Assembly (NCBI GenBank): GCA_013002885.1
Contig: JABDLS010000060.1
Coordinates: 62,001 to 126,000 of the forward strand
Direction: 5' to 3'
Length of the DNA stretch: 64,000 nt
From: Gemmatimonadota bacterium
GTDB taxonomy: Bacteria > Gemmatimonadota > Gemmatimonadetes > Longimicrobiales > Gaopeijiaceae
The notes under the pieces are model-generated. The model was given only the letters and a program-made list of their open reading frames with translations. It was not told the origin of the DNA and searched no databases. Position numbers and translations under genes: made by a program. Below, one piece after another: positions 1 through 64,000 of the stretch; position 1 is the first letter of the stretch; every line of letters begins with the position of its first letter.

Positions 1-228
1 AGGCTTTCTCGAAAAATGCGCCAAGTCGGGAGGGTGGCATTTCTCGAAAGATGTTCTCGGTGCGATGCCCGATCATCCAACGCTCGTGGGGCGATCGGTC
101 GAAGTGGCGATATCGGATTCTTGACTTTTCCGGTGTCCGGAAAAACATTCGTTTACTGATTTTTCCATCTCCGGAACGCGGTGACACGCGCCCGGAACCG
201 GTTTTCGCACCCGGGACAGGAGTCCGGC
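1..228. other. Intergenic left edge, no recognised gene
   Basis: No convincing coding frame is seen here. The ten-base word TTTCTCGAAA occurs twice, at 5-14 and 40-49, 35 bp apart. The rest is the presumed leader and promoter of the rightward genes that follow. An upstream gene lying mostly outside the window cannot be excluded. Confidence 0.4.
121..149 (+). promoter_or_regulatory. Candidate promoter with a palindromic operator
   Basis: TTGACT at 121-126 resembles a -35 box. After a 17-bp spacer, AACATT (144-149) is a weak -10 with 3 of 6 consensus matches. The spacer is almost entirely a palindrome: TTTTCCGG (126-133), TGT, CCGGAAAA (137-144). A repressor bound there would block the promoter of the downstream gene and possibly the Mla genes. 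The palindrome is seen; promoter activity and the regulator are inferred. Confidence 0.35.
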
Positions 229-570
229 GTGGCACGACACAATCGAGAGGGGTCGGGCGCTGATCAGAGGGGCTTCGAGTACGGAGTCAGCTATCAGCCC
301 GATTGGCTCAAGTTGGTGAAGGTCACGAGGCAGCTCGAATCCGGGCGTCAATCGACCAAGACCCTCTTCCGGAATCCCATGGGGCCCGAGGCCGAGCCAG
401 GCGAGCGGGTCCGCACCCGTATCGTGTCCGCCGACCAGGGGCTGGACTTCGAGGTGGCCCTCACAGATCCGCTCTGCGCTGTGAAACGGGTACGCATCGC
501 CTATGAGCTCCCTGGCGAAAATGGTCGCACCGAAGAGGTGGAGTTCACGCTGGAGAGCGAGGACATCTAG
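229..570 (+). CDS. Conserved-looking hypothetical protein, 113 aa
   Basis: Function is not recognised. The GTG at 229 is chosen because AGGAG (218-222) lies six bases before it; an earlier in-frame GTG at 181 has no such site. The product is soluble, charged and without signal peptide or membrane segment. A Gln/Arg/Lys-rich first half (WLKLVKVTRQLESG) is followed by a predicted beta-rich C-terminus with alternating hydrophobic residues (VRIAYELPG, EEVEFTLES). It lies 43 bp before the mlaE-like gene on the same strand, so it may be cotranscribed, but nothing in it looks like the MlaB or MlaC subunit. Confidence 0.6.
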   Translation: MARHNREGSGADQRGFEYGVSYQPDWLKLVKVTRQLESGRQSTKTLFRNPMGPEAEPGERVRTRIVSADQGLDFEVALTDPLCAVKRVRIAYELPGENGRTEEVEFTLESEDI

Positions 571-613
571 AGAGGCGCGGCCCCGTCGCCTGGACAATGT
601 TTTAGATTCGGGC

Positions 614-1396
614 ATGCATAGATCGTTGGCACCCGTGCATGCCATCGGGCACGGCGCCCTACGGTCCGTGGCGGCCGTAGGCCGGGCGGGCTACCTGGGC
701 ATGGACGCTGTGAGGGCCCTCCGCAAAGTGAAGCTCTGGGGGCCTCACCTCCTGAGTCAGATGACCCGCGTGGGGGTCGAGTCCGTCCCCATCGCTCTCT
801 TCATTGCGACCTTCACTGGCGTCGTGTTGGCGCTGCAGGCGTCCTACACGTTCACCGGCGCCATGCCCTTGTACTTCGTGGGAACCCTCGTCGGCAAGAC
901 GATGATCCTCGAACTCGGTCCGGTTCTCACGGGCCTCGCCTTGTCCGGGCGAGTCGGCGCGAACATCGCCGCGGAACTGGGCACCATGCGTGTGACCGAG
1001 CAGATCGACGCCCTGGAGGCACTCGCATACGACCCCGTGGCCTATCTCGTCGTGCCTCGCGTCCTGGCCGGCGCCATCATGTTCCCCATGGTCGTGGTCC
1101 TGGCCAACGCCCTGGGGATTCTCGCTGGGTGGGGCACCAGCCTGGCCCTCCTGGACATGTCGTCGCCCGAGTTCCTGAAGGGACTCCGCCTCTTCTTCGA
1201 GCCGTGGGACGTCCAGTTTTCGGTGATCAAGTCCATCAGCTTCGGAGTCACGGTCACCGCCGTGGGCTGCGCCTTCGGCTTCCACACCAGCGGTGGTGCC
1301 GCCGGCGTGGGACGAGCGACGACCCAAGCCGTCGTCATCTCCAGCATGATCATCCTCGTGCTCGACGCGTTCTGGGCGGCGACGCTGCTTCAATGA
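614..1396 (+). CDS. mlaE: MlaE-type lipid ABC transporter permease
   Basis: Inner-membrane permease of an MCE/Mla phospholipid transport system, which moves lipids between the inner and outer membranes. The 260-residue product has several hydrophobic segments and typical MlaE text: an N-terminal SVPIALFIATFTG helix, a central LGPVLTGLALSGRVGANIAAELG loop region that contacts the ATPase, and a C-terminal VISSMIILVLDAFW helix. The frame stays open to an ATG at 503, but that would overlap the preceding gene by 68 bases and add 37 Arg-rich residues. The ATG at 614 gives the usual family length, although no strong ribosome site precedes it. Its stop overlaps the mlaF start (ATGA). Confidence 0.9.
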   Translation: MHRSLAPVHAIGHGALRSVAAVGRAGYLGMDAVRALRKVKLWGPHLLSQMTRVGVESVPIALFIATFTGVVLALQASYTFTGAMPLYFVGTLVGKTMILELGPVLTGLALSGRVGANIAAELGTMRVTEQIDALEALAYDPVAYLVVPRVLAGAIMFPMVVVLANALGILAGWGTSLALLDMSSPEFLKGLRLFFEPWDVQFSVIKSISFGVTVTAVGCAFGFHTSGGAAGVGRATTQAVVISSMIILVLDAFWAATLLQ

Positions 1397-2139
1397 GCAT
1401 CGAGCTCGTCAACGTCCACAAGTCCTTCGGCGAGAAGAAGGTCCTGCGGGGCTTTTCCCTCGTCATCGAGAACGGGCAGACCATGTCCATCATCGGCGCG
1501 TCGGGGTCGGGGAAGTCCGTGACCCTCAAGCACGTCATCGGGCTGCTTCGTCCAGACGTGGGCGAGGTTTGGGTCGACGGGGAGAACGTTGCTCGTCTCG
1601 ACCAGGCCTCGGTCTACCGGGTCCGTCGCAAGGTGGGCTTCGTCTTCCAGTTCGCGGCCCTCTTCGATTCCATGACCATTGCCGAGAACGTGGGAATGGG
1701 CCTGGAGCGAATGGAGACCTTCTCCGAGGCGGAGATCAGGGATCGAGTGGAGAGTTGTCTGCAGAGGGTCGACCTCGGGGGATACGGTAATCGGATGCCC
1801 TCGGAGCTCTCCGGCGGTCAGAGGAAGCGGGTGGGGCTCGCGAGGGCCATCGCAACGGAGCCGGACTACATCTTGTATGACGAGCCGACTACGGGCCTGG
1901 ACCCCATCACCAAAGCGGTCATCGACGAGCTGATCATGCGAATGGCCGACGATCTGGGTGTCACCGGCGTCGTCATCACACACGACATGGAGAGCGCCTT
2001 CCGCATTTCCGACCGGATCGCCATGCTCCATGAGGGAAAGAACCGGGTTGAAGGAACCCCAAGCGAGATCCGGGCGAACGAGGATCCCGTCGTAAAGGCA
2101 TTCATCGAGGGCAGGCCCGAGTTGCTGGAGACCGCATAA
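1393..2139 (+). CDS. mlaF: MlaF-type lipid ABC transporter ATPase
   Basis: ATPase subunit (248 aa) that powers the MlaE permease. Walker A is GASGSGKS at residues 35-42, the signature is LSGGQRKR, and Walker B is YILYDEPTTGLDP followed by the H-loop ITHD. The start codon overlaps the mlaE stop by four bases, so the two are translationally coupled. The frame stays open upstream to 1129, but that part lies inside mlaE and is not a homologous extension. Motifs and the neighbouring MlaE and MCE genes make the assignment firm; the direction of lipid transport cannot be read from sequence. Confidence 0.93.
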   Translation: MSIELVNVHKSFGEKKVLRGFSLVIENGQTMSIIGASGSGKSVTLKHVIGLLRPDVGEVWVDGENVARLDQASVYRVRRKVGFVFQFAALFDSMTIAENVGMGLERMETFSEAEIRDRVESCLQRVDLGGYGNRMPSELSGGQRKRVGLARAIATEPDYILYDEPTTGLDPITKAVIDELIMRMADDLGVTGVVITHDMESAFRISDRIAMLHEGKNRVEGTPSEIRANEDPVVKAFIEGRPELLETA

Positions 2140-2140
2140 C

Positions 2141-3139
2141 ATGGAAGGCCGAAAGGAGCTCCTGGTCGGCACGGTGATCGTCTTCGCCATCGCCGTCGCC
2201 GTTGTCGGAACCCTCTGGCTCCAGGGAACGAACTTCGGCAACCCGACCACCCAGGTGGACGTCCTCCTGGAATCGGTTGGACAGTTGTCGGAAGGGAACC
2301 CGGTAACGTATCGAGGCGTCGGCATCGGGCAGGTGTCGTCCATCGACGTCGAGCCTGGAGGGCAGGTCGTCCGAGTGGGCCTGCTGATCCGGAGGTCTGT
2401 AGAACTGCCGGCCGATGCAGGTGTCGTCCTGGGGCCGGAGTCGCTCTTCGGCGATTGGCAGGCGGAGATCGTGAGCAGGGAGAGCTTCCCACGCTTCGAC
2501 TTCTTCGATGTACCCATCGGCTCTTCGGCCGACGTCATCGGCGGCTACGCCCTCCCTGAGATCACACGGCTCACCGCGTCCGCCGAGCAGATCTCCGACA
2601 ACCTGGCCGACCTCACCGAACGGATGGAACTGGCGTTCAACCAGGAGACGGCGAACAACCTGGCGACTGCCATCGCGAACATCGAGGCCATCACGCAGGA
2701 AGTCCGGACCCTCGTCCAGCAACAGGGCGTCATCGCTTCCAACATCACGTCCAACGCCGACAGCGCACTCACCGAGATCGAGCTGGCGGCGAGCGCGGCC
2801 CGCCGTTCCTTCGAGCGTGTCGACGGTGTACTCGCCGCCGCGGAGATCGACTCGCTCATCGTCGATCTCCACGCAGCGGCGTCGGGCATCCGAAACCTCG
2901 CCGATGACTTGTCCGACGACTCCACCGGAGTTTCGGCGACTCTGACCCGAGCGGACTCGGCCTTCGTCCGCGTGGATCGACTGGCGGCGCGGCTGGAGTC
3001 CGGAGAGGGATCGTTGGGCCGACTCCTCACGGACACGACCTTCGCCGTGCGGGCGGAGAGCATGCTCCTGAGCCTCGACATGCTCCTCCAGGACGTCAGA
3101 GAAAACCCCCGGCGGTACGTGCGCCTCTCCATCTTCTGA
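2141..3139 (+). CDS. mlaD: MCE-domain (MlaD-type) lipid-binding protein
   Basis: Periplasmic lipid-binding subunit of the Mla system, 332 aa. One N-terminal anchor helix (about residues 8-28, VGTVIVFAIAVAVVGTLWL) precedes a single MCE domain (about 38-115) with VDVLLESVGQLSEGNPVTYRG, typical of the family. Residues from about 150 to the end are a long, Ala/Glu/Asp-rich helical region (ISDNLADLTERMELAF and similar), expected to form the coiled hexameric tube of longer MCE proteins. It starts one base after the mlaF stop. No MlaB or MlaC gene follows, so this operon is the minimal E-F-D form. Confidence 0.88.
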   Translation: MEGRKELLVGTVIVFAIAVAVVGTLWLQGTNFGNPTTQVDVLLESVGQLSEGNPVTYRGVGIGQVSSIDVEPGGQVVRVGLLIRRSVELPADAGVVLGPESLFGDWQAEIVSRESFPRFDFFDVPIGSSADVIGGYALPEITRLTASAEQISDNLADLTERMELAFNQETANNLATAIANIEAITQEVRTLVQQQGVIASNITSNADSALTEIELAASAARRSFERVDGVLAAAEIDSLIVDLHAAASGIRNLADDLSDDSTGVSATLTRADSAFVRVDRLAARLESGEGSLGRLLTDTTFAVRAESMLLSLDMLLQDVRENPRRYVRLSIF

Positions 3140-3243
3140 CCTGACGGGTATCAAAGATCGGCGCGAGCCGGTCGGCTCGTTGACGGCAGCGTTCCCACCC
3201 ATCGCTTCCGGTGGAGACATCGGGCGTTAGACTAGTGGCCGAA

Positions 3244-4251
3244 ATGGCAGAAGACATAAAGGACATCACGATCATCGGTGGCGGCCCCACAGGGCTTTTC
3301 GCCGCCTTCTACGCCGGCATGCGCGGCGCGTCGTGCCGGATCGTCGACTCGTTACCCGAGCTCGGTGGACAGCTCACCGCGCTGTACCCGGAAAAGTACA
3401 TTTTCGATGTGGGTGGCTTCCCCAAGGTCCGGGCCAAGGACCTGGTGAAGAACCTCGTGGCCCAAGCTCGGCAGTTTGGACCGGAGCTGGTCCTCGACGA
3501 GCAGGTCCAGGGCCTCGACCGCCACGAAGGTCACTTCGATTTGCGGTGCGCCAAGGGGACCTACGCGACGCGGACTGTCATCATCGCTGGCGGGAAGGGG
3601 GCGTTCGAGCCCATGCCTCTACGCTGTCCCGGCTACACGGACTTCATGCACTCGGGCATCGAATACGCGGTGCGTGACCCGGAGATGTACCGAGACAAGA
3701 GGCTCGTCGTCGTGGGGGGCGGCGATACCGCCATGGACTTCGTTCTCATGCTCAAGGATCTCACGTCGTCGCTGACCCTGGTTCACCGTCGGGATGGGTG
3801 GCGTGCTCACGAGGCGTCCGTGGCTCAGATGGAGGAGGCTGCAGAGAGTGGTGAGATCGACCTCAAGACCTTCTTCGAGGTCAAGGAGATCCACGGCAAC
3901 CACCGCGTCGAGGGCGTCACGATCTTCGACAACCGGACAGACGAAGAGATCGTCCTGGAGTGCGACGAGGTTCTCTCGTGCCTGGGCTTCAAGCCCGATC
4001 TGGGGCCCATCAAGTCGTGGGGCATTGAAGTGGAGAAGAACCGGATCAAGGTGGACCCCCTCATGGGCACGGGAATTCCGGGCATCTACGCCGCCGGGGA
4101 CGTCGTGGACTACGAGGGGAAACTGGACCTCATCGCCACGGGTTTCTCCGAGGCGGCCATTGCCGTGAACAACGCCGTCCACTTCGTGGACCCGAGCGCC
4201 CGTGTGAACCCGGGCCATTCGACGAACATGAAGGTCTTCAAGGACAGCTGA
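3244..4251 (+). CDS. Ferredoxin/flavodoxin--NADP reductase, thioredoxin-reductase type
   Basis: FAD-dependent NAD(P)H oxidoreductase of the YumC type, 335 aa. The FAD motif GGGPTG sits at residues 12-17, an NADP motif [10 protein letters not shown] near the middle, and GIYAAGD at the C-terminal FAD site. It lacks the CxxC redox pair of true thioredoxin reductases, which is what separates this group. Family text [21 protein letters not shown] is characteristic. The ATG at 3244 is preferred over a GTG at 3211 because homologues begin shortly before the FAD motif; the ribosome site is weak. It sits directly upstream of trxB on the same strand. Confidence 0.85.
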
Positions 4252-4309
4252 ACACAATTGCCGTCGGCGGGAGTCACCGGCCGTCGGAGCGAACAGCAGA
4301 GGAAAGAAC

Positions 4310-5335
4310 ATGAGCGACAACGAAAGCCGGCAGCACGAGCAGGTCGTGATCATCGGATCGGGCCCCGCGGGTTGGACGGCGGCGATCTATGCGGCTCGCG
4401 CCGAACTCGACCCCTTCGTCGTGGAAGGGGGGATCAGCCGGACGATGATCCCCGGTGGGCAGCTCATGTTCACCACCGAGGTGGAAAACTATCCGGGCTT
4501 CCGTGAGGGCGTGGACGGCCAGACCCTGATGATGGAGATGAAGGAACAGGCCCTCCGGTTCGGGACGCGCGTTCTCACAGAGGACGTCGTGGAGATCGAT
4601 CCCGGTCAGCGTCCGTTTCGTCTGGTCACCACCAGCGGGCAGGAGATCCTCGCGGAAACGGTCATCTTGGCCACGGGAGCGAACGCGAAGTGGTTGGGAC
4701 TTCCCAACGAGCAGCGGCTGGCCCAGTCAGGGGGCGGAGTCAGCGCTTGCGCCGTCTGCGACGGGGCGCTGCCCCATTTCCGCGACCAGGTCCTGGCCGT
4801 CGTCGGTGGCGGTGACACGGCCATGGAAGACGCCCTGTACCTGACGAAGTTCGCGAGGCAGGTGGTGGTGATTCACCGTCGCGACGAGCTGAGGGCTTCA
4901 GCAATCATGGCCGACCGCGCCATGGAGAACGAGAAGATCTACTTCGCATGGAATACCGTCGTAACCGAGGTCCACGGCGACGATGTCATCACCGGGCTTC
5001 GTCTGAGGGATACCCTCACCGGTGAGGAGCGCGACCTCGAGGTCGGGGGGCTCTTCGTGGCCATCGGCCACAGCCCCAACACGGACTTCCTGCGGGGTGT
5101 GGTCACACTCAAGCCCAACGGCTACGTCGAGACGCCCATCCCGTGGCGGACGCAGACGTCGGTGCCGGGCATCTTCGCCGCCGGCGACGTGATGGACGAC
5201 TACTACCGTCAGGCGGTGACGGCCGCGGGCACGGGCTGCATGGCGGCCCTGGACGCCGAGCGCTGGCTCGCGCACGGAGGCTCCGAGGCGGAGCACACGG
5301 CGGAGGTCCAGGAAGAGGCCGCCGTCGGAGGCTGA
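4310..5335 (+). CDS. trxB: Thioredoxin reductase
   Basis: Flavoenzyme that reduces thioredoxin with NADPH, 341 aa. It has an FAD motif [18 protein letters not shown] near the N-terminus, the redox pair C147-A-V-C150 (SACAVCDGA), the NADPH motif [12 protein letters not shown] and a C-terminal [10 protein letters not shown]. The start has a good AGAGGAAAG site upstream. The last 20 or so residues are Glu/Ala-rich and beyond the usual family end. It follows the ferredoxin-NADP reductase homologue by 58 bp, a likely two-gene redox operon. The next gene is convergent, leaving only two bases between stops. Confidence 0.93.
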
Positions 5336-5337
5336 GC

Positions 5338-6126
5338 TTATTGCTCGTCGGTCATGGGGCCGGTGGCGCCCAGCAGTCGTCCCCCGTCCACCGGAAGGAC
5401 GTGTCCGGTGACGAAGTCGGCGGAGACGAGGTAGAGGACCGCCTCGACGACGTCCGCGGGGCTTCCAGTGCGGCGCAACGCGGCTTGCTCCGCAACGGCA
5501 TCCCACCGCTCCTCCGACCAGTCGTCAGGGGCGAGCACCGCCCCGGGCGCGATGGCGTTCACGCGGACATGGGGTGCGTAGCTGCGGGCCTGCACGCGCG
5601 TGAGGTGCGCCAGCGCGGCCTTCGACACGGCGTGGTGGGGATATCCGGTCCAAGCCTGGAGGGCGGAGAGGTCAGTGATGTTGACCACGCAGCCCTTCGA
5701 TGGGCGAAGTAGATCGAGGGCCGCACGAACCACGAGGTGCGGCGCACGAACGTTAAGGGCCATGGCCGCGTCGAACTCGGCGGCATCGACGTCTTCCAGG
5801 GGCATGGAGCGGAAGGACGCTGCCGAGTTGACGACGACGTCCAGGCGGCCGAACCGTGACCTGACCTCGTCCACGAGGTGGTCGGGCCCGGCGGGGTCGG
5901 TCAGGTCGGCCTGCACGGTGTGACAGGCCCGACCCAACTCTTCGATTTCACCGCGGGTGTCCTCGGCGGCGCGTGCCGACGACCCGTACCCGACAACGAT
6001 GTCGTGTCCGGCCTCGGCGAGGCCGAGAGCGATGGCGCGACCCACTCGCACGGCTCCTCCCGTCACCAGAGCAACCGGAGTCGTATCAGCGAGAGGTTCG
6101 TAGCGGTGGCGTTTACGGTCGGTCAT
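5338..6126 (-). CDS. SDR oxidoreductase, pteridine-reductase (PTR1/FolM)-like
   Basis: Short-chain dehydrogenase of 262 aa. The cofactor motif is TGGAVRVGRAIA. This fits TGxxxRxG, the NADPH variant of pteridine reductases, rather than the common TGxxxGIG. The text VNSAASF also resembles the NASSF region of that group. The catalytic Tyr and Lys fall in YPHHAVSK. Reduction of dihydro- to tetrahydropterins is therefore the best guess. The frame runs open to 6366, but the ATG at 6126 fits the SDR fold and leaves a 76-bp divergent gap to the next SDR. Substrate is inferred only. Confidence 0.7.
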   Translation of the reverse strand: MTDRKRHRYEPLADTTPVALVTGGAVRVGRAIALGLAEAGHDIVVGYGSSARAAEDTRGEIEELGRACHTVQADLTDPAGPDHLVDEVRSRFGRLDVVVNSAASFRSMPLEDVDAAEFDAAMALNVRAPHLVVRAALDLLRPSKGCVVNITDLSALQAWTGYPHHAVSKAALAHLTRVQARSYAPHVRVNAIAPGAVLAPDDWSEERWDAVAEQAALRRTGSPADVVEAVLYLVSADFVTGHVLPVDGGRLLGATGPMTDEQ

Positions 6127-6202
6127 TGCGAGACTCAGGGCCGGGCTTTTGCTCGAGGGTTCGACAGCACACCAACACGTATGAAGTCGACAAGGGAGAA
6201 CC

Positions 6203-6913
6203 ATGCCGAACGTCACAGGCAAGGTGGCCATCGTCACCGGAAGCACCAAGGGCATCGGGCAAGCCATCGCTGAGCGGATGGTCAACGAGGGCGCGAACGT
6301 CGTCGTGACCTCGCGCACCGCAGACGATGTGGAGAGCGTTGCCGATCGCCTTGGCGAGCACGCCATCGGGATCGCGTGCGACGTCTCTGACCCTGCATCC
6401 TGTCAGGCCCTTGTGGATCAGGCGGTGGAGCACTTCGGCCGCCTCGACATCCTCGTGAACAACGCCGGCCTCGGGATCTTCAAACCCATCTCCGAGATGA
6501 GCGTCGAAGAGTGGCGCCTGCAGGTGGACGTGAATCTCGGTGGCGTCTTCTATTGTTCGAAGGCGGCGCTTCCCCACCTGTCGGCAACCGGCGACGGATA
6601 CATCGTCAACATCGGCTCGCTGGCCAGTCGGAACACGTTCGCCAGCGGCACGGGCTACAACGCCAGCAAGTTCGGTCTCCTGGGCATGACAGAGGCGATG
6701 ATGCTGGACGTCCGGTACGAGGATGTGCGCGTCTCCATCGTCATGCCCGGTAGCGTGAACACGCCGTTCAACGACAACGAGACGGCCCCGGAGCGAGGAT
6801 GGAAGCTCGAGGCCGACGACTGTGCGCTGGCCGTCATGCAGCTCCTGGAATATCCGAAGGAGGCACACGTCAGCCGCATCGAGATGCGGCCGGCCCAGCC
6901 GAAGCGGGGATGA
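6203..6913 (+). CDS. SDR family oxidoreductase
   Basis: Classical short-chain dehydrogenase, 236 aa. It has the Rossmann motif TGSTKGIGQAIAE near the N-terminus, NNAGLG, the catalytic Ser in NIGSLAS and the YNASK Tyr/Lys pair. AAGGGAG before the ATG supports the start. It is shorter at the C-terminus than typical FabG-like enzymes and lacks the usual final VDGG motif, ending in a basic tail. It is divergent from the pteridine-reductase-like SDR. Substrate unknown. Confidence 0.82.
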   Translation: MPNVTGKVAIVTGSTKGIGQAIAERMVNEGANVVVTSRTADDVESVADRLGEHAIGIACDVSDPASCQALVDQAVEHFGRLDILVNNAGLGIFKPISEMSVEEWRLQVDVNLGGVFYCSKAALPHLSATGDGYIVNIGSLASRNTFASGTGYNASKFGLLGMTEAMMLDVRYEDVRVSIVMPGSVNTPFNDNETAPERGWKLEADDCALAVMQLLEYPKEAHVSRIEMRPAQPKRG

Positions 6914-7009
6914 ATTTCGGTTGCGGGTGTGGGGCCATGGTGGGGTACTTTGGAGCACGCCGGCGGGATAGCTCGAGATCATCGGATTCCACGCCAACGG
7001 GGGTAGACC

Positions 7010-7516
7010 ATGAGTGTAGTTCGTAGCGCCGCGGCTCTCACAGCCGCCATCGCGGTGGCGGCTTGCTCGGTTACGCCTGCCCCGCGGACGTCCGGGCCTG
7101 TCCCGCTCGTCTCCGCCGACGCGGCCTCCTTCGCGCCCCTCGTACCCACGTCGGCCACCGAGTCGTCGTGCGTCCAACCGTCTGGCGCGCCGTTGCCGCC
7201 TGGAGGTCGGGCCGTGGCCATGCGCTATTCCGGTCCTCCGCACCGTCAGGTCACGGTGACCCTGGACGGCGACGGGAATCCCATCAAGTACCTCGACGTG
7301 CGCGGAGACCTCTCGGAGAACGACGGCGACGCCGGGAATCGAACCACCATCGGGCTGTTTCTGGAGCAGGGCTATGCTGTACTCAGCAACCGGTCGGCGG
7401 CCGAGGCCCCGGTGATGCTCGAGGTCCCTGTGGACGATGTGGTTTCCTCTTCGCGCCTGGGAAATCCCCGCGAGGTGATGCACGAGGTGCTGGAGAGCTG
7501 CGACCGAATCAATTGA
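7010..7516 (+). CDS. Putative lipoprotein, 168 aa
   Basis: Function not recognised. A short signal peptide ends in a lipobox (AVAAC, Cys at about residue 19), followed by a Pro/Ser/Ala-rich linker and a small globular domain. Text such as RQVTVTLDGDGNPIKYLDVRG suggests a beta-sheet domain. The start is supported by GGGGTAGACC before the ATG. It is a single gene between an SDR and fumC on the same strand. Confidence 0.65.
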   Translation: MSVVRSAAALTAAIAVAACSVTPAPRTSGPVPLVSADAASFAPLVPTSATESSCVQPSGAPLPPGGRAVAMRYSGPPHRQVTVTLDGDGNPIKYLDVRGDLSENDGDAGNRTTIGLFLEQGYAVLSNRSAAEAPVMLEVPVDDVVSSSRLGNPREVMHEVLESCDRIN

Positions 7517-7610
7517 CGGTCGCGCCGACTTCGCGTCGCCAGGGACCTCTGTAGATTCAAGGTCCGACACACTCCACCATCGATGGCAGTCAACGAGGAG
7601 ATCGAACCCC

Positions 7611-9005
7611 ATGGCCGGCGGATATCGGATCGAAGGGGATTCTCTTGGAGAGATGAAGGTTCCGGAGAAGGCTCTTTACGGGGCCCAGACGCAGCGAGCG
7701 AAGGAGAACTTCCCCATCAGCGGGCAGGGCTTCGACCGGCGTTTCATCCGGGCGCTGGGTCTCATCAAGAAGGCCGCGGCTGAGTCCAATGCCGAACTTG
7801 GCCATCTGGACGGCGCCATCGCCGACGCCATCGCGACGGCGGCCGGGGAGGTGGCCAGTGGCCGGTGGGACGGCGAGTTCGTCGTCGATATCTATCAGAC
7901 GGGCTCGGGGACGTCGACGAACATGAACACCAACGAGGTCGTGGCGCGTCGGGCGACCCAGCTCATGACTGACGGGACCGAGGTCCATCCCAACGACCAT
8001 GTGAACTTCGGTCAGTCGTCCAACGACGTGATCCCGACGGCCATCCACGTATCCGCTCGGGTGGCCATCCAGGAGGATCTGCTTCCGGCCCTGGAGCACA
8101 TGCGCGCCGCGTTGGCGGAGAAGGCGGAGGAGTTCGACGACGTCATGAAGTCGGGGCGTACGCACCTCATGGATGCAACGCCCGTCCGCCTGGGCCAGGA
8201 GTTCGGCGGATACGCCACCCAGGTGGCCAAGGGAATCCACCGGGTGGAGGCGGCGGCCGAGGAGCTTCAGGAACTGGCTCTCGGTGGGACGGCCGTCGGC
8301 ACGGGGATCAACACCGACCCGGCCTTCGCCGCCAAGGTCATCGAGCGGGTCTCTCGAACCACCGGCATCCTGTTCACCGAGGCGGGGAACCACTTCGGGG
8401 CTCAGGGCGCCAAAGACGCGGCCGTCAACGTGGCCGGTGCCCTGAACACGGTGGCGACGAGCTTCATGAAGATCGCCGACGACATCCGGTGGCTCGGCTC
8501 GGGCCCGACTTCGGGGCTCTACGAGATCAGCTTGCCAGCCATTCAGCCGGGTTCGTCCATCATGCCCGGAAAGGTGAATCCGGTCATGTCCGAGGCGATG
8601 ATGATGGTCTGTGCCCGCGTCATGGGGAATCACACCACCGTGACCGTCGCAGGCAGCCGAGGCAACTTCGAGCTGAATGTGATGATGCCCGTGCTCGCCC
8701 AGGCCCTTCTGGAGTCCATCACACTCCTGGCGGCCATCGCCCGGGAGTTCACCGACCGGTGCATCGTGGGGATCGAGGCCAACGAGGCGCGGGCGCAGGA
8801 ACTGCTGGAGAAGAACCCCTCCATCGCCACGGCCCTCAACCCCTACATCGGCTATGACAAGGCCGCCGAGGTGGCGAAGGAGGCGGCAAAGCGTGGGGTC
8901 AGCGTGCGCGAGGTGGTCTTGGAGAAGGGACTCCTCGCCGCCGACGAGGTCGATGGAGCGCTCGACGTACGGGCGATGACGGAGCCCGGTCTGCCGGACA
9001 ACTGA
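7611..9005 (+). CDS. fumC: Class II fumarate hydratase
   Basis: Interconverts fumarate and malate in the TCA cycle; 464 aa, the normal length for the iron-independent class II enzyme. The family signature GSSIMPGKVNPV is intact. TGSGTSTNMNTNEV, SSNDVIPTAIHV and SGRTHLMDATPV mark the other active-site regions. The fumarase-type wording (NMNTNEV, and Thr-His in GRTHL) separates it from aspartase and argininosuccinate lyase. The start has AGGAG upstream. Its TGA overlaps the next ATG by one base. Confidence 0.96.
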   Translation: MAGGYRIEGDSLGEMKVPEKALYGAQTQRAKENFPISGQGFDRRFIRALGLIKKAAAESNAELGHLDGAIADAIATAAGEVASGRWDGEFVVDIYQTGSGTSTNMNTNEVVARRATQLMTDGTEVHPNDHVNFGQSSNDVIPTAIHVSARVAIQEDLLPALEHMRAALAEKAEEFDDVMKSGRTHLMDATPVRLGQEFGGYATQVAKGIHRVEAAAEELQELALGGTAVGTGINTDPAFAAKVIERVSRTTGILFTEAGNHFGAQGAKDAAVNVAGALNTVATSFMKIADDIRWLGSGPTSGLYEISLPAIQPGSSIMPGKVNPVMSEAMMMVCARVMGNHTTVTVAGSRGNFELNVMMPVLAQALLESITLLAAIAREFTDRCIVGIEANEARAQELLEKNPSIATALNPYIGYDKAAEVAKEAAKRGVSVREVVLEKGLLAADEVDGALDVRAMTEPGLPDN

Positions 9006-10303
9006 TGGCGCCGTGGCGGTCGTCCGGTCGGCCCTGGCGGCTGCTCCTGCGGCTTGTCTGCGTCGTCGGCATGACCGGATGCGGAGGCGTCAGAGACGGC
9101 GTACCGGACGTCGTGGTGCGGGACTCGGCGGGCGTCGTGGTACAGGAGTTCACGGCTGATCTGCTCGACGGCGTGCCGTCCCTCCAGCTGCCGGTGGAGC
9201 CCGAGGTGCGGATCGGGGTGGTCCAGGGAGCCCCGGAGTATCAGTGGACTCGCCCCGTGGCCGGAACCAGGCTCTCCGACGGGAACTTCGCGGTGGTCGA
9301 GCAGAATCCTGCGGAAGTGAGGATCTTCGACCCCTCGGGCCGCTTCGTGACGCGGATGGGAAAAGACGGCGACGGGCCCGGCGAGTTCCGGTCACCCACG
9401 GAGATCGCCGCCCTTCCTGGCGACACGCTCCTGATATGGGACCGGCGCGCGCAGCGCTTGACGTGGTTCTCCCCGTCGGGGGTCCTGGAGCGGGAGCTGA
9501 CCGTGCGCGAGCCCGGAGGCATTCTCAGCCCCCGCCACGTCGCACTGTCTTCCCGCGGGGTCGTGGCCCTCGGATCGACCTCGTCAGTCGAAGATCTCGC
9601 CAACCAGGGCAAGATCCGGGACGCCTGGCAAATCGTGAGCGTCGGTCCGGAAGGTGAAGCCGGGCTTGTACTGGGCTCCGTTCCAGGCGCTGAACGCGAC
9701 ATCGCCGTCCAAGGCTCCGGCGCCGAGATCGTCTCCGTGAACGTCCGCGGGCGTTGGTGGTGGGGCGAGGGCTTCGCATGGGCCTCGACCAGGGGTGTGT
9801 GGACGGCTGACCGGTTGACCCTGGAAGCCCGACACTTCGATGCGGAGACGGGGCTGGACCGGATCATCCGCATCTCGGCTGAACACCGTCCCTTCACGCC
9901 CGCACTTATCGACTCGCTGCACCAGTTGGAGCTCGATCGAGCGGCGGATCCCGAGATGCGCGCGCTCTGGGAGGCGGACTTCGAGGGCCGGGAGTATCCC
10001 GAATCCGTTCCGCCCGTGGCCTCCGTTTTCGCCGATGCTGTTGGTCGAGCCTGGATCGGTCTCACCGACCCACCGCCGGAGCGCCTGCCGTCGGGCGAGC
10101 ACGTAGGTGTGCGGCGGTGGGCTGTTTTTCAGGAACAGGAAGGCGTGACCGAAGCAGGTACCGCGATGGAGTTCGTCGGGGTGCTCAGACTGCCGCCGCG
10201 TAGTCACCCGCTCTTTGCCGACGGGGAGGGCTTGCTCCTGGTGCGGAACGACGAGCAGTTCGACGTGGCCTACGTCGAGTGGTTCCCCTTCGTCGATCGG
10301 TAA
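9005..10303 (+). CDS. 6-bladed beta-propeller lipoprotein
   Basis: Exported protein of 432 aa with an N-terminal signal ending in a lipobox-like VVGMTGC. The body has propeller-blade text: EVRIFDPSGRFVTRMG and GDGPGEFRSPTEIAALPGD are typical of the 6-bladed NHL-like proteins abundant in Gemmatimonadota. It starts within the fumC stop codon, so it is coupled to fumC, although a role in the TCA cycle is not implied. Binding partner or substrate unknown. Confidence 0.7.
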   Translation: MAPWRSSGRPWRLLLRLVCVVGMTGCGGVRDGVPDVVVRDSAGVVVQEFTADLLDGVPSLQLPVEPEVRIGVVQGAPEYQWTRPVAGTRLSDGNFAVVEQNPAEVRIFDPSGRFVTRMGKDGDGPGEFRSPTEIAALPGDTLLIWDRRAQRLTWFSPSGVLERELTVREPGGILSPRHVALSSRGVVALGSTSSVEDLANQGKIRDAWQIVSVGPEGEAGLVLGSVPGAERDIAVQGSGAEIVSVNVRGRWWWGEGFAWASTRGVWTADRLTLEARHFDAETGLDRIIRISAEHRPFTPALIDSLHQLELDRAADPEMRALWEADFEGREYPESVPPVASVFADAVGRAWIGLTDPPPERLPSGEHVGVRRWAVFQEQEGVTEAGTAMEFVGVLRLPPRSHPLFADGEGLLLVRNDEQFDVAYVEWFPFVDR

Positions 10304-10310
10304 CGGGAAA

Positions 10311-10339
10311 CGGGCCGATCCCGGGAAGGGATCGGCCCG
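10311..10339. terminator. Bidirectional hairpin between convergent genes
   Basis: A perfect 12-bp stem, CGGGCCGATCCC (10311-10322) and its complement (10328-10339), with the loop GGGAA. It lies between the convergent genes ending at 10303 and 10375. No U-tract follows, so it is either a weak intrinsic terminator or a transcript-end stabiliser. Confidence 0.7.
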
Positions 10340-10374
10340 CGAGGCTCGAAGGGCCTCCGTGCTTCTCGGTTCGC

Positions 10375-11160
10375 CTAGAAGGGCAGCGCCAAAGGTGCCA
10401 GGCGCCTCTCCGCGGCCCGCTCCATGAATCGAGGGGTGTAGGCGCGGATGTGTCGACCGCCCGCGTAGACCTCGATCATGTGCAACTCCCAGGGCCGGAA
10501 CGTCTCCAGGTAGGCGAGCCCACCCAGAAGCGGCATCTCGTCGACGTAGACGACAGGCTCCACGACACGCCCGCGTACGACCAGGCACCGGTCACCCCGG
10601 TTCCCGTTGCAGGACGTCATGGGCGCGACCGCCCGATACTCGACGAACTCCAGCGCATCGCGGGCGGTGCTGGTAGCCAGGTCGTCACGCTCGAATGCGT
10701 AGACGCTGGTCGCCGCGGCGTTTCGTCGGGACCGGAACCGATCAGAGACCACCTTTAGCCCCTCCAGAAGAACGGGCTTCGCCTCGAGGTCGATGACGAT
10801 CAAGGCGTCGCCATTGGCGACGGTACCCTTCCACGAGCGGGTCTCGTAGCCGAGCTGTTCGATCTCCAGTTCCAGCGTACCCGGTGTCACATCTGGAATC
10901 CGGAAGCGTCCGTCGTCATCGGTGAGGGCGCCCCACTCCGTCTCGTGAAGGCCGACCCATGCTCCCACGAGGCCGGCACCGCTTTCGGCATCGACCACCT
11001 GACCGGTCACCTCGAACGAGATCTCTTCCTCTCCATGCTCCTGGCCGGAGAGCCCTGAAAACAGTAGGCCGATGGCGGCGATGGCCATGAGCAGGCCGAA
11101 CAGGGTGGAGCGAAGACCGCCGCTTCGCACCCCTCCTAGCGTGTTTCTCGTGTTGATCAT
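10375..11160 (-). CDS. CarboxypepD-regulatory-like protein with plug-like tail and no barrel
   Basis: A 261-residue exported protein. One hydrophobic N-terminal segment (LFGLLMAIAAIGLLFSGL) precedes a carboxypeptidase-regulatory-like beta-sandwich (GQVVDAESGAGLVGAWVGL to GTLELEIEQLGYETRS). The C-terminus resembles a TonB-receptor plug (VVYVDEMPLLGG, HMIEVYAGG) but stops before any beta-barrel. The ATG at 11160 is chosen for the GGGGGA five bases upstream; the frame is open to 11244. Similar barrel-less proteins are common in Gemmatimonadota. Their role is unclear. Confidence 0.65.
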   Translation of the reverse strand: MINTRNTLGGVRSGGLRSTLFGLLMAIAAIGLLFSGLSGQEHGEEEISFEVTGQVVDAESGAGLVGAWVGLHETEWGALTDDDGRFRIPDVTPGTLELEIEQLGYETRSWKGTVANGDALIVIDLEAKPVLLEGLKVVSDRFRSRRNAAATSVYAFERDDLATSTARDALEFVEYRAVAPMTSCNGNRGDRCLVVRGRVVEPVVYVDEMPLLGGLAYLETFRPWELHMIEVYAGGRHIRAYTPRFMERAAERRLAPLALPF

Positions 11161-11549
11161 TGTTTCCCCCGAAATCAGCGTCATCCCATCCCTGGAGAGC
11201 TCTGGTTGGAGCTCGTCCGGGCCCTTCCCAATGGCAACGCCCATGCCAGTGAGGACTCCCGGTCTCCCGGATCCTCATAGGCTCACCTTAGCGACTGCAG
11301 CACAAGATGTTACACCCGCGCGAGTACTTCTGACGGTCGTAGGACTCGGGTGGCCGAGTGTCCCTCGAAGGGGACGAAGGGGCGGTGTCGGTGAGGACGG
11401 CTTCTCCCAAAAAAAAGCGAGTGACGGCAGGTGCAAGCACCCACCGCCACTCTTGGCACGCCCCCCCAGGGCGTGTTGCCCACCCGTACTGGCGTGGGAC
11501 TTTGTGCCGGCTGGACGACTAGGTCGAACCGAACCGGCACGAAGTCTTT
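11161..11549. other. Structured intergenic region, no protein gene
   Basis: About 390 bp without a credible gene. Its right half (11419-11546) carries three stem-loops: 11419-11452, a 7-bp stem CACGCCC/GGGCGTG at 11457-11475, and a long stem at 11498-11546. The outer two behave as intrinsic terminators on opposite strands. A rightward transcript arising after 11161 and ending near 11551 would be noncoding. It matches none of the RNA families I can recall (tmRNA, RNase P, SRP, 6S). Confidence 0.5.
11409..11452 (-). terminator. Rho-independent terminator, leftward
   Basis: On the minus strand a 16-bp stem with three G-T wobbles (arms 11437-11452 and 11419-11434, two-base loop) is followed by GC and eight T residues (A run at 11409-11416 on the plus strand). 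It probably ends the transcript of the gene at 11550-11996, about 100 bases beyond its stop. Confidence 0.85.
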
Positions 11550-11551
11550 TT
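11498..11551 (+). terminator. Rho-independent terminator, rightward
   Basis: Arms 11498-11512 and 11532-11546 pair over 13 contiguous positions (one wobble), then a mismatch and a final pair. TTTTT follows at 11547-11551. No recognised protein gene lies upstream on this strand, so it may end a noncoding transcript. It could instead simply be a stem in the 3' region of the leftward gene. Confidence 0.6.
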
Positions 11552-11996
11552 ATGCAGTCTTACGCTCGAGATCAAGCTCGAAGACCATTTTCTCTTTTAC
11601 ATCTGCAATTGGCATGCCGCCATGCGGGATGACCCGGGTGACGTCACAATCAGCATAGAGAGGATAGGCCCAAGATCCAAATCTTACCACTTGAATCAAT
11701 TCAGGTTCGCTAGATGCGACCGTAATGTCGACCCTTTCGGTAATGGAACGCCAGACGCGATCCACCAGGCTCATCCGTTCGGAGACCGAATCGGCCCACA
11801 GCGCGAGGCGGATTCTCTTGCGTTCCTGGACCGACATCGGCCGCACAATGCGACGGTGGCCTCGGAACGTGTGGGAAAGAAGAAAGGCGACGGCCTCCTC
11901 TTCGGGCACCGGCTCGACGCCGTGGTCGTGAAACCCGGGCGTCTTCACCCGGCGGCTGTCACTGAGGTCGATATATCCGTCGGCTGCGATGCGCAT
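11550..11996 (-). CDS. Hypothetical protein, 148 aa
   Basis: Not recognised. The start is well supported: GGAGG lies six bases before the ATG. The product is soluble and without signal peptide, with MRIAADGYIDLSDSRRVKTPGF at the N-terminus, a basic central helix (SVQERKRIRLALW) and alternating beta-like segments near the end (VDITVASSEPELIQVVRFG). Base composition is visibly less GC-rich than neighbouring genes. It has its own strong terminator downstream. It stands alone between the structured intergenic region and endonuclease IV, which suggests an acquired or lineage-specific gene. Confidence 0.6.
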   Translation of the reverse strand: MRIAADGYIDLSDSRRVKTPGFHDHGVEPVPEEEAVAFLLSHTFRGHRRIVRPMSVQERKRIRLALWADSVSERMSLVDRVWRSITERVDITVASSEPELIQVVRFGSWAYPLYADCDVTRVIPHGGMPIADVKEKMVFELDLERKTA

Positions 11997-12225
11997 TCTG
12001 TTCCTCCACTCTGTCCGCCACTGCGGGGGGTCATAGCCTCGCTGCGGGACAGTTGGAAGAGCCGTGCCGCAAGATGGCGTACGAAGAGCGAGGCCGCGGA
12101 AGTAGGCATAAAACGTTTCTATACAGTCGCTTATGGGATCGTCGTGGCGTCACCCTGTGACGGGTCGTTCGTGATTCGCCGCGACAATCCTTCCGGTTCT
12201 GGCAAAGTTTACCCAGCTTCCCGCG

Positions 12226-13092
12226 ATGTCCGATCCAACGGATGAACTCGGTGCCCACGTCTCGGCGGCAGGGGGAGTGCATCGCGCTCCCGAGCGCGCC
12301 CGCGCCATCGAGTCGGTGGTCCTCCAACTGTTCACCAAGCAGCCGAGCCGGTGGGCCGAGCCCACGGTAGACGAGGCGATGGCCGGGGCATTCAAAGAGG
12401 AGCGTCAGAAGTACGCCATCCAGGTCGCCGGAGCGCACGACTCCTACCTCATCAATCTGTCGAGTCCCGACGCCTCACTCTGGCGGCGCTCCCAACGCTC
12501 CTTCGAAGCGGAGCTCCGGCGGTGCGCCGTGCTGGAGCTGGACTTCCTCGTCACCCACCCCGGGAATGCAACCGACGACGACCTGGAGGAAGGACTGAGC
12601 AGAAACGCCCGCGGTGTCGCCGAAGCACTCGCGCGGGTAGACGGGCCGACGAAGGTTCTTCTCGAGTTGACGGCGGGGCGTGGCACCACTGTGGGAGCCA
12701 GCTTCGAGAATCTTCGGGCCATCATCGACGAGATCCCGCTGCCGTCGAGGGATCGGGTCGGGGTCTGCGTGGACACATGCCACGCCTACAGCGCGGGGTA
12801 CGACCTGGTGGGGGGCTACGACGAGGTATGGGAGGACTTCGACCGCATCCTCGGCTTCGAGCGCCTGGGCCTCATCCACCTCAACGATTCCAAGCACCCC
12901 TTCGGCGCTCGGAAGGACCGACACGAGGGCATCGGCGAGGGAACGTTGGGACCAGAGCCCTTCCGTCGGATCATGAACGATGACCGTCTGGTGGAGGTGC
13001 CCAAGGTGCTGGAGACCCCGAAAGGCGATGACGTGGTCACCGCCGACCTGAGGAATCTGGGCATCCTTCGGTCCATGAGGGCCGAACGGTAG
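12226..13092 (+). CDS. nfo: Endonuclease IV (AP endonuclease)
   Basis: Cuts DNA 5' to abasic sites in base-excision repair; 288 aa, normal for the family. Metal-site signatures are intact: GVCVDTCHAYSAGYDL, LIHLNDSKHPFG, and DRHEGIGEGTLG near the C-terminus, with the N-terminal LGAHVSAAGGV. The preceding 229 bp (11997-12225) hold no gene and are relatively AT-rich, so they probably carry its promoter. The downstream gene is convergent. Confidence 0.95.
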   Translation: MSDPTDELGAHVSAAGGVHRAPERARAIESVVLQLFTKQPSRWAEPTVDEAMAGAFKEERQKYAIQVAGAHDSYLINLSSPDASLWRRSQRSFEAELRRCAVLELDFLVTHPGNATDDDLEEGLSRNARGVAEALARVDGPTKVLLELTAGRGTTVGASFENLRAIIDEIPLPSRDRVGVCVDTCHAYSAGYDLVGGYDEVWEDFDRILGFERLGLIHLNDSKHPFGARKDRHEGIGEGTLGPEPFRRIMNDDRLVEVPKVLETPKGDDVVTADLRNLGILRSMRAER

Positions 13093-13123
13093 GCCGGACC
13101 GGGTCGGCTAACTCCAGCGTTCC

Positions 13124-13981
13124 TCAGCCCCCCTCTTTGGCGAACATGTCGACGATGAGACCTCGCTCCGACGGGTCGGTGACGTGTCGCCCGTACCTCG
13201 AGCGGAAGAGGAGGGCGACGAGGAGCACCGCGCCGAAGCAGACGACCAGCACGGGGCCGGTGGTCACGTCGAGGGAGAAGGAGAGGGCCAGTCCCGTGAC
13301 GATGGCCACGGTGCCGGAGCCCCACGCGATGAGAAGAGCCTTGAAGAAGTACCTGGTATAGAAGAACGCGATGACGGCTGGGATCACCAGCACGCTGAAG
13401 ACCATGAGCACGCCGGCGATGTGGACCGATGACGTGATGATGACTCCGAAGGTGGCGTAGAAGACGAAGTCCCATGTCTTCAGCCGACTCACACGTTCCG
13501 GCGCGAAGGTGATGGCCAGCAGCGTCCGACGGAGGAGGTAGTGGAAGAGGCCGATCGCTCCGTAGGAGAGGGCGACCTTGGCCACGGTCGGCCATGTCAC
13601 CCAGATGAGCTGTCCCGTAAGTGTCTCTTGCAGGTGCTCGGTTCCTTCGGCGGAGAAACTCGACAAGAGGATGACCGCGGCCGACGCTACCACGAAGGTG
13701 ATTCCGATAAGCGCTTCCTGGGGCACCGGCGAGTCCTCGAGGCGCGTCACCGAGAAGATAAGAGCGCCAATGAGGGTGAAGGCGAAGGAGAAGACGTATC
13801 CCTCCATCGAGCCGTGGGCGGCACCGAGCATGAAGGCGACGGTGCTGCCCAGGGCCGCGATCTGCGCCAGAGCCAGGTCGACGAAGATGACTTCGCGCTC
13901 GATGACGTGCAGGCCGAAGTAGGCATGAGTGAAGAGAATGATCATGGCCGCCGCGAAGGGCGGCAGCACGAGCTCGATCAT
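13124..13981 (-). CDS. Metal ABC transporter permease, ZnuB/MntB type
   Basis: Inner-membrane permease of the ABC-3 family for zinc, manganese or iron; 285 aa with about eight hydrophobic helices. Family text includes VIEREVIFVDLALAQIAALG near the N-terminus and HIAGVLMVFSVLVIPAV in the second half. It overlaps the binding-protein gene by four bases and is the last gene of a leftward operon. No ATPase gene is adjacent. The C-terminus (SERGLIVDMFAKEGG) is extended a little beyond the last helix. The metal cannot be assigned from sequence. Confidence 0.88.
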   Translation of the reverse strand: MIELVLPPFAAAMIILFTHAYFGLHVIEREVIFVDLALAQIAALGSTVAFMLGAAHGSMEGYVFSFAFTLIGALIFSVTRLEDSPVPQEALIGITFVVASAAVILLSSFSAEGTEHLQETLTGQLIWVTWPTVAKVALSYGAIGLFHYLLRRTLLAITFAPERVSRLKTWDFVFYATFGVIITSSVHIAGVLMVFSVLVIPAVIAFFYTRYFFKALLIAWGSGTVAIVTGLALSFSLDVTTGPVLVVCFGAVLLVALLFRSRYGRHVTDPSERGLIVDMFAKEGG

Positions 13982-15039
13982 CGGCGGACGGCCGCCACGA
14001 GTTCGGACATCCAGAGGTCAACCAGATCGAAGTAGCTGTCGTTTCCGACACGAGGGTTGGTCTGCATGGGCACGATGACCGCCTGGGCGTCGCCCCGGTT
14101 GGCCACGTTCTCCACCCTGCCGGGGTCGAAGTAGTTCGCGGCGAGGACCACGGAGATCTCCTCGCTACGCATGAGGTTGATGAGGCGCGCCACGTGTCGT
14201 GGCGTCGGCGAAATACCTGGCTTCGACTCGACGTAGTCGGCGCACTCGACGCCGAATCGCTCCTCGAAGTACGACCAGTTCACGTGGTAACAGATGATGT
14301 TCTGGCCCCGCAAGGGCATGCCCTGCTGTAGCCAGCCGCCCAGGCTCTCCACCAGCGGTGTCCCTTCGAACTCGTTCGACTCCAGAAAGCCGAAGAGGGT
14401 GCCGTTGAGGGCGAGCCGCTCGAGGGTCGGTCCGTCCAGGAGCTCGACGAGTCTCGCCCCGAAGAGCCGCTCGTACGTCTCCGCCTGGTAGGCGGCGAGC
14501 CCCGCCTCGAAGTGAGCGCTCCGGTCGGGAGCCACACGCTTGAGTCCCGTGGTGATGTTGCGAGCGATCTGGAGGGCTCGGAGCGGATCGGTGTGGAGGT
14601 GGGGGTTCCCGTAGATGTGCACGTCCCCCTGGCTGCGGTCGGCGGCGGCCGGCACGTCGAGTAGTGTGATGCCGGTGTAGGCGGTTACGTAGCCTCGGGC
14701 TCCCTCCAGGACGTCGGAGTTGCCGGCCTTGTCGAGGAGGGCCGGTACCCAGAGCTCGAGGTCGAGGCCTGTGTTCACGAACATCTCGGCACGGCGTAGC
14801 TCGAGGGCATAGCTCGGCTTCGGCCGCACGAAGTGAGAGTCCTCGTTGGGGTCCGCGATGGAAACCACGTCCACTTCGGCCCCGCCGATGGCCCGGGTGA
14901 TGGAGGCGTAGACGGGGAGCGTGGTGACGACGCGAACAGGGGCGCGTACGATGACGTTCTCAGCGGCAGCCCGATCAGGGGCGACGTCAGTACCGTTCAG
15001 GGCCAGCGCTGAAAGCACGATGGTGGCGAAGATCTTCAT
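13978..15039 (-). CDS. Metal-binding periplasmic protein, ZnuA/TroA family
   Basis: Cluster A-I substrate-binding protein, 353 aa with an N-terminal signal (MKIFATIVLSALALNG). Expected metal ligands are present: His in DPNEDSHFVRPKPS, His in the NPHLHTDPL segment, a later His in YHVNWSYF and an Asp in the C-terminal lobe. No long His-rich loop is present here; it is found instead in the porin-like neighbour. It overlaps the permease start by four bases. Zinc or manganese is the most likely cargo. Confidence 0.88.
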   Translation of the reverse strand: MKIFATIVLSALALNGTDVAPDRAAAENVIVRAPVRVVTTLPVYASITRAIGGAEVDVVSIADPNEDSHFVRPKPSYALELRRAEMFVNTGLDLELWVPALLDKAGNSDVLEGARGYVTAYTGITLLDVPAAADRSQGDVHIYGNPHLHTDPLRALQIARNITTGLKRVAPDRSAHFEAGLAAYQAETYERLFGARLVELLDGPTLERLALNGTLFGFLESNEFEGTPLVESLGGWLQQGMPLRGQNIICYHVNWSYFEERFGVECADYVESKPGISPTPRHVARLINLMRSEEISVVLAANYFDPGRVENVANRGDAQAVIVPMQTNPRVGNDSYFDLVDLWMSELVAAVRR

Positions 15040-15105
15040 GATGTCCTTCCCGTGTGGGATGGTTCTGGGCTGCGCATGTTCGACAGCGAATCGGCGTTCG
15101 TCGGC

Positions 15106-16530
15106 TCAGTACGTGGCATGACGATGGGGTCCCATTCCGAAGGTCACCTGGAGGACGAACATCCCGGTTCTGGGCTCCTCTTCGAATGCGCTGAGTGTGT
15201 CGTATTCGGCTCGTATGCGGACGTACTCACTCTGCCACCATGTCAGCGTCGGCGAGAACAGCCATTGCGTCTCTTCGGGCTCGAGAGGGCTCTCCACCCT
15301 GTCGAAGCGGGCCCCGATGAGCCAGTCGGTGTTGAGCCGGAGCTCCGCCATGGTCCACAGGCCGCTGGCGTCTCCGGTGCCTGCCAACATCGGGTCCTCC
15401 TCGTTGGCGAGTCCATCGAGAAGCATGTAGCCACCGCGCAGAGTGAGTCCCGCGCGACGGGATCGCTCCGGTGGGATCCAGTTGAAGGCGGCTTCGACGC
15501 TGTACAGATTCCGTCCGAACGAGGCGTCCTCGTCTTTGAAATGGCCGTTCAACCAAGCGCCGCCCAACTCGAAGTCCACCGAGTTGCCGAGTTGCCAGAA
15601 AGCGTTCAGGTGGGTAAGGACGCTGGCGCTCGACGCCTCTCCGAAAAGGGCCTCGTTCTCGCTCCGCGTGACTTCGACCGTGGCTTCATACGTGCCCGCA
15701 CCGCCTCCGCCGAAAGGAGCCAGCCACGTTACCGACACACCGGATTGGGCCAGTGACTCTTCACCGAGGAAGGCGAGATGGGGTAGGGACCGGCTCTGGA
15801 AGGGCAGTGCGTGGGCATGCCAACGGTTCAGGTTGGTGAGTCGTTGGAAGAACTTGCCGAGTTTGAGGCCGAGGCCACCGGGGAGGCTGACCCACTCCAC
15901 GTAGCCCTCCTCGATCTCGAAGCCCTCTCCACCGTGACCCTCCGCCTCGCCTTCGTGGCCTCCCTCCTCGCCCTCCTCCTCGCCCTCGTGGCCATGCCCG
16001 TGGCCGCCGAGCTCTCCACCGAATGGCACCACCTCCGGGCCCACCCCGTGGCGCGAGATGAAGACAGCAGCCCGGGAGTACGGGTCCAGAGCCGACTGGA
16101 TCGACAACTCGAACTCACGCCAGAAGAAATTGTCGGCGTCGGTATCGTCGGGGTCGAGGTGCCCGAACACGTCGGCGTTGAGGCTGATCTCCGGGTTCAG
16201 GCCCTGGAGGGACCGTTGCCGACCGACGAACTGTTGATCCTCGGATACGTCGGATGCGGGGTTCGCTCCGCCTCCAGCCGCGGCCGCCGCCGCAGCGGCC
16301 GCGCGAAGGTCGGCCAACGCGTCACCGGCCTCCTCGTCGCGGCCTTCGGCTCGAAGACGTTCGACTTCACGGCTAAGACTGTCGACCAGGGCCGCGAGTC
16401 GTTCGACCTCGAGCCGGAGCGTATCGGTTGGGTCCTGGGCGGCTGCCCGGGACGGAGTGGCAAAGGCGATCGAAGTTGCAACGGCGAGCAACATCGCGGG
16501 GAGACCCGCACGACGAAGTCGGTAGTGCAT
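15106..16530 (-). CDS. Porin-like outer-membrane protein with His/Glu-rich metal loop
   Basis: A 474-residue exported protein. A signal peptide of about 32 residues is followed by a coiled coil (DTLRLEVERLAALVDSL), an Ala run, and a body of alternating strands typical of a beta-barrel. The chain ends MGPHRHATY. At about residues 172-200 lies a low-complexity loop of Gly, His and Glu (GGHGHGHEGEEEGEEGG), a probable metal-gathering surface. It is transcribed just before the metal-binding protein, so an outer-membrane channel for the same metal is the natural inference. The ATG at 16530 is chosen for the signal peptide; the frame is open further upstream. Confidence 0.7.
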   Translation of the reverse strand: MHYRLRRAGLPAMLLAVATSIAFATPSRAAAQDPTDTLRLEVERLAALVDSLSREVERLRAEGRDEEAGDALADLRAAAAAAAAAGGGANPASDVSEDQQFVGRQRSLQGLNPEISLNADVFGHLDPDDTDADNFFWREFELSIQSALDPYSRAAVFISRHGVGPEVVPFGGELGGHGHGHEGEEEGEEGGHEGEAEGHGGEGFEIEEGYVEWVSLPGGLGLKLGKFFQRLTNLNRWHAHALPFQSRSLPHLAFLGEESLAQSGVSVTWLAPFGGGGAGTYEATVEVTRSENEALFGEASSASVLTHLNAFWQLGNSVDFELGGAWLNGHFKDEDASFGRNLYSVEAAFNWIPPERSRRAGLTLRGGYMLLDGLANEEDPMLAGTGDASGLWTMAELRLNTDWLIGARFDRVESPLEPEETQWLFSPTLTWWQSEYVRIRAEYDTLSAFEEEPRTGMFVLQVTFGMGPHRHATY

Positions 16531-16622
16531 GATGGTGAGCGCTCCGGAAAAAGTCCCTGCAACTGACGAGTGGCCCGCGATGGATGCCGCGGGTGTGGCC
16601 CGAAGGGCCTGGATACGGCTCG

Positions 16623-16958
16623 TCAGCCCAGAGGTGGCGCTCGAGAACGCTTGTTCGAGGCCCAGGCGCGGGCCGAAGGGACATCCTCGGTGGAGGGTGC
16701 TGTGGAGGTGACACCGTCCGCGTGTTCCGGGTTGTCGACGGAACGACCTTCGAATGCGAAGTTCGCCCCGACCTGGGTGCAAACGGTGTGGTCGTGCCCG
16801 GACGGGCATTCACCTGGGTCGTGCTCGGCCTCGGCCACGGGGTGGCTGAATAGCGCACCCTGCTCGAGCACGGGGACCGCGACGCTCAGGGTGAGCATGA
16901 GCACCGAGATCACCGCCGCGATACCCATCCGGAACGGGTTGCGACGAGATCGATTCAT
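16623..16958 (-). CDS. Small exported protein with HDH-Cys motif
   Basis: An 111-residue protein with a membrane or signal segment (GIAAVISVLMLTLSVAVPVL) and an exported tail carrying CPSGHDHTVCTQV, which has two Cys and two His within 13 residues. Similar short His/Cys peptides precede metal transport or resistance genes. A metal-binding or sensing role is inferred from the motif and from its position at the head of the metal-uptake operon. The ATG at 16958 is preferred over an in-frame TTG at 16967. Confidence 0.55.
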   Translation of the reverse strand: MNRSRRNPFRMGIAAVISVLMLTLSVAVPVLEQGALFSHPVAEAEHDPGECPSGHDHTVCTQVGANFAFEGRSVDNPEHADGVTSTAPSTEDVPSARAWASNKRSRAPPLG

Positions 16959-16960
16959 GA

Positions 16961-16996
16961 TTGACAAGCCTAGTCTACCCCATCTCGGGGTGTCAA
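16961..16996 (-). promoter_or_regulatory. Inverted repeat TTGACA...TGTCAA at the metal-operon start
   Basis: TTGACA (16961-16966) and TGTCAA (16991-16996) form a perfect inverted repeat spaced by 24 bp, with a smaller CCCC/GGGG stem inside. On the minus strand the right arm is a consensus -35. The best -10 is TAGGCT 18 bp downstream, which would place the transcript start almost at the ATG at 16958. The repeat could be an operator for a metal-responsive repressor. Confidence 0.4.
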
Positions 16997-17093
16997 CGAA
17001 CCCAGGTATGCTGCCGCGCGGTGCGGCACCTGCTGCCCGGAGAACTGGTCATGATACCGATTTGCACCTATATTCGATCCCCGCACATCGAAG

Positions 17094-17110
17094 GGCTCAT
17101 TTATTGAGCC
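17094..17110. repeat. AT-centred palindrome GGCTCA-N5-TGAGCC
   Basis: Arms GGCTCA (17094-17099) and TGAGCC (17105-17110) flank TTTAT, within a locally AT-rich stretch. It has the shape of a Fur/Zur/MntR-class operator but matches no consensus I can state, so it is recorded as a candidate only. Confidence 0.35.
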
Positions 17111-17206
17111 AACAAATCGAAGCCGGGACTGACTCCCGGGCACGACGCTAGGCCCCCTCGAGGGGAAAGCGGCAGGGCCTGGGGAGGTTACCACAAGTTA
17201 CAGACC

Positions 17207-17223
17207 GGGCTTCAATAAAGCCC
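17207..17223. repeat. Palindrome GGGCTT-N5-AAGCCC
   Basis: Arms 17207-17212 and 17218-17223 flank CAATA. It is similar in layout to the palindrome at 17094-17110 (GGCT-type arm, five AT-rich bases, AGCC-type arm), so the two may be related sites. Confidence 0.35.
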
Positions 17224-17423
17224 CTTCGGTGTGTGTTCGAGGGCCGGTGGCCGACGCGATTCTTCGCGAACGGCGCCGGCCCTCGGTGTTTCTGCCCGAG
17301 TCTCCACGGGTGTCACTGGCGCCGCGGTGGATCGCGACCCGGGCCAGCGGGTAGGCGAGCGTTCACCAAAGGCTGCTCGAAGCCACCCAGCGGTCTTCTA
17401 GCCCCCGAACCCGACCCGGAACG

Positions 17424-17858
17424 ATGTCCGTAGTCCGAGCCACACGCCGCGCGCACTTCTGCGCAGCCCATCGACTTCACCGCGAAGAATGGTCCGACGA
17501 GCGAAACCGAGAGGTCTTCGGCGACTGCTCCAACCCCAACTGGCATGGCCACAACTACGTGCTGGACGTGACCGTGGAGGGGCCCGTCGATCCCGAGACG
17601 GGCTTCGTCATGGACCTGAAGCATCTCAAGCACGCCATGGCCGCTCGTGTCGTCGACGACGTCGATCACCGGAACCTCAATCTCGAGGTCCCGTGGATGG
17701 ACGGTGTCATTCCTTCGACGGAGAACTTCGCGGTGGCCATCTGGGGCCGACTGGCCGACGCCATGCCGAAGGGCGTGAAGCTGTGTCGGGTCTTCGTCCA
17801 GGAGACGCCCAACAATTCCGTGGAGTACACCGGACCCGAGAACGCAGAGGCCTCATGA
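17424..17858 (+). CDS. 6-pyruvoyl-tetrahydropterin synthase, mammalian-type (PTPS-II)
   Basis: Converts dihydroneopterin triphosphate to 6-pyruvoyl-tetrahydropterin; 144 aa. Zinc ligands are H16, H41 and H43. The catalytic Cys35 lies in C-SNPNW-HGH, a CxxxxxHGH spacing as in animal PTPS; QueD has CxxxHGH. D81-H82 complete the catalytic set, and T99-E100-N101 and E127 match the substrate-binding region. Other text ([22 protein letters not shown]) is closer to the animal enzyme than to QueD. It heads an operon with GTP cyclohydrolase I and an SDR by four-base overlaps, so biopterin-type synthesis is more likely than queuosine. Confidence 0.85.
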
Positions 17859-18454
17859 GCACAGAGGGAAGAACCGACCTGAGCGGGGTCGATTTCGAGG
17901 ATCTCGTTGCCGAGATGATCGCCCGTCTCGGCGACGACCCGAACCGACCCGGAATGAAGAAGACGCCGGAACGTGTAGCGAAATCGATGGCGTTCCTGAC
18001 CCAGGGCTATTCCCAGACTCCTGAGCAGGTGCTGGGCGATGCCCTCTTCGACGAAAGCCACCAGAGCATGGTCCTGGTCAAGGACATCGAGCTGTACTCG
18101 CTCTGCGAACACCATATGCTCCCGTTTTTCGGGAAGGCGCATGTGGCCTACATCCCCAACGGGAAGATCGTGGGCCTCTCGAAGGTGGCTCGCCTGGTGG
18201 AGGTTTTCGCCCGGCGGTTCCAGGTCCAGGAGCGGCTCACCGAGCAGATCGCCCAATCGGTCTGGGATACGACCCAGCCTCAGGGCGTGGCCGTGGTCAT
18301 CGAAGCCTACCACCTCTGCATGATGATGCGGGGGGTCCAAAAGCAGAACTCGAAGACCCTCACTTCGGCCATGCGCGGCATCTTCCTCGAAGACCATCGT
18401 ACTCGTGACGAGATCCTGCGCTTCGTCACGAGCTCTCACCCGCCCCTATCGTGA
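17855..18454 (+). CDS. folE: GTP cyclohydrolase I
   Basis: Makes 7,8-dihydroneopterin triphosphate from GTP, the first step of folate, queuosine and biopterin pathways; 199 aa. Zinc ligands C84 and H87 (LCEHHMLPF) and C155 (HLCMMMRG) are intact, so this is the zinc-dependent type IA enzyme. [15 protein letters not shown] is the usual N-terminal region. It begins inside the PTPS stop (ATGA) and its own stop overlaps the SDR start (GTGA), so the three are translationally coupled. The frame stays open upstream to 17489 but that part lies in PTPS. Confidence 0.95.
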
Positions 18455-19188
18455 CTGACGCGCCCACGTCCGACGGGCCTCGCCTCGTCGGCCGGACGGC
18501 CCTGGTTACCGGCGCAAGCCGGGGCATCGGTCGCGAAATCGCCCGCCGGATGGCGGATGAGGGCGCCCGCGTCTTCGCCTTGGCTCGCAGTCGGGACGCA
18601 CTGGACGACCTGGCGGCCGAGGCATCGGGGGTGCACCCGGTGCAGTGCGACCTCACCGACGACGCTTCGACCTGGCTCGCCCTCGACGAGCTGGTTGAGA
18701 GCGAGGGTGGCCCCCCAGACGTGGTCGTCAACGCCGCGGGTGTGTTCGGCATCCGTCCCCTGGCCGAGGAGACCGTGAACGGCTTCGACGCCCAGATCGC
18801 CGTGAATCTGCGCGCACCGTTCCTGGTGATCCGCGCGCTCTTGCCGGCGATGCTGAAAAGGGGGTCGGGGACGTTCGTGAACGTGGGTTCGGTGTCGGGA
18901 TACAGGGCCTTCCCGGGTAACGGCGCCTACTCGGCCACAAAGTTCGGCCTCCGCGGGCTCCACGAGGTTCTGGTGGAGGAGCTCCGGGGAACGGGCCTTC
19001 GGGCCACGTTGGTCGAGCCGTCGGCAACCGATACGGAGCTGTGGGATCCACTGAATCCCGACGACGACCCCCACCTCCCGAGTCGTGCCGAGATGCTTCA
19101 AGCAGGCGATGTCGCAGAGGCCGTCTTGTTCGCTGTGAGCCGCCCCGAAGGTGTGAGCTTCCCGGTGCTCCGGGTCGAGCGGGGATGA
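18451..19188 (+). CDS. SDR oxidoreductase, candidate sepiapterin/pyruvoylpterin reductase
   Basis: Classical SDR of 245 aa with [22 protein letters not shown], the catalytic Ser in NVGSVSG and the YSATK Tyr/Lys pair. Sequence alone says only NADP-type SDR. Its GTG start overlaps folE by four bases directly after PTPS, which makes it the natural candidate for the reductase that finishes tetrahydrobiopterin (sepiapterin or 6-pyruvoyl-tetrahydropterin reductase). SDRs often carry other substrates, so the function rests on context. Confidence 0.75.
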
Positions 19189-19189
19189 C

Positions 19190-19894
19190 GTGCACCTCCT
19201 CCTCACGGACCGCCTGACCTGCCCTCGTTGTGGGCCGCCGTTCGGCTTGATCCTCCTGGCCGACCGCATGACCGACCGTCGGGTCCATCAGGGGACACTG
19301 GGGTGCCCCAATTGTCGGGACTCGTTTTCCGTGGATGACGGCTTCGCCGATTTGCGGGCTCCCCCCCGGGGCACGCTGCCGAAGGGGCTGGCCGGGCCCG
19401 ACCCTGGCGACGTCGAAGCCGACTCTGCCGCGAGGAGTGCCGACCCCCACGGTGCCGGCCCGTTCGGTGCCATGGGGGGTGTCGACGCCGGAGGAATCTC
19501 CGAACGCCTCGTTGCGCTTCTCGGCATCCACCGGGGACCGGGGACTGTCGTGTTCACGGGTCGTGCGGCGCGCCACGCCGCATCGGTCACTGTCGTGGTG
19601 GACGACCTGGAAGCTGCCGCCGTCGATCCAGACACGCGCGGGTGGGCCGAGGCACCTTCGGTAAGTCGCATGGTGGCAGCGCCGGGACTTCCCTTCTACT
19701 CCCGGATGCTGCGAGGAGCCGTAGTGGATGCCGCGGCCGGGCGAGGTATCGTGTTCGAAGGGGCGAGGGTCGTGGCTCCCCGGTCCCGCGTGGTGGTTCT
19801 CCATGCCGAAGAAGACACCGTCGCCGTGTTGGAGGAAGCAGGATTGGAGATAATGGCGGCCGAGTCCGGAACGGTCGTCGCCACAAGGGGTTGA
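19190..19894 (+). CDS. Zinc-ribbon protein of unknown function
   Basis: A 234-residue protein with an N-terminal zinc ribbon (C11-P-R-C14 and C-P-N-C about 25 residues later), like Trm112/YcaR ribbons. A Pro/Gly-rich linker and an Ala/Val-rich C-terminal domain (TVVVDDLEAAAVD, SRVVVLHAEEDTVAVL) follow. The latter resembles the end of a methyltransferase-like or Rossmann fold but lacks a SAM motif. The GTG at 19190 comes one base after the SDR stop. Function unknown. Confidence 0.65.
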   Translation: MHLLLTDRLTCPRCGPPFGLILLADRMTDRRVHQGTLGCPNCRDSFSVDDGFADLRAPPRGTLPKGLAGPDPGDVEADSAARSADPHGAGPFGAMGGVDAGGISERLVALLGIHRGPGTVVFTGRAARHAASVTVVVDDLEAAAVDPDTRGWAEAPSVSRMVAAPGLPFYSRMLRGAVVDAAAGRGIVFEGARVVAPRSRVVVLHAEEDTVAVLEEAGLEIMAAESGTVVATRG

Positions 19895-20032
19895 GCGTTG
19901 CGTCCTCCCCTGTCGCTCGTCTACTTTTCCGGCAGCTTGAAGGCCCCACGATTCAGGCCGCTGGCGGTTCTACATCGTCGATCTCCGGACTCGGTCTCCG
20001 GAGACGTCCCGATCTCTCGAGCACCCTGGTAC

Positions 20033-20488
20033 ATGGCCTTTTGGAACAAGTTGCTGGGCAATGAAGAGGCCCGACCGGTCGACTATTACCAGGAGGGCTG
20101 CGGCCTCCTCTCTTCCGGCAAGTTCCACGAGGCTTTGACGTCGTTCCGACTGGCGCTCAAGGAATCCCCCGGCGATGCGATCATCCTCCAACAGATCGCC
20201 ATCTGCTATACCCGCATCGGAATGGTCGAAGAGGCGGCGAAGACCTATCGCCACGTGCTTCAGAAGGATCCGTCGGCCTCAGGGGCCCACTACGGCCTCG
20301 CTTTCATCCTCCTCCGTGGGGAGGATCCCAGTCAATCGATTCCCCACCTCGAGGCCTTCCTCGCCAACGCGCCCGACGACGAGGAAGCCAGCGCACACGT
20401 CGACCACGCCCGCTGGACACTGTCGGAGCTACGTGAACAGGGCCACGAAGCCCGGACCGACGCGGCGACGCCCGATGCCGGACTCTGA
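20033..20488 (+). CDS. TPR-repeat protein, 151 aa
   Basis: Short tetratricopeptide-repeat protein, cytoplasmic. Repeats appear in DYYQEGCGLLSSGKFHEALTS, DAIILQQIAICYTRIGMVEEA and GAHYGLAFILLRGEDPSQSI. The ATG at 20033 is selected because upstream residues (to a TTG at 19898) look non-homologous; the ribosome site is poor. It overlaps the OsmC gene by 14 bases. The 138-bp gap before it (19895-20032) shows no feature. Confidence 0.7.
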   Translation: MAFWNKLLGNEEARPVDYYQEGCGLLSSGKFHEALTSFRLALKESPGDAIILQQIAICYTRIGMVEEAAKTYRHVLQKDPSASGAHYGLAFILLRGEDPSQSIPHLEAFLANAPDDEEASAHVDHARWTLSELREQGHEARTDAATPDAGL

Positions 20489-20897
20489 TCTGCGGCAGGT
20501 CCGCCTTCGCTGGACGGGGGAGGGGCTGGCCTTTCGAGGCGGCCCCGACGGAGGAGTCGAATCGGGGATCGACAGTGACGGCGTCATCGGTCATTCACCC
20601 ATGGAAGCGCTGCTCATGGCCCTCGCCGGGTGCATGGCCGTGGATGTCCTCATGATCCTGGAGAAGTCGCGGGTGCCCATCGAAGAACTCGAGGTGGAAG
20701 CGGTGGGGCGGCGGGCCCCTACCGTGCCCAAGCGGTACGTGGCTGTGACCCTCACCTACCGGTTGAAGGGCCCGTCCGGTGCAGACCGGCCCAAGGTCGA
20801 TAGGGCGATCGATCTGTCGCGGGACAAGTACTGTTCGGTCCTCCACACGCTGGATCCGGAACTCGACATCGACATCGAGGTCGAGACGGGCTCGTGA
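20475..20897 (+). CDS. OsmC family peroxiredoxin-like protein
   Basis: OsmC/Ohr-fold protein, 140 aa, likely a thiol-dependent peroxidase for organic hydroperoxides. Both family cysteines are present: one in LAGCMAVDVLM and one in DKYCSVLHTL. The Ser-Pro-Met-Glu segment before the first cysteine (HSPMEALLMAL) is typical. The ATG overlaps the TPR gene by 14 bases and the stop overlaps the next GTG by four. Which subgroup (OsmC, Ohr or YhfA-like) is unclear; YhfA-like is slightly favoured. Confidence 0.85.
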   Translation: MPDSDLRQVRLRWTGEGLAFRGGPDGGVESGIDSDGVIGHSPMEALLMALAGCMAVDVLMILEKSRVPIEELEVEAVGRRAPTVPKRYVAVTLTYRLKGPSGADRPKVDRAIDLSRDKYCSVLHTLDPELDIDIEVETGS

Positions 20898-22717
20898 CCA
20901 CGCTGCACTACGTCGCCGACGATACGCCGGTCCCGGAGTCGACGCTCACGGATCTCTTCTTCGAGGCCGTGGATCGGTTCGGAGGTGCCCCCGCCTTCCA
21001 GCGCTTGGAGTCCGAGAGCTCCGTCGTCGATATCTCGTACGACGAAGCCCTCGAGAGGGTGCGTCGGGTCTCCGCCGGCCTGGTGAGCCGGGGCATCGAG
21101 CGTGGCGACCGGGTCGCCATCCTCTCGGAGAATCGTCCGGAGTGGGCCCTGGCCGACTATGGCTGCCTTTGCTCCGGGGTCATCGTCGTCCCCATCTACC
21201 CGACCCTGACGGCCTCCCAACTGGCTTACATCCTCGGGGATTCGGAGGCACGCCTCGTTTTCGTATCGAGCCAGGAGCAGGCCGAAAAAGTGATTGAGGC
21301 CGCCGCCGACCTACCGACGACGCCTCAGGTGGTCACCTTCGACTCCACGACGGTGCTCGACACGGTGCCGTGGAGCCTCTTCCTCGATGTGGAGCCCGAG
21401 ATCGACGCTGTGGCGTTCCGGGCCGACGCGCTGGGCGCCCAGCCACACGATGTGGCCACCGTGCTCTATACATCCGGGACCACCGGGCAGCCCAAGGGCG
21501 TGATGCTGACGCACAACAATGTGGCGTCGAACGTCCGGGCGTCGTGCATGATCCTCCCCATCGGGAACGCGGACAACACCTTCAGCTTCCTCCCCCTGTC
21601 CCACATTCTCCAACGCATGGTGGACTACCTCTTCTTCTGGACGGGGTGCACCATCGGATACCCGCGATCCCTCGAGACTCTCATCGTAGATCTGAAGAAG
21701 CTCGAGCCCACCGTGGTGGTGTCGGTACCGAGGATCTACGAGAAGATCTACAACGGGGTCATGGCCGCCGAAGGCCTGAAGAAGAGACTCATCGAGTGGG
21801 CCGCGGGAGTTGCCGACCGGGTCGCCGACCTGAGGCTCGACGGCAAGGAAGCAAGCGGTCTGCTGGCGCTCAAGTACTCCGTGGCCGACAAGCTCGTCTT
21901 CTCCAAGGTGAAGACCGCGGTGGGAGGGCGGCTGCGCTTCTTCGTGAGCGGAGGAGGGCCGCTGGCTCCGTCCCTGAATCGCTTCTTCTATTCCATCGGG
22001 CTCACGATTCTCGAGGGGTACGGGCTCACGGAGACCAGCCCCGTCACGAATGTGAACACCGTCGAGAACTTCCGGATCGGGAGCGTCGGGAAGCCGATTC
22101 CCTCCACCGAGGTGAAGATCGCCGAGGACGGGGAGATCCTCATCCGGGGTCCGCAGGTCATGAAGGGGTACTACAAGAAGCCCGAGCTCACGGCGGAGGT
22201 CATCGACGCCGAGGGGTGGTTCGCCACGGGCGACATCGGCGAGATCGACGCCGATGGCTTCCTGTCCATCACGGACCGGAAGAAAGACATCATCGTCACC
22301 GCCGGTGGAAAGAACGTGGCGCCTCAGCCTGTGGAGAACCTCCTCGCGACCCACGGTCTCGTCGAACAGGTGGTCATGGTGGGCGACCGACGGAAGCACC
22401 CGTCCATCCTTGTCGTCCCTGCTTTCGGCCCCCTGGAGTCGTGGGCCCGGGGCGAGGGCATCTCGTGGTCTTCGCGAGGGGAGCTCCTGGCAGACCCGGC
22501 GGTGGTCGCCCACATGGAGTCCCAGCTCTTCGGAATGCTCGGGGCGTTCGCTTCCTATGAGCAGCCCAAGAAGCTGGCTCTCCTGGACGAGGAGTTCACC
22601 GTGGAGAACGGCATGCTGACGCCCACGCTGAAGGTGAAGCGTCGGGTGGTTCAGGAGAAGCTGGACGCCGTCATCGACCGGCTGTATTCGGAAGAAGCCG
22701 CCGACTGCGACGTCTGA
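20894..22717 (+). CDS. Long-chain fatty acid--CoA ligase
   Basis: AMP-forming acyl-CoA synthetase of the FadD15/FAA type, 607 aa. It activates fatty acids by adenylation and thioesterification. The AMP-binding P-loop is LYTSGTTGQPKGVMLTH. EGYGLTETSPVTNVNT and WFATGDIGEIDADGFL-SITDRKKD mark the adenylation site and hinge. The eukaryotic-like insert with VVSVPRIYEKIYNGV places it in the long-chain group. The GTG start overlaps the OsmC stop by four bases. The long antisense frame in this region is a shadow. Confidence 0.92.
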   Translation: MTTLHYVADDTPVPESTLTDLFFEAVDRFGGAPAFQRLESESSVVDISYDEALERVRRVSAGLVSRGIERGDRVAILSENRPEWALADYGCLCSGVIVVPIYPTLTASQLAYILGDSEARLVFVSSQEQAEKVIEAAADLPTTPQVVTFDSTTVLDTVPWSLFLDVEPEIDAVAFRADALGAQPHDVATVLYTSGTTGQPKGVMLTHNNVASNVRASCMILPIGNADNTFSFLPLSHILQRMVDYLFFWTGCTIGYPRSLETLIVDLKKLEPTVVVSVPRIYEKIYNGVMAAEGLKKRLIEWAAGVADRVADLRLDGKEASGLLALKYSVADKLVFSKVKTAVGGRLRFFVSGGGPLAPSLNRFFYSIGLTILEGYGLTETSPVTNVNTVENFRIGSVGKPIPSTEVKIAEDGEILIRGPQVMKGYYKKPELTAEVIDAEGWFATGDIGEIDADGFLSITDRKKDIIVTAGGKNVAPQPVENLLATHGLVEQVVMVGDRRKHPSILVVPAFGPLESWARGEGISWSSRGELLADPAVVAHMESQLFGMLGAFASYEQPKKLALLDEEFTVENGMLTPTLKVKRRVVQEKLDAVIDRLYSEEAADCDV

Positions 22718-22726
22718 GCGGCCGTG

Positions 22727-23062
22727 ATGACTTCCCCAGAGGCGGCCGTAACGGTCGTCCTGACTACCGCGCCGGACGCTGAAGTCGCCGAGGCGCTCGC
22801 CACGAGGGTCGTCGATGAACGACTTGCAGCGTGCGCCAACATCGTGCCCGGCATCACATCGATCTACCGGTGGGAAGGTGAGGTGCAGCGGGACGCGGAA
22901 GTCCTGGTGATTCTCAAGACCACGCCTGCCGTGTCCGATGCCCTCCGCGAGCGCATCATCGAACTGCACCCCTACGACGTTCCGGAAGTACTGGCGCTGG
23001 CCGCGCCCGACGGATCCATGGATTACATGAGGTGGGTCGGCGAAGAGGTGGCCGCTCCGTGA
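22727..23062 (+). CDS. cutA: CutA1 divalent-cation tolerance protein
   Basis: Small trimeric PII-like protein, 111 aa. Signatures ERLAACANIVPGITSIYRW, the conserved ILKT, and ELHPYDVPEVLAL are all present. Linked by name to copper tolerance; the real ligand is not settled. A GTG three bases earlier is an alternative start. Its stop overlaps the next GTG (GTGA). Confidence 0.93.
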   Translation: MTSPEAAVTVVLTTAPDAEVAEALATRVVDERLAACANIVPGITSIYRWEGEVQRDAEVLVILKTTPAVSDALRERIIELHPYDVPEVLALAAPDGSMDYMRWVGEEVAAP

Positions 23063-24042
23063 GCCGCAAGCGGAAGAAGCGTCGGAAGGCGCAACAGAAG
23101 AAGGACCCCGGACAGGTGGAGCTCCTGCCGGATCAGGAGGTGGCGGAGGAGGGGTCGGCAGAAGCCGAGGATGGCGAAGGCGTCGAGGATGCCGCCGAGC
23201 GAGCCGCCGCGAAGGGGGCGGTCCCTGAGGACGACGCTCCCAAGAAGCAAACCCGGCCGGATGAGGAAGCGGGCCTCGAGAAGGGAAGCCGGAAGAAGAG
23301 GAGGGGCCCCAAGAAGAAGGCTTCGAGGGAGAGGAAGCCGCCAGCGGAAGGGAGCGGCGCTCCGGCCGCCCCGCCGGCAAGAGCGCCAGACGATGACGGG
23401 TTCGCACCGGCTCCCCGCCCGGCGGGAAATGAACTCGGCCTGGCGAGGGATCTGGTCGAGTCAGGGCGGATTGGGGAGGCGATGACCCTGTACGAGGCGA
23501 TTCTCGCCAAGCGGCCGGAGAGCCTGAAAGCCCACAACAACCTCGGTGTGCTTCTCGACGGGCTCGGTGAGCGGACCCTGGCCCTGGAGCATTTCGAAGC
23601 GGCCCTGCAGATCGATCCCCAGAACGTCGAGGTGTTGAGCAACTACGGTTCGACACTCACCGAGCTGGCACGATACGACGAAGCGGACGAGGTGCTGCGT
23701 CGAGCGCAGCGGTCGGTTCCCGACGACCTCCGGATCCGTCTCGCCCTGGGCATCCTCGCCTTCCGCCGGGGCCTGTACGAGTTGGCCGAGACCGAACTCC
23801 ACTCGGTATGCGACCGGGAGCCGGAGCACGGGTTGGCCTTCTACTACAGGGGAGAGGCGTTGAATCGGGCCGGCCGCTACGACGAGGCAGCGGAAGTGAT
23901 GCTCCGGGCGTGTGAGCTTCTCCCCAACGACTCTCGACCCGTATACACCCTGGGTCATCTGTACGACCGAGCGAATCGTGGGGCGGAGGCGGCGGACATG
24001 TACCGGCGGGCCCGGGACCTCCAGAAGGACGGTTCGCCGTGA
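23059..24042 (+). CDS. TPR protein with Lys/Arg/Glu-rich N-terminus
   Basis: A 327-residue protein. Residues 1 to about 130 are low-complexity and charged (SRKRKKRRKAQQKKD, then acidic and Lys/Pro-rich runs), probably disordered. The rest holds five to six tetratricopeptide repeats such as LKAHNNLGVLLDGLGERTLA and VEVLSNYGSTLTELARYDEA. The GTG at 23059 overlaps the cutA stop; an in-frame codon at 23032 would add nine residues inside cutA. The basic N-terminus could bind nucleic acid or membrane; no function can be named. Confidence 0.75.
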   Translation: MSRKRKKRRKAQQKKDPGQVELLPDQEVAEEGSAEAEDGEGVEDAAERAAAKGAVPEDDAPKKQTRPDEEAGLEKGSRKKRRGPKKKASRERKPPAEGSGAPAAPPARAPDDDGFAPAPRPAGNELGLARDLVESGRIGEAMTLYEAILAKRPESLKAHNNLGVLLDGLGERTLALEHFEAALQIDPQNVEVLSNYGSTLTELARYDEADEVLRRAQRSVPDDLRIRLALGILAFRRGLYELAETELHSVCDREPEHGLAFYYRGEALNRAGRYDEAAEVMLRACELLPNDSRPVYTLGHLYDRANRGAEAADMYRRARDLQKDGSP

Positions 24043-24551
24043 TCCGCGTGCATCATGGATCGTATCTGGACGTCCAGGCGGAGGGCTTCGTGCGACCGAT
24101 TCGGACGGACCTGACGCCGGTGAGCACCATCTCGCGGGACCTGGGCGCAGGGGCGGGGGAGTCGGTGGATGAACAGCTGACCCGGTCGGGACCCATCCCC
24201 CTGGGAGGCGCGGTCATGACGCCCGCGGGAGAGCTGCCCTTCGACTTCCTCATCCATGTAGTCGTCATGTCCGAGGACGAGCCTCAGAGCTCCTCGACGG
24301 TCCAACGGGCGCTGCGAAATGGGCTGCGACGGGCCTCCGACTGGGCCATGGACTCTCTGGCCCTCCCGCCTTTGGGCATCGGAGTGGGGACCACCGAGCC
24401 TGAAGTGGCGGCGCGAGCGCTGGCGGAGCTCCTCTTCAACCACCTCGACGACGGTGCGCCACCTCTGGATCTGACCGTGGTGGTGTCGAGCGCCTTCGAG
24501 GCCGAGATGTTCGAGCGACTGATCGTTGAAATGGCTGCTGATCGGTCCTAG
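24039..24551 (+). CDS. Macro-domain-like protein, degenerate
   Basis: A 170-residue protein with the shape of a macro (ADP-ribose-binding) domain. GGAVMTPAGELPFDFLIHVV matches the GxAxxTxGxxLPxxxxIH block, and LPPLGIGVG-TTEPEVAARALAELL matches the GxxGxPxxxAA C-terminal block. The first binding block is altered: VRPI stands where VNAAN is expected, and the catalytic Asn is missing. It may bind a nucleotide or act as a scaffold rather than hydrolyse ADP-ribose. It closes the operon that began at 17424. Confidence 0.65.
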   Translation: MIRVHHGSYLDVQAEGFVRPIRTDLTPVSTISRDLGAGAGESVDEQLTRSGPIPLGGAVMTPAGELPFDFLIHVVVMSEDEPQSSSTVQRALRNGLRRASDWAMDSLALPPLGIGVGTTEPEVAARALAELLFNHLDDGAPPLDLTVVVSSAFEAEMFERLIVEMAADRS

Positions 24552-24710
24552 GTCCGCCCACCGGGAGTAGCGTCTCGGCTGGGGTTCCGCCGCCTTCGGT
24601 CGATACTCGGGTGTAGAAATCGTGGCGTCGGAGAGCCTGGCTCCACATTCATTGGAAGCCGATCCGTCGCCCGAACCGTCCTGAAGACGGCCCAAAAACC
24701 GAAGGAGCCG
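24552..24710. other. Intergenic gap between operons
   Basis: A 159-bp gap with no gene. GAAGGAG just before 24711 is the ribosome site of the following gene. No clear terminator or promoter box was found. Confidence 0.4.
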
Positions 24711-26264
24711 ATGTCGAAGCGTGTCCTCGGGACGTCCATCGTTCTGATCTGGGTTGCCATGGTAGGGTGGAAGGCCCGGGACGAGTACTTCCAGCCTGAA
24801 CTCGCCCGCATCGCCGAAGCTGCGCTGACCCTGGCTCCCGGCATCAATTTCTATACGCTCACAATGGGCGACCGCACGGTGGGGCAGGCCACTTCCCGTC
24901 TGGACACGGTCCCCGATGGCTTCGAGCTCGAAGACGTGATGAACCTCGAGCTTCCCGCCCTCGGTCAGACCGGCGTCGCCATCGCGCGGACGAGGGTGAA
25001 GCTCAGCCCGTCGCTGGTCATGGAGAGCTTCTCCTTCACGCTGGACTCGGAGGTCGGTCGGTTCGCCGCCACAGGAGAACTGACCCCCGACACCACCCTG
25101 CAGGTGCAGATCATCTCGGCGGGCAGCGAGCAGAACCTCAGCTTTCGACTGCCTCAGCCACCCGTCATGTCAAATGTCGTGCCCATCCGAGTGGCCATGG
25201 GCGAAGGACTGGAGGTAGGCGAGACCGTCCGGCTACCCGTCTTCGACCCGACGAGCCTGAGCACCCGTACGGTGGAAGTGGACATCCTCGAGCATGACAC
25301 CCTCTTCGTCACCGACTCGGCGGCCCTGGGGTCGGATGGCCGCTGGATGACTGCCCGGGTCGATTCGGTGCCCGCGTGGAAGATCGCAGAGGTTTTCGGC
25401 GGTGTGCGGGTGGAGAGCTGGGTGGACGAGGACGGCAGGATCCTCCGGGCAGAGAGCGGCTTAGGATTCTCCATGGAGAAGACGGAGTACGAACTGGTCC
25501 GTCAGGCCCAGGAGGATTCCCGCCTGGCCTCGTCTTCGCCCATCGACGACGACGTGATCCTCTCAACGGCCGTGCAGAGCAACGTCGACTTCGCGGATGT
25601 AGCGATCCATGACGAGATCCGCTTCCGCCTCACCGGCGTGGACCTGGAGGGATTCCAGCTGGACGGAGGTCGTCAGACCCTGCGAGGCGACACCCTCATC
25701 GTCCGACGCGAGAGTTGGGACGACCTCGATCCGGGCTACCGCCTCCCGTATCCATTCATGGATCTGCGGGAAGCCCTCGAGCCCGAGCCCCTCATCCAGA
25801 GCGACGACGAGCGCATCATCCGCCGTGCCCGCGAGGTCACGGGGCGCAGGACGCAGTGGGCTCAGAGCCCGAAGGAAGTCGCCCGCCAGCTCACGACGTC
25901 GGTCTACAACATGCTGGAAAAGGACATCACCTTCTCCGTGCCCAACGCGGTGCAAGTTCTGGAGACGCTTCAGGGGGATTGCAACGAGCACACGGTGCTC
26001 TACGTCGCTATGGCGCGGGCCCTGGGCCTGCCCGCGCGGACGGCCGTCGGCCTGGTCTACGTGAATGGCGCCTTCTTCTACCATGCGTGGCCCGAGGTCT
26101 GGCTCGACGAGTGGGTCGCCGTCGATCCGACATTCGGTCAGTACCCCGCCGACGCCTCCCACATCCGATTCGTCATCGGAGGACTCGCCCAGCAGGTGGA
26201 GATCGTCCGGCTCATCGGCAACCTCGACATCGAGGTGCTCGACGTGACCACCGCCCAGCAGTGA
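24711..26264 (+). CDS. Transglutaminase-like protein
   Basis: A 517-residue protein. One N-terminal hydrophobic helix (LGTSIVLIWVAMVGW) anchors or exports it. The C-terminal transglutaminase-like domain has the full triad: C424 in GDCNEHT, H458 in YHAWPEVW and D472 in VDPTFGQ. The roughly 380-residue middle part is beta-rich and unassigned. It probably acts on proteins in the periplasm as a protease or cross-linker. An ABC exporter follows immediately on the same strand, separated by 31 bp. Confidence 0.85.
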   Translation: MSKRVLGTSIVLIWVAMVGWKARDEYFQPELARIAEAALTLAPGINFYTLTMGDRTVGQATSRLDTVPDGFELEDVMNLELPALGQTGVAIARTRVKLSPSLVMESFSFTLDSEVGRFAATGELTPDTTLQVQIISAGSEQNLSFRLPQPPVMSNVVPIRVAMGEGLEVGETVRLPVFDPTSLSTRTVEVDILEHDTLFVTDSAALGSDGRWMTARVDSVPAWKIAEVFGGVRVESWVDEDGRILRAESGLGFSMEKTEYELVRQAQEDSRLASSSPIDDDVILSTAVQSNVDFADVAIHDEIRFRLTGVDLEGFQLDGGRQTLRGDTLIVRRESWDDLDPGYRLPYPFMDLREALEPEPLIQSDDERIIRRAREVTGRRTQWAQSPKEVARQLTTSVYNMLEKDITFSVPNAVQVLETLQGDCNEHTVLYVAMARALGLPARTAVGLVYVNGAFFYHAWPEVWLDEWVAVDPTFGQYPADASHIRFVIGGLAQQVEIVRLIGNLDIEVLDVTTAQQ

Positions 26265-26295
26265 TGCCCAGCCACCAGCGCCAAGAGGAACGCTC

Positions 26296-27135
26296 GTGAT
26301 ACGTATGCAAGAATCGAACGCCGCCGTTCTCGCCCCACCCGAGCCGAAGCCGTCGGTGGGCACGATGCTCGAGTTGCGCCATGTCTGGAAGAAGTACGGC
26401 CGATTCGAAGCGGTGAAGGGGTTGGACCTCGCGGTGAAGCGGGGCGAGATCTTCGGTTTCCTGGGGCCCAACGGGGCGGGGAAGACCTCTACCATCCGCA
26501 TGGTGGCCGGCGTTCTTCGTCCCTCGTCGGGTCAGGTGATCGTCGGTGGTGACGACCTGGAGAAGGAGCCCGAGCGGGCCAAGTCGCGAGTGGGGTACAT
26601 ACCCGACCGACCCTACCTGTACGACAAGCTCTCCGGCGGCGAGTTCCTCCGCTTCGTGGCGGGGCTCTGGGGGCGGGAAGGAGACGAGGTCGAGGCGCGG
26701 GCCGACCGCCTTCTCGAGCTCTTCCACCTCGCACCCTGGAAGGACGAGCTCATCGAGAGCTACTCCCACGGTATGAGGCAGAAGATCCTCATCAGCTCGG
26801 CTCTCATCCATCAGCCCGAGCTCATCGTCGTCGATGAACCCATGGTTGGTCTCGACCCACGATCCGCACGCCTTCTGAAGGATCTCTTCCGGACCTTCGC
26901 AGAAAACGGTGGAACGGTCTTCCTGTCGACGCACACCCTCGAAGTCGCCGAGGCCCTTTGCGACCGAATTGCCATCATCGCCGAGGGCCAGATCATCGCC
27001 TTCGGGACCATGGAGCAGCTCAGGGAGCAGGCCCACGCCGGGGGCGCCCACCTGGAGGAGATCTTCCTCAAAGTCACCGGCGGGGAAGCCATGAACGACA
27101 TCATCGAAGGCCTCCGGGAGGCCATCGCACGGTGA
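26296..27135 (+). CDS. ABC exporter ATPase
   Basis: ATP-binding subunit of an exporter, 279 aa. Walker A is GPNGAGKTST. The signature motif is degenerate (SYSHGMRQK in place of LSGGQ), as in ABC-2-type ATPases. Walker B is LIVVDEPMVGLDP. The GTG at 26296 has AGAGGAA upstream; an ATG at 26305 is the alternative. It overlaps the permease gene by four bases. Confidence 0.9.
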   Translation: MIRMQESNAAVLAPPEPKPSVGTMLELRHVWKKYGRFEAVKGLDLAVKRGEIFGFLGPNGAGKTSTIRMVAGVLRPSSGQVIVGGDDLEKEPERAKSRVGYIPDRPYLYDKLSGGEFLRFVAGLWGREGDEVEARADRLLELFHLAPWKDELIESYSHGMRQKILISSALIHQPELIVVDEPMVGLDPRSARLLKDLFRTFAENGGTVFLSTHTLEVAEALCDRIAIIAEGQIIAFGTMEQLREQAHAGGAHLEEIFLKVTGGEAMNDIIEGLREAIAR

Positions 27136-28835
27136 ACCCCGCTGCCGTCCGACCACGAGCCGGACTTCTCTGGCTCCTGAGGCCGAAGCTCCGGACCAAG
27201 CTCAACCGGGCAAAGACCGACGAGGGGAAGCTCTTCAAGGGCTTCCTCCTGAGCTTCGTCGGGCTCTTCTTCTGGACGCTCATATTCGCCGTGATCTTCC
27301 GGATGCTCCAGTACTTTCGGGGAACGCAGGGAATCGGGGATCTGCTGGCGGGCAAGCTCCTCGGTATCGCCTTCCTGACGTTTCTGATGATCCTCGTCCT
27401 CTCGAACGTCATCACCGCCCTCTCCACCTTCTTCCTCTCCGAGGACCTGGAGTTCGTGGTGGCCGCGCCGGTGGAGTCGGAGACGGTCTACGCGGCCCGC
27501 CTCATCGAGACCATCGTCGATTCTTCGTGGATGGTGGCGCTCCTGGCGGTGCCGCTCCTCGTGGCGTACGGCGTGGTCTATGCGGCAGGACCGACATACT
27601 ACCTTCTGGCCATCGCCACGGTGGTGCCCTTCCTGGTCATTCCCGCGGTCCTGGGAAGCGCGGCCACCTTGCTTCTCGTGAACATCTTCCCGGCTCGTCG
27701 CACGCGGGATCTTCTCGCCCTCGTGGGACTCTTTGCCGCGGCGGGCGTGGTGGCCCTCTTCCGCTTCCTGCGTCCCGAGCGTCTCATGAGCCCGGAGGAG
27801 TTCAGCAGCCTGGTGGACTTCATCGCCGTGCTCCGTACGCCGACGTCGACCTGGCTTCCCAGCGAGTGGGCGGCTCAGGCCCTGATGACCCACCTGAGCG
27901 GCGACTTCGACGCCTTCTCCTTCGCCTTCTTGTGGTCCACCGCCGCCATGTGCCTGGTGGTGGGCGCCTGGCTTCACCGTCGCTACTTCGACGGTGGCTT
28001 CACGCGGGCGCAGGAGGGTGCCGAACGCAAAGACGGTCGCCAGCGGTCGCAGGTCGTGGATCGCGCGCTGAGGGGAGCCGAACCGAGCACCCGGGTGATG
28101 GTTGCCAAGGAGATCCGGGTCTTCTTCCGCGACACCACCCAGTGGTCCCAGCTCATCCTCCTGGGTGTCCTCGTCGCCGTCTACGTGTACAACATCACCG
28201 TGCTGCCGCTGTACACGGGCGAGGAGGTGTCCTTCCTCCTGATCAATGCCGTCTCGTTCCTGAACCTGGGGCTCGCTGGCTTCGTGGTGGCGGCCATCGC
28301 CGCCCGCTTCGTCTTCCCGGCCATGTCCATTGAAGGGCGGATGATGTGGCTCATGCAGTCATCGCCCGTCGACATTCGGACCATCTTCTGGTCGAAGTAC
28401 TGGGTGGGGACGATCCCGCTCCTCCTCGTGGCTTTGCCCCTCATCGTCGGCACGAACCTGGTGCTGCAAGCATCGACCTTCGTTCTGGTGCTCACCACCG
28501 TGACGATGATCGGCATCACCTTCGCCCTTACCTCACTGGCACTGGGCTTCGGGGCGCTCTTCCCGAACTACGACACGGAGAACGTCGCCGAGATACCGAC
28601 CTCGTTCGGTGGACTGCTCTTCATGATGGCCGCTGTATCCTATCTGGTGGGTGTCGTCATCCTCGAAGCGTGGCCGGTGTACTACTTCCTCGACTCCCGC
28701 GTACGTGGGGGAGAAGCGGAGGTCGGAATGGTGCCGCTCTTGATGGGCGTGGCCGGAGCCGCCATTCTCACGGCCCTCGCTATCTGGCTGCCCCTCAGAG
28801 CCGGAATCAGGAAAGTACAGTCGGTCGACTTCTGA
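27132..28835 (+). CDS. ABC exporter permease
   Basis: Large membrane subunit, 567 aa, with about 12 hydrophobic segments in two groups. A soluble loop in between (EGAERKDGRQRSQVVDRAL, AEPSTRVMVAKEIRVFFRD) splits it. This layout matches the putative ABC exporter family with fused ABC-2-like halves. The GTG start lies within the ATPase stop (GTGA). Substrate unknown; the upstream transglutaminase-like protein is the only hint. Confidence 0.85.
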   Translation: MNPAAVRPRAGLLWLLRPKLRTKLNRAKTDEGKLFKGFLLSFVGLFFWTLIFAVIFRMLQYFRGTQGIGDLLAGKLLGIAFLTFLMILVLSNVITALSTFFLSEDLEFVVAAPVESETVYAARLIETIVDSSWMVALLAVPLLVAYGVVYAAGPTYYLLAIATVVPFLVIPAVLGSAATLLLVNIFPARRTRDLLALVGLFAAAGVVALFRFLRPERLMSPEEFSSLVDFIAVLRTPTSTWLPSEWAAQALMTHLSGDFDAFSFAFLWSTAAMCLVVGAWLHRRYFDGGFTRAQEGAERKDGRQRSQVVDRALRGAEPSTRVMVAKEIRVFFRDTTQWSQLILLGVLVAVYVYNITVLPLYTGEEVSFLLINAVSFLNLGLAGFVVAAIAARFVFPAMSIEGRMMWLMQSSPVDIRTIFWSKYWVGTIPLLLVALPLIVGTNLVLQASTFVLVLTTVTMIGITFALTSLALGFGALFPNYDTENVAEIPTSFGGLLFMMAAVSYLVGVVILEAWPVYYFLDSRVRGGEAEVGMVPLLMGVAGAAILTALAIWLPLRAGIRKVQSVDF

Positions 28836-28855
28836 CCGGCCCCACGGAGACAGAC

Positions 28856-29323
28856 ATGCTGAGCTCGATCAAGAACTTCTTCACGTCGTCCATGAGCCCG
28901 GCACCGCAGGCCGATCCTCAGGAGGCAGCCAAGGACATCCGGCTGGCCGCCTGCGCCCTCCTTCTGGAGCTGGCCCACGCCGACCGCGAGTTCACCGACG
29001 ACGAGCGTCAGCATCTCGAGTCGGCGGTGAGGCGGCAGTTCGGTCTCGACGCCGCGGAAGCCGCGAAGCTCCTCCAGCTGGCCCAACAGGAGCGGGACGA
29101 GGCCGTAGACCTCTGGCAGTTCACGAACCTCATTGCCGAGAACTACTCCACCGGTCAGAAGATGGTGCTGGCCGAGATCATGTGGGGTCTGGTGTACTCC
29201 GACGGCGATCTGGCGAGCAAGGAGGACTACCTCATGCGGAAGATCTGCAACCTCCTCCGCCTGGAACCCGGCTACCTGGCCGAAGCCCGCAAGCGATACA
29301 CCGGGGCAGCCGACGACGCCTGA
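28856..29323 (+). CDS. TerB-like protein
   Basis: A 155-residue all-helical soluble protein of the TerB fold. AACALLLELAHADREFTDDERQ and EIMWGLVYSDGDLASKEDYL carry the two acidic, metal-binding helical hairpins typical of TerB. Tellurite resistance in the strict sense is not implied, as no other ter genes are present. It follows the ABC exporter permease by 20 bp and may be cotranscribed. Confidence 0.8.
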   Translation: MLSSIKNFFTSSMSPAPQADPQEAAKDIRLAACALLLELAHADREFTDDERQHLESAVRRQFGLDAAEAAKLLQLAQQERDEAVDLWQFTNLIAENYSTGQKMVLAEIMWGLVYSDGDLASKEDYLMRKICNLLRLEPGYLAEARKRYTGAADDA

Positions 29324-29418
29324 GGTGGCATCGCATTGCACAGGGGTGACAGGCACGGGCCGCCCGAGCATATTTCAAGGGCACCGAGCACCGACCCGAC
29401 CCCGTTACCACGACGACG

Positions 29419-29565
29419 ATGAATCTCCTCCCCGGCGGCTACACCTTCACCCACGTGGTCTTCTGGACGGTGGTCGCCATGGTGGCCGTGGGCACCAACG
29501 CGGTGGCTATCATCCTCTCCATCGGGCTCGGCCTTCTGGTGGTGGAGACGCTCACAAAACAGTGA
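29419..29565 (+). CDS. 48-residue single-helix membrane peptide
   Basis: A short frame from ATG 29419 to TGA 29563-29565. The peptide begins MNLLPGGYTFTHVVFW and is hydrophobic almost throughout (VVAMVAVGTNAVAIILSIG), ending VETLTKQ. A strong terminator follows 27 bases later, which supports it being a real end gene. Codon use and third-position GC are like the neighbours. No function is known. Confidence 0.55.
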   Translation: MNLLPGGYTFTHVVFWTVVAMVAVGTNAVAIILSIGLGLLVVETLTKQ

Positions 29566-29591
29566 GCCTCCAGGTTGCCGTATCGCGACTC

Positions 29592-29618
29592 CGGCGCCCC
29601 CCTCGGGGCGCCGTTTTC
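29592..29618 (+). terminator. Rho-independent terminator
   Basis: A 9-bp GC stem, CGGCGCCCC (29592-29600) and GGGGCGCCG (29605-29613), with the four-base loop CCTC, followed by TTTT (29614-29617). It ends the transcript carrying the 48-residue peptide and perhaps the TerB and ABC genes. Confidence 0.88.
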
Positions 29619-29632
29619 ATTGGGGCTGATCG

Positions 29633-29905
29633 ATGACGTTGTGGTTTCTCGTCGTCACCGGGGTCCTGGGTCTGGCCATCGGAATCTGGTTGGGCATGCC
29701 GGGGCGCTACACGCAGACCCCAGACGAGATCGAGAAGATCATGGAGTCGGGCGGCTCGAGACGACGGCGGGCGAAGCGGATCTTCACCCCCCTCGCGTGG
29801 ATGCAGCGCCAGATTTCCACCAGCGGGCCCTCGGCGGACCGCCGGAGGAAGAGAGGCAGCCGCTCGGGCTTCAAGCTCGAATCTCCGGAAGATCGGGAGA
29901 GTTGA
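29633..29905 (+). CDS. Small membrane protein, 90 aa
   Basis: One N-terminal hydrophobic helix (MTLWFLVVTGVLGLAIGIWL) and a basic cytoplasmic tail (GGSRRRRAKRIF, ADRRRKRGSRSGF). No recognised family. The ATG at 29633 is the first possible start but has no clear ribosome site; it lies just after the terminator. The downstream gene is convergent, 12 bp away. Confidence 0.5.
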   Translation: MTLWFLVVTGVLGLAIGIWLGMPGRYTQTPDEIEKIMESGGSRRRRAKRIFTPLAWMQRQISTSGPSADRRRKRGSRSGFKLESPEDRES

Positions 29906-29917
29906 CTCCTGGTCGGA

Positions 29918-31492
29918 CTACTGGAGGAGGGCGTCCACGAGAATGAGGGCGACGCCGACGAACGCTCCGAGGACGTAGCCCAGACGGACGATGAGCTTGA
30001 GTTCACGGTCGGTGACCTTCCGGACCAACTCCTCCATCTTCGGCGTGGGGTAGTGTAGGACCTTCTCCTCGACCCGTCGCGCCACATCGATACGCTCCAC
30101 CACTGCCGGTACCTGGGTCTGTAGCCACTCCCAGAGGGGATCGCCCATGGCGGCCTCGAGGCGTTGGGCCCCGTCGTCCGGCAACCAGCGGGCCGGCGTT
30201 CCAATGGGACGCTCGAAAAGGCGCGTCACGAGGCGCTGGGCTCCCTTTTCCGCGACTGAGCGCGCCGTCTCCGTTCGGGCGGCAGTCACGAGCAGCTCTG
30301 CGATTCGCTCGGGCGGCACGTTCTCGAGCACCTCGCCCCATGTCTTCGCACCCGCTTTCTCGAGGCCCGCGTGGAGTTTCTCCACGAGGAAGTCGTGCGT
30401 GGCCGGGTCCCGGGCCATGTCCACGATCCACCCGATGAGCGTCGCCCTGGCCTCGACCAGATTGGGATCATCCGGCTGCCCGAGGACCTCGGCCACCGGA
30501 CGACGCAGGAAATCGACGATGGCCTGGTTCACACCCCGTGCCATGGCCTCCTGAACCGCCGGATCCCGGAGGATCTCCGAGAGGCGCTCAGCGCCCTCCG
30601 ACTCGATGGTGTCCAGAACCTTGTCCACCGTCTCCTCGGTCATCACCACTCGAGCCACCACCCGCTGGTGGAACTTGAGGTCGCGGAGAAAGCGGTGGAG
30701 AAGATCGTGGATGGTCGCTTCGAAGCGGGCCCTGGCCTTGGGGTCTTCCAGGAGCCCACCCAGGCGCTCGGCTGCCAATGGGAGGTAGCTGGCGATGGCC
30801 TTCTCCAAGGAACTGATGAGCCCCAGGGGGAGGATCTCCTCGAATGTCCGCCCGGGCTCCAGGAGCTTCACCGAGGCCCGCTCGAGGTAGTCCGCGACTG
30901 CATGACGGAAGTCTTCGCTGCCGACGGCGTTCTGTAGCCATTCCTCCACCGCCGACTCCAGGGCGGCCTCGCGAGCCGGCGTCAGCACGCCGCCAATGGG
31001 TTCGTCGGCCACCGCATCGACCAGGTCTGCCGCGCGCCTCCCCATGGCACCCTCGAAATCACCCGTCGCAACGTACTCCTCGAGCTGGTCGAGACCGCGG
31101 CCGAGGGCATCGTCGACCAGGGCGTCGACGTCCGCACGGACAGCCTGAGGGATCAGCTCCCGCAGGGAGCCGCGCTCGGTGTGGAGCATCTCCTCGAGAA
31201 ACGTGGCCAGGCGGCTGTCGAAGGCGTCACGGAACTCTACGTTCGCAAACGTACGGGTGAGGTCCTCGGGAGTGAGGAGTCGGTTGCCGACGGTGCGCCC
31301 GATGGCGGCGGCGAGCCTCGGCTGGTTTTTGGGGATCGCCCCGTGGAGGAAGCCGATGGTCCAACGCCGGAAGAGCTTCGGGGGCTCATACGGGTGGAAG
31401 AGCATCCAGACGGCGATGGTGTTCGTAAGCCCGCCGGCCATGGCTCCGAACACGATCTTCACCAGCGCTTGAACGATCTCTTGAGTCGGCAT
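29918..31492 (-). CDS. DUF445 family membrane protein
   Basis: A 524-residue protein with one hydrophobic helix at each end and a long helical middle. The N-terminal VFGAMAGGLTNTIAVWMLFHP with the following GAIPKNQPRLAAAIG is diagnostic of DUF445 (YheB/YjiN). The central part has repeated amphipathic helices. Function is unknown for the family. It is the last gene of a leftward group with a lipoprotein, a DUF1499-like protein and a SIMPL protein, 12 bp after the lipoprotein. Confidence 0.88.
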   Translation of the reverse strand: MPTQEIVQALVKIVFGAMAGGLTNTIAVWMLFHPYEPPKLFRRWTIGFLHGAIPKNQPRLAAAIGRTVGNRLLTPEDLTRTFANVEFRDAFDSRLATFLEEMLHTERGSLRELIPQAVRADVDALVDDALGRGLDQLEEYVATGDFEGAMGRRAADLVDAVADEPIGGVLTPAREAALESAVEEWLQNAVGSEDFRHAVADYLERASVKLLEPGRTFEEILPLGLISSLEKAIASYLPLAAERLGGLLEDPKARARFEATIHDLLHRFLRDLKFHQRVVARVVMTEETVDKVLDTIESEGAERLSEILRDPAVQEAMARGVNQAIVDFLRRPVAEVLGQPDDPNLVEARATLIGWIVDMARDPATHDFLVEKLHAGLEKAGAKTWGEVLENVPPERIAELLVTAARTETARSVAEKGAQRLVTRLFERPIGTPARWLPDDGAQRLEAAMGDPLWEWLQTQVPAVVERIDVARRVEEKVLHYPTPKMEELVRKVTDRELKLIVRLGYVLGAFVGVALILVDALLQ

Positions 31493-31504
31493 CTCGGAAA
31501 GGGT

Positions 31505-32473
31505 CTACCGGCGCTCGTGCACGACGAGCCCTCGGACGGGGAAGTCGCCGGCCACCGTCGAAAGTCGGCCCTCGACCTCGTACAGGGCCCGGACGGGAAG
31601 GAGGGGGCCGGGGCCTTCCCCTGCCTGGATCTCGGCGGAGACGGCTTCAAGGTGACCTTCAACGGCTTCGTCGTCCGAAGCTATGAGCCACTCCACGGGC
31701 ACGTCGCGGCGGGCCGGAGGGAAGGCCTCCGTGCGGTCCCAGGTCACCTGCACGTCGGGCCACTGGAATTCTTCGGCATCGTAGAGGGCCCACGCGCGGT
31801 AGGCGGAGTCCACGTCTCCACCGTGCTCGACATCGGCGGCGAGGACGAAATGCGCCGAGTCCCCGGACATGAGGAATGCCCAGTCACCCCCGGTGGCCTG
31901 GCTGCCTGCCGAGGCTCTGGCCATGTCCAGGATCGTACCGTCGATGCGCTGATCTGCCAGATAGGCCGACCCGGTGAGGAGCTGGAATGTCCCTCCTCGT
32001 ACACCGGTCCACGCTGGACCGCCCTGGCCGACGATGATCTCGAGGCTGCGGGGGGGGTCTTCGAAGACGATACCGTCCACCACGCCTTCGTCCCCGACGA
32101 GGAGCGCCAGCGACTCGTTGGGCAGGATGCGGTTGGGAGCCCGCGTGGGAGGCGTCCACCAGCGTTCCTTGTAGAAGCTGTCCCATACGCCCCCTCGTGC
32201 TATCCATCCCGATGCCTCTCTCATCACGGAGTCGGGAAGCTGCCTGGTCTGCATGAGCCATGGAACGATGAAGACGCTGTCTCCCTGGAGCGAGGCAAAC
32301 ACGAAGTTCCGTTCGTAAACGCTCTCGACGAAGTTTCCCGAGTCGGTCTCGGGTTCCCCACCGGTTGGCGCCTGATCCGGCTGTCGCTCAGGCTCGCTGC
32401 AGGCGACTGCAAGGACCGCGGCCAGCATCATCGCGGCGGCGCCACGAATGCGTGCGTGCTCAGCTGGATTCAC
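31505..32473 (-). CDS. Putative lipoprotein, 322 aa
   Basis: The signal peptide ends in a lipobox (AAVLAVAC, Cys at about residue 25), then a Pro/Gln/Glu-rich linker and a globular domain of about 270 residues with no family I recognise. The GTG start lies in the DUF1499-like gene's stop codon (GTGA), so the two are coupled. Probably anchored in the outer membrane, with envelope-related neighbours. Confidence 0.65.
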   Translation of the reverse strand: MNPAEHARIRGAAAMMLAAVLAVACSEPERQPDQAPTGGEPETDSGNFVESVYERNFVFASLQGDSVFIVPWLMQTRQLPDSVMREASGWIARGGVWDSFYKERWWTPPTRAPNRILPNESLALLVGDEGVVDGIVFEDPPRSLEIIVGQGGPAWTGVRGGTFQLLTGSAYLADQRIDGTILDMARASAGSQATGGDWAFLMSGDSAHFVLAADVEHGGDVDSAYRAWALYDAEEFQWPDVQVTWDRTEAFPPARRDVPVEWLIASDDEAVEGHLEAVSAEIQAGEGPGPLLPVRALYEVEGRLSTVAGDFPVRGLVVHERR

Positions 32474-32910
32474 GTGCTCTGCTCGAGTCGAGGCATCGTC
32501 GTCGGATCCAGGATCTGATCGGGTCGGGGGTTCAGCTCTTTGTCGAGATGCTTCGTAAAGCGACCGATGAGCCGTCGGCAGCGTCCGTAGTCCCGCACGT
32601 CGGTCCGCGTGGTGGCCTCGACGTCCACCCGGGTCTGACCGTTCTCGTCGAGACCGATCCGCACCACGACCTCCGTCTCGAGACGGCGAAGTGCGCTGGT
32701 GGCGAGGGCGTCGATCCGGCCCGCACGGTCATTGTCGATCACGACCGTCCACCCCCTGAGACGGCCACGGATCACCCGCAGGGAGGTCTCCCAGACATGG
32801 TCGAAAGGAATGGTGTAGGTGCGTCCTCTCAAGCGCGGATCCTCGGCCCCGGGGGACGTCTCCGACGACTTCTCGGTGAGGCCCCGGACGAGGGGGTTCA
32901 CCTCACCCAC
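32470..32910 (-). CDS. DUF1499-like protein
   Basis: A 146-residue protein. YTIPFDHVWETSLRVI, GWTVVIDNDRAGRIDALATS, EVVVRIGLDENGQTRVDVEA and the final RLIGRFTKHLD follow the DUF1499 pattern (beta-alpha fold, TRVDV core). No signal peptide is evident in the first 25 residues. It overlaps the SIMPL gene by eight bases and the lipoprotein by four. Function unknown. Confidence 0.6.
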   Translation of the reverse strand: MGEVNPLVRGLTEKSSETSPGAEDPRLRGRTYTIPFDHVWETSLRVIRGRLRGWTVVIDNDRAGRIDALATSALRRLETEVVVRIGLDENGQTRVDVEATTRTDVRDYGRCRRLIGRFTKHLDKELNPRPDQILDPTTMPRLEQST

Positions 32911-33670
32911 CGGTCCTCGGCCCGAGAGCGAAGCGTATGCTGACGCTGGCGGTTACGGTCTGGTTGCCGGCCTCGATGGGCGTAGGGGCTGCCTGAGCCC
33001 GGCTGAATGACATGTCCTGCTCCATCATCAGGGGACCGGGTCTCGATGCGCCCCCGTTGACCTCCAGCGGGACCCCGAGGCGGTAGCCCAACGTCTCGGC
33101 AATGATCCGGGCCTCGGCGGTTGCGTCTCGGACGGCAGCGGCCATGGCCTCGTTCCGCGCCTCCTCGGTGTTCGAGGCGAAGAACGAAAGGCCTGCGACC
33201 CGGTTGGCCCCGGCTCCGATGGCGACGTCGATGATCCGACCCACGAGATCCACGTCGGCAACCGTCGCGCTGACGTTGTTGTACGCCGTGTAGGCGATGA
33301 TTTCCCGGGTCCGTTGATTGTTGTTGGTCGAGTACTCGGGGCGCAGCGAGTATCCGAAGGTCCGTAGCTCGAGGCCAGGAAGATCCGCCGCGCGTATCGC
33401 CCGGAGGACGGCATCCATGGCATCCGCGTTGGCCTGGGCCGCCCCACCGGCATCGTCGGACCTGGTTTCGACGGCGAAGGAGACGGAAGCGCGATCCGGT
33501 GCGACATCGACGCTGCCGGCTCCGTTGACCTGGATCCATCCGGGCTGGGTCTCCACCTGGGTAGGCGTCGCCGGGGGAGAAGGGGGCGCCGCCTGGCCCG
33601 ATGCCCCCGGTCCGCCGCAGGCGCTGACGGCCGCCGCCAGGAGAGTCGCTTCGACGATCCGTTTCTTCAT
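32903..33670 (-). CDS. SIMPL (DUF541) domain protein
   Basis: A 255-residue exported protein with a signal ending in a possible lipobox (AAAVSACGG) and a Pro-rich linker. The SIMPL domain follows: INVNGAGSVDVAPDRASVSF-like text, GLELRTFGYSLRPEY, the AYTAYNNVSATV core and ARNEAMAAAVRDATAEARIIA, ending VTASVSIRFAL. The ATG at 33670 is chosen for the signal peptide; the frame is open to 33856. It opens the leftward envelope group and is divergent from the nucleotidyltransferase. Confidence 0.85.
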   Translation of the reverse strand: MKKRIVEATLLAAAVSACGGPGASGQAAPPSPPATPTQVETQPGWIQVNGAGSVDVAPDRASVSFAVETRSDDAGGAAQANADAMDAVLRAIRAADLPGLELRTFGYSLRPEYSTNNNQRTREIIAYTAYNNVSATVADVDLVGRIIDVAIGAGANRVAGLSFFASNTEEARNEAMAAAVRDATAEARIIAETLGYRLGVPLEVNGGASRPGPLMMEQDMSFSRAQAAPTPIEAGNQTVTASVSIRFALGPRTGG

Positions 33671-33783
33671 AGTCTCGCCTTTCCGCTTACGAGGTGCCAT
33701 GAACCCGTTTATAGTGTGGCCAGAACGCTGTCGGAGACAGCCCTGTAGCTTGGCTTCCCCTCGCCACAACCCGGTAGACACCG

Positions 33784-34782
33784 ATGAAAGCCGTGATTCC
33801 CCTCGCGGGAAAAGGTACTCGCCTTCGCCCGCTGACCCATCATACGCCCAAGCCACTCCTCAAGGTCGCTGGTAAGCCCGTGCTGGCCTACATCCTCGAT
33901 GATCTCGTCGAGTTGGGCGTGACGGAGGTCGTCTTCATCGTCGGCTACCTGCGGGAAGCCGTCGAGGAGTGGATCGGCGAGGAGTATCCGCAACTCACGG
34001 GCCACTTCGTCGTTCAGGAAGTGCAGGACGGGACGGCCGGCGCCATCGCCCTCGCCGAGCCCTATGTCGACGAGGACGTACTCATCATCTTCGCCGACGC
34101 GGTCCTGGAGGTCGACTACGGTCTTACGCGGACGCTGGGAGCGGAATACGGAGCGGTGCTTTGGGCCAAAGAGGTGGAGGACTACCAGCGGTACGGTGTC
34201 ATCGTCACCAACGACGACGGCACCATGAAGAGAATCGTGGAGAAGCCCTCCGAGCCGGTCTCGAAGCTGGCCAACATCGGCCTTTACTACATTCGCGACC
34301 ATGAGCTCCTATTCGAAGGGGTTCGCCATGCGCTGGCGAGCGAGCCCGGTCCCTCGGGCGAGTTCTATCTGACCGACGCCTTCCAGTACATGGTCGACCA
34401 GGGGAGCCTCCTCACGACGGCTCCGGTGGAGGGCTGGTGGGACGCTGGTAAGCCGGAGACGCTCCTGGAGACGAATGGTCACCTTCTCGCCACACGACGG
34501 GGTGGGGTCGACGCCGGCGCCCACGTCGAGGGGGCCGAGATCATCGAGCCTGTCCGGATCGAGGCGGGGGTGCACGTCCACGGCGGCATCATCGGGCCGA
34601 ACGTCACGTTGGAGGCGGGAGCGGTGGTCGAAGGGTGCGAGCTGCGCGATACGGTCATCGGCGCTCGGACCCGGCTGGAGTCGGTTCGACTGCACGACTC
34701 CATCGTGGGCGCCGACGCTCGTTTGTCCGGCGTCAGTGGCTCGGCGCTGGTGGCCGACCACTCCGTGGTGGTGGAGGGTTAG
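33784..34782 (+). CDS. Sugar-1-phosphate nucleotidyltransferase
   Basis: A 332-residue enzyme. The N-terminal nucleotidyltransferase domain has KAVIPLAGKGTRLRPLT and TPKPLLKVAGKPVL, the nucleotide-binding and lysine motifs. GVIV, IVEKPSEPVS and WWDAGKPETLLETN mark the sugar site. The C-terminal about 90 residues form a left-handed beta-helix with hexapeptide-like repeats (ARTRLESVRLHDSIVGADA style). It resembles glucose-1-phosphate thymidylyl- and mannose-1-phosphate guanylyltransferases; which sugar cannot be settled. No glycan operon surrounds it. Confidence 0.85.
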   Translation: MKAVIPLAGKGTRLRPLTHHTPKPLLKVAGKPVLAYILDDLVELGVTEVVFIVGYLREAVEEWIGEEYPQLTGHFVVQEVQDGTAGAIALAEPYVDEDVLIIFADAVLEVDYGLTRTLGAEYGAVLWAKEVEDYQRYGVIVTNDDGTMKRIVEKPSEPVSKLANIGLYYIRDHELLFEGVRHALASEPGPSGEFYLTDAFQYMVDQGSLLTTAPVEGWWDAGKPETLLETNGHLLATRRGGVDAGAHVEGAEIIEPVRIEAGVHVHGGIIGPNVTLEAGAVVEGCELRDTVIGARTRLESVRLHDSIVGADARLSGVSGSALVADHSVVVEG

Positions 34783-34785
34783 GCG

Positions 34786-34801
34786 GGGCCGCTCGCGGCC
34801 C
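34786..34801. terminator. GC hairpin between convergent genes
   Basis: GGGCCG (34786-34791) and CGGCCC (34796-34801) pair around CTCG in the gap between the nucleotidyltransferase stop (34782) and the convergent M20 peptidase stop (34835). No T-tract follows. Terminator function is likely but weakly supported. Confidence 0.5.
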
Positions 34802-34834
34802 GGAGGCAACGTTCGACGCCGAGCCTGGTGGCGG

Positions 34835-36058
34835 TCAATTCTCCGCCAAGCCGGCCACGGCCAGGATCACGTAGAGGGCCCGGACGATGCCGTCCGGGCC
34901 TTTCGTGTTCCGGTACCATTCATCCGTGGTGTGGGCTTTGCCTGCCTCTCCTCCACAACCGAGAGTGATGGCCGGGACGCCACACGCCATCGGTACATTG
35001 GCGTCGGTGGACGAGCGAGCCAGTCGCGGCTCTGTTCCCAACAGCCGCGTCGCCGCCAGGGCCGCCTGGACCAGGGGGTGTCCATCGGCCGTGGCTCCAC
35101 CGGGGCGGTCGCCGATGACGTGCATCTGGTAGTCCAGCTCCCCGCTCTCTGACGCCTCCGCACGCACGACCTTCTCCACCCCAGCCACCAGATTGGCGAG
35201 GGCGTCTTCGTCGGTGCTCCGGCAGTCGATCTCCAGCCAGCTCTCCTGGGGGATCGCATTGATGCTCTTGCCACCACCGAGCCGGGCTACGGTGAGCGTC
35301 GTCCTGGGGTCGGTTGGGAGTTCGAGCGCGGTCAGGCGCGCCCCGAGGGTGACAAGCGCATGGGCGGGGTTGGCAACGCCCCAGTCGACCCACGAGTGAC
35401 CGCCGGCTCCGTGGATGGTGATGCGGAAGCGGCGTGATCCGAGCCCGCGAGACACGATCCGTTCGATGCCGGCCCCGTCGAGGGAGATGAACGCGCTGGC
35501 CACCTGGTCCGCGGGTGTCGGCATGTCCGCGCGGGCGACGACCGCAGGGTCTTTTCCGAAGAGCCCTTTGACACCCCGCAGGTCTCCAGCCCCCTCCTCG
35601 CCGACGGTGGCTACGAAGCGGACGGGTTTCCGGGTTCGGACGTCACCGGCGCCGAAGGCCTGGGCCAAAGCGACGAGCGCGGCGAGCCCTCTTCCGTCGT
35701 CGGAGATGCCTGGTCCGCGGAGAAGGGGTCCTTGTCGGGTGACGGTGACGTCTGTCTCGGCCGGAAAGACGGTGTCGAGGTGGGCCGTCACCATGAGCGG
35801 CGGGACCTGGATTTCCCCCGGGAGGCAAGCCGAGACGTTCCCCGTCTCATCCATCCCCACATCCTGGAGCCCCGCTTCCTGGAGGAGTTGGGCGACGCGC
35901 TTCGCCCGGGCCTCCTCGCCGAAAGGTGGTGCTGGGATCTCCGTCAGCTCGATCTGCGTCTCGAGGGTCGCCTCGTCGCTCTCCTGCAGGACCCGCACGA
36001 GAGCCATGACGTCCGCGCGCTCGGCGATGGCCCTCAAATCGGCCTCCACCATCGACAT
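34835..36058 (-). CDS. M20 family metallopeptidase
   Basis: Zinc-dependent aminoacylase/peptidase, 407 aa. Metal ligands follow the M20 layout: H-x-D in TAHLDTVFP, Asp in GPGISDDGRGLAAL, the Glu-Glu pair in TVGEEGAGDL, and a late His in GKAHTTDEW. The dimerisation domain lies between (HGAGGHSWVDWG). It resembles peptidase T-like tripeptidases. GGAGG lies eight bases before the ATG. That site falls inside the Pho-type repeat of the divergent TonB receptor, so this gene may share regulation. Confidence 0.88.
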   Translation of the reverse strand: MSMVEADLRAIAERADVMALVRVLQESDEATLETQIELTEIPAPPFGEEARAKRVAQLLQEAGLQDVGMDETGNVSACLPGEIQVPPLMVTAHLDTVFPAETDVTVTRQGPLLRGPGISDDGRGLAALVALAQAFGAGDVRTRKPVRFVATVGEEGAGDLRGVKGLFGKDPAVVARADMPTPADQVASAFISLDGAGIERIVSRGLGSRRFRITIHGAGGHSWVDWGVANPAHALVTLGARLTALELPTDPRTTLTVARLGGGKSINAIPQESWLEIDCRSTDEDALANLVAGVEKVVRAEASESGELDYQMHVIGDRPGGATADGHPLVQAALAATRLLGTEPRLARSSTDANVPMACGVPAITLGCGGEAGKAHTTDEWYRNTKGPDGIVRALYVILAVAGLAEN

Positions 36059-36060
36059 GA

Positions 36061-36114
36061 GTTACGCCTCCGTTACCAAGGCCGCCCTTGGCCGTTACGG
36101 ACGGCCGATATGCT
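36061..36114 (+). promoter_or_regulatory. Pho-box-type promoter of the TonB receptor
   Basis: GTTAC words begin at 36061, 36072 and 36094, so they are spaced 11 and 22 bp and occupy an 11-bp register with one degenerate unit at 36083. A -10-like TATGCT (36109-36114) begins 15 bp after the last unit. The same layout stands before pstS, including the 15-bp distance. PhoB binds 11-bp direct repeats that replace the -35 box, so phosphate-starvation control is inferred. The receptor start is 72 bp beyond the -10. Confidence 0.75.
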
Positions 36115-36185
36115 TCCGGGCATCGAAAAGGGAGCGCGGGGCTCCTTCGAAAAGATCGGTTCCAACGTCAACGACGGAAGGAGCA

Positions 36186-39032
36186 ATGAACAATCCAGTG
36201 GAACGATGCTATCGCATCGGGGCCTTCATGGTCCAACGAAGTCTTCTGTTTCTCCTCCTTGGTGCCCTCTCGGGCATCGTGCCTTCCACCCTGAGCGCGC
36301 AGGACGCGGGCCGCCTTGTCGGCCGTGTGCTGGACGGAGAGACTGGCCAGCCGCTCTCCAGCGTTCAGGTCTACATCTCCGACGGATCGGCCGGCGCGCT
36401 GACCGCGCTCGACGGTAGATACGTCATTCGGAACGTGCCTGCGGGGACCTACGACGTCACCGCGCAGAACATCGGGTACGGCTCCAAGACCGTCACGGGT
36501 GTCGTGGTCCAGGCTGGTCAGACCGCCGAGCTCGACATCACTCTGACGTCTCAGGCCGTCGAGCTGGAGGAGATCATCGTCACGTCGTCCGCCCAGCGCG
36601 GTTCGACAACGGCTCTTCTCACGGAGCGGAAGCTTTCAGCGGTGGTGTCCGACGGCATTGGCGCGGAGCAGATCTCCCGCTCACCGGACGGAGATGCGGC
36701 AGCCGCCCTCAGGCGTGTGCCGGGGCTGTCCGTGGTCGACGGGAAGTACGCGTATGTGCGCGGGCTCGGCGAGCGATACAGCTCGACCACGCTCAACGGC
36801 GCGCCGCTGGCATCACCTGAGCCCGACAAGAAGGTCATTCCCCTCGACGTGATTCCGTCGGGTCTTCTCCAGAGCATCGTCACCTCGAAGAGCTACTCTC
36901 CGGACCAGCCCGGCGACTACGCCGGCGGCCTGGTGCAACTCGAGACCCGCGACTTCCCGTCGAATCGGATCCTCAACGTCAGCGTATCCGGCGGCTGGAA
37001 TTCGGTGGCGACGGGCGCCGACGGAATCGGCTACGCCGGCGGTGGACTGGACCTCCTGGGCTTCGACGACGGAACCCGTGGCTTGCCGGGCGCCATCCCC
37101 ATGGACGGTCCGGTGACCCGGAGCAACTTCACCGACGCGCAGCTCGAGGAACTCGGCCAGTCCTTCGGTGGCGACTGGGGCCCCACGGATCGGAAAATCC
37201 CGTTCAACGGCGGCCTCGGTCTTTCGTACGGCGACGACTTCGACTTCGGGGAGAACCAGCGAGCCGGATTCATCGCCTCCTTCAACTACTCCGCCGACCA
37301 GAGCCTGCGGGCCAACAGCATCGAGCGGGTCTTCGCGTCAGCCGGTGTCGCCGACCCGGAAGTGGACTACCGGGGGACAGTGGCGCAGCAGTCTGTCACG
37401 CTCGGGGGCCTGGTGAATCTGACCTACCAGCCGCGTCCCACCGATCAGATCAAGCTGGCATCGATCTACAACCATCTCTCCACGGATGCTGTCCGGATCT
37501 ACGAGGGCTTCAACCTCGATTCGAGCACGAACCAGTGGAACTCCAGGCTCCAATACATGGAGCAGACGCTGCTGAACACGCAGCTCGAAGGTGAGCACCA
37601 CCTGGGCTTCCTCGCCGACGCAGTCCTGAACTGGCGTGGCGCGTTGACGCGGGCGTCCCGGTACGAGCCGAGCACGCGCGAGTCTCTCTATCAGGAGTTC
37701 GATGGCGAGTACATCTGGGACGACTTCATCCAGAGCGGCTCGGTCTTCCACCAGGACATGGTGGACGACGGCTGGAACGCCGGGACATCGCTGAAGCTCC
37801 CCTTCGACCTCGGGGATTCCCCGGCGAGCGTGTCCGTCGGCGTCAGCACCGACCGGAAGGACCGGACGGCCTTCACCCGCCGTTTCCGTTTCCGGCCCCG
37901 GGGCTCGCTCATCGACAGTGAGGCGCGAACGCTGAGTCCCAACGACCTCTTCGACGATGCGTACATCGACCCCGATGGTTTCGTCATCCAGGAGGCGACG
38001 TTCCGCACCGACAACTACGATGCCCTTCAGGAGATCGATGCGGCCTACGCCATGGTCGATTTCGAGGTATTGAACGGCCTGAGGCTGTCCGGCGGCGCTC
38101 GGATCGAGCGCTCGATTCAGAGTGTGTCCCCCAAGGACCTATGGGATGTGGCCGGCCTGGATCCGGTGGAAGGAGCAGAGCGCGAGTCCACCGACGTTCT
38201 TCCCGCCATCAACGCGACGCTGGCGCTGGGCGAGTCCATGAACTTGCGGGCGAGCGCCTCACAGACGCTTGCTCGGGCCCAGCTTCGGGAGCTGGCGCCC
38301 TTCTCGTTCGCCGACTACGCCGGCGGGTACCTCGTCATTGGCAACCCGAGCCTCGATCGGACCCGGATCGAAAACTTCGATCTCCGGTTCGAATGGTTCG
38401 GCGGCCCTCAGACCGTTTTTGCCGTCAGCACCTTCTACAAGCAATTCGATGCTCCCATCGAGGTCTCGGTGCTCCCGAGCTCGGAGCTCCTCAAGACGTG
38501 GGTCAACGCCGAGGGTGCCAACAACTACGGACTCGAGATCGAGGTGCGGTCGGACCTGGGCTTTCTGGCCCAAGGCCTCGACGAACTGTCGTTCAACGGC
38601 AACCTGACGCTCATTGAATCCGAGGTCACCAACGGTTCGACCATTCAGGTCTATCTGCCGGGGACGGGTCAGACGGATCTTGCCGTGGTCGCCAAGAAGC
38701 GGGCCCTGCAGGGGCAGTCTCCCTACGTGCTCAACGGTGGCCTGACCTGGGCACCCATCGAAGGCGGGGCTAGCGCAACGGTCCTCTTCAACCGCTTCGG
38801 GCGGCGCATCGATGCCGTCGGGGGCCAGGCAACGCCGGACATCTTCGAAGAGGCGCGCAATCAGCTCGACGCTGTCGTTGAGTGGCCGATTCAGGGCGGT
38901 TGGAAGGCCAAGATCTCGGCCTCGCGGCTCATCGGTAACGAAGTCGAATTCACCCAGGGCGGCGGACTTCTGAGGGCGTATGACCTCGGTCGGTCCGTTT
39001 CGCTGGGCATCAGTTGGGGGCTGGGCCGGTAG
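36186..39032 (+). CDS. TonB-dependent receptor, probably phosphate-regulated
   Basis: Outer-membrane active transporter, 948 aa. Signal peptide (SLLFLLLGALSGIVPSTLSAQ), then a carboxypeptidase-regulatory-like domain (LVGRVLDGETGQPLSSVQV to about residue 125). The plug follows (SPDGDAAAALRRVPGLSVVDG, YVRGLGERYSSTTLNG, SPDQPGDYAGGLVQLET), then a C-terminal 22-strand barrel. The ATG at 36186 follows GGAAGGAG closely; an internal ATG at 36228 is possible. The Pho-type promoter and the surface lipoprotein next door suggest uptake of a phosphorus compound. The long open frame before 36186 is not homologous. Confidence 0.9.
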   Translation: MNNPVERCYRIGAFMVQRSLLFLLLGALSGIVPSTLSAQDAGRLVGRVLDGETGQPLSSVQVYISDGSAGALTALDGRYVIRNVPAGTYDVTAQNIGYGSKTVTGVVVQAGQTAELDITLTSQAVELEEIIVTSSAQRGSTTALLTERKLSAVVSDGIGAEQISRSPDGDAAAALRRVPGLSVVDGKYAYVRGLGERYSSTTLNGAPLASPEPDKKVIPLDVIPSGLLQSIVTSKSYSPDQPGDYAGGLVQLETRDFPSNRILNVSVSGGWNSVATGADGIGYAGGGLDLLGFDDGTRGLPGAIPMDGPVTRSNFTDAQLEELGQSFGGDWGPTDRKIPFNGGLGLSYGDDFDFGENQRAGFIASFNYSADQSLRANSIERVFASAGVADPEVDYRGTVAQQSVTLGGLVNLTYQPRPTDQIKLASIYNHLSTDAVRIYEGFNLDSSTNQWNSRLQYMEQTLLNTQLEGEHHLGFLADAVLNWRGALTRASRYEPSTRESLYQEFDGEYIWDDFIQSGSVFHQDMVDDGWNAGTSLKLPFDLGDSPASVSVGVSTDRKDRTAFTRRFRFRPRGSLIDSEARTLSPNDLFDDAYIDPDGFVIQEATFRTDNYDALQEIDAAYAMVDFEVLNGLRLSGGARIERSIQSVSPKDLWDVAGLDPVEGAERESTDVLPAINATLALGESMNLRASASQTLARAQLRELAPFSFADYAGGYLVIGNPSLDRTRIENFDLRFEWFGGPQTVFAVSTFYKQFDAPIEVSVLPSSELLKTWVNAEGANNYGLEIEVRSDLGFLAQGLDELSFNGNLTLIESEVTNGSTIQVYLPGTGQTDLAVVAKKRALQGQSPYVLNGGLTWAPIEGGASATVLFNRFGRRIDAVGGQATPDIFEEARNQLDAVVEWPIQGGWKAKISASRLIGNEVEFTQGGGLLRAYDLGRSVSLGISWGLGR

Positions 39033-39142
39033 TGACCGAGCTCATGCCCGCCTGCTCCGCCGCCACTCCGGCGGTGGAGCTCACAGGTGGGTCGCGAGAG
39101 GCGCGGCCCGAAAACAGCATTCCCCTACAGGAGAATCTCAGG

Positions 39143-40738
39143 ATGCTTTCAAGAGGTCGCATTCTTCCTCTCGTGGCCGCACTGGCCGTTTCAGTCGCCG
39201 CGTGCGGCGACGAAGATCCCGTCGACATGGGTGGGGATCCACCCGCAACTCCCACCGGGGTCGCAGTCAGCGAGTCCGGCAGCGCGCTCGTGGTTAGCTG
39301 GAGCGCCGTCGCAGGCGCCACCGCCTATGACGTCGAGCGGCGGACGCTCGGTTCCAGCACGTTCTCGGCCATCGCCGCCGACCTGACCGAGACCACCTAT
39401 ACGGACGACACGGTGGTCGAGGGCACGTCGTACCTCTACCGGGTCATCGCGAAGAACGCCGACGGAAGCTCGGCACCGAGCGATCCGGCCGATGGCCTCA
39501 TCGATCCCAACACGGCGGTGCTCAGTGGCACCATCGAAACCGACGTCACACTCGATGGGGCCATCACCTACACCATCACGGGCATCGTGACGGTGGAGGA
39601 CGGAGCCTCGCTGACGATTCCGGCGGGGACACTCCTCCTGGGCAGCACCGAGGTCCAGCCCTCCGCTCTCATGGTCCGACAGGGTGGGCAGATCTTCTCC
39701 AACGGCACCGAGACGGACCCGGTGGTCTTCACGTCCGGTGCCGCGGCGGGCTCGCGCGAACGTGGTGACTGGGGTGGTGTGGTGATCAACGGTTACTCCA
39801 TCTGCAACTTCCCGGCCGACGAGTGCGTGGGCGAGGGTGCCTCCGGTCCGTACGGTGGCACGATGAACGACGATGACAGCGGCTCGATGACGTACACGCG
39901 CATCGAGTTCGCCGGCTACGAAGTGTCATTCGGCAACGAGCTCAACGCGTTGACGCTCAACGGCGTCGGGTCCGGCACGACGCTCGAGGCCATCCAGACT
40001 CACTACGGGTCCGACGACGGCTTCGAGTTCTTCGGCGGCACGGTGGACCTCAAGTGGGCGCTCGCCACGGGCATCTCCGACGACTCCTTCGACTACTCGA
40101 CGGGTTGGCAGGGCCGGGGGCAGTTCTGGATCGCCCAGCAGGACCCCGACGACGGCGACAACGGCTTCGAGGTGGACGGCAACGAGGACGACTTCGATGC
40201 CATGCCGCTGACAGACCCGATCATCTACAACGTGACCCTGGTCGGTAAGGGTCTGGACGGAGCCGGTGGTACCGCGGGCGAATCCGTGGACGGTCTTCGC
40301 CTACGCCGCGGCACAGGTGGCGACATCTTCAACGCCATCGTCATCGGCTTCGGCGGCGCAGGCGTCGACGTCGACAACGCCGAGACCGTTGGTCGCTACA
40401 CGGTGCAGAACTCCATCATCGCCCGTAACGCCGCCGACATCAAAGCCGCAGACGATGGACCGTTGGAAGACGAGTCCTACCAGGCCGAGGTCGAGACGAA
40501 CGCCGCCTGGAACAACCTGGTGGGCACCGACCCGCTCCTCACCGACCCGTTCAACCTCGCGGCTCCGGACTTCCGTCCGGGGGCAGGGTCGGAAGCGCTC
40601 GTGGCGGCGGGTAATGCTGCGACGCCTCCCGCGACGACTGACAACTTCTTCGACGTGACCGCAACGTACATCGGCGCCGTCGACCCGGACGCAGCCACCC
40701 AGTGGTTCGAGGGGTGGACGACGTTCGCGCAGAACTGA
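39143..40738 (+). CDS. Surface lipoprotein with FN3 and beta-helix-like domains
   Basis: A 531-residue lipoprotein. AGGAG lies nine bases before the ATG at 39143, and the signal ends in AVSVAACGD. A fibronectin type III domain (about residues 35-125; VSWSAVAGATAYDVERR, YLYRVIAKNADG) is followed by a Gly/Asp/Thr-rich domain with repeats like those of right-handed beta-helix proteins (LTNGNGVG-type text). It follows the TonB receptor on the same strand and is probably its substrate-capturing partner, as SusD is to SusC, though it is not a SusD homologue. Ligand unknown. Confidence 0.8.
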   Translation: MLSRGRILPLVAALAVSVAACGDEDPVDMGGDPPATPTGVAVSESGSALVVSWSAVAGATAYDVERRTLGSSTFSAIAADLTETTYTDDTVVEGTSYLYRVIAKNADGSSAPSDPADGLIDPNTAVLSGTIETDVTLDGAITYTITGIVTVEDGASLTIPAGTLLLGSTEVQPSALMVRQGGQIFSNGTETDPVVFTSGAAAGSRERGDWGGVVINGYSICNFPADECVGEGASGPYGGTMNDDDSGSMTYTRIEFAGYEVSFGNELNALTLNGVGSGTTLEAIQTHYGSDDGFEFFGGTVDLKWALATGISDDSFDYSTGWQGRGQFWIAQQDPDDGDNGFEVDGNEDDFDAMPLTDPIIYNVTLVGKGLDGAGGTAGESVDGLRLRRGTGGDIFNAIVIGFGGAGVDVDNAETVGRYTVQNSIIARNAADIKAADDGPLEDESYQAEVETNAAWNNLVGTDPLLTDPFNLAAPDFRPGAGSEALVAAGNAATPPATTDNFFDVTATYIGAVDPDAATQWFEGWTTFAQN

Positions 40739-40742
40739 TTCA

Positions 40743-41474
40743 GTGAACGACGAAATCGAGGCTTCACCGGTGTCCTCCGTGCTTCACCATACCCGCGCTT
40801 CCTGCGCCGCTCAGCGGACGGCAGAGGAGTTGTGCGGAGGCACCGGCACCTCGTCTCTCGCGAATGACGGCCTCCCCGAGGGGTCGAGGCGGGTCCGGGC
40901 CCGAACCATCTCGGCTTCGTGGCCTGCCGCTTTCGTCTTGGCAGCGGTCGTAGTGGCAGCGACGGCGTGCGGCCTCTCGTCGTCAGACGACCGTGGGGCT
41001 CTTCGCCTTGAGAACGCGATGCCTACCGCGGATGCTCTCGGCGAGCACGTACTCACGGCTCTCTCTCTCCAGGACACCATGGCCCTCGGCATCGTCCGGC
41101 TCACGGAGTCGGAGCACAATGAGATCGTGTGGCCGGAGCTTCCAGCGTCGGCTCCGGAGGTCAACTTCCCCGTGGACTACGCCTGGAAGAACATCCAGAA
41201 CCGGAATGCACGTGGTGTCGGCCGGCTCCTTCCCTTTTTTGCGGACCGCTCGGTGGGATTCCAGAGAGTGGAGTGCAGAGGAGGAGTCGAAGCCTTCGAG
41301 ACGTTCGCGGTCCAGACCGATTGCTTCGTGGTCTTCACCGTCGATGAAGGACCGCAGCTCTGGGAGGCGCAACTCTTCAAAGATCTCCTCGTCCGGGGTG
41401 GGGGGCACAAGATCTTCCGGTACTACGACGAAGAGCCGCGTCCGTACCGAGGACCAGCGGCGACGCACCCGTGA
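40743..41474 (+). CDS. Putative lipoprotein/exported protein after the TonB receptor pair
   Basis: A 243-residue frame from GTG 40743. A hydrophobic segment with a lipobox (FVLAAVVVAATAC) appears only at residues 64-76, so the true start may be a TTG at 40830 or the N-terminus may be an unusually long tail. The C-terminal domain (VRLTESEHNEIVWPELP, FQRVECRGGVEAFETFAV) is unassigned. It lies four bases after the surface lipoprotein stop, so it is likely cotranscribed with the receptor pair. Confidence 0.6.
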   Translation: MNDEIEASPVSSVLHHTRASCAAQRTAEELCGGTGTSSLANDGLPEGSRRVRARTISASWPAAFVLAAVVVAATACGLSSSDDRGALRLENAMPTADALGEHVLTALSLQDTMALGIVRLTESEHNEIVWPELPASAPEVNFPVDYAWKNIQNRNARGVGRLLPFFADRSVGFQRVECRGGVEAFETFAVQTDCFVVFTVDEGPQLWEAQLFKDLLVRGGGHKIFRYYDEEPRPYRGPAATHP

Positions 41475-41570
41475 ACCGACGTACCGGGTGCCGGGGCGAC
41501 ATGACCCCGGCCACCGTCCTCTCTATGTTTAGCGGACCCTCGAGGGGAATCCGCGCCGAGAACGGAGAGC

Positions 41571-42803
41571 ATGGACGAGCAAGCGCTCATTTACGATTGG
41601 AACGAGGCCGACGGGGGCTTCGACTGGGCCTCGCTGGGCGAGATCCAGCTCGACGACGAGACCCTGCGGGACGGTCTCCAGAACCCTTCCGTTGTGGACC
41701 CGTCCATCGAGGACAAGATCCGGCTCCTGCACTATATGGACCGGCTGGGGATCCACACCGCGGACATCGGGCTCCCCGGAGCCGGACCTCGGGCGGTGGA
41801 AGCGGTCACCGCTCTCGCGCAGGAGATCGTCGACTCCGGGCTCTCCATCCAGGCGAACTGCGCCGCGCGCACCGTGGTGGCCGACGTGGAGCCCATCGCC
41901 GAGATCAGCCAGAAGGTGGGTGTGCCCATCGAGGCGTGCACCTTCATCGGGAGCTCGCCCATCCGGCAGTACGCCGAGGACTGGACGCTCACGAAGATGC
42001 TTCGCGTCACCGAGGAGGCGGTGAGCTTCGCCGTTTCCGAGGGCCTGCCGGTCCTCATGGTCACCGAGGACACCACCCGGGCGCATCCGGACACGCTCAA
42101 GGAGCTTTACGGGACGGCCATCCGTTGCGGGGCCCGTCGTCTCTGCATCGCCGACACGGTCGGGCATGCTACGCCCGAGGGCACCCGTGCGCTGGTGCGC
42201 TTCGTCATCGAAGAGATCGTCGAACCGTCCGGAGAGGACGTGGGCGTAGACTGGCATGGTCACCGCGACCGGGGCTTCGGACTGGCCAACGCCATCGCCG
42301 CCATCAAGGCCGGTGCGACACGGGTTCACGGCACGGCACTGGGTATCGGCGAACGCTCCGGCAACACCGAGATGGACCTCCTGCTGGTCAATCTCCAGTT
42401 GCTCGGGATCCACGACGCGGATCTCACCGTTCTCCCGGCCTACTGCGAGTTGGCCGCCGAGGCGTGCCAGATACCGCTGGTCCACTCCTATCCCGTAGTG
42501 GGCGAGGACGCCTTCCGGACGGGTACCGGCGTACACGCGGCGGCCATCGTCAAAGCTCAGGCGAAGGGCGATGCGTGGCTCGCCGACCGGATCTACTCGT
42601 CGGTCCCCGCCTCCATGGTCGGACGGCGGCAAACCATAGAGATCGGACCCATGTCCGGCCTCTCGAATGTGAAGTACTGGCTGGGGGAACGAGGCTACGA
42701 TCCGGAAGACGAGGGGCTGTGCGCTCGCCTCTTCCAAGCAGCCAAACAGACCGATCACACCCTGACCGAGGGGGAGCTGGAAGCACTCTGCACGACCGGC
42801 TGA
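41571..42803 (+). CDS. 2-isopropylmalate/homocitrate synthase-like acyltransferase
   Basis: TIM-barrel aldol-type acyltransferase of the LeuA/NifV superfamily, 410 aa. The metal and product site is DDETLRDGLQ, and the C-terminal ligands lie in DWHGHRDRGFGLANA. The signature GTALGIGERSGNTEMD is of the isopropylmalate/homocitrate synthase group, not HMG-CoA lyase. The enzyme lacks the C-terminal leucine-binding domain of full LeuA (about 500 aa). The usual HxHND reads HGHRD, an unusual Asn to Arg change near the metal. CGGAGAGC before ATG supports the start. Substrate not assignable. Confidence 0.75.
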   Translation: MDEQALIYDWNEADGGFDWASLGEIQLDDETLRDGLQNPSVVDPSIEDKIRLLHYMDRLGIHTADIGLPGAGPRAVEAVTALAQEIVDSGLSIQANCAARTVVADVEPIAEISQKVGVPIEACTFIGSSPIRQYAEDWTLTKMLRVTEEAVSFAVSEGLPVLMVTEDTTRAHPDTLKELYGTAIRCGARRLCIADTVGHATPEGTRALVRFVIEEIVEPSGEDVGVDWHGHRDRGFGLANAIAAIKAGATRVHGTALGIGERSGNTEMDLLLVNLQLLGIHDADLTVLPAYCELAAEACQIPLVHSYPVVGEDAFRTGTGVHAAAIVKAQAKGDAWLADRIYSSVPASMVGRRQTIEIGPMSGLSNVKYWLGERGYDPEDEGLCARLFQAAKQTDHTLTEGELEALCTTG

Positions 42804-42855
42804 CCCTCCAGCTCCCGACGGTCGGAGTCTCCGGCCATCTTGCGGAGGGACACCG

Positions 42856-43614
42856 TTGAGCAGGCTTGCCCAGGAATACATGGAAGCCACCAAGTCGACT
42901 GTCGTGCCGCGGGTCCTCGTCGTCGAGGACGAGCCGGACATCGCCGCCCTGGTGGCATATCAGCTCACCCGAGAGGGCTTCCGGGTCGAGACGACGGGAA
43001 GTGGTACCGAGGCGCTGGACGCAGTGGGTAGGGAGATCCCCGATCTCGTGGTCCTCGATCGGATGCTGCCGGGTCTGAGCGGAGACGACGTCCTCCAGCG
43101 GCTCAAGGCCGACCCGGTGACGTCCCACGTCCCGGTCCTCATGCTGACCGCGAAACGCGAGCAGGAAGACCGCATCCAGGGGCTCGAGCTCGGAGCCGAC
43201 GACTATCTCACGAAGCCGTTCAGCCCACGGGAGCTCGTGCTCCGGGCTCAAGCGATCCTCCGCAGGGTGCAGGAGACGGGGGGGACGCCAGGTGGACGGA
43301 TCCTGAAAGCCGGGCCCATCCGCCTGAACCCCGAATCGCACCGGACGTCCATCGGCGAGGACGAGCTCTCTCTCACGCCCACTGAGTTCCGCCTGCTCCA
43401 GGCACTCATCGAGCGCAGAGGGCGGACGCAAAGCCGCAAGCAGCTGCTGGAGAAGGCGTGGGACATGGAGGCCGGTGTGTCGGACCGCATCCAGACCCGT
43501 ACTGTGGACATGCACGTGCGACGCCTCCGGGCCAAGCTGGGAGAGCTTGGTGACTGGATCCAGACCGTGCGTGGCTTCGGATACCGTCTGAAGGTGCCCG
43601 AGGGCTTGGATTAG
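42856..43614 (+). CDS. phoB: PhoB-type response regulator
   Basis: Two-component regulator, 252 aa. The receiver domain has VVEDEPD, phosphoacceptor D68 in LVVLDRMLP and LTAKRE. An OmpR-type winged-helix DNA-binding domain ends it (LTPTEFRLLQALIERRG, TVDMHVRRLRAKLG, GFGYRLKVP). The TTG at 42856 is chosen because GGAGGG ends six bases before it; an ATG at 42880 is the alternative. phoR follows 23 bp later and pstS after that, so it most likely drives the Pho-type promoters at 36061 and 45432. Confidence 0.9.
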   Translation: MSRLAQEYMEATKSTVVPRVLVVEDEPDIAALVAYQLTREGFRVETTGSGTEALDAVGREIPDLVVLDRMLPGLSGDDVLQRLKADPVTSHVPVLMLTAKREQEDRIQGLELGADDYLTKPFSPRELVLRAQAILRRVQETGGTPGGRILKAGPIRLNPESHRTSIGEDELSLTPTEFRLLQALIERRGRTQSRKQLLEKAWDMEAGVSDRIQTRTVDMHVRRLRAKLGELGDWIQTVRGFGYRLKVPEGLD

Positions 43615-43637
43615 GTCCCCATCATCAGAGGATGCCC

Positions 43638-45368
43638 ATGCGATTGAGGGTCCACCATCCTCTGTTCATCGGTTTCGCTGGTGTGGTGGGCATTCTTGTC
43701 GCCATCATCATCCCGCTCCTGGGGACAGGTCTCAGGGGCGAACTCGATGACGTGTACCGGCAGGAATTGGAGCACCAGCTCGGGCTTGCTCACGCCCTCC
43801 TCGAGGTCTCGGACGCGTCCGACCCGCATGCGCTCGCTCGACTGATCACTGAACGCATCGACAACCGGGTGACCTTCATCACCATGGACGGCACGGTGTT
43901 GGCGGACTCGTATGTGGAGCGCGCGCGGATCCCCACCATCGAGAACCACATCGACCGGCCGGAGGTCCAGGGAGTCCTGGCGGGGGAGACTGTGAGCTTC
44001 TCCAGTCGGACGAGCGCCACCGTGGGTCGATCTCATCTCTACGGTGCTCGGATGGCCACCCTCGGTGGCGAGGCCCTCATCCTCAGAATCGCCACCCCTC
44101 GAAACGAGATCGAGCGCGCCGTCGGCGAGGTTCAGAACACCGTCGCCCTCATCGGGCTGGCGACGCTCGGCCTCGCGCTCATCGCCGCCTATGTGCTCAG
44201 CAAGGCCTTCACGCGACCCTTGGTGGCGCTCGCGGATCGCGCCGGTCGGCTCGCTCACGGTGACTTCACCACGCGGGTGCCCCTTGGCCGGGTAGCCGAG
44301 CTGCAGGACCTCGCCGGTGCCTTCAATCGGCTCACCGAGGAGCTCAGGACGCGTTTGTCGGAGCTGTCTCGTGAACGCGACGAAATGCAGACCCTCATCG
44401 ACTGCATGGCGGAGGGCGTCGTCGCCCTCACGGATGACGCCCGGGTGCTGCGCATGAACCGGGCGGCCCGGAAGCTTCTGGAACTCGACGATGTGCCTGC
44501 CTACGCCCCCGTCAGCTCCGTGGTGCGCGACGGGGCGCTCCGGAGGGCCCTGGAGCGCAGCGTTGTCGTGGAAGGGCAATCGGGGGAGTTGGAGATCGAA
44601 GGGCAACACGTCCTCTGGGCGTCGCGCGCGCTGGACTCGGGTGGCGCCGTGACCACCCTTCTCGACATCACCGAGGTGCGGCACCTCGAGCAGGTACGAA
44701 GGGACTTCGTGGCCAACGCCTCCCACGAGCTCAAGACTCCCCTCACGGCCATCCGCGGCTTCGCGGAGACATTGACCGAGGCGGATCCGCCGGAGCACCT
44801 CCGTCGGCAGTTCCTGGAATCCATTCGCGTGAACACCCTGCGGCTCCAGAGGCTGGTGGACGACCTTCTCGATCTCTCGAGGTTGGAGGCCGGCGGGTGG
44901 GCCGCCGCACTCGAAGAGGTCTACGTCCCGGAGACGGTGGAGGAGGCGAGGGAGCTCATCGAGGTCCCGGAGGGGTCGAAACGGACCCTCATTATCGAAG
45001 GAGAGGCGGTGGTCATGGGTGATCGGGCAGGGCTGGTCCAGGTGTTCCGCAACCTCTTCGAGAATTCCGCACGCCACACTCGGCCAAACGGGACCATCCG
45101 AGTGGTCATCCAGGCGGACGAGGCGTCGGGTGTGGCCCGAATCGAGGTGGTCGACGATGGCGAGGGAATTCCGCTGCGATCGTTGCCGCGGATCTTCGAG
45201 CGCTTCTACCGCGCGGACAGCTCCAGAGCTCGAGAAGTCGGTGGGACGGGGCTCGGGCTCGCCATCGTGAAGCACCTCGTATCAGCCATGGGCGGTGAGG
45301 TCGATGCCCAGAGCGCCCTGGGACGAGGTACAACGATTCGTGTAACGCTTCCGCTAGCGGCGCCTTGA
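43638..45368 (+). CDS. phoR: PhoR-type sensor histidine kinase
   Basis: Membrane kinase, 576 aa from ATG 43638, chosen because AGAGG lies six bases upstream; an ATG at 43632 is the alternative. Layout: TM1 (FIGFAGVVGILVAIIIPLL), a periplasmic domain of about 130 residues, TM2 (VALIGLATLGLALIAAYVL), HAMP, PAS, HisKA with H363 in VANASHELKTPL, then HATPase with NLFENSARHT and GGTGLGLAIVKHL. PhoR kinases sense PstSCAB-PhoU rather than phosphate directly. The gene follows phoB. Confidence 0.9.
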   Translation: MRLRVHHPLFIGFAGVVGILVAIIIPLLGTGLRGELDDVYRQELEHQLGLAHALLEVSDASDPHALARLITERIDNRVTFITMDGTVLADSYVERARIPTIENHIDRPEVQGVLAGETVSFSSRTSATVGRSHLYGARMATLGGEALILRIATPRNEIERAVGEVQNTVALIGLATLGLALIAAYVLSKAFTRPLVALADRAGRLAHGDFTTRVPLGRVAELQDLAGAFNRLTEELRTRLSELSRERDEMQTLIDCMAEGVVALTDDARVLRMNRAARKLLELDDVPAYAPVSSVVRDGALRRALERSVVVEGQSGELEIEGQHVLWASRALDSGGAVTTLLDITEVRHLEQVRRDFVANASHELKTPLTAIRGFAETLTEADPPEHLRRQFLESIRVNTLRLQRLVDDLLDLSRLEAGGWAAALEEVYVPETVEEARELIEVPEGSKRTLIIEGEAVVMGDRAGLVQVFRNLFENSARHTRPNGTIRVVIQADEASGVARIEVVDDGEGIPLRSLPRIFERFYRADSSRAREVGGTGLGLAIVKHLVSAMGGEVDAQSALGRGTTIRVTLPLAAP

Positions 45369-45431
45369 GGTCGCTGCTCGGTGGGGAGCGGCGGGATCGT
45401 GCCATGACCCTGAGCGGTCGCCGAAAGCTCC

Positions 45432-45485
45432 GTTACCTATCTGTTACAATTTCGTCTCTCTTCTGTTGCCTGGTTCCTCTACGCT
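45432..45485 (+). promoter_or_regulatory. Pho-box promoter of the pst operon
   Basis: Four units GTTAC, GTTAC, GTCTC and GTTGC begin at 45432, 45443, 45454 and 45465, exactly 11 bp apart. TACGCT (45480-45485) starts 15 bp after the last unit and acts as -10. This is the expected PhoB site: direct 11-bp repeats in place of the -35 box. The pstS ATG is 43 bp beyond the -10. Confidence 0.85.
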
Positions 45486-45527
45486 TGTGAACTCCTTTGG
45501 ACTCCATCCTCGAGCGAACAACAGGCG

Positions 45528-46472
45528 ATGAAGCGCTTTTCCTCTCTTCCGATTCCCGTGGCTACCGCCCTGCTTGCCTTTGGCGCATGCGGCGGAGACG
45601 CCGGTGGCGATGGCACCTCCTTGGCGGGCGCCGTTCAGATCGATGGATCGAGCACGGTCTTCCCCATTGCCGAGGCGGTGGCCGAGGAGTTCCAGATCGC
45701 CAATCCCGACGTTCGTGTCACGGTTGGCGTTTCGGGTTCCGGTGGCGGGTTCGAGCGGTTTTGTAACGGCGAGACTGATCTCTCCAACGCGTCGCGGCCC
45801 ATCCGGGAGTCCGAGGTCGAGGAATGCCACGCAGCCGGCGTCGAGTTCACCGAGCTGTCGGTGGCTTGGGACGGCCTTTCCGTCATCGTGAACCCCGCGA
45901 ACGACTTTACCCAATGCCTGAGCGTCGAAGAGCTCCGCCGGATCTGGGCTCCTGATGGCGGCGTGAGCACCTGGAGCGATGTCCGGACCGAATGGCCGGA
46001 CGAGGAAATCCGCCTCTATGGTCCAGGTACGGATTCAGGCACCTTCGACTACTTCACCGAGACCATCCTCGGGGAAAGTGGTGCCAGCCGCCCCGACTTC
46101 CAGGCCAGTGAGGATGACAACATCCTCGTCCAGGGCGTCTCGGGTGACCGTTACTCGCTGGGCTACTTCGGCTATGCGTACTACGCCGAAAACCAGGATC
46201 GGTTGAAGCTCCTCGAGATCGATGGTGGGGCCGGATGCGTGGCTCCCTCGGACGATACCATCGAAGACGGGACATACGCGCCCCTCGCCCGCCCCCTTTT
46301 CGTCTACGTGAAGCACTCGGCTCTGCAGCGTCCCGAAGTGCGTGCGTATGTGGACTTCATGCTATCCGAGGCGGCCATGCTCGTGCCGGCGACCGGCTAC
46401 CATGCCCTGTCGGAGGCCCAGTACCAGGAAGGCCTCGCCATGATCGCCGAGGCCGTGAGTGGCACCGACTGA
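45528..46472 (+). CDS. pstS: Phosphate-binding protein
   Basis: High-affinity phosphate-binding lipoprotein of the Pst ABC system, 314 aa. The signal ends LLAFGACGG (lipobox). The phosphate-binding loops are present: [10 protein letters not shown] near the N-terminus, [22 protein letters not shown], and [12 protein letters not shown]. It overlaps pstC by 14 bases. Confidence 0.93.
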
Positions 46473-47436
46473 ACGAACCGACGGATCGGAGGACCTAGGG
46501 GCGACCGGGCGCGATCCGGTCGCCCCTACCGTCGTGTCGGGACTGGGCTTTCAGCGCACGAAGAACGTCCAGGAGCGGATCATTGGCGGCGTCCTGTTTT
46601 CGTGTGCGGCCATCTCCACTCTGGTCACGGTGGGCGTTGTGGTCGTTCTCCTTCGGGAGAGCCTGATCTTCTTCTCCAACGTGCCCGTCTGGGAGTTCCT
46701 GACCGGCACCCGGTGGCAGCCTGCGTTCACCCCTCAGCGCTTCGGTGTGCTGCCTCTTCTGGCCGGCTCGGTGATGGTGGCCGTCGGTTCGGCCATCATC
46801 GCCCTGCCCTTGGGTCTGATGACGGCCATCTTCCTCAGCGAGTACGCTGGACAGAGGCTGCGGGGCATCCTCAAGCCCGTACTCGAGATCCTCGCGGGCA
46901 TCCCGACGGTGGTGTACGGCTACTTTGCCCTCACCTTCATTACGCCGCTTCTCCGGCAGTTCGTGCCGGAGACGGATGTTTTCAATGCTGCGGCCGCGAG
47001 CATCGTCGTGGGAATCATGATCATTCCCACGGTCTCGTCGCTGTCCGAGGACGCCCTGCGGGCAGTGCCCCGTGCCCTTCGCGAGGGAGCTTATGGTCTG
47101 GGGGCGACAAAGCTGGAGGTGTCGACCAAGGTCGTGGTCCCGGCCGCCCTCTCAGGGGTCTTCGCTTCGTTCATCCTGGCCGTTTCACGGGCCATCGGTG
47201 AGACGATGGCGGTGACCATCGCCGCGGGTAACCTTCCGAACCTGACCCTGAATCCACTCGAGTCCATCCAGACCATGACTGCGTATATCGTGTCGGTGAG
47301 CCTCGGCGACACGCCTCAGGGTACGGTGGCCTATCAGACGCTGTTCGCGGTGGGCATGACCCTGTTCATCATCACGCTGGGCATGAACATCCTTAGCCAA
47401 TGGGTCCTCTCCCGCTTCCGCGAGGAGTATCAGTGA
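46459..47436 (+). CDS. pstC: Phosphate ABC transporter permease
   Basis: Inner-membrane permease, 325 aa with six hydrophobic helices. The ABC-permease EAA loop is [24 protein letters not shown], and [15 protein letters not shown] is typical of PstC. The GTG at 46459 overlaps pstS by 14 bases; the first 40 or so residues are polar and may be partly non-native. The stop overlaps pstA (GTGA). Confidence 0.92.
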
Positions 47437-48317
47437 GCGCTGGAGATTGGCTCACCGGTAGCGATGCGGCCTTCGACCGCCGCCGGAAGCTGAAGGGCGC
47501 GGTCTTCGCGGGGGCGTGTGGCGCGGCCACCCTCGTCGGCGTGGTGTCTTTGGGAGTTTTGTTGGTCGACGTGATCATCGACGGGATCGCTAGCCTCGAC
47601 TGGCGATTCGTGACCGCCCTCCCGTCTCGCTTCCCGGAGCGCGCCGGCATCAAGGTGGCCCTCGCGGGATCGGTGTGGATCCTGGTGCTGACGGCCCTTA
47701 TCTCGTTTCCGCTCTCGGTGGCCGCTGCCATCTACCTCGAGGAGTACGCGAATCGTGGCTGGGTCAGCAAGACGATTCAGACCAACATCGCCAACCTCGC
47801 CGGTGTGCCCTCCATCGTGTACGGGATTCTGGGACTAGCGCTCTTCGTGCGGGGACTCGGGCTGGGTCGGAGCGTGCTTTCCGGAGCGCTGACGCTGTCC
47901 CTCCTCATCATGCCGGTGATCATCATTGCGGCTCAGGAAGCGATCCGCGCGGTTCCGCCCACCATCCGTGAGGCGGCTTACGGGTTGGGTGCGACCCGGT
48001 GGCAGGTGGTGAGCCGACAGGTGCTTCCCATGGCTCTCCCCGGGATTCTCACCGGGACCATCCTGGCGCTATCCAGAGCGGTCGGGGAGACGGCGCCGCT
48101 CATCATGGTAGGCGCGGTGGGTTTCATCGCCTTCACCCCAGAGGGTCCGATGTCGCCTTTCACCGTGCTTCCTCTCCAGATCTACCAGTGGGTTTCGCGG
48201 CCGCAGGACGAGTTTCGCGCCATCGCAGCGGCGGGAATCATCGTCCTCCTCCTGCTTCTCCTCTCCATGAATGCGGTCGCCATCGTGCTTCGGAACCGCT
48301 ACAGCTCAAAGACCTGA
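47433..48317 (+). CDS. pstA: Phosphate ABC transporter permease
   Basis: Second inner-membrane permease, 294 aa, six helices. The EAA loop is [24 protein letters not shown], followed by [15 protein letters not shown], as in PstA. The GTG overlaps the pstC stop by four bases; a frame extension to 47400 lies in pstC and is rejected. Confidence 0.92.
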
Positions 48318-48321
48318 CTCG

Positions 48322-49104
48322 ATGTCCACCACCTACGGCATAACGATCGGGAGCGACGGCCCCGCCCTCGAGGTTCGGGACGTGAACGTCCACTATGGCT
48401 CGAAGCAGGCCATCGACGGCGTGTCCCTCACGGTCCCCAAGAAGAAGGTGGTCGCTCTCATCGGACCCTCCGGGTGTGGCAAGAGCACTCTTTTGCGGTG
48501 CTTCAACCGAATGAACGACTTGGTGCCCAGCGCGCGGGTGGATGGGCTCATCGAGTTCCGCGGGCACGACCTGTACGCGCCCGACGTCGATCCGGTGGAG
48601 GTCCGTCGCCGGATCGGCATGGTGTTCCAGAAGCCGAACCCTTTCCCCAAGTCCATCTACGAGAACGTCGCCTTCGGCCCGAAGATCAACGGCTTCCGGG
48701 GCGACCTCGACGAGTTGGTGGAGACGTCCCTCCGCCAGGCGGCTCTATGGGATGAAGTCAGCGATCGTCTTGGCGACTCGGCGTACGCCCTCTCTGGTGG
48801 ACAGCAGCAGAGGCTCTGCATAGCCCGTACACTGGCTGTCAAGCCCGAGCTCGTCCTCATGGATGAGCCCGCGTCAGCCCTCGATCCCATCGCCACACAG
48901 AAGATCGAGGAACTCATCTACGAGCTTAAGGAGCAGTACACCATCGTTATCGTGACCCATAACATGCAGCAGGCCGCGCGAATTTCGGATTACACGGCCT
49001 TCCTCTACATGGGCAAGCTCATCGAGTACGGCCCCACCGACACCATCTTCACCAATCCGCGTGAGGAGCGTACGGAGGCATACGTCACCGGGAGGTTCGG
49101 TTGA
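48322..49104 (+). CDS. pstB: Phosphate ABC transporter ATPase
   Basis: ATPase of the Pst system, 260 aa. Walker [10 protein letters not shown], signature LSGGQQQR, Walker [14 protein letters not shown], and the H-loop [29 protein letters not shown] and [19 protein letters not shown] are PstB-specific. The ATG at 48322 is four bases after the pstA stop. The stop overlaps phoU by four bases. Confidence 0.95.
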
Positions 49105-49808
49105 ACACAGAACACGCACGCCGCCGGCACTTCCATCAGGAGCTGGACACGCTTCAGGAGCGCCTCCTGGAGATGGCCACCCTCGTCGAGCATGCCTTGG
49201 CCGACGCCACCAGGGCCGTCCTCGACCGGGACCCGACGCAGGGAGACATCCTGCGCGACGCCGACGAACGCATCGACGAGCTGGAAGTCGAGATCGATGA
49301 GCGCGTCGTCGAGCTGCTGGCCCTCCAGCAGCCCATGGCGTCGGATCTCCGCCAGATCATTGCGACCAACAAGGTCTCAAACGACCTGGAGCGCATCGCA
49401 GACCATGCCGTGAACATCGCTCGGGCGGTGGCGCGACTTGCCGACGCGCCACCAATGGAGAAGCTCCGCGAGATCGAGGAGATGATCGAGCTCACCCGGG
49501 GCATGGTGTCGGACGCTCTGGCCGCCTACGTGTCACGAAACGCCGGCACCGCGCGAATGGTGTGTTTGACGGACGACCGAGTGGATGACCTCAAGCGGTC
49601 GGTGTTCCGCATCGTGGTCACGCACATGTTGGAGGACCCGAAGCGAATCGGAGCCGCTCTGGAGCTGCTTCTCATTTCTCAGAACCTCGAGCGGACAGCC
49701 GATCTGGCTACGAACATCTGTGAAGACGTGGTCTTCCTCGTAGAAGGGCGCTCCATCAAACACGGCCTGGATATCGACGAGGATGACGACGAGACCGAGC
49801 ACCGCTGA
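49101..49808 (+). CDS. phoU: Phosphate signalling regulator
   Basis: Negative regulator linking PstSCAB to PhoR, 235 aa, two three-helix bundles. Metal-binding acidic motifs are present ([12 protein letters not shown]-type in the first half; [13 protein letters not shown] in the second), with [14 protein letters not shown] and [18 protein letters not shown]. The TTG at 49101 lies in the pstB stop (TTGA). It closes the pst operon. Confidence 0.93.
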
Positions 49809-49854
49809 GGGGCCTGTTGCGCCGGGTGCCACGTTGCCCGTAGCCTGAGCGCCC

Positions 49855-50697
49855 ATGGACGAGGACATGCACGGAGCCGTCGAGGCGCTCCTCGACGAAG
49901 TGGGGACGGAAACCGAGCCTAGACCCGAGTTCGACGCGACCAATCTTCGGGGACAAGTCGCCGTCGTGAGTGGCGGCTCCAGCGGCATCGGGCGCGCCAT
50001 CGCCCTGGAGCTGGCCCACTGCGGCTGTCACGTCGCGTTCTGCTTTCTCGATGCCGGGTCCCAGGCCAGGCTCGACGCCCAGGAGGTGGCTCGCAAGCTC
50101 AGGGAGCTCGAGGTCCGAGTCTATTTCCGCCACTGCGACGTCCGCGACAGCCGCGACGTGAAGCGCTTCGTCGAGGAAGTCGACCGTGAGTTGGGCGGTG
50201 TCCATATCCTGATCAACAATGCGGGGATCGGCCGGGACGGAGCGCTCTGGCGCCTGGAGGATCACGAGTGGGAGGCCGTCGTCAGGACGAACCTCGACGG
50301 CGCCTTCTTTTTCACCCGTTCCGTTGCGCCCATCATGCGCGCCCAGGAGCACGGGAAGATCGTCAACGTGACCTCGGTGCACGGTGTGCGCTCGGAGTTC
50401 GGCATATCGAACTACGCGTCGTCCAAAGCCGGGCTCATCGGGTTCACCCGCAGCGCCGCGGTAGAACTCGGACCCAGGAACGTCAACGTGAATGCTGTGG
50501 CCCCTGGCTACATCAGGACGACGCGCCTCACCGACGGAGTGCCGTCGGAGATTCTCGATCGGGCGCGAGAGCAGGCGGTGCTCGGTCGTCTGGGTGACCC
50601 TCAGGACGTTGCCGGGGTCGTGGTCTTCCTCTGCTCCGAGTCCGCCCGACACATTACCGGCGCGGTCATTCCGGTGGACGGAGGCTACCTCCTCTAG
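49855..50697 (+). CDS. SDR oxidoreductase, FabG-like
   Basis: Classical SDR, 280 aa. About 30 N-terminal residues precede SGGSSGIGRAIALEL; NNAGIGRDG, Ser in NVTSVHG, the YASSK pair and the final VDGGYLL are all present, so it resembles 3-oxoacyl-ACP reductases. It starts 46 bp after phoU; a TRAP transporter follows after a gap of 121 bp. Substrate not assignable. Confidence 0.85.
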   Translation: MDEDMHGAVEALLDEVGTETEPRPEFDATNLRGQVAVVSGGSSGIGRAIALELAHCGCHVAFCFLDAGSQARLDAQEVARKLRELEVRVYFRHCDVRDSRDVKRFVEEVDRELGGVHILINNAGIGRDGALWRLEDHEWEAVVRTNLDGAFFFTRSVAPIMRAQEHGKIVNVTSVHGVRSEFGISNYASSKAGLIGFTRSAAVELGPRNVNVNAVAPGYIRTTRLTDGVPSEILDRAREQAVLGRLGDPQDVAGVVVFLCSESARHITGAVIPVDGGYLL

Positions 50698-50818
50698 AGA
50701 GAAGCCTGTCGCCACCACCACCACCGACCGTCCGAGGGCGCCCGATGGTGAGCGATTCAGCGCCCCCGCGTGTCTCTTTCACGTTGCCCCGGAACTCCTG
50801 CCCCCACATCATCCGCGG

Positions 50819-51382
50819 ATGAACGTTCTCAGAAGACTCTCCCAGATGATCGACGCGCTGAACGACCGTATCGGCGTGATGATCCGATGGCTCGCACTCT
50901 TCATGGTTCTGGTGGGTGCCATCAGCGCCGTGGTCCGCTACTTCGCGCGCTCACAGCAGTGGACCCTGAATCTGACGCCCGCCACCGAGATCCAGTGGTA
51001 CTTCTTCAGCATCATCTTTCTTCTGGGGGCGGCCTATGGATTGAATCACAACGTTCATGTCCGCGTCGACGTCATGTACGAGCGATACAGCGCCAAGACC
51101 CAGGCCTGGATCGACCTGGCGGGCTCCGTCCTCTTCCTGATCCCGTTTTCCCTCATGATGCTCTGGGTCTCGTATCCGGCGGTTCGGGCGTCGTGGCAGG
51201 TGCGCGAAGCTTCACCGGATCCAGGCGGGCTGCCGCGCTATCCCATCAAGATCCTCATCCTGGTTTCGTTTGTGCTCCTGGTGCTCCAGGCCTTCAGCCA
51301 GATCGTGAAGCAGGTGGACGTGATCCTGGGGAATCGTGAGAGGGTGATCCTCGACGAGGGCGACGGGGAGGTGCACGTATGA
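50819..51382 (+). CDS. TRAP transporter small permease (DctQ type)
   Basis: Small membrane subunit of a tripartite ATP-independent transporter, 187 aa with four helices (MIRWLALFMVLVGAISAVVRY, IQWYFFSIIFLLGAAYGLN, and two more). The text HVRVDVMYERYS is typical of DctQ proteins. The frame is open upstream to 50492; the ATG at 50819 fits the family. It overlaps the large permease by four bases. Confidence 0.85.
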   Translation: MNVLRRLSQMIDALNDRIGVMIRWLALFMVLVGAISAVVRYFARSQQWTLNLTPATEIQWYFFSIIFLLGAAYGLNHNVHVRVDVMYERYSAKTQAWIDLAGSVLFLIPFSLMMLWVSYPAVRASWQVREASPDPGGLPRYPIKILILVSFVLLVLQAFSQIVKQVDVILGNRERVILDEGDGEVHV

Positions 51383-52677
51383 ACGCGTGGGGCCCCCTCA
51401 TGTTCGTCTCCGTCCTGGCCATGATCTTCACCGGCTATCCGGTGGCGTTCGCCCTGGGTGGGACGGCGTTGATCTTCGCCCTCATCGGGGCTGCCAGCGG
51501 CGTCTTCGATCTGCCACTTCTTTTCGCCCTCCCGGAGCGGACCTTCGGGACGATGTCGAACTTCACCCTGCTCGCGGTGCCGTTCTTCATCTTCATGGGG
51601 ACCATCCTGGAGAAGTCCAAGCTCGCCGAGCAGCTCTTGGAGACCATCGGCATGCTGTTCGGGCGATTTCGCGGGGGACTCGCCATCGGCGTTGTCTTCG
51701 TCGGCGCGCTCCTCGCCGCGGCCACCGGCGTGGTCGGCGCCAGCGTGACGGCCATGGGGCTCATCTCGCTCCCTGTCATGCTCCGCAACGGCTACAAGCC
51801 CGAGATCAGCCTGGGCGTCATCTCGGCATCGGGCACCTTGGGTCAGATCATTCCGCCGTCCATCGTCTTGATCGTCCTCGGCGATCAGATGGGTGTGAGC
51901 GTCGGTGACCTCTTCCGTGCAGCCTTGGTGCCCGGGTTGGTGCTAACCGGCGGATATGCTTTGTGGGTCGGCTTCATCGCCTTCATGAAGCCCGAGGTCG
52001 CGCCTGCCCTCCCTGTAGAGATGAGGGTTTCGGGCATGGAGCTGGCCAAGCGGGTCGTCCTGTCCCTCCTGCCGCCGCTGACACTCATCGTGGTCGTCCT
52101 GGGCAGCATCTTTGCCGGGGTCGCGACGCCGACGGAGGCGGGCGCCCTCGGGTCCATGGGTGCCATGGCATTGGCGGCCATGAACCGTTCATTGGGCTTG
52201 AAGCCACTCCAGGACGCCATGGAGGAGACGAGCCGGCTGACCATCATGGTGGTCTTCCTCCTCATCGGGTCGACGGCTTTCGCCCTCGTCTTCCGAGGCT
52301 TCGACGGAGACATCTGGATCGAGACCATGCTCACTGGCATTCCCGGTGGGGCGCTGGGCTTCCTCCTGGTGGTCAACCTGGTAGTCTTCGTTCTCGGGTT
52401 CTTCATCGACTTCTTCGAGATCGCCTTCATCATCGTGCCCCTCATCGTGCCGGCGGCGGTGCTGCTGGGCGTCGATCTGACATGGCTCGGTATCGTCTTG
52501 GCGGTGAACCTCCAGACATCGTTCCTGACGCCGCCCTTCGGGTTCAGTCTCTTCTACCTGAGGGGTGTCACTCCGTCGGAGATTCCGACGACGGCGATGT
52601 ATCGAGGCGTCATCCCGTTCATCGTCATCCAGCTCGTGGTGCTGTCGAGCCTCATCTGGATCGCCGTGCCGAAGTAG
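51379..52677 (+). CDS. TRAP transporter large permease (DctM type)
   Basis: Large membrane subunit, 432 aa with about 12 helices. DctM text includes NFTLLAVPFFIFMGTILEKS, GVVGASVTAMGLISLPVML and ASGTLGQIIPPSIVLIVLG. The last part (DFFEIAFIIVPLIVPAAV and FGFSLFYLRGV) is also typical. The matching binding protein is not beside it but at 54015-55139 on the other strand, two genes away. Confidence 0.9.
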   Translation: MNAWGPLMFVSVLAMIFTGYPVAFALGGTALIFALIGAASGVFDLPLLFALPERTFGTMSNFTLLAVPFFIFMGTILEKSKLAEQLLETIGMLFGRFRGGLAIGVVFVGALLAAATGVVGASVTAMGLISLPVMLRNGYKPEISLGVISASGTLGQIIPPSIVLIVLGDQMGVSVGDLFRAALVPGLVLTGGYALWVGFIAFMKPEVAPALPVEMRVSGMELAKRVVLSLLPPLTLIVVVLGSIFAGVATPTEAGALGSMGAMALAAMNRSLGLKPLQDAMEETSRLTIMVVFLLIGSTAFALVFRGFDGDIWIETMLTGIPGGALGFLLVVNLVVFVLGFFIDFFEIAFIIVPLIVPAAVLLGVDLTWLGIVLAVNLQTSFLTPPFGFSLFYLRGVTPSEIPTTAMYRGVIPFIVIQLVVLSSLIWIAVPK

Positions 52678-52684
52678 GAATGCT

Positions 52685-53311
52685 GTGAGCGATATCGTCT
52701 ACGTGCCGGTCTGGGAGGAGGCGACGGAGGTCCTGGTCCGGGACCCGGTGTTCGGGCGGTGGGTCCGGGAGGTGGGGCCGGTGGAGGTCCCGTCGTCGGA
52801 CGACGAGCCGTTCTGCTACCTGACCCGGGCCATTTGCTACCAGCAGCTCGCGGGAGCCGCGGCCGCGACGATACACGGGCGTGTGGTGGAGGCTCTGGAT
52901 GGCTGTGTCGAGCCGGAGCGGGTGCTGCGCACCCCCGAGGAGACGCTCCGTGGTGCGGGCCTCTCACGAAACAAGCTGGCTGCCATCCGCGACCTGGCGG
53001 AGAAGATCGAATCGGGCGATGTCCCCGTGAGCGATCTTGCAGACCTCCCGGACGACGAGGTCGTAGAGCGCCTGACCCGGGTCCGGGGCATCGGCGAGTG
53101 GACGGCTCAGATGTACCTCATGTTCCGGCTGCGACGCCCCGACGTCTGGCCTGTTGGGGACCTGGGTGTTCGCCAGGGCTTCGCATGGGCCCACGAGTTC
53201 GATCCTGCGCCCACGGCGAAGGAGCTTCGACCCATGGGGGAGCCGTACCGGCCTTGGCGGAGCGCCGTCGCGTGGTATTGTTGGCGGATATTGGAAACTG
53301 AGCTTCCCTGA
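52685..53311 (+). CDS. DNA-3-methyladenine glycosylase II-like
   Basis: HhH-GPD base-excision glycosylase of the AlkA type, 208 aa, a compact form without the N-terminal beta domain. The helix-hairpin-helix is RVRGIGEWTAQMYLMF and the catalytic Asp is in WPVGDLGVRQG. ICYQQLAGAAAATIHGR is the usual substrate-side helix. The GTG at 52685 has AGGAA upstream. Removes alkylated purines. Confidence 0.88.
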   Translation: MSDIVYVPVWEEATEVLVRDPVFGRWVREVGPVEVPSSDDEPFCYLTRAICYQQLAGAAAATIHGRVVEALDGCVEPERVLRTPEETLRGAGLSRNKLAAIRDLAEKIESGDVPVSDLADLPDDEVVERLTRVRGIGEWTAQMYLMFRLRRPDVWPVGDLGVRQGFAWAHEFDPAPTAKELRPMGEPYRPWRSAVAWYCWRILETELP

Positions 53312-53347
53312 ACCCTCGGGGAGCTCACTGCGGGCCCCGGAGCTTTC

Positions 53348-54010
53348 ATGAGCCGACGCACGACTGTCCTTACCGACGACCTGTACGACTATTTCCTCGA
53401 GGTGTCCCTCCGGGAGAGCGATGTCCTGCGGCGTCTCAGGGAGGAAACCGCACGTCTCGAGAAGGCCCAGATGCAGATCAGCCCCGAGCAGGGTCAGTTC
53501 ATGACCCTCGTGGTGAAGCTCATCGGTGCCAGGCAAGCCCTGGAGATCGGGACCTTCACAGGGTACAGCGCCCTGTGCGTCGCACAGGCGCTTCCTGACG
53601 ACGGAAAGCTCATTGCCTGCGATATCGACGAGGAGTGGCCGTCGTTCGGGATGCGCTACTGGGCCGAGGCCGGCGTGCGTGAAAGGATCGAGTTTCGGTC
53701 GGGCCCGGCCATCGAGACCCTCTCCGACCTCATCCACGAGGGCCTGGAGGAGACCTTCGACTTCATCTTCATCGATGCCGACAAGCGCGGCCTCGACGAC
53801 TATTACCAGATGTCGCTCCGCCTCGTCCGCCGAGGGGGTCTCATCGCCGTGGACAACACGCTGTGGCACGGGAAGGTCGCCGACGACGCGGTCCACGACG
53901 ACGACACCATGGCCATCCGCGGCTTCAACGCCCGGGTCATCGACGACGACCGTGTCGACCTGAGCCTGGTCCCCATCGGAGACGGGCTGACGCTGCTGCG
54001 AAAGCGCTGA
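53348..54010 (+). CDS. O-methyltransferase, class I (COMT-like)
   Basis: SAM-dependent O-methyltransferase, 220 aa, of the small bacterial catechol-OMT type. EIGTFTGYSALCVAQAL binds SAM; FIDADKRGLDDYY and GGLIAVDNTLWHGKV carry the metal-binding Asp and Asn residues. Substrate unknown. Convergent with the TRAP binding protein, four bases between stops. Confidence 0.9.
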   Translation: MSRRTTVLTDDLYDYFLEVSLRESDVLRRLREETARLEKAQMQISPEQGQFMTLVVKLIGARQALEIGTFTGYSALCVAQALPDDGKLIACDIDEEWPSFGMRYWAEAGVRERIEFRSGPAIETLSDLIHEGLEETFDFIFIDADKRGLDDYYQMSLRLVRRGGLIAVDNTLWHGKVADDAVHDDDTMAIRGFNARVIDDDRVDLSLVPIGDGLTLLRKR

Positions 54011-54014
54011 GTAT

Positions 54015-55139
54015 CTACACCCGGTTGAACGCCGACGTCCGGTAGAGGAGCTCGTTGTTCCGCTCGTAGAACCAGGCACGATCCCGGAAGTCCCGATACG
54101 ACTCGTACACGGTACGGAAGCCCTCATCTGCGGCGGACTGCTCTTCCAGGTAGGCGTTCGACTCCCTCCACGCTGCCTCCATGATGTCGTCGGAGTATCC
54201 GTGGAGCGTCACGCCCTGGTCGTTGATCAGGCGCTGAAGAGCGAGGGGGTTGTGGTAGTCGTAGGCCGCCAGACGGTCGGCGAAAGTCTCGCCACACACC
54301 GACTTGAGGACCTCCTGGTACGACGGCGGTAGTTCGTTGTAGGCGTCGAGGCTGATGAGAAGCCCCATGGTCACGCCGGGCTCCCACCACCCCGGGTAGT
54401 AGTAGTTCTTGGCCACCTGGTAGAAGCCGAGCTTCTCGTCGTCGTATGGGCCAACCCATTCGGTGGCGTCGATGGCGCCGCGTTCGAGGGCGGGGTAGAT
54501 CTCTGGCGCGCCGAGGTTCTGGACGGTGACGCCGAGGCGCGACATGATCTCTCCGCCAATGCCGGGGATCCGAAAACGCAGGCCGCGAAGTTCGGAAAGG
54601 CTGTTCACGGGCTCCCGGAACCACCCGCCCATCTGCCCGCCCGTGGAGTTGCACGGGAAGGAGATGATGCCGAAGTCGGAGTAGATGGCGTTCATGAGTT
54701 CGAGCCCGCCCCCGTGCATCATCCACGAGTACTGTTGGCGCGTGCTCAGTCCGAACGGGATCGCCGTATCGAAGGCGAGGGCCGGATTCTTCCCGATGTA
54801 GTAGTAGCCGGGCGACACACCGCACTGGACGGTGCCCTGCATGACTGCGTCCATGACCTGGAGCGGCGGGACGATCTCTCCGGCTGCGTATACCCGGATG
54901 GTGAAGTTGCCGCCGGTGAGCTCCTCGACGCGCTGGCCCACCCGAACACCGGCTCCATGAAGGAGGTCGAGGGACGGAGGAAAGCTGGTTGCGAGACGCC
55001 AACTCACGCGGGGACCATCGATCCCGCCTACACCGGCACCCTCAACTGCCGTCTCACCGCCGCCGCACGCTCCGAGTGCGGCTACACCCGCCGCACCGGT
55101 ACCCGCCTTCTTGAGGAAGTCACGTCTCTTGATCGTCAT
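54015..55139 (-). CDS. TRAP transporter substrate-binding protein, TakP-like
   Basis: Periplasmic binding protein, 374 aa, exported by the Tat pathway (KRRDFLKKAG). ATEWVGPYDDEKLGFYQVAK and YYYPGWWEPG belong to the TakP/2-oxo-acid group of DctP proteins, as does the conserved Arg in RFRIPGIGGE. An alpha-keto acid is a reasonable cargo but unproven. It should work with the permeases at 50819-52677, despite lying on the other strand. Confidence 0.88.
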   Translation of the reverse strand: MTIKRRDFLKKAGTGAAGVAALGACGGGETAVEGAGVGGIDGPRVSWRLATSFPPSLDLLHGAGVRVGQRVEELTGGNFTIRVYAAGEIVPPLQVMDAVMQGTVQCGVSPGYYYIGKNPALAFDTAIPFGLSTRQQYSWMMHGGGLELMNAIYSDFGIISFPCNSTGGQMGGWFREPVNSLSELRGLRFRIPGIGGEIMSRLGVTVQNLGAPEIYPALERGAIDATEWVGPYDDEKLGFYQVAKNYYYPGWWEPGVTMGLLISLDAYNELPPSYQEVLKSVCGETFADRLAAYDYHNPLALQRLINDQGVTLHGYSDDIMEAAWRESNAYLEEQSAADEGFRTVYESYRDFRDRAWFYERNNELLYRTSAFNRV

Positions 55140-55356
55140 GTAGGGCTCTGGTCTCCGTTCATCGTTTTCGTCGGCGGTTCCCGTTGTTCCGCCCCTCGTT
55201 CATCGGATCCTGCGGGAGCAATGAAGTAATGCCACCCGTCGGTTGGGGCAATCGCTCGCGATGCCGACCGCCCGGGGTCGAAGCCGCTGGCGCAGAGTGC
55301 CCGAAAGCCGAATGTTTCCCGCTCGTTTCGCTCCACCGATGGCTTCGAGGTCCCAG

Positions 55357-57075
55357 ATGCTCCGTAGCGGATTCAACCGACGCACCCGCGTCGCCCTTCC
55401 CGTCGTCTTCCTCTTGGCCGCCACGGCCGCTCCTTCGGTGGTGGCACAGGATCGCGGCGTCGTCCGGACCGACGCGGGCGTCGTGGCCTCCCAGCAGTGG
55501 ATCGCCTCGCAGGTGGGCGCCGACGTCCTCGCCGCTGGGGGCAACGCCGTCGACGCGGCCATCGCCACGGGTTTTGCCCTGGCTGTGACTCATCCCACGG
55601 CCGGTAATATCGGCGGGGGTGGATTCATGGTCATCCGGTTCCCCAACGGTCAGTCCACGGCCATCGACTTCCGGGAGAAGGCACCCCTCGCGGCCCACCC
55701 GGAGATGTGGCTGGACGAGAACGGTGAGTATTCGTCGGAGATGCATCACCGGAGCCATCTGGCCGTGGGCGTGCCGGGGACCGTCGCCGGATTCGAGAAG
55801 GCGCACACCCTGTACGGTGAGGCCCAGTGGGCGAGCCTGGTGGACGCCTCGGTGGCGCTGGCCGAGGAGGGTTTCGTGCTGAGCGACGCCCTTGCCGGCT
55901 CCATCGCCCGCTTCGTGGGAAGGACGCCGCACGAGGCGTCGGTACAGGCGTATTCTCGTGAGGGCACGCCCTATGTCGCCGGCGAGACCATGAGTCTCCC
56001 CGACCTGGCCCGCTCCCTGGCGCGCATCCGGGATCAGGGAGCCGATGGCTTCTACTCGGGCGAGACGGCTCGGCTGATCGCCAGCGAGATGAGGCGGGGC
56101 GGGGGGATGATCACCGAGGAGGACCTGGCACGCTACCGGGCGAGAGAGCGGACGCCGGTGACGGGGACGTATCGCGGGTACGATGTCATCTCCATGCCAC
56201 CGCCGAGCTCCGGGGGAGTGGCCATCGTCACCATGCTCAACATCCTCGAGGCGTACGACCTGGCGTCCATGGGTCACAACAGCGCCGAGTACATTCACCA
56301 TCTGGCGGAGGCCATGCGACGTGCGTTCCGGGAGCGCGCGGCCTACCTCGCCGACTCGGACTTTGCCGATGTCCCTGTTCAGCGCCTCACCGGCAAGGAG
56401 CACGCCGCGTGGCTCCGGCGGAACATCCACCCCGAGCGGGCTTCGGTGTCCCACCCGTCAGACGTGATGCTACCGCCGGAAAGCATGCAGACGACGCACT
56501 ACTCGGTAGTGGACGCCGACGGTATGGCGGTCTCTGTGACGTACACCCTCGAGTCCGGCTACGGCTCAGGCATCGTCGTACCCGGGGCCGGTTTCCTCCT
56601 GAACAACGAGATGGGCGATTTCAACGCCGGCCCGGGCATTACCTCCGAGAGTGGACTAATCGGGACGAAGCCGAACCTGGCCCGACCCGAGCAGCGGATG
56701 CTGTCGTCCATGTCCCCGAGCATCGTAGCGCGCGACGGAGAACTCGTGGCCGTCGTCGGTTCGCCAGGGGGGCGGACCATCATCAACACCACGCTGCAGC
56801 TCATTCTCAACATCGTCGACTTCGGCATGTCCATTGACGAAGCGGTGGCGGCCCGACGGATCCACCACCAGTGGCTCCCCGACCGCATCCGCATCGAAGC
56901 GGACGGTACGTCGCCGGCGGCCATTCAGCGCCTGGAGGAGATGGGGCATACCGTCCAGATGGGTGGCCAACAGGGCTCGGCCAACTCCATCGGGGTGGAT
57001 CCACGTACAGGTGAGATCGTCGGTGCGCCCGACCCGCGGAGTCCGGATTCGGGTGCCAGGGCTGGGCGGCGCTGA
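55357..57075 (+). CDS. ggt: Gamma-glutamyltransferase
   Basis: Exported Ntn-hydrolase, 572 aa, that cleaves glutathione and other gamma-glutamyl compounds. The signal peptide (VALPVVFLLAATAAPSVVAQ) begins after ATG 55357, which has GAGG six bases upstream; earlier in-frame ATGs are at 55312 and 55339. The autoprocessing nucleophile is T379 in MQTTHYSVVD. NIGGGGFMVIR and GSPGGRTIINTTLQ are typical. The divergent gap to the TRAP gene (55140-55356) holds no other gene. Confidence 0.93.
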   Translation: MLRSGFNRRTRVALPVVFLLAATAAPSVVAQDRGVVRTDAGVVASQQWIASQVGADVLAAGGNAVDAAIATGFALAVTHPTAGNIGGGGFMVIRFPNGQSTAIDFREKAPLAAHPEMWLDENGEYSSEMHHRSHLAVGVPGTVAGFEKAHTLYGEAQWASLVDASVALAEEGFVLSDALAGSIARFVGRTPHEASVQAYSREGTPYVAGETMSLPDLARSLARIRDQGADGFYSGETARLIASEMRRGGGMITEEDLARYRARERTPVTGTYRGYDVISMPPPSSGGVAIVTMLNILEAYDLASMGHNSAEYIHHLAEAMRRAFRERAAYLADSDFADVPVQRLTGKEHAAWLRRNIHPERASVSHPSDVMLPPESMQTTHYSVVDADGMAVSVTYTLESGYGSGIVVPGAGFLLNNEMGDFNAGPGITSESGLIGTKPNLARPEQRMLSSMSPSIVARDGELVAVVGSPGGRTIINTTLQLILNIVDFGMSIDEAVAARRIHHQWLPDRIRIEADGTSPAAIQRLEEMGHTVQMGGQQGSANSIGVDPRTGEIVGAPDPRSPDSGARAGRR

Positions 57076-57086
57076 GGCGGTGGTAT

Positions 57087-57106
57087 GCCCCTGAGGCGGC
57101 AGGGGC
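57087..57106 (+). terminator. Hairpin after ggt
   Basis: GCCCCTG (57087-57093) pairs with CAGGGGC (57100-57106) around AGGCGG, twelve bases after the ggt stop. No T-tract follows. The rest of the gap to 57242 shows no feature. Confidence 0.5.
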
Positions 57107-57242
57107 GTCCGGACGCGCCATCCGTAGAGGCCCGGATTCAGGAACGTCGGCGCTGCGATACCGTATTCTCGGGTGGCCGAAGCCGTGATCGACGGCCTGG
57201 CCCCGTAGCCGGCAGGAAGCCGTAGTAGCCAGGACAAGACCC

Positions 57243-57800
57243 ATGCAACGCTCAATCGCTCACGCACTCCTCTTCGCCGCGACGCTCGTCGTCGCGCTTG
57301 CCCTACCCGTGCAGGCCCAATCCACGGGCCCTAGCCATGCCGGGTACGATCCCACGGCACCTGTGGGTGGGCACTATCACGAAGGAGAGTTGGGCGAGAA
57401 ACTGATGATTCTGGAGTCGGCCCTGAAGTGCAATTGCAGCTGCGGGCTGGACGTCCACTCCTGTCAGTTCCAGATGCAGTGCGGCGTCTCGCCGGGCTGG
57501 TCGGAGAGGATCCGCCAGTCTTTGGAGGCCGGTGAATCCGTGGAAGCGATCAAGGCGTCGTTCGTGGCCGACTTCGGCACCGAGGTTCTCATGATGCCTC
57601 CGGCCGAGGGCTTCAACCTCCTGGGCTACTTTCTCCCCATGATGGCGATCCTCGCGGCTGCGGCACTCGTGGGAATGGTCGCACGGGGCAACAGCACTCG
57701 TCAGGCGCTGGCACCGGTGACACGGCTTTCAAACGAAGAGCAGGCTCGCCTCGACGAGGCCATGCGCCGGCTCGATGAGGACGAGAGCCCCGACTGGTAG
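57243..57800 (+). CDS. CcmH-like cytochrome c biogenesis protein, atypical
   Basis: A 185-residue exported protein. After a signal peptide (LLFAATLVVALALPVQAQ), the CcmH/NrfF-type domain appears: LKCNCSCGLDVHSCQFQMQC in place of LRCxxC. Then GVSPGWSERIRQSLEAGESV, the FVADFGTEVLMMPPAEGFNLLGY block and a membrane helix (FLPMMAILAAAALVGMV). CcmH reduces apocytochrome thiols for heme attachment. The five cysteines here exceed the usual two, and no other ccm gene is near. Confidence 0.65.
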   Translation: MQRSIAHALLFAATLVVALALPVQAQSTGPSHAGYDPTAPVGGHYHEGELGEKLMILESALKCNCSCGLDVHSCQFQMQCGVSPGWSERIRQSLEAGESVEAIKASFVADFGTEVLMMPPAEGFNLLGYFLPMMAILAAAALVGMVARGNSTRQALAPVTRLSNEEQARLDEAMRRLDEDESPDW

Positions 57801-57813
57801 GGCACGGGACTCC

Positions 57814-58473
57814 TCAATCCAGGAATTCCACCGTTCCTGAGTGGAGGCAGTACTCCGCTTCGACGATGGCGAGCTCTCCGGTCTCGTGGAGTCTGTCGAT
57901 GAGGGCCGAACCCCGCCGAAGGTCCATTGCCGCCTGGCGCACGTTCAGGCGGATGGCCTCTTCGATGACCCGCGACCGGACGTCGTCGTCGAGAGGGGCG
58001 GAAACCGAGACAGCGTCACCAACGATCTGAGCAATGGCTCGAGCCGCGGCGGGTCCAATGCGATCGGTGATGGAACGGAGGTTGTCGGAGATCGGCGCGT
58101 CCGGCTGGCTCAACAGGTCCACGGCGGCCGTCACGGCGCCGCAGCCCGTATGCCCGAGGACGACCACCAGCCGGCTCCTCAGTTGGTCCACGGCGAACTC
58201 GACGCTACCTAGCTGCTCGGGCGACACGACGTTGCCGGCGACCCGGATGACGAAAAGATCGCCGAGGCCCTGGTCGAAGATCAGCGTCGGGGGCACCCTC
58301 GAGTCGGCGCACGTCAGCACGACGGTGTCGGGGGCCTGACCGTCGGCCAGACGTCGTCGATGTTCGGCCTCTTCGGCTGCGAACCGATTCGCGGTCCCTT
58401 CCGCGAAACGGCGATTGCCGTCACGCAGGCGGTTCAGCACCGATGTATGTGAGGGGTCGCTCGAAGGTGTCAT
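57814..58473 (-). CDS. Beta-class carbonic anhydrase
   Basis: Zinc enzyme interconverting CO2 and bicarbonate, 219 aa. Zinc ligands Cys and Asp in LTCADSRVP and His-x2-Cys in LGHTGCGAV are intact. The ATG at 58473 overlaps the preceding FAD gene by 53 bases; an in-frame GTG at 58440 would cut this to 20. Last gene of the leftward operon. Confidence 0.92.
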   Translation of the reverse strand: MTPSSDPSHTSVLNRLRDGNRRFAEGTANRFAAEEAEHRRRLADGQAPDTVVLTCADSRVPPTLIFDQGLGDLFVIRVAGNVVSPEQLGSVEFAVDQLRSRLVVVLGHTGCGAVTAAVDLLSQPDAPISDNLRSITDRIGPAAARAIAQIVGDAVSVSAPLDDDVRSRVIEEAIRLNVRQAAMDLRRGSALIDRLHETGELAIVEAEYCLHSGTVEFLD

Positions 58474-59446
58474 CGGTCAGTCGCCTCGCGATTTCGAGTC
58501 CGCTCGTCATGGCACCCTCGACTCGGCCTCCTGCGCTCCAGTCGCCACACGCGCCGATGCCGAGTTCGGGATCGTAGAGGATGTCCCGGGCGGCCCCGGA
58601 TGCCAAGGCGTACCCCCATCGGTGGGCCCGGTAGAACTCCGGGTCGGGCACAGGTCCGACGAGGTCGCGTAGGGCTGCCAACGCGCTCATGGCGATGCCG
58701 TCGCCATCGTCGTTCCAGTGGGCACGGGTCCACTCGGGGCCGAAGTGGAGGACCCACGCCTCCTCATCGGGGCGCCCAGGCTTGCTGGAGTTGCGCGCGA
58801 TCCACGTGAGGGGGCCGTCGCGGACGAACGCCCCGTCGAATCGGACGTCGAGTCGGCTGGAAAAGGCGAGCATCGTGGCCCAGCACGGCGCCATGTCTAC
58901 GGCCTGGGCACGAGCCTGAAGGTCAGGAGCCGCCTCGAGGAGGGGGCCCGCCTGAGGAGCTGGGACGGCGACAACGATCCGGTCGAACGGACCGTGTCCG
59001 GCCCGGTTCGAGTCGGTGAGGATCCAACGGTCCTCGTGCCGGCGGGCGGCTGCAATGCGGACTCCCGTGCGGACGTCGAGCCCTTCCGCGAGGTGGAGCG
59101 CCAGATCGACCATCCCGGGGACGGCTACGTACCGCTCGGCGACCGACGCGGCGGATTCCCCGTCGGCGTCGATGTAGACGAGGCGGCCGTGCCACTCGCT
59201 TACAACGCCGGCAGCACGCAACTCGGCCAGCCACGCTCGGCCGGCATCGCCATGAATGGTGAAGTATTGGGCCCCGTGATCGAATCGACGGCTTCCATGC
59301 TCCCGGGTGTTGGCTCGCCCCCCCGGACGCCGACCCTTGTCGAAGAGCGTCACCGTATGGCCGGCGTCGATGAGGTGCCGGGCCGCTGTCAGTCCAGACA
59401 GCCCGGCACCAATGATCCCGATGTCTCGGTGGCCCCGACGCCTCAC
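58421..59446 (-). CDS. FAD-dependent oxidoreductase, renalase-like (COG3380)
   Basis: A 341-residue flavoprotein. The FAD motif GIIGAGLSGLTAARHL with TLFDKGRRPGGRANTRE and the FDHGAQYFTI strand mark the COG3380/renalase group, often found near photolyase genes. CGDWSAGGRVEGAMTSG is the C-terminal FAD site. The GTG at 59446 overlaps the SDR stop (GTGA). The frame is open to 59884 inside the SDR gene and is not part of the protein. Confidence 0.85.
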   Translation of the reverse strand: MRRRGHRDIGIIGAGLSGLTAARHLIDAGHTVTLFDKGRRPGGRANTREHGSRRFDHGAQYFTIHGDAGRAWLAELRAAGVVSEWHGRLVYIDADGESAASVAERYVAVPGMVDLALHLAEGLDVRTGVRIAAARRHEDRWILTDSNRAGHGPFDRIVVAVPAPQAGPLLEAAPDLQARAQAVDMAPCWATMLAFSSRLDVRFDGAFVRDGPLTWIARNSSKPGRPDEEAWVLHFGPEWTRAHWNDDGDGIAMSALAALRDLVGPVPDPEFYRAHRWGYALASGAARDILYDPELGIGACGDWSAGGRVEGAMTSGLEIARRLTDDTFERPLTYIGAEPPA

Positions 59447-60183
59447 GCCGAACGCACCTGCCCGAGGCCGCCGTCGACGCCGAGGACCTGTCCGGTCACC
59501 CAGCTCGCCTCGTCGGAGAGGAGCCAAGCGATGGCGTTGGCCACGTCGTCGGGCTTGCCGATTCGGCCGAGGGCGTGCATCGCCTGGGATGACGCCCTCG
59601 CCTTCTCGTTCCCGGTGATGCGGGCGGTGAGAGGTGTCTCGACGAGCCCCGGGGAGACGGCGTTGACCCGGACCCCGGCGGCACCGTAGGTGGCCGCTGC
59701 AGACCGGACCATTGCGTCGATTCCGCCCTTGGCGGCGGCGATCGCTTCGTGGTTGGGGAGGCCGATAGAGGCCGCGGCCGTGGATACGAAGACAATGGAG
59801 CCACCCTCCGCCCGAAGAGCTCTCGAGGCCGACCGGAGGACGGCGAAAGAGCTGGTGAGGTTGATGTGAAGGGTCTCGGCCCACTCTTCGGGACTCGTGA
59901 GGTGCGACGGCTTGAGAAGCACACTCCCGACGCAGCTGACGACGCCATCGAGGCCGCCGAGGGCCTCCGAGGCGTGCTCGACAACGGAGGCCACTTCGTC
60001 GAACGCCGTGGCATCGGCGGGGAAGGCGTCGGCGTCGAGCTCGCTTGCGAGGGCGTCGAGGCGGTCGGCGTCACGGCCGGAAAGCGCGAGGCGGGCACCA
60101 CCCTGGCTGAGGCTTCGCGCCAATGTGGATCCCACTCCGCCGTAGGCGCCGAATACGAGGTACCGGGAAGTCGAATGGCTCAT
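59443..60183 (-). CDS. SDR-fold protein lacking the catalytic Tyr
   Basis: A 246-residue short-chain dehydrogenase-like protein. The cofactor motif reads GAYGGVGSTLA, unlike TGxxxGIG. At the active site, NHEAIAAAKG has Lys at the expected place but Ile where Tyr should be, while Ser is present in VSTAAAS. It ends in VTGQVLGVDGGLG as usual. A non-classical reductase or a binding protein is possible. It overlaps both neighbours by four bases. Confidence 0.75.
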   Translation of the reverse strand: MSHSTSRYLVFGAYGGVGSTLARSLSQGGARLALSGRDADRLDALASELDADAFPADATAFDEVASVVEHASEALGGLDGVVSCVGSVLLKPSHLTSPEEWAETLHINLTSSFAVLRSASRALRAEGGSIVFVSTAAASIGLPNHEAIAAAKGGIDAMVRSAAATYGAAGVRVNAVSPGLVETPLTARITGNEKARASSQAMHALGRIGKPDDVANAIAWLLSDEASWVTGQVLGVDGGLGQVRSA

Positions 60184-61469
60184 GGCATGTGCATGGCGGG
60201 GGTGGATGTGGGTCTGATGGCATCCAGGACCATTTGGGCGGCTCGCCGGCCGGAGAGTAACGCCCCTTGAATGGATCCGAACTCCGTGTGGTCACCGGCT
60301 ACGACGACCCCGTCGGGTCGCCGGCGGGTGCCCCTGCCAGGGATCGCGCCCGCCGGGTGCCGGGGGAGAGCATGAGGGATGGTGTAGGTGCGGAGGTGCG
60401 ACCAGAGATCGACGCTCTCGCCGAACCACCGACGGAGCTGCCGGGGTGCCTCCACCTCGAAGGCGACGGGATCGTCGGCGGCATCGTCGACGCCGGATAC
60501 GGAGACGAGGTGCATTCCTTCGGGCGCGTACCCGGGTGAGATCGAACTCATGACGGCGACGTGGTTGACGGGTCCCACGCCCTCGCCGTCCAGGATGAGC
60601 ATTCCTGCCGACGTAGGTGGCTGGCCGCAGGCAAAGTAAGACGTCACCGTAGCCTTGAAGTCGGGGCTCGGCTCATCCAGGAGCATGGATGCTCCGTGCC
60701 CGTCCGCGGCGACAATCACCTGGTCGGCGGATATGTGGGTGCCGTCGTCCATGGTGACGCCGCTCGTGGAGATCGCCCGAACGGGTGCATTCAGCGTGAC
60801 GCGGCCTCTCAGGGGCTCGGCCAGAAGCTCCGGAAGTCGCTGCATGCCCGCTGAAGGGACGGCGGCGTCCCCGGCGGCGAAGCAACGGAAGTAGTAGTTG
60901 AAGAGACGGGCCGACGTGGCGAGCTCCCGCTCCAGGAAGACTCCGCCGAGGAAGGGTCTGAAGAAGGAGTCGATGAAACCGCGGGAGAAGCCCAGCGACT
61001 CCAACTCCTCCAAGGTGGATCGGTCGGGGCCGTCGAAGCACTCCGACGGCGACCGTCCGAGGAGACGGCGGCGTAGTGATGCCACCTTCATCTTGTCGGT
61101 CATGGTACCGACCTGGGCACCGAGAGTAGAAATCACGGAGGATGGATTCCGATACGGGTCCCCCAGCGTCTCCAGACGTTTGCCCGTCCAGATCATGGAG
61201 CCCGCCTTGAAGGTGGCAAGGTCGAGCCGCGCCAGGTCGACCTGCGCCTGGAGTTCCTCATAAGCCGTGAGGAGAACCTGGAAGCCCCGGTCGAGGCGGA
61301 AGCCGTCGACCTCGTCCGTCCGGACACGACCTCCTACGGCGTCCGAGGCGTCCACCACATGGGCGTCGATACCTTGCTCCACGAGCTGCCGAGCGGCAGC
61401 CAGTCCCGAGAGGCCAGCGCCGATGACGATGGCGTCCGTGGACGAGGGGAGCGGGGAGGAGATGATCAT
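60180..61469 (-). CDS. FAD-dependent amine oxidase/phytoene-desaturase-like
   Basis: A 429-residue flavoprotein. The dinucleotide motif VIGAGLSGLAAARQLVEQG and DAVGGRVRTDEVDGFRLDRGFQV place it in the amine oxidase/carotenoid desaturase superfamily. GSIQGALLSGRRAAQ is the C-terminal FAD contact. It is the first gene of the leftward operon with the SDR, renalase-like and carbonic anhydrase genes. Substrate unknown; a link to pigments or light damage fits the photolyase context. Confidence 0.8.
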   Translation of the reverse strand: MIISSPLPSSTDAIVIGAGLSGLAAARQLVEQGIDAHVVDASDAVGGRVRTDEVDGFRLDRGFQVLLTAYEELQAQVDLARLDLATFKAGSMIWTGKRLETLGDPYRNPSSVISTLGAQVGTMTDKMKVASLRRRLLGRSPSECFDGPDRSTLEELESLGFSRGFIDSFFRPFLGGVFLERELATSARLFNYYFRCFAAGDAAVPSAGMQRLPELLAEPLRGRVTLNAPVRAISTSGVTMDDGTHISADQVIVAADGHGASMLLDEPSPDFKATVTSYFACGQPPTSAGMLILDGEGVGPVNHVAVMSSISPGYAPEGMHLVSVSGVDDAADDPVAFEVEAPRQLRRWFGESVDLWSHLRTYTIPHALPRHPAGAIPGRGTRRRPDGVVVAGDHTEFGSIQGALLSGRRAAQMVLDAIRPTSTPAMHMP

Positions 61470-61502
61470 GGTTTGTTCACTGTTTGTGTAAGAACTTACG
61501 GC

Positions 61503-61531
61503 AGTGTAAGGCTAGTATTGCATGTTGTCCA
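61503..61531 (-). promoter_or_regulatory. Leftward sigma70-type promoter
   Basis: On the minus strand, TGGACA (61526-61531) is a -35, then 17 bp, then TACACT (61503-61508) as -10. It serves the gene starting at 61469. The -10 overlaps the second of two TGTAAG direct repeats (61487-61492 and 61505-61510); GTAAG-AA-CTTAC (61488-61499) is a perfect palindrome just downstream. These are candidate operators for a light-responsive MerR-type repressor, which is inferred from context only. Confidence 0.6.
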
Positions 61532-61547
61532 GCTTTGTGTTTATGAT
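61518..61547 (+). promoter_or_regulatory. Rightward sigma70-type promoter, overlapping
   Basis: TTGCAT (61518-61523), 18 bp, TATGAT (61542-61547, five of six matches). Transcription would begin near 61554, before the GTG at 61582 and after the two upstream ATGs. It overlaps the leftward promoter, so one regulator could control both operons. Confidence 0.6.
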
Positions 61548-61581
61548 TTGTTCAATAAATAATCCAAAATCAGAGCGATCC

Positions 61582-61953
61582 GTGACCACACTCGCCATCA
61601 TTGCCCAGATCATCATCGCCCTCGGCATCTTCAACGTCTGGATCATCCGGCGTGACCAGCCGAGCCCATATCGCCCGGACGGCGCCTCGAACATGGAAGA
61701 GGAGTTCGAGCGCTACGGCCTACCCGATTGGGTCCGCCTGGCCGTCGGCTCGACGAAGGTGACGTTGGCCGTTCTCCTTCTGGTGGGCCTGCTGTTTGCT
61801 CCCCTCGCCATGGGTGCTGCGGCCGTAATGGGCCTCCTCATGCTCTCGGCCGTGGTCGCTCACGTTCGCGTTGGAGATCCGTGGTCCAAGTCTGTCCCGG
61901 CCGCTGTGATGCTGACCCTTTCCGCTCTCGTGGTCATCGGCCACTCGGCTTAG
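61582..61953 (+). CDS. DoxX-like membrane protein
   Basis: A 123-residue protein with four hydrophobic helices (LAIIAQIIIALGIFNVWI, VTLAVLLLVGLLFAPLA and two more). RRDQPSPYRPDGASNMEEEF links the first helix to the second, as in DoxX-like proteins found beside photolyase genes. The GTG at 61582 is preferred because ATGs at 61522 and 61543 lie before the predicted transcript start. First gene of the rightward operon. Confidence 0.65.
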   Translation: MTTLAIIAQIIIALGIFNVWIIRRDQPSPYRPDGASNMEEEFERYGLPDWVRLAVGSTKVTLAVLLLVGLLFAPLAMGAAAVMGLLMLSAVVAHVRVGDPWSKSVPAAVMLTLSALVVIGHSA

Positions 61954-61957
61954 ATCC

Positions 61958-62380
61958 GTGCCCACTCTCGAGTTGATCCACCTGCTGGCCACGACCTTCA
62001 TGGCGGGGCTCATCGTCTTCGTGCAGGTAGTTCACTATCCGTTGTTCTCGCTCGTCAGCCCACGCGACTTCGTGGCGTACGAGCGCGAGCACGCGGAACG
62101 GACCGGATGGGTGGTGGTGCCGCCCATGCTCGTCGAGTTGGTCACCGCAGTATGGATCGTCGTCGTAACGTTGGGGTCGGAGCAGGCGTTCATCGCCTGG
62201 GCTGGCCTCGGGCTTCTGGCACTCATCTGGCTGTCCACGTTCGCTCTGCAGGCGCCGGCTCACCGGCGCCTTCTCGCCGGCTTCGACGACGGAGTGCAGC
62301 GGCGCCTCGTGAGAACCAACTGGATCCGCACCGTGGGGTGGCTGGCCCGGGTGCCGCTGGCTGTCGCGCTTCTGCGGTGA
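61958..62380 (+). CDS. Membrane protein, 140 aa
   Basis: Four hydrophobic helices. Residues TGWVVVPPMLVELVTAVWI and NWIRTVGWLARVPLA resemble DUF1772-like proteins. The GTG at 61958 comes four bases after the previous stop. The stop overlaps the next GTG (GTGA). Function unknown. Confidence 0.65.
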   Translation: MPTLELIHLLATTFMAGLIVFVQVVHYPLFSLVSPRDFVAYEREHAERTGWVVVPPMLVELVTAVWIVVVTLGSEQAFIAWAGLGLLALIWLSTFALQAPAHRRLLAGFDDGVQRRLVRTNWIRTVGWLARVPLAVALLR

Positions 62381-62799
62381 GGGGTTCGCGAGGCCTGCCT
62401 GGTCCGAAGTCGTGCGCGTCGTGCGGGCGAACGATGGTCTACCGGAGGCGATGGGCGCGGGTCTGGGACGAGGTGAAGTACTGCAGCGCGCGCTGCAGGA
62501 GCCGGCGCACGGGTCGGATCGACGCCGACCTCGAGGACGAGACGCTTCGCCTGCTGTCCGCCAGAGGGGGGTCAGCCGCCGTGTGCCCCTCGGAGGCCGC
62601 GCGTCGAGTCAGGCCAGCCGACTGGGAGTCGATCGTGGAGCGTGCTCGAGCTGCTGCCCGACGCCTCGAAGCCGCCGGCCACGTCGAGATCGTCCAGGGA
62701 GGTCGCCGCGTCGATCCCTCGACCGCGAAGGGCCCCTTTCGCGTTCGCCGGGCGAACTCGCCTCCAGGTCCCACCGTGAGTGAAGAGGTCCGACCGTGA
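62377..62799 (+). CDS. DUF2256 and DUF3253 domain protein
   Basis: A 140-residue two-domain protein. The N-terminal DUF2256 zinc ribbon has KSCASCGRTMVYRRRWARVW and VKYCSARCRSR (two Cys pairs). The C-terminal DUF3253 is a winged-helix-like domain (LLSARGGSAAVCPSEAARRV, DWESIVERARAAARRLE). This pairing usually occurs beside cryptochrome/photolyase genes, as here. Role unknown; the GTG overlaps the previous stop. Confidence 0.85.
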   Translation: MRGSRGLPGPKSCASCGRTMVYRRRWARVWDEVKYCSARCRSRRTGRIDADLEDETLRLLSARGGSAAVCPSEAARRVRPADWESIVERARAAARRLEAAGHVEIVQGGRRVDPSTAKGPFRVRRANSPPGPTVSEEVRP

Positions 62800-64000
62800 A
62801 AGAAGCTCTCCGTCACATTCTGGTCCTCGGCGACCAACTGAACCGCTCGGTAGAGCCACTTGTCTCCGCCGTACCCGAGTCGAGCCGGGTCCTCATGATC
62901 GAGTCGGCCGCTCTGGCCGGTGCACTGCCCCACCACAAACAGAAGCTCGTGCTCGTCTTCTCTGCCATGCGCCACTTCGCCCGGGAGCTCGAGGCCGACG
63001 GATTCGAAGTCGACTACCGGCAATGCGAGGACTTCGAGGACGGGGTCGTGGAGTATCTCTCGGACTACGACGGCGCGACGCTCGAGGTCATGCGACCCAC
63101 CGACTGGGGGTACGAGGAGCGACTTCGCGAAGCGGCCGACGCGGCCGGCGGGTCGCTCGAGGTTGTGGACAACGGGCTCTGGCTCACCGCGGACGAGGAC
63201 TTCGACTCCTGGGCGGAGGACCGGAAGTCACTACGCCTCGAGTACTTCTACCGCGAGGAAAGGAAACGCCGTGGTTGGCTCATGGAAGGGGATGAGCCCG
63301 CCGGCGGCGAATGGAACTACGACAAGAAGAACCGCGAGACGCCGGACGACGGTCACGACTTCCCGGACCCGCCGCGATTCGAGCCCGATGAGCTCACCCA
63401 GTCCGTCATGGAAGAGGTCGAAGAGAGATTCCCCGACCACTTCGGAGATCTCGAAGACTTCGCGTGGCCGGTGACTCGGGACGATGCCCTGGAGGCCCTG
63501 AACGACTTCGTCGAGAACCGACTTGCCGGCTTCGGGCCCTATGAAGACGCCATTGTCGACGAAGAGCCGATCCTCTACCACAGTCTCCTCAGCGTTCCAC
63601 TCAACCTCGGTCTCCTGACCGCAGAGGACGTGTGCGAGCGAGCGCTGGAGCGGTGGCGTGAGGGTGACGACGTCCCCATCCAGTCCATCGAGGGCTTCAT
63701 CCGACAGATCCTCGGATGGCGGGAGTTCATGCGGCACATATACCGCATGAAGATGCCCGAGATCAGGGAAGCGAACGGCCTGGGCCACGACCTGTCCCTG
63801 CCCGGCGCCTACTGGGGCGGCAAGACTGACATGCGCTGCATTCAACGATCGGTCGGCCAGCTGCAGCGGACCGGTCACACCCATCACATCCAGCGCCTGA
63901 TGATCCTGGGCAACTTCGCTCTCATCGCCCGGGTGGACCCGCGCGAGCTCAACGAGTGGTTCCTCGGATGCTACGTAGACGCCCTCGACTGGGTGGTGAC
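62796..64000 (+). CDS. Photolyase-related protein, FeS-BCP/PhrB type, 3' truncated
   Basis: Partial: 401 residues, then the window ends. It is a deoxyribodipyrimidine-photolyase-related protein (COG3046), the prokaryotic (6-4) photolyase group with an iron-sulfur cluster. The N-terminus LRHILVLGDQLNRSVEPL and RHFARELEADGFEVDYRQ are typical. FIRQILGWREFMRHIYRMKMP, NGLGHDLSLPGAYWGGKTDMRC and QRLMILGNFALIARVDPRE mark the FAD region. C348 matches the first cluster cysteine of known members; the others would lie beyond the window. The GTG overlaps the DUF2256 stop. Confidence 0.9.
   Translation, partial: MKEALRHILVLGDQLNRSVEPLVSAVPESSRVLMIESAALAGALPHHKQKLVLVFSAMRHFARELEADGFEVDYRQCEDFEDGVVEYLSDYDGATLEVMRPTDWGYEERLREAADAAGGSLEVVDNGLWLTADEDFDSWAEDRKSLRLEYFYREERKRRGWLMEGDEPAGGEWNYDKKNRETPDDGHDFPDPPRFEPDELTQSVMEEVEERFPDHFGDLEDFAWPVTRDDALEALNDFVENRLAGFGPYEDAIVDEEPILYHSLLSVPLNLGLLTAEDVCERALERWREGDDVPIQSIEGFIRQILGWREFMRHIYRMKMPEIREANGLGHDLSLPGAYWGGKTDMRCIQRSVGQLQRTGHTHHIQRLMILGNFALIARVDPRELNEWFLGCYVDALDWVV

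Follow-up and report, generated by a model that had tools for sequence, protein, structure and literature searches.

Phosphorus is generally taken to enter through the outer membrane by way of porins. The 64,000-nucleotide stretch of Gemmatimonadota DNA analysed here, referred to as the window, carries an array of short direct repeats just upstream of a gene for a TonB-dependent receptor, which raises the question of whether this receptor is under phosphate control and, if so, what it would import. The first-pass annotation had noted GTTAC copies at the receptor promoter and GTT/GTC-type units at the pst promoter, both in an exact 11-bp register. It had also noted a −10 hexamer beginning 15 bp downstream of the final unit of each array, and had read the receptor site as a Pho box. 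Both arrays and their hexamers are where that annotation placed them, to the base (Table 1).

The receptor promoter has GTTAC copies beginning at 36061, 36072 and 36094. The unit at 36083 has no GTTAC match, so that three of the four units are good. The four units of the pst promoter are GTTAC at 45432, GTTAC at 45443, GTCTC at 45454 and GTTGC at 45465. In both promoters the hexamer starts 15 bp past the last unit and 48 bp past the first. The marks of a Pho box, direct repeats every 11 bp and a fixed distance to a −10 element without a −35, are thus both found at the receptor site, and a search of this promoter region for a sigma-70 −35/−10 pair returned none. A perfect inverted repeat at 36076–36091, CCAAGG-CCGC-CCTTGG, covers the degenerate third unit; it is not obviously kept in relatives.

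Table 1. Features of the receptor-phoBR-pst region, in window coordinates.
Feature	Position	Strand	Remarks
Divergent M20-family peptidase	34835–36058	−	Shine-Dalgarno overlaps Pho box
Receptor Pho box	36061–36098	+	Units 36061, 36072, (36083 degenerate), 36094
Receptor −10 hexamer TATGCT	36109–36114	+	Starts 15 bp after last-unit start
TonB-dependent receptor, 948 aa	36186–39032	+	Carboxypeptidase-regulatory domain, Plug, OMP_b-brl_3
Lipoprotein, 531 aa	39143–40738	+	Lipobox, fn3 domain, predicted ElpS-type domain (residues 115–528)
Conserved protein	40743–41474	+	True start probably near 40893, lipoprotein-like signal
HMGL-like enzyme, isopropylmalate/homocitrate-synthase-like	41571–42803	+	
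phoB response regulator	42856–43614	+	
phoR sensor kinase	43632–45368	+	
pst Pho box	45432–45469	+	Four units, 11-bp register
pst −10 hexamer TACGCT	45480–45485	+	15 bp after last unit
pstS	45528–46472	+	
pstC	46459–47436	+	
pstA	47400–48317	+	
pstB	48271–49104	+	
phoU	49101–49808	+	

The architecture closely matches that of the E. coli pstS promoter, found just upstream of E. coli pstS, in which units at positions 2, 13, about 24 (degenerate) and 35 are followed by a −10 at 50. The 11-bp register, the degenerate third unit and the 15-bp and 48-bp distances to the −10 are common to the two. They differ in the unit, which is GTTAC here and GTCAT or GTCAC in E. coli, and in the gene that follows the four-unit box, which is the TonB receptor gene here and pstS in E. 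coli.

The exact pattern GTTAC-N6-GTTAC occurs three times in the 4,006,981 bases of the genome, compared with once for the reversed-pattern control. All three matches lie ahead of phosphate genes, namely those for the TonB receptor, PstS and a Na/Pi cotransporter, the last with its site 73 bp upstream of the gene start. When one mismatch was allowed, 24 matches were found against 42 in the control, which is the background level. It follows that weaker sites cannot be called by a genome scan, so the one-mismatch scan was rejected as a means of defining the regulon, and that the strength of the genomic evidence lies in the exact matches and their positions. The genome encodes 11 further TonB receptors, and over about 4.5 kb upstream of their genes neither exact nor one-mismatch sites are present. 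A search of the receptor-phoBR-pst cluster for a phosphatase or phosphonatase gene found none; one PhoD and one PhoX are encoded elsewhere in the genome, both without exact Pho boxes. Upstream of the PhoD gene (L143:948–1020), weak units GTGAC, GGTAC and GCTAC are spaced in an 11-bp register, and TACCTT follows GGTAC at 48 bp; these may represent a degenerate Pho box.

Conservation of the repeats in related genomes, on which the first-pass annotation had made its reading depend, was found. A search of 148 genomes for the receptor supplied the 30 best matches, including the window's own, and for each of these up to 330 bp of upstream sequence was scanned, with regions oriented by contig strand and significance judged against dinucleotide shuffles. 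The motif was significant in 21 of the 30 upstream regions and in none of 30 equal in-gene stretches used as controls; the regions are kin by descent, and these counts are not independent events. In the pooled regions, GTTAC lies on the coding strand 63 times and on the opposite strand 12 times, and the spacing from one GTTAC to another is mainly 11, 22, 33 or 44 bp, with a minor class at 23 and 34. The pattern TANNNT follows GTTAC at 15 bp in 15 cases and at 37 bp in 14, and no other offset between 5 and 44 occurs more than three times. In almost all receptor promoters the third unit is the degenerate one. Four loci outside the 21 (L005, L009, L010 and L011) keep the GTTAC pair with the third copy shifted onward by one or two bases, and some receptor homologues, for example L015, L018 and L027, have no fixed-register motif. 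Exact matches in 20 relatives stand before the receptor in 10 of the 20, and others stand before pstS, phoB or an OprP-type porin; the scan upstream of pstS in relatives is informative for plus-strand loci only. Some 200 bp ahead of the receptor gene at L006 and L007 (G084 and G056), GTTAC recurs as a roughly 22-bp tandem array, with a CCTAT-like stretch behind every copy; this is apparently an amplified Pho-box array.

The surroundings of the receptor gene are also those of a phosphate locus. The receptor, the lipoprotein, a small conserved protein, an HMGL-like enzyme, phoB and phoR form a run on one strand, and a second Pho box and pstSCAB-phoU come next. The best match of the window's PhoB is the PhoB equivalog profile, at 240 bits and under the 296-bit cut-off, and its gene adjoins phoR and pst. 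That a cognate PhoB-PhoR pair is encoded in the same gene run as the receptor is a point that the first-pass annotation had not made. Terminator-like sites sought on the + strand between 36186 and 45368 were not found, and the receptor gene apparently heads one operon that ends in phoB-phoR. If the receptor site is read as the promoter of this operon, PhoBR would be autoregulated as well. Relatives keep the order receptor, lipoprotein, small protein, (HMGL), phoB, (phoR), and in many of them pst lies downstream. In close relatives the HMGL-like gene separates phoB from the receptor group, and others lack it; an open reading frame at 41471–42859 was rejected as a gene, being a shadow frame of the HMGL-like gene. 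Conservation, genome-wide specificity, the match to E. coli pstS and the synteny with phoBR-pst together uphold the Pho-box reading, and we consider it highly likely that the segment 36061–36114 is a promoter of the E. coli pstS type under activation by PhoB, to which PhoB would bind and from which transcription would be induced at low phosphate.

What kind of receptor would this promoter serve? The nearest NCBIfam model of the receptor is TIGR01782, with a score under the cut-off, and against the SusC-type model TIGR04056 it reaches 32 bits against 368. The first-pass annotation had described a surface lipoprotein as its partner; the lipoprotein is real, and its identity is ElpS-like, not SusD-like. 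A SusD assignment was rejected, since the family match is to fn3 only and to no SusD family, and the pair therefore lacks the SusD-family partner and SusC-type receptor of a SusCD/PusCD system. Comparison of the lipoprotein profile with solved structures returned fn3 domains only, and the predicted structures are poor (mean pLDDT 48.5 for the lipoprotein and 35.8 for the receptor). Proteobacteria and Bacteroidota plasmid records also show the large domain of the lipoprotein next to TonB receptors. Homologues of the lipoprotein (34%) and the receptor (31%) form a pair on a plasmid of the alphaproteobacterium Indioceanicola, beside gspN/D/E/F. In this the plasmid resembles Caulobacter, where the pair CC0170 (ElpS) and CC0171 is likewise described as preceding type II secretion genes (PMC2996285). 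Judged by its homology, the lipoprotein partner is of the ElpS type, an assignment made through the Indioceanicola protein in the ElpS position, with CC0170 and Fjoh_0546 known by description.

The closest counterpart is the phoBR operon, or PUSIV, of Flavobacterium johnsoniae (Fjoh_0541–0549). According to PMC8115612, this operon contains a TonB transporter and a lipoprotein, FII, reported to be related to Caulobacter ElpS, both of them strongly induced by phosphate depletion, as seen in the transcriptome and the proteome. The elements of the PUSIV type are found here: a receptor with Plug, CarbopepD_reg and OMP_b-brl_3 domains, an adjacent lipoprotein of predicted ElpS type and adjacent phoBR. 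The Pfam set is that given for the F. johnsoniae transporter (pf07715, pf13715, pf14905), and phoBR adjoins both pairs, the F. johnsoniae proteins (Fjoh_0545/Fjoh_0546) being likened by description only. There are differences, as follows. F. johnsoniae belongs to the Bacteroidetes, its gene order is another, and it has OprP beside phoR; the present cluster runs on into pstSCAB-phoU, whereas the portion available of that report describes no pst box for F. johnsoniae (PMC8115612). In Caulobacter crescentus, elpS is Pi-induced and cc0171 is reported to be constitutive; type II secretion genes adjoin that pair, with no phoBR or pst as described, and the reverse holds here (PMC2996285). Several Caulobacter TonB receptors are under PhoB control, and these, unlike the present one, are not described as lying within a phoBR-pst cluster in the available part of PMC11208175. 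A little-described role for a TonB system, as the first-pass annotation put it, is a fair statement, but the role is not undescribed: Pi-regulated TonB receptors, or the lipoproteins that partner them, have been reported (PMC8115612, PMC11208175, PMC2996285). In the open-licence literature, no paper on Pho-regulated TonB receptors in Gemmatimonadota was found. Gemmatimonadota is the phylum of the two closest named relatives, and a third match lies in a MAG labelled Gammaproteobacteria. By domain content and gene neighbourhood, the cluster is a Gemmatimonadota member of the kind known from Flavobacterium.

The promoter may be that of the receptor gene without the receptor being there for phosphorus. 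The Pho box might serve mainly the autoregulation of phoBR, with the receptor and lipoprotein as passengers that handle a non-phosphorus substrate such as peptides or glycans. The placing of receptor, lipoprotein and phoBR in a single run lacking + strand terminators would suit this, as would the presence of an M20 peptidase gene divergent from the receptor in several relatives. So would the exchange of receptors at one position: within one family, the slot upstream of phoB holds one receptor/lipoprotein lineage at L064 and L066 and another at L077 and L079, with 62–71% and about 36% identity, respectively, to the window's receptor, and the Pho box is kept. This swap may represent an exchange of substrate specificity. 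However, G080 has phoBR-pst in divergent orientation to the receptor gene, with an exact box for phoB on that gene's strand and a weaker set of repeats on the strand of the receptor. In F. johnsoniae, moreover, induction of the equivalent receptor and lipoprotein greatly exceeds that of phoB and of phoR (Table 1 of PMC8115612). Passenger status of the pair is thus unlikely, in our estimate.

That the site serves primarily to control the divergent M20 peptidase gene, by occluding the region where ribosomes bind, is a good deal less probable still. The first two repeats lie on either side of the peptidase Shine-Dalgarno sequence, GGAGG on the minus strand at 36067–36071, and run partly into it, but the repeat orientation and the −10 spacing point to the receptor, and in G013 the box is about 100 bp from the peptidase gene. 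Chance resemblance, or a site for another OmpR-family regulator, would be favoured by the shortness of GTTAC and the background level of one-mismatch sites, yet it is hardly credible given that exact pairs are rare and all ahead of phosphate genes and that the register and the −10 distance are strongly conserved in relatives.

We therefore return to PhoB activation of the receptor operon, for which we propose the following course. PhoB dimers on the 11-bp repeats of the 36061–36114 site would replace the −35 element, the receptor box driving six genes (receptor, ElpS-type lipoprotein, small protein, HMGL-like enzyme, phoB and phoR) and the box at 45432 driving pstSCAB-phoU. On phosphate starvation, the receptor/lipoprotein pair would be made, PhoBR would be amplified by autoregulation and the high-affinity phosphate pump would be produced. 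The receptor and lipoprotein would capture a phosphorus-containing ligand, with phosphate released or delivered to the periplasm for PstS. When phosphate is exhausted, then, the receptor is very probably produced. We infer, as did the first-pass annotation in naming phosphate, phosphonate or an organophosphate, that it probably imports a phosphorus ligand; import of phosphate itself is considerably less probable. It is tempting to go further and propose a TonB-energised importer, of phosphate or of a phosphate ligand captured by the ElpS-type lipoprotein, that is wired into the PhoBR-Pst system, the lineage swap at a kept Pho box suggesting differing phosphorus ligands. This fuller picture is put forward tentatively, as a possibility well short of probable.

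The locus provides a Pho-box model for regulon searches in Gemmatimonadota, GTTAC-N6-GTTAC-N17-GTTAC-N10-TANNNT, and offers a named receptor/lipoprotein pair for ligand tests. A TonB receptor predicted to be phosphate-regulated, within a phoBR-pst cluster and in a phylum beyond the Bacteroidetes and Caulobacter, suggests that energised capture of phosphorus at the outer membrane may be widespread.
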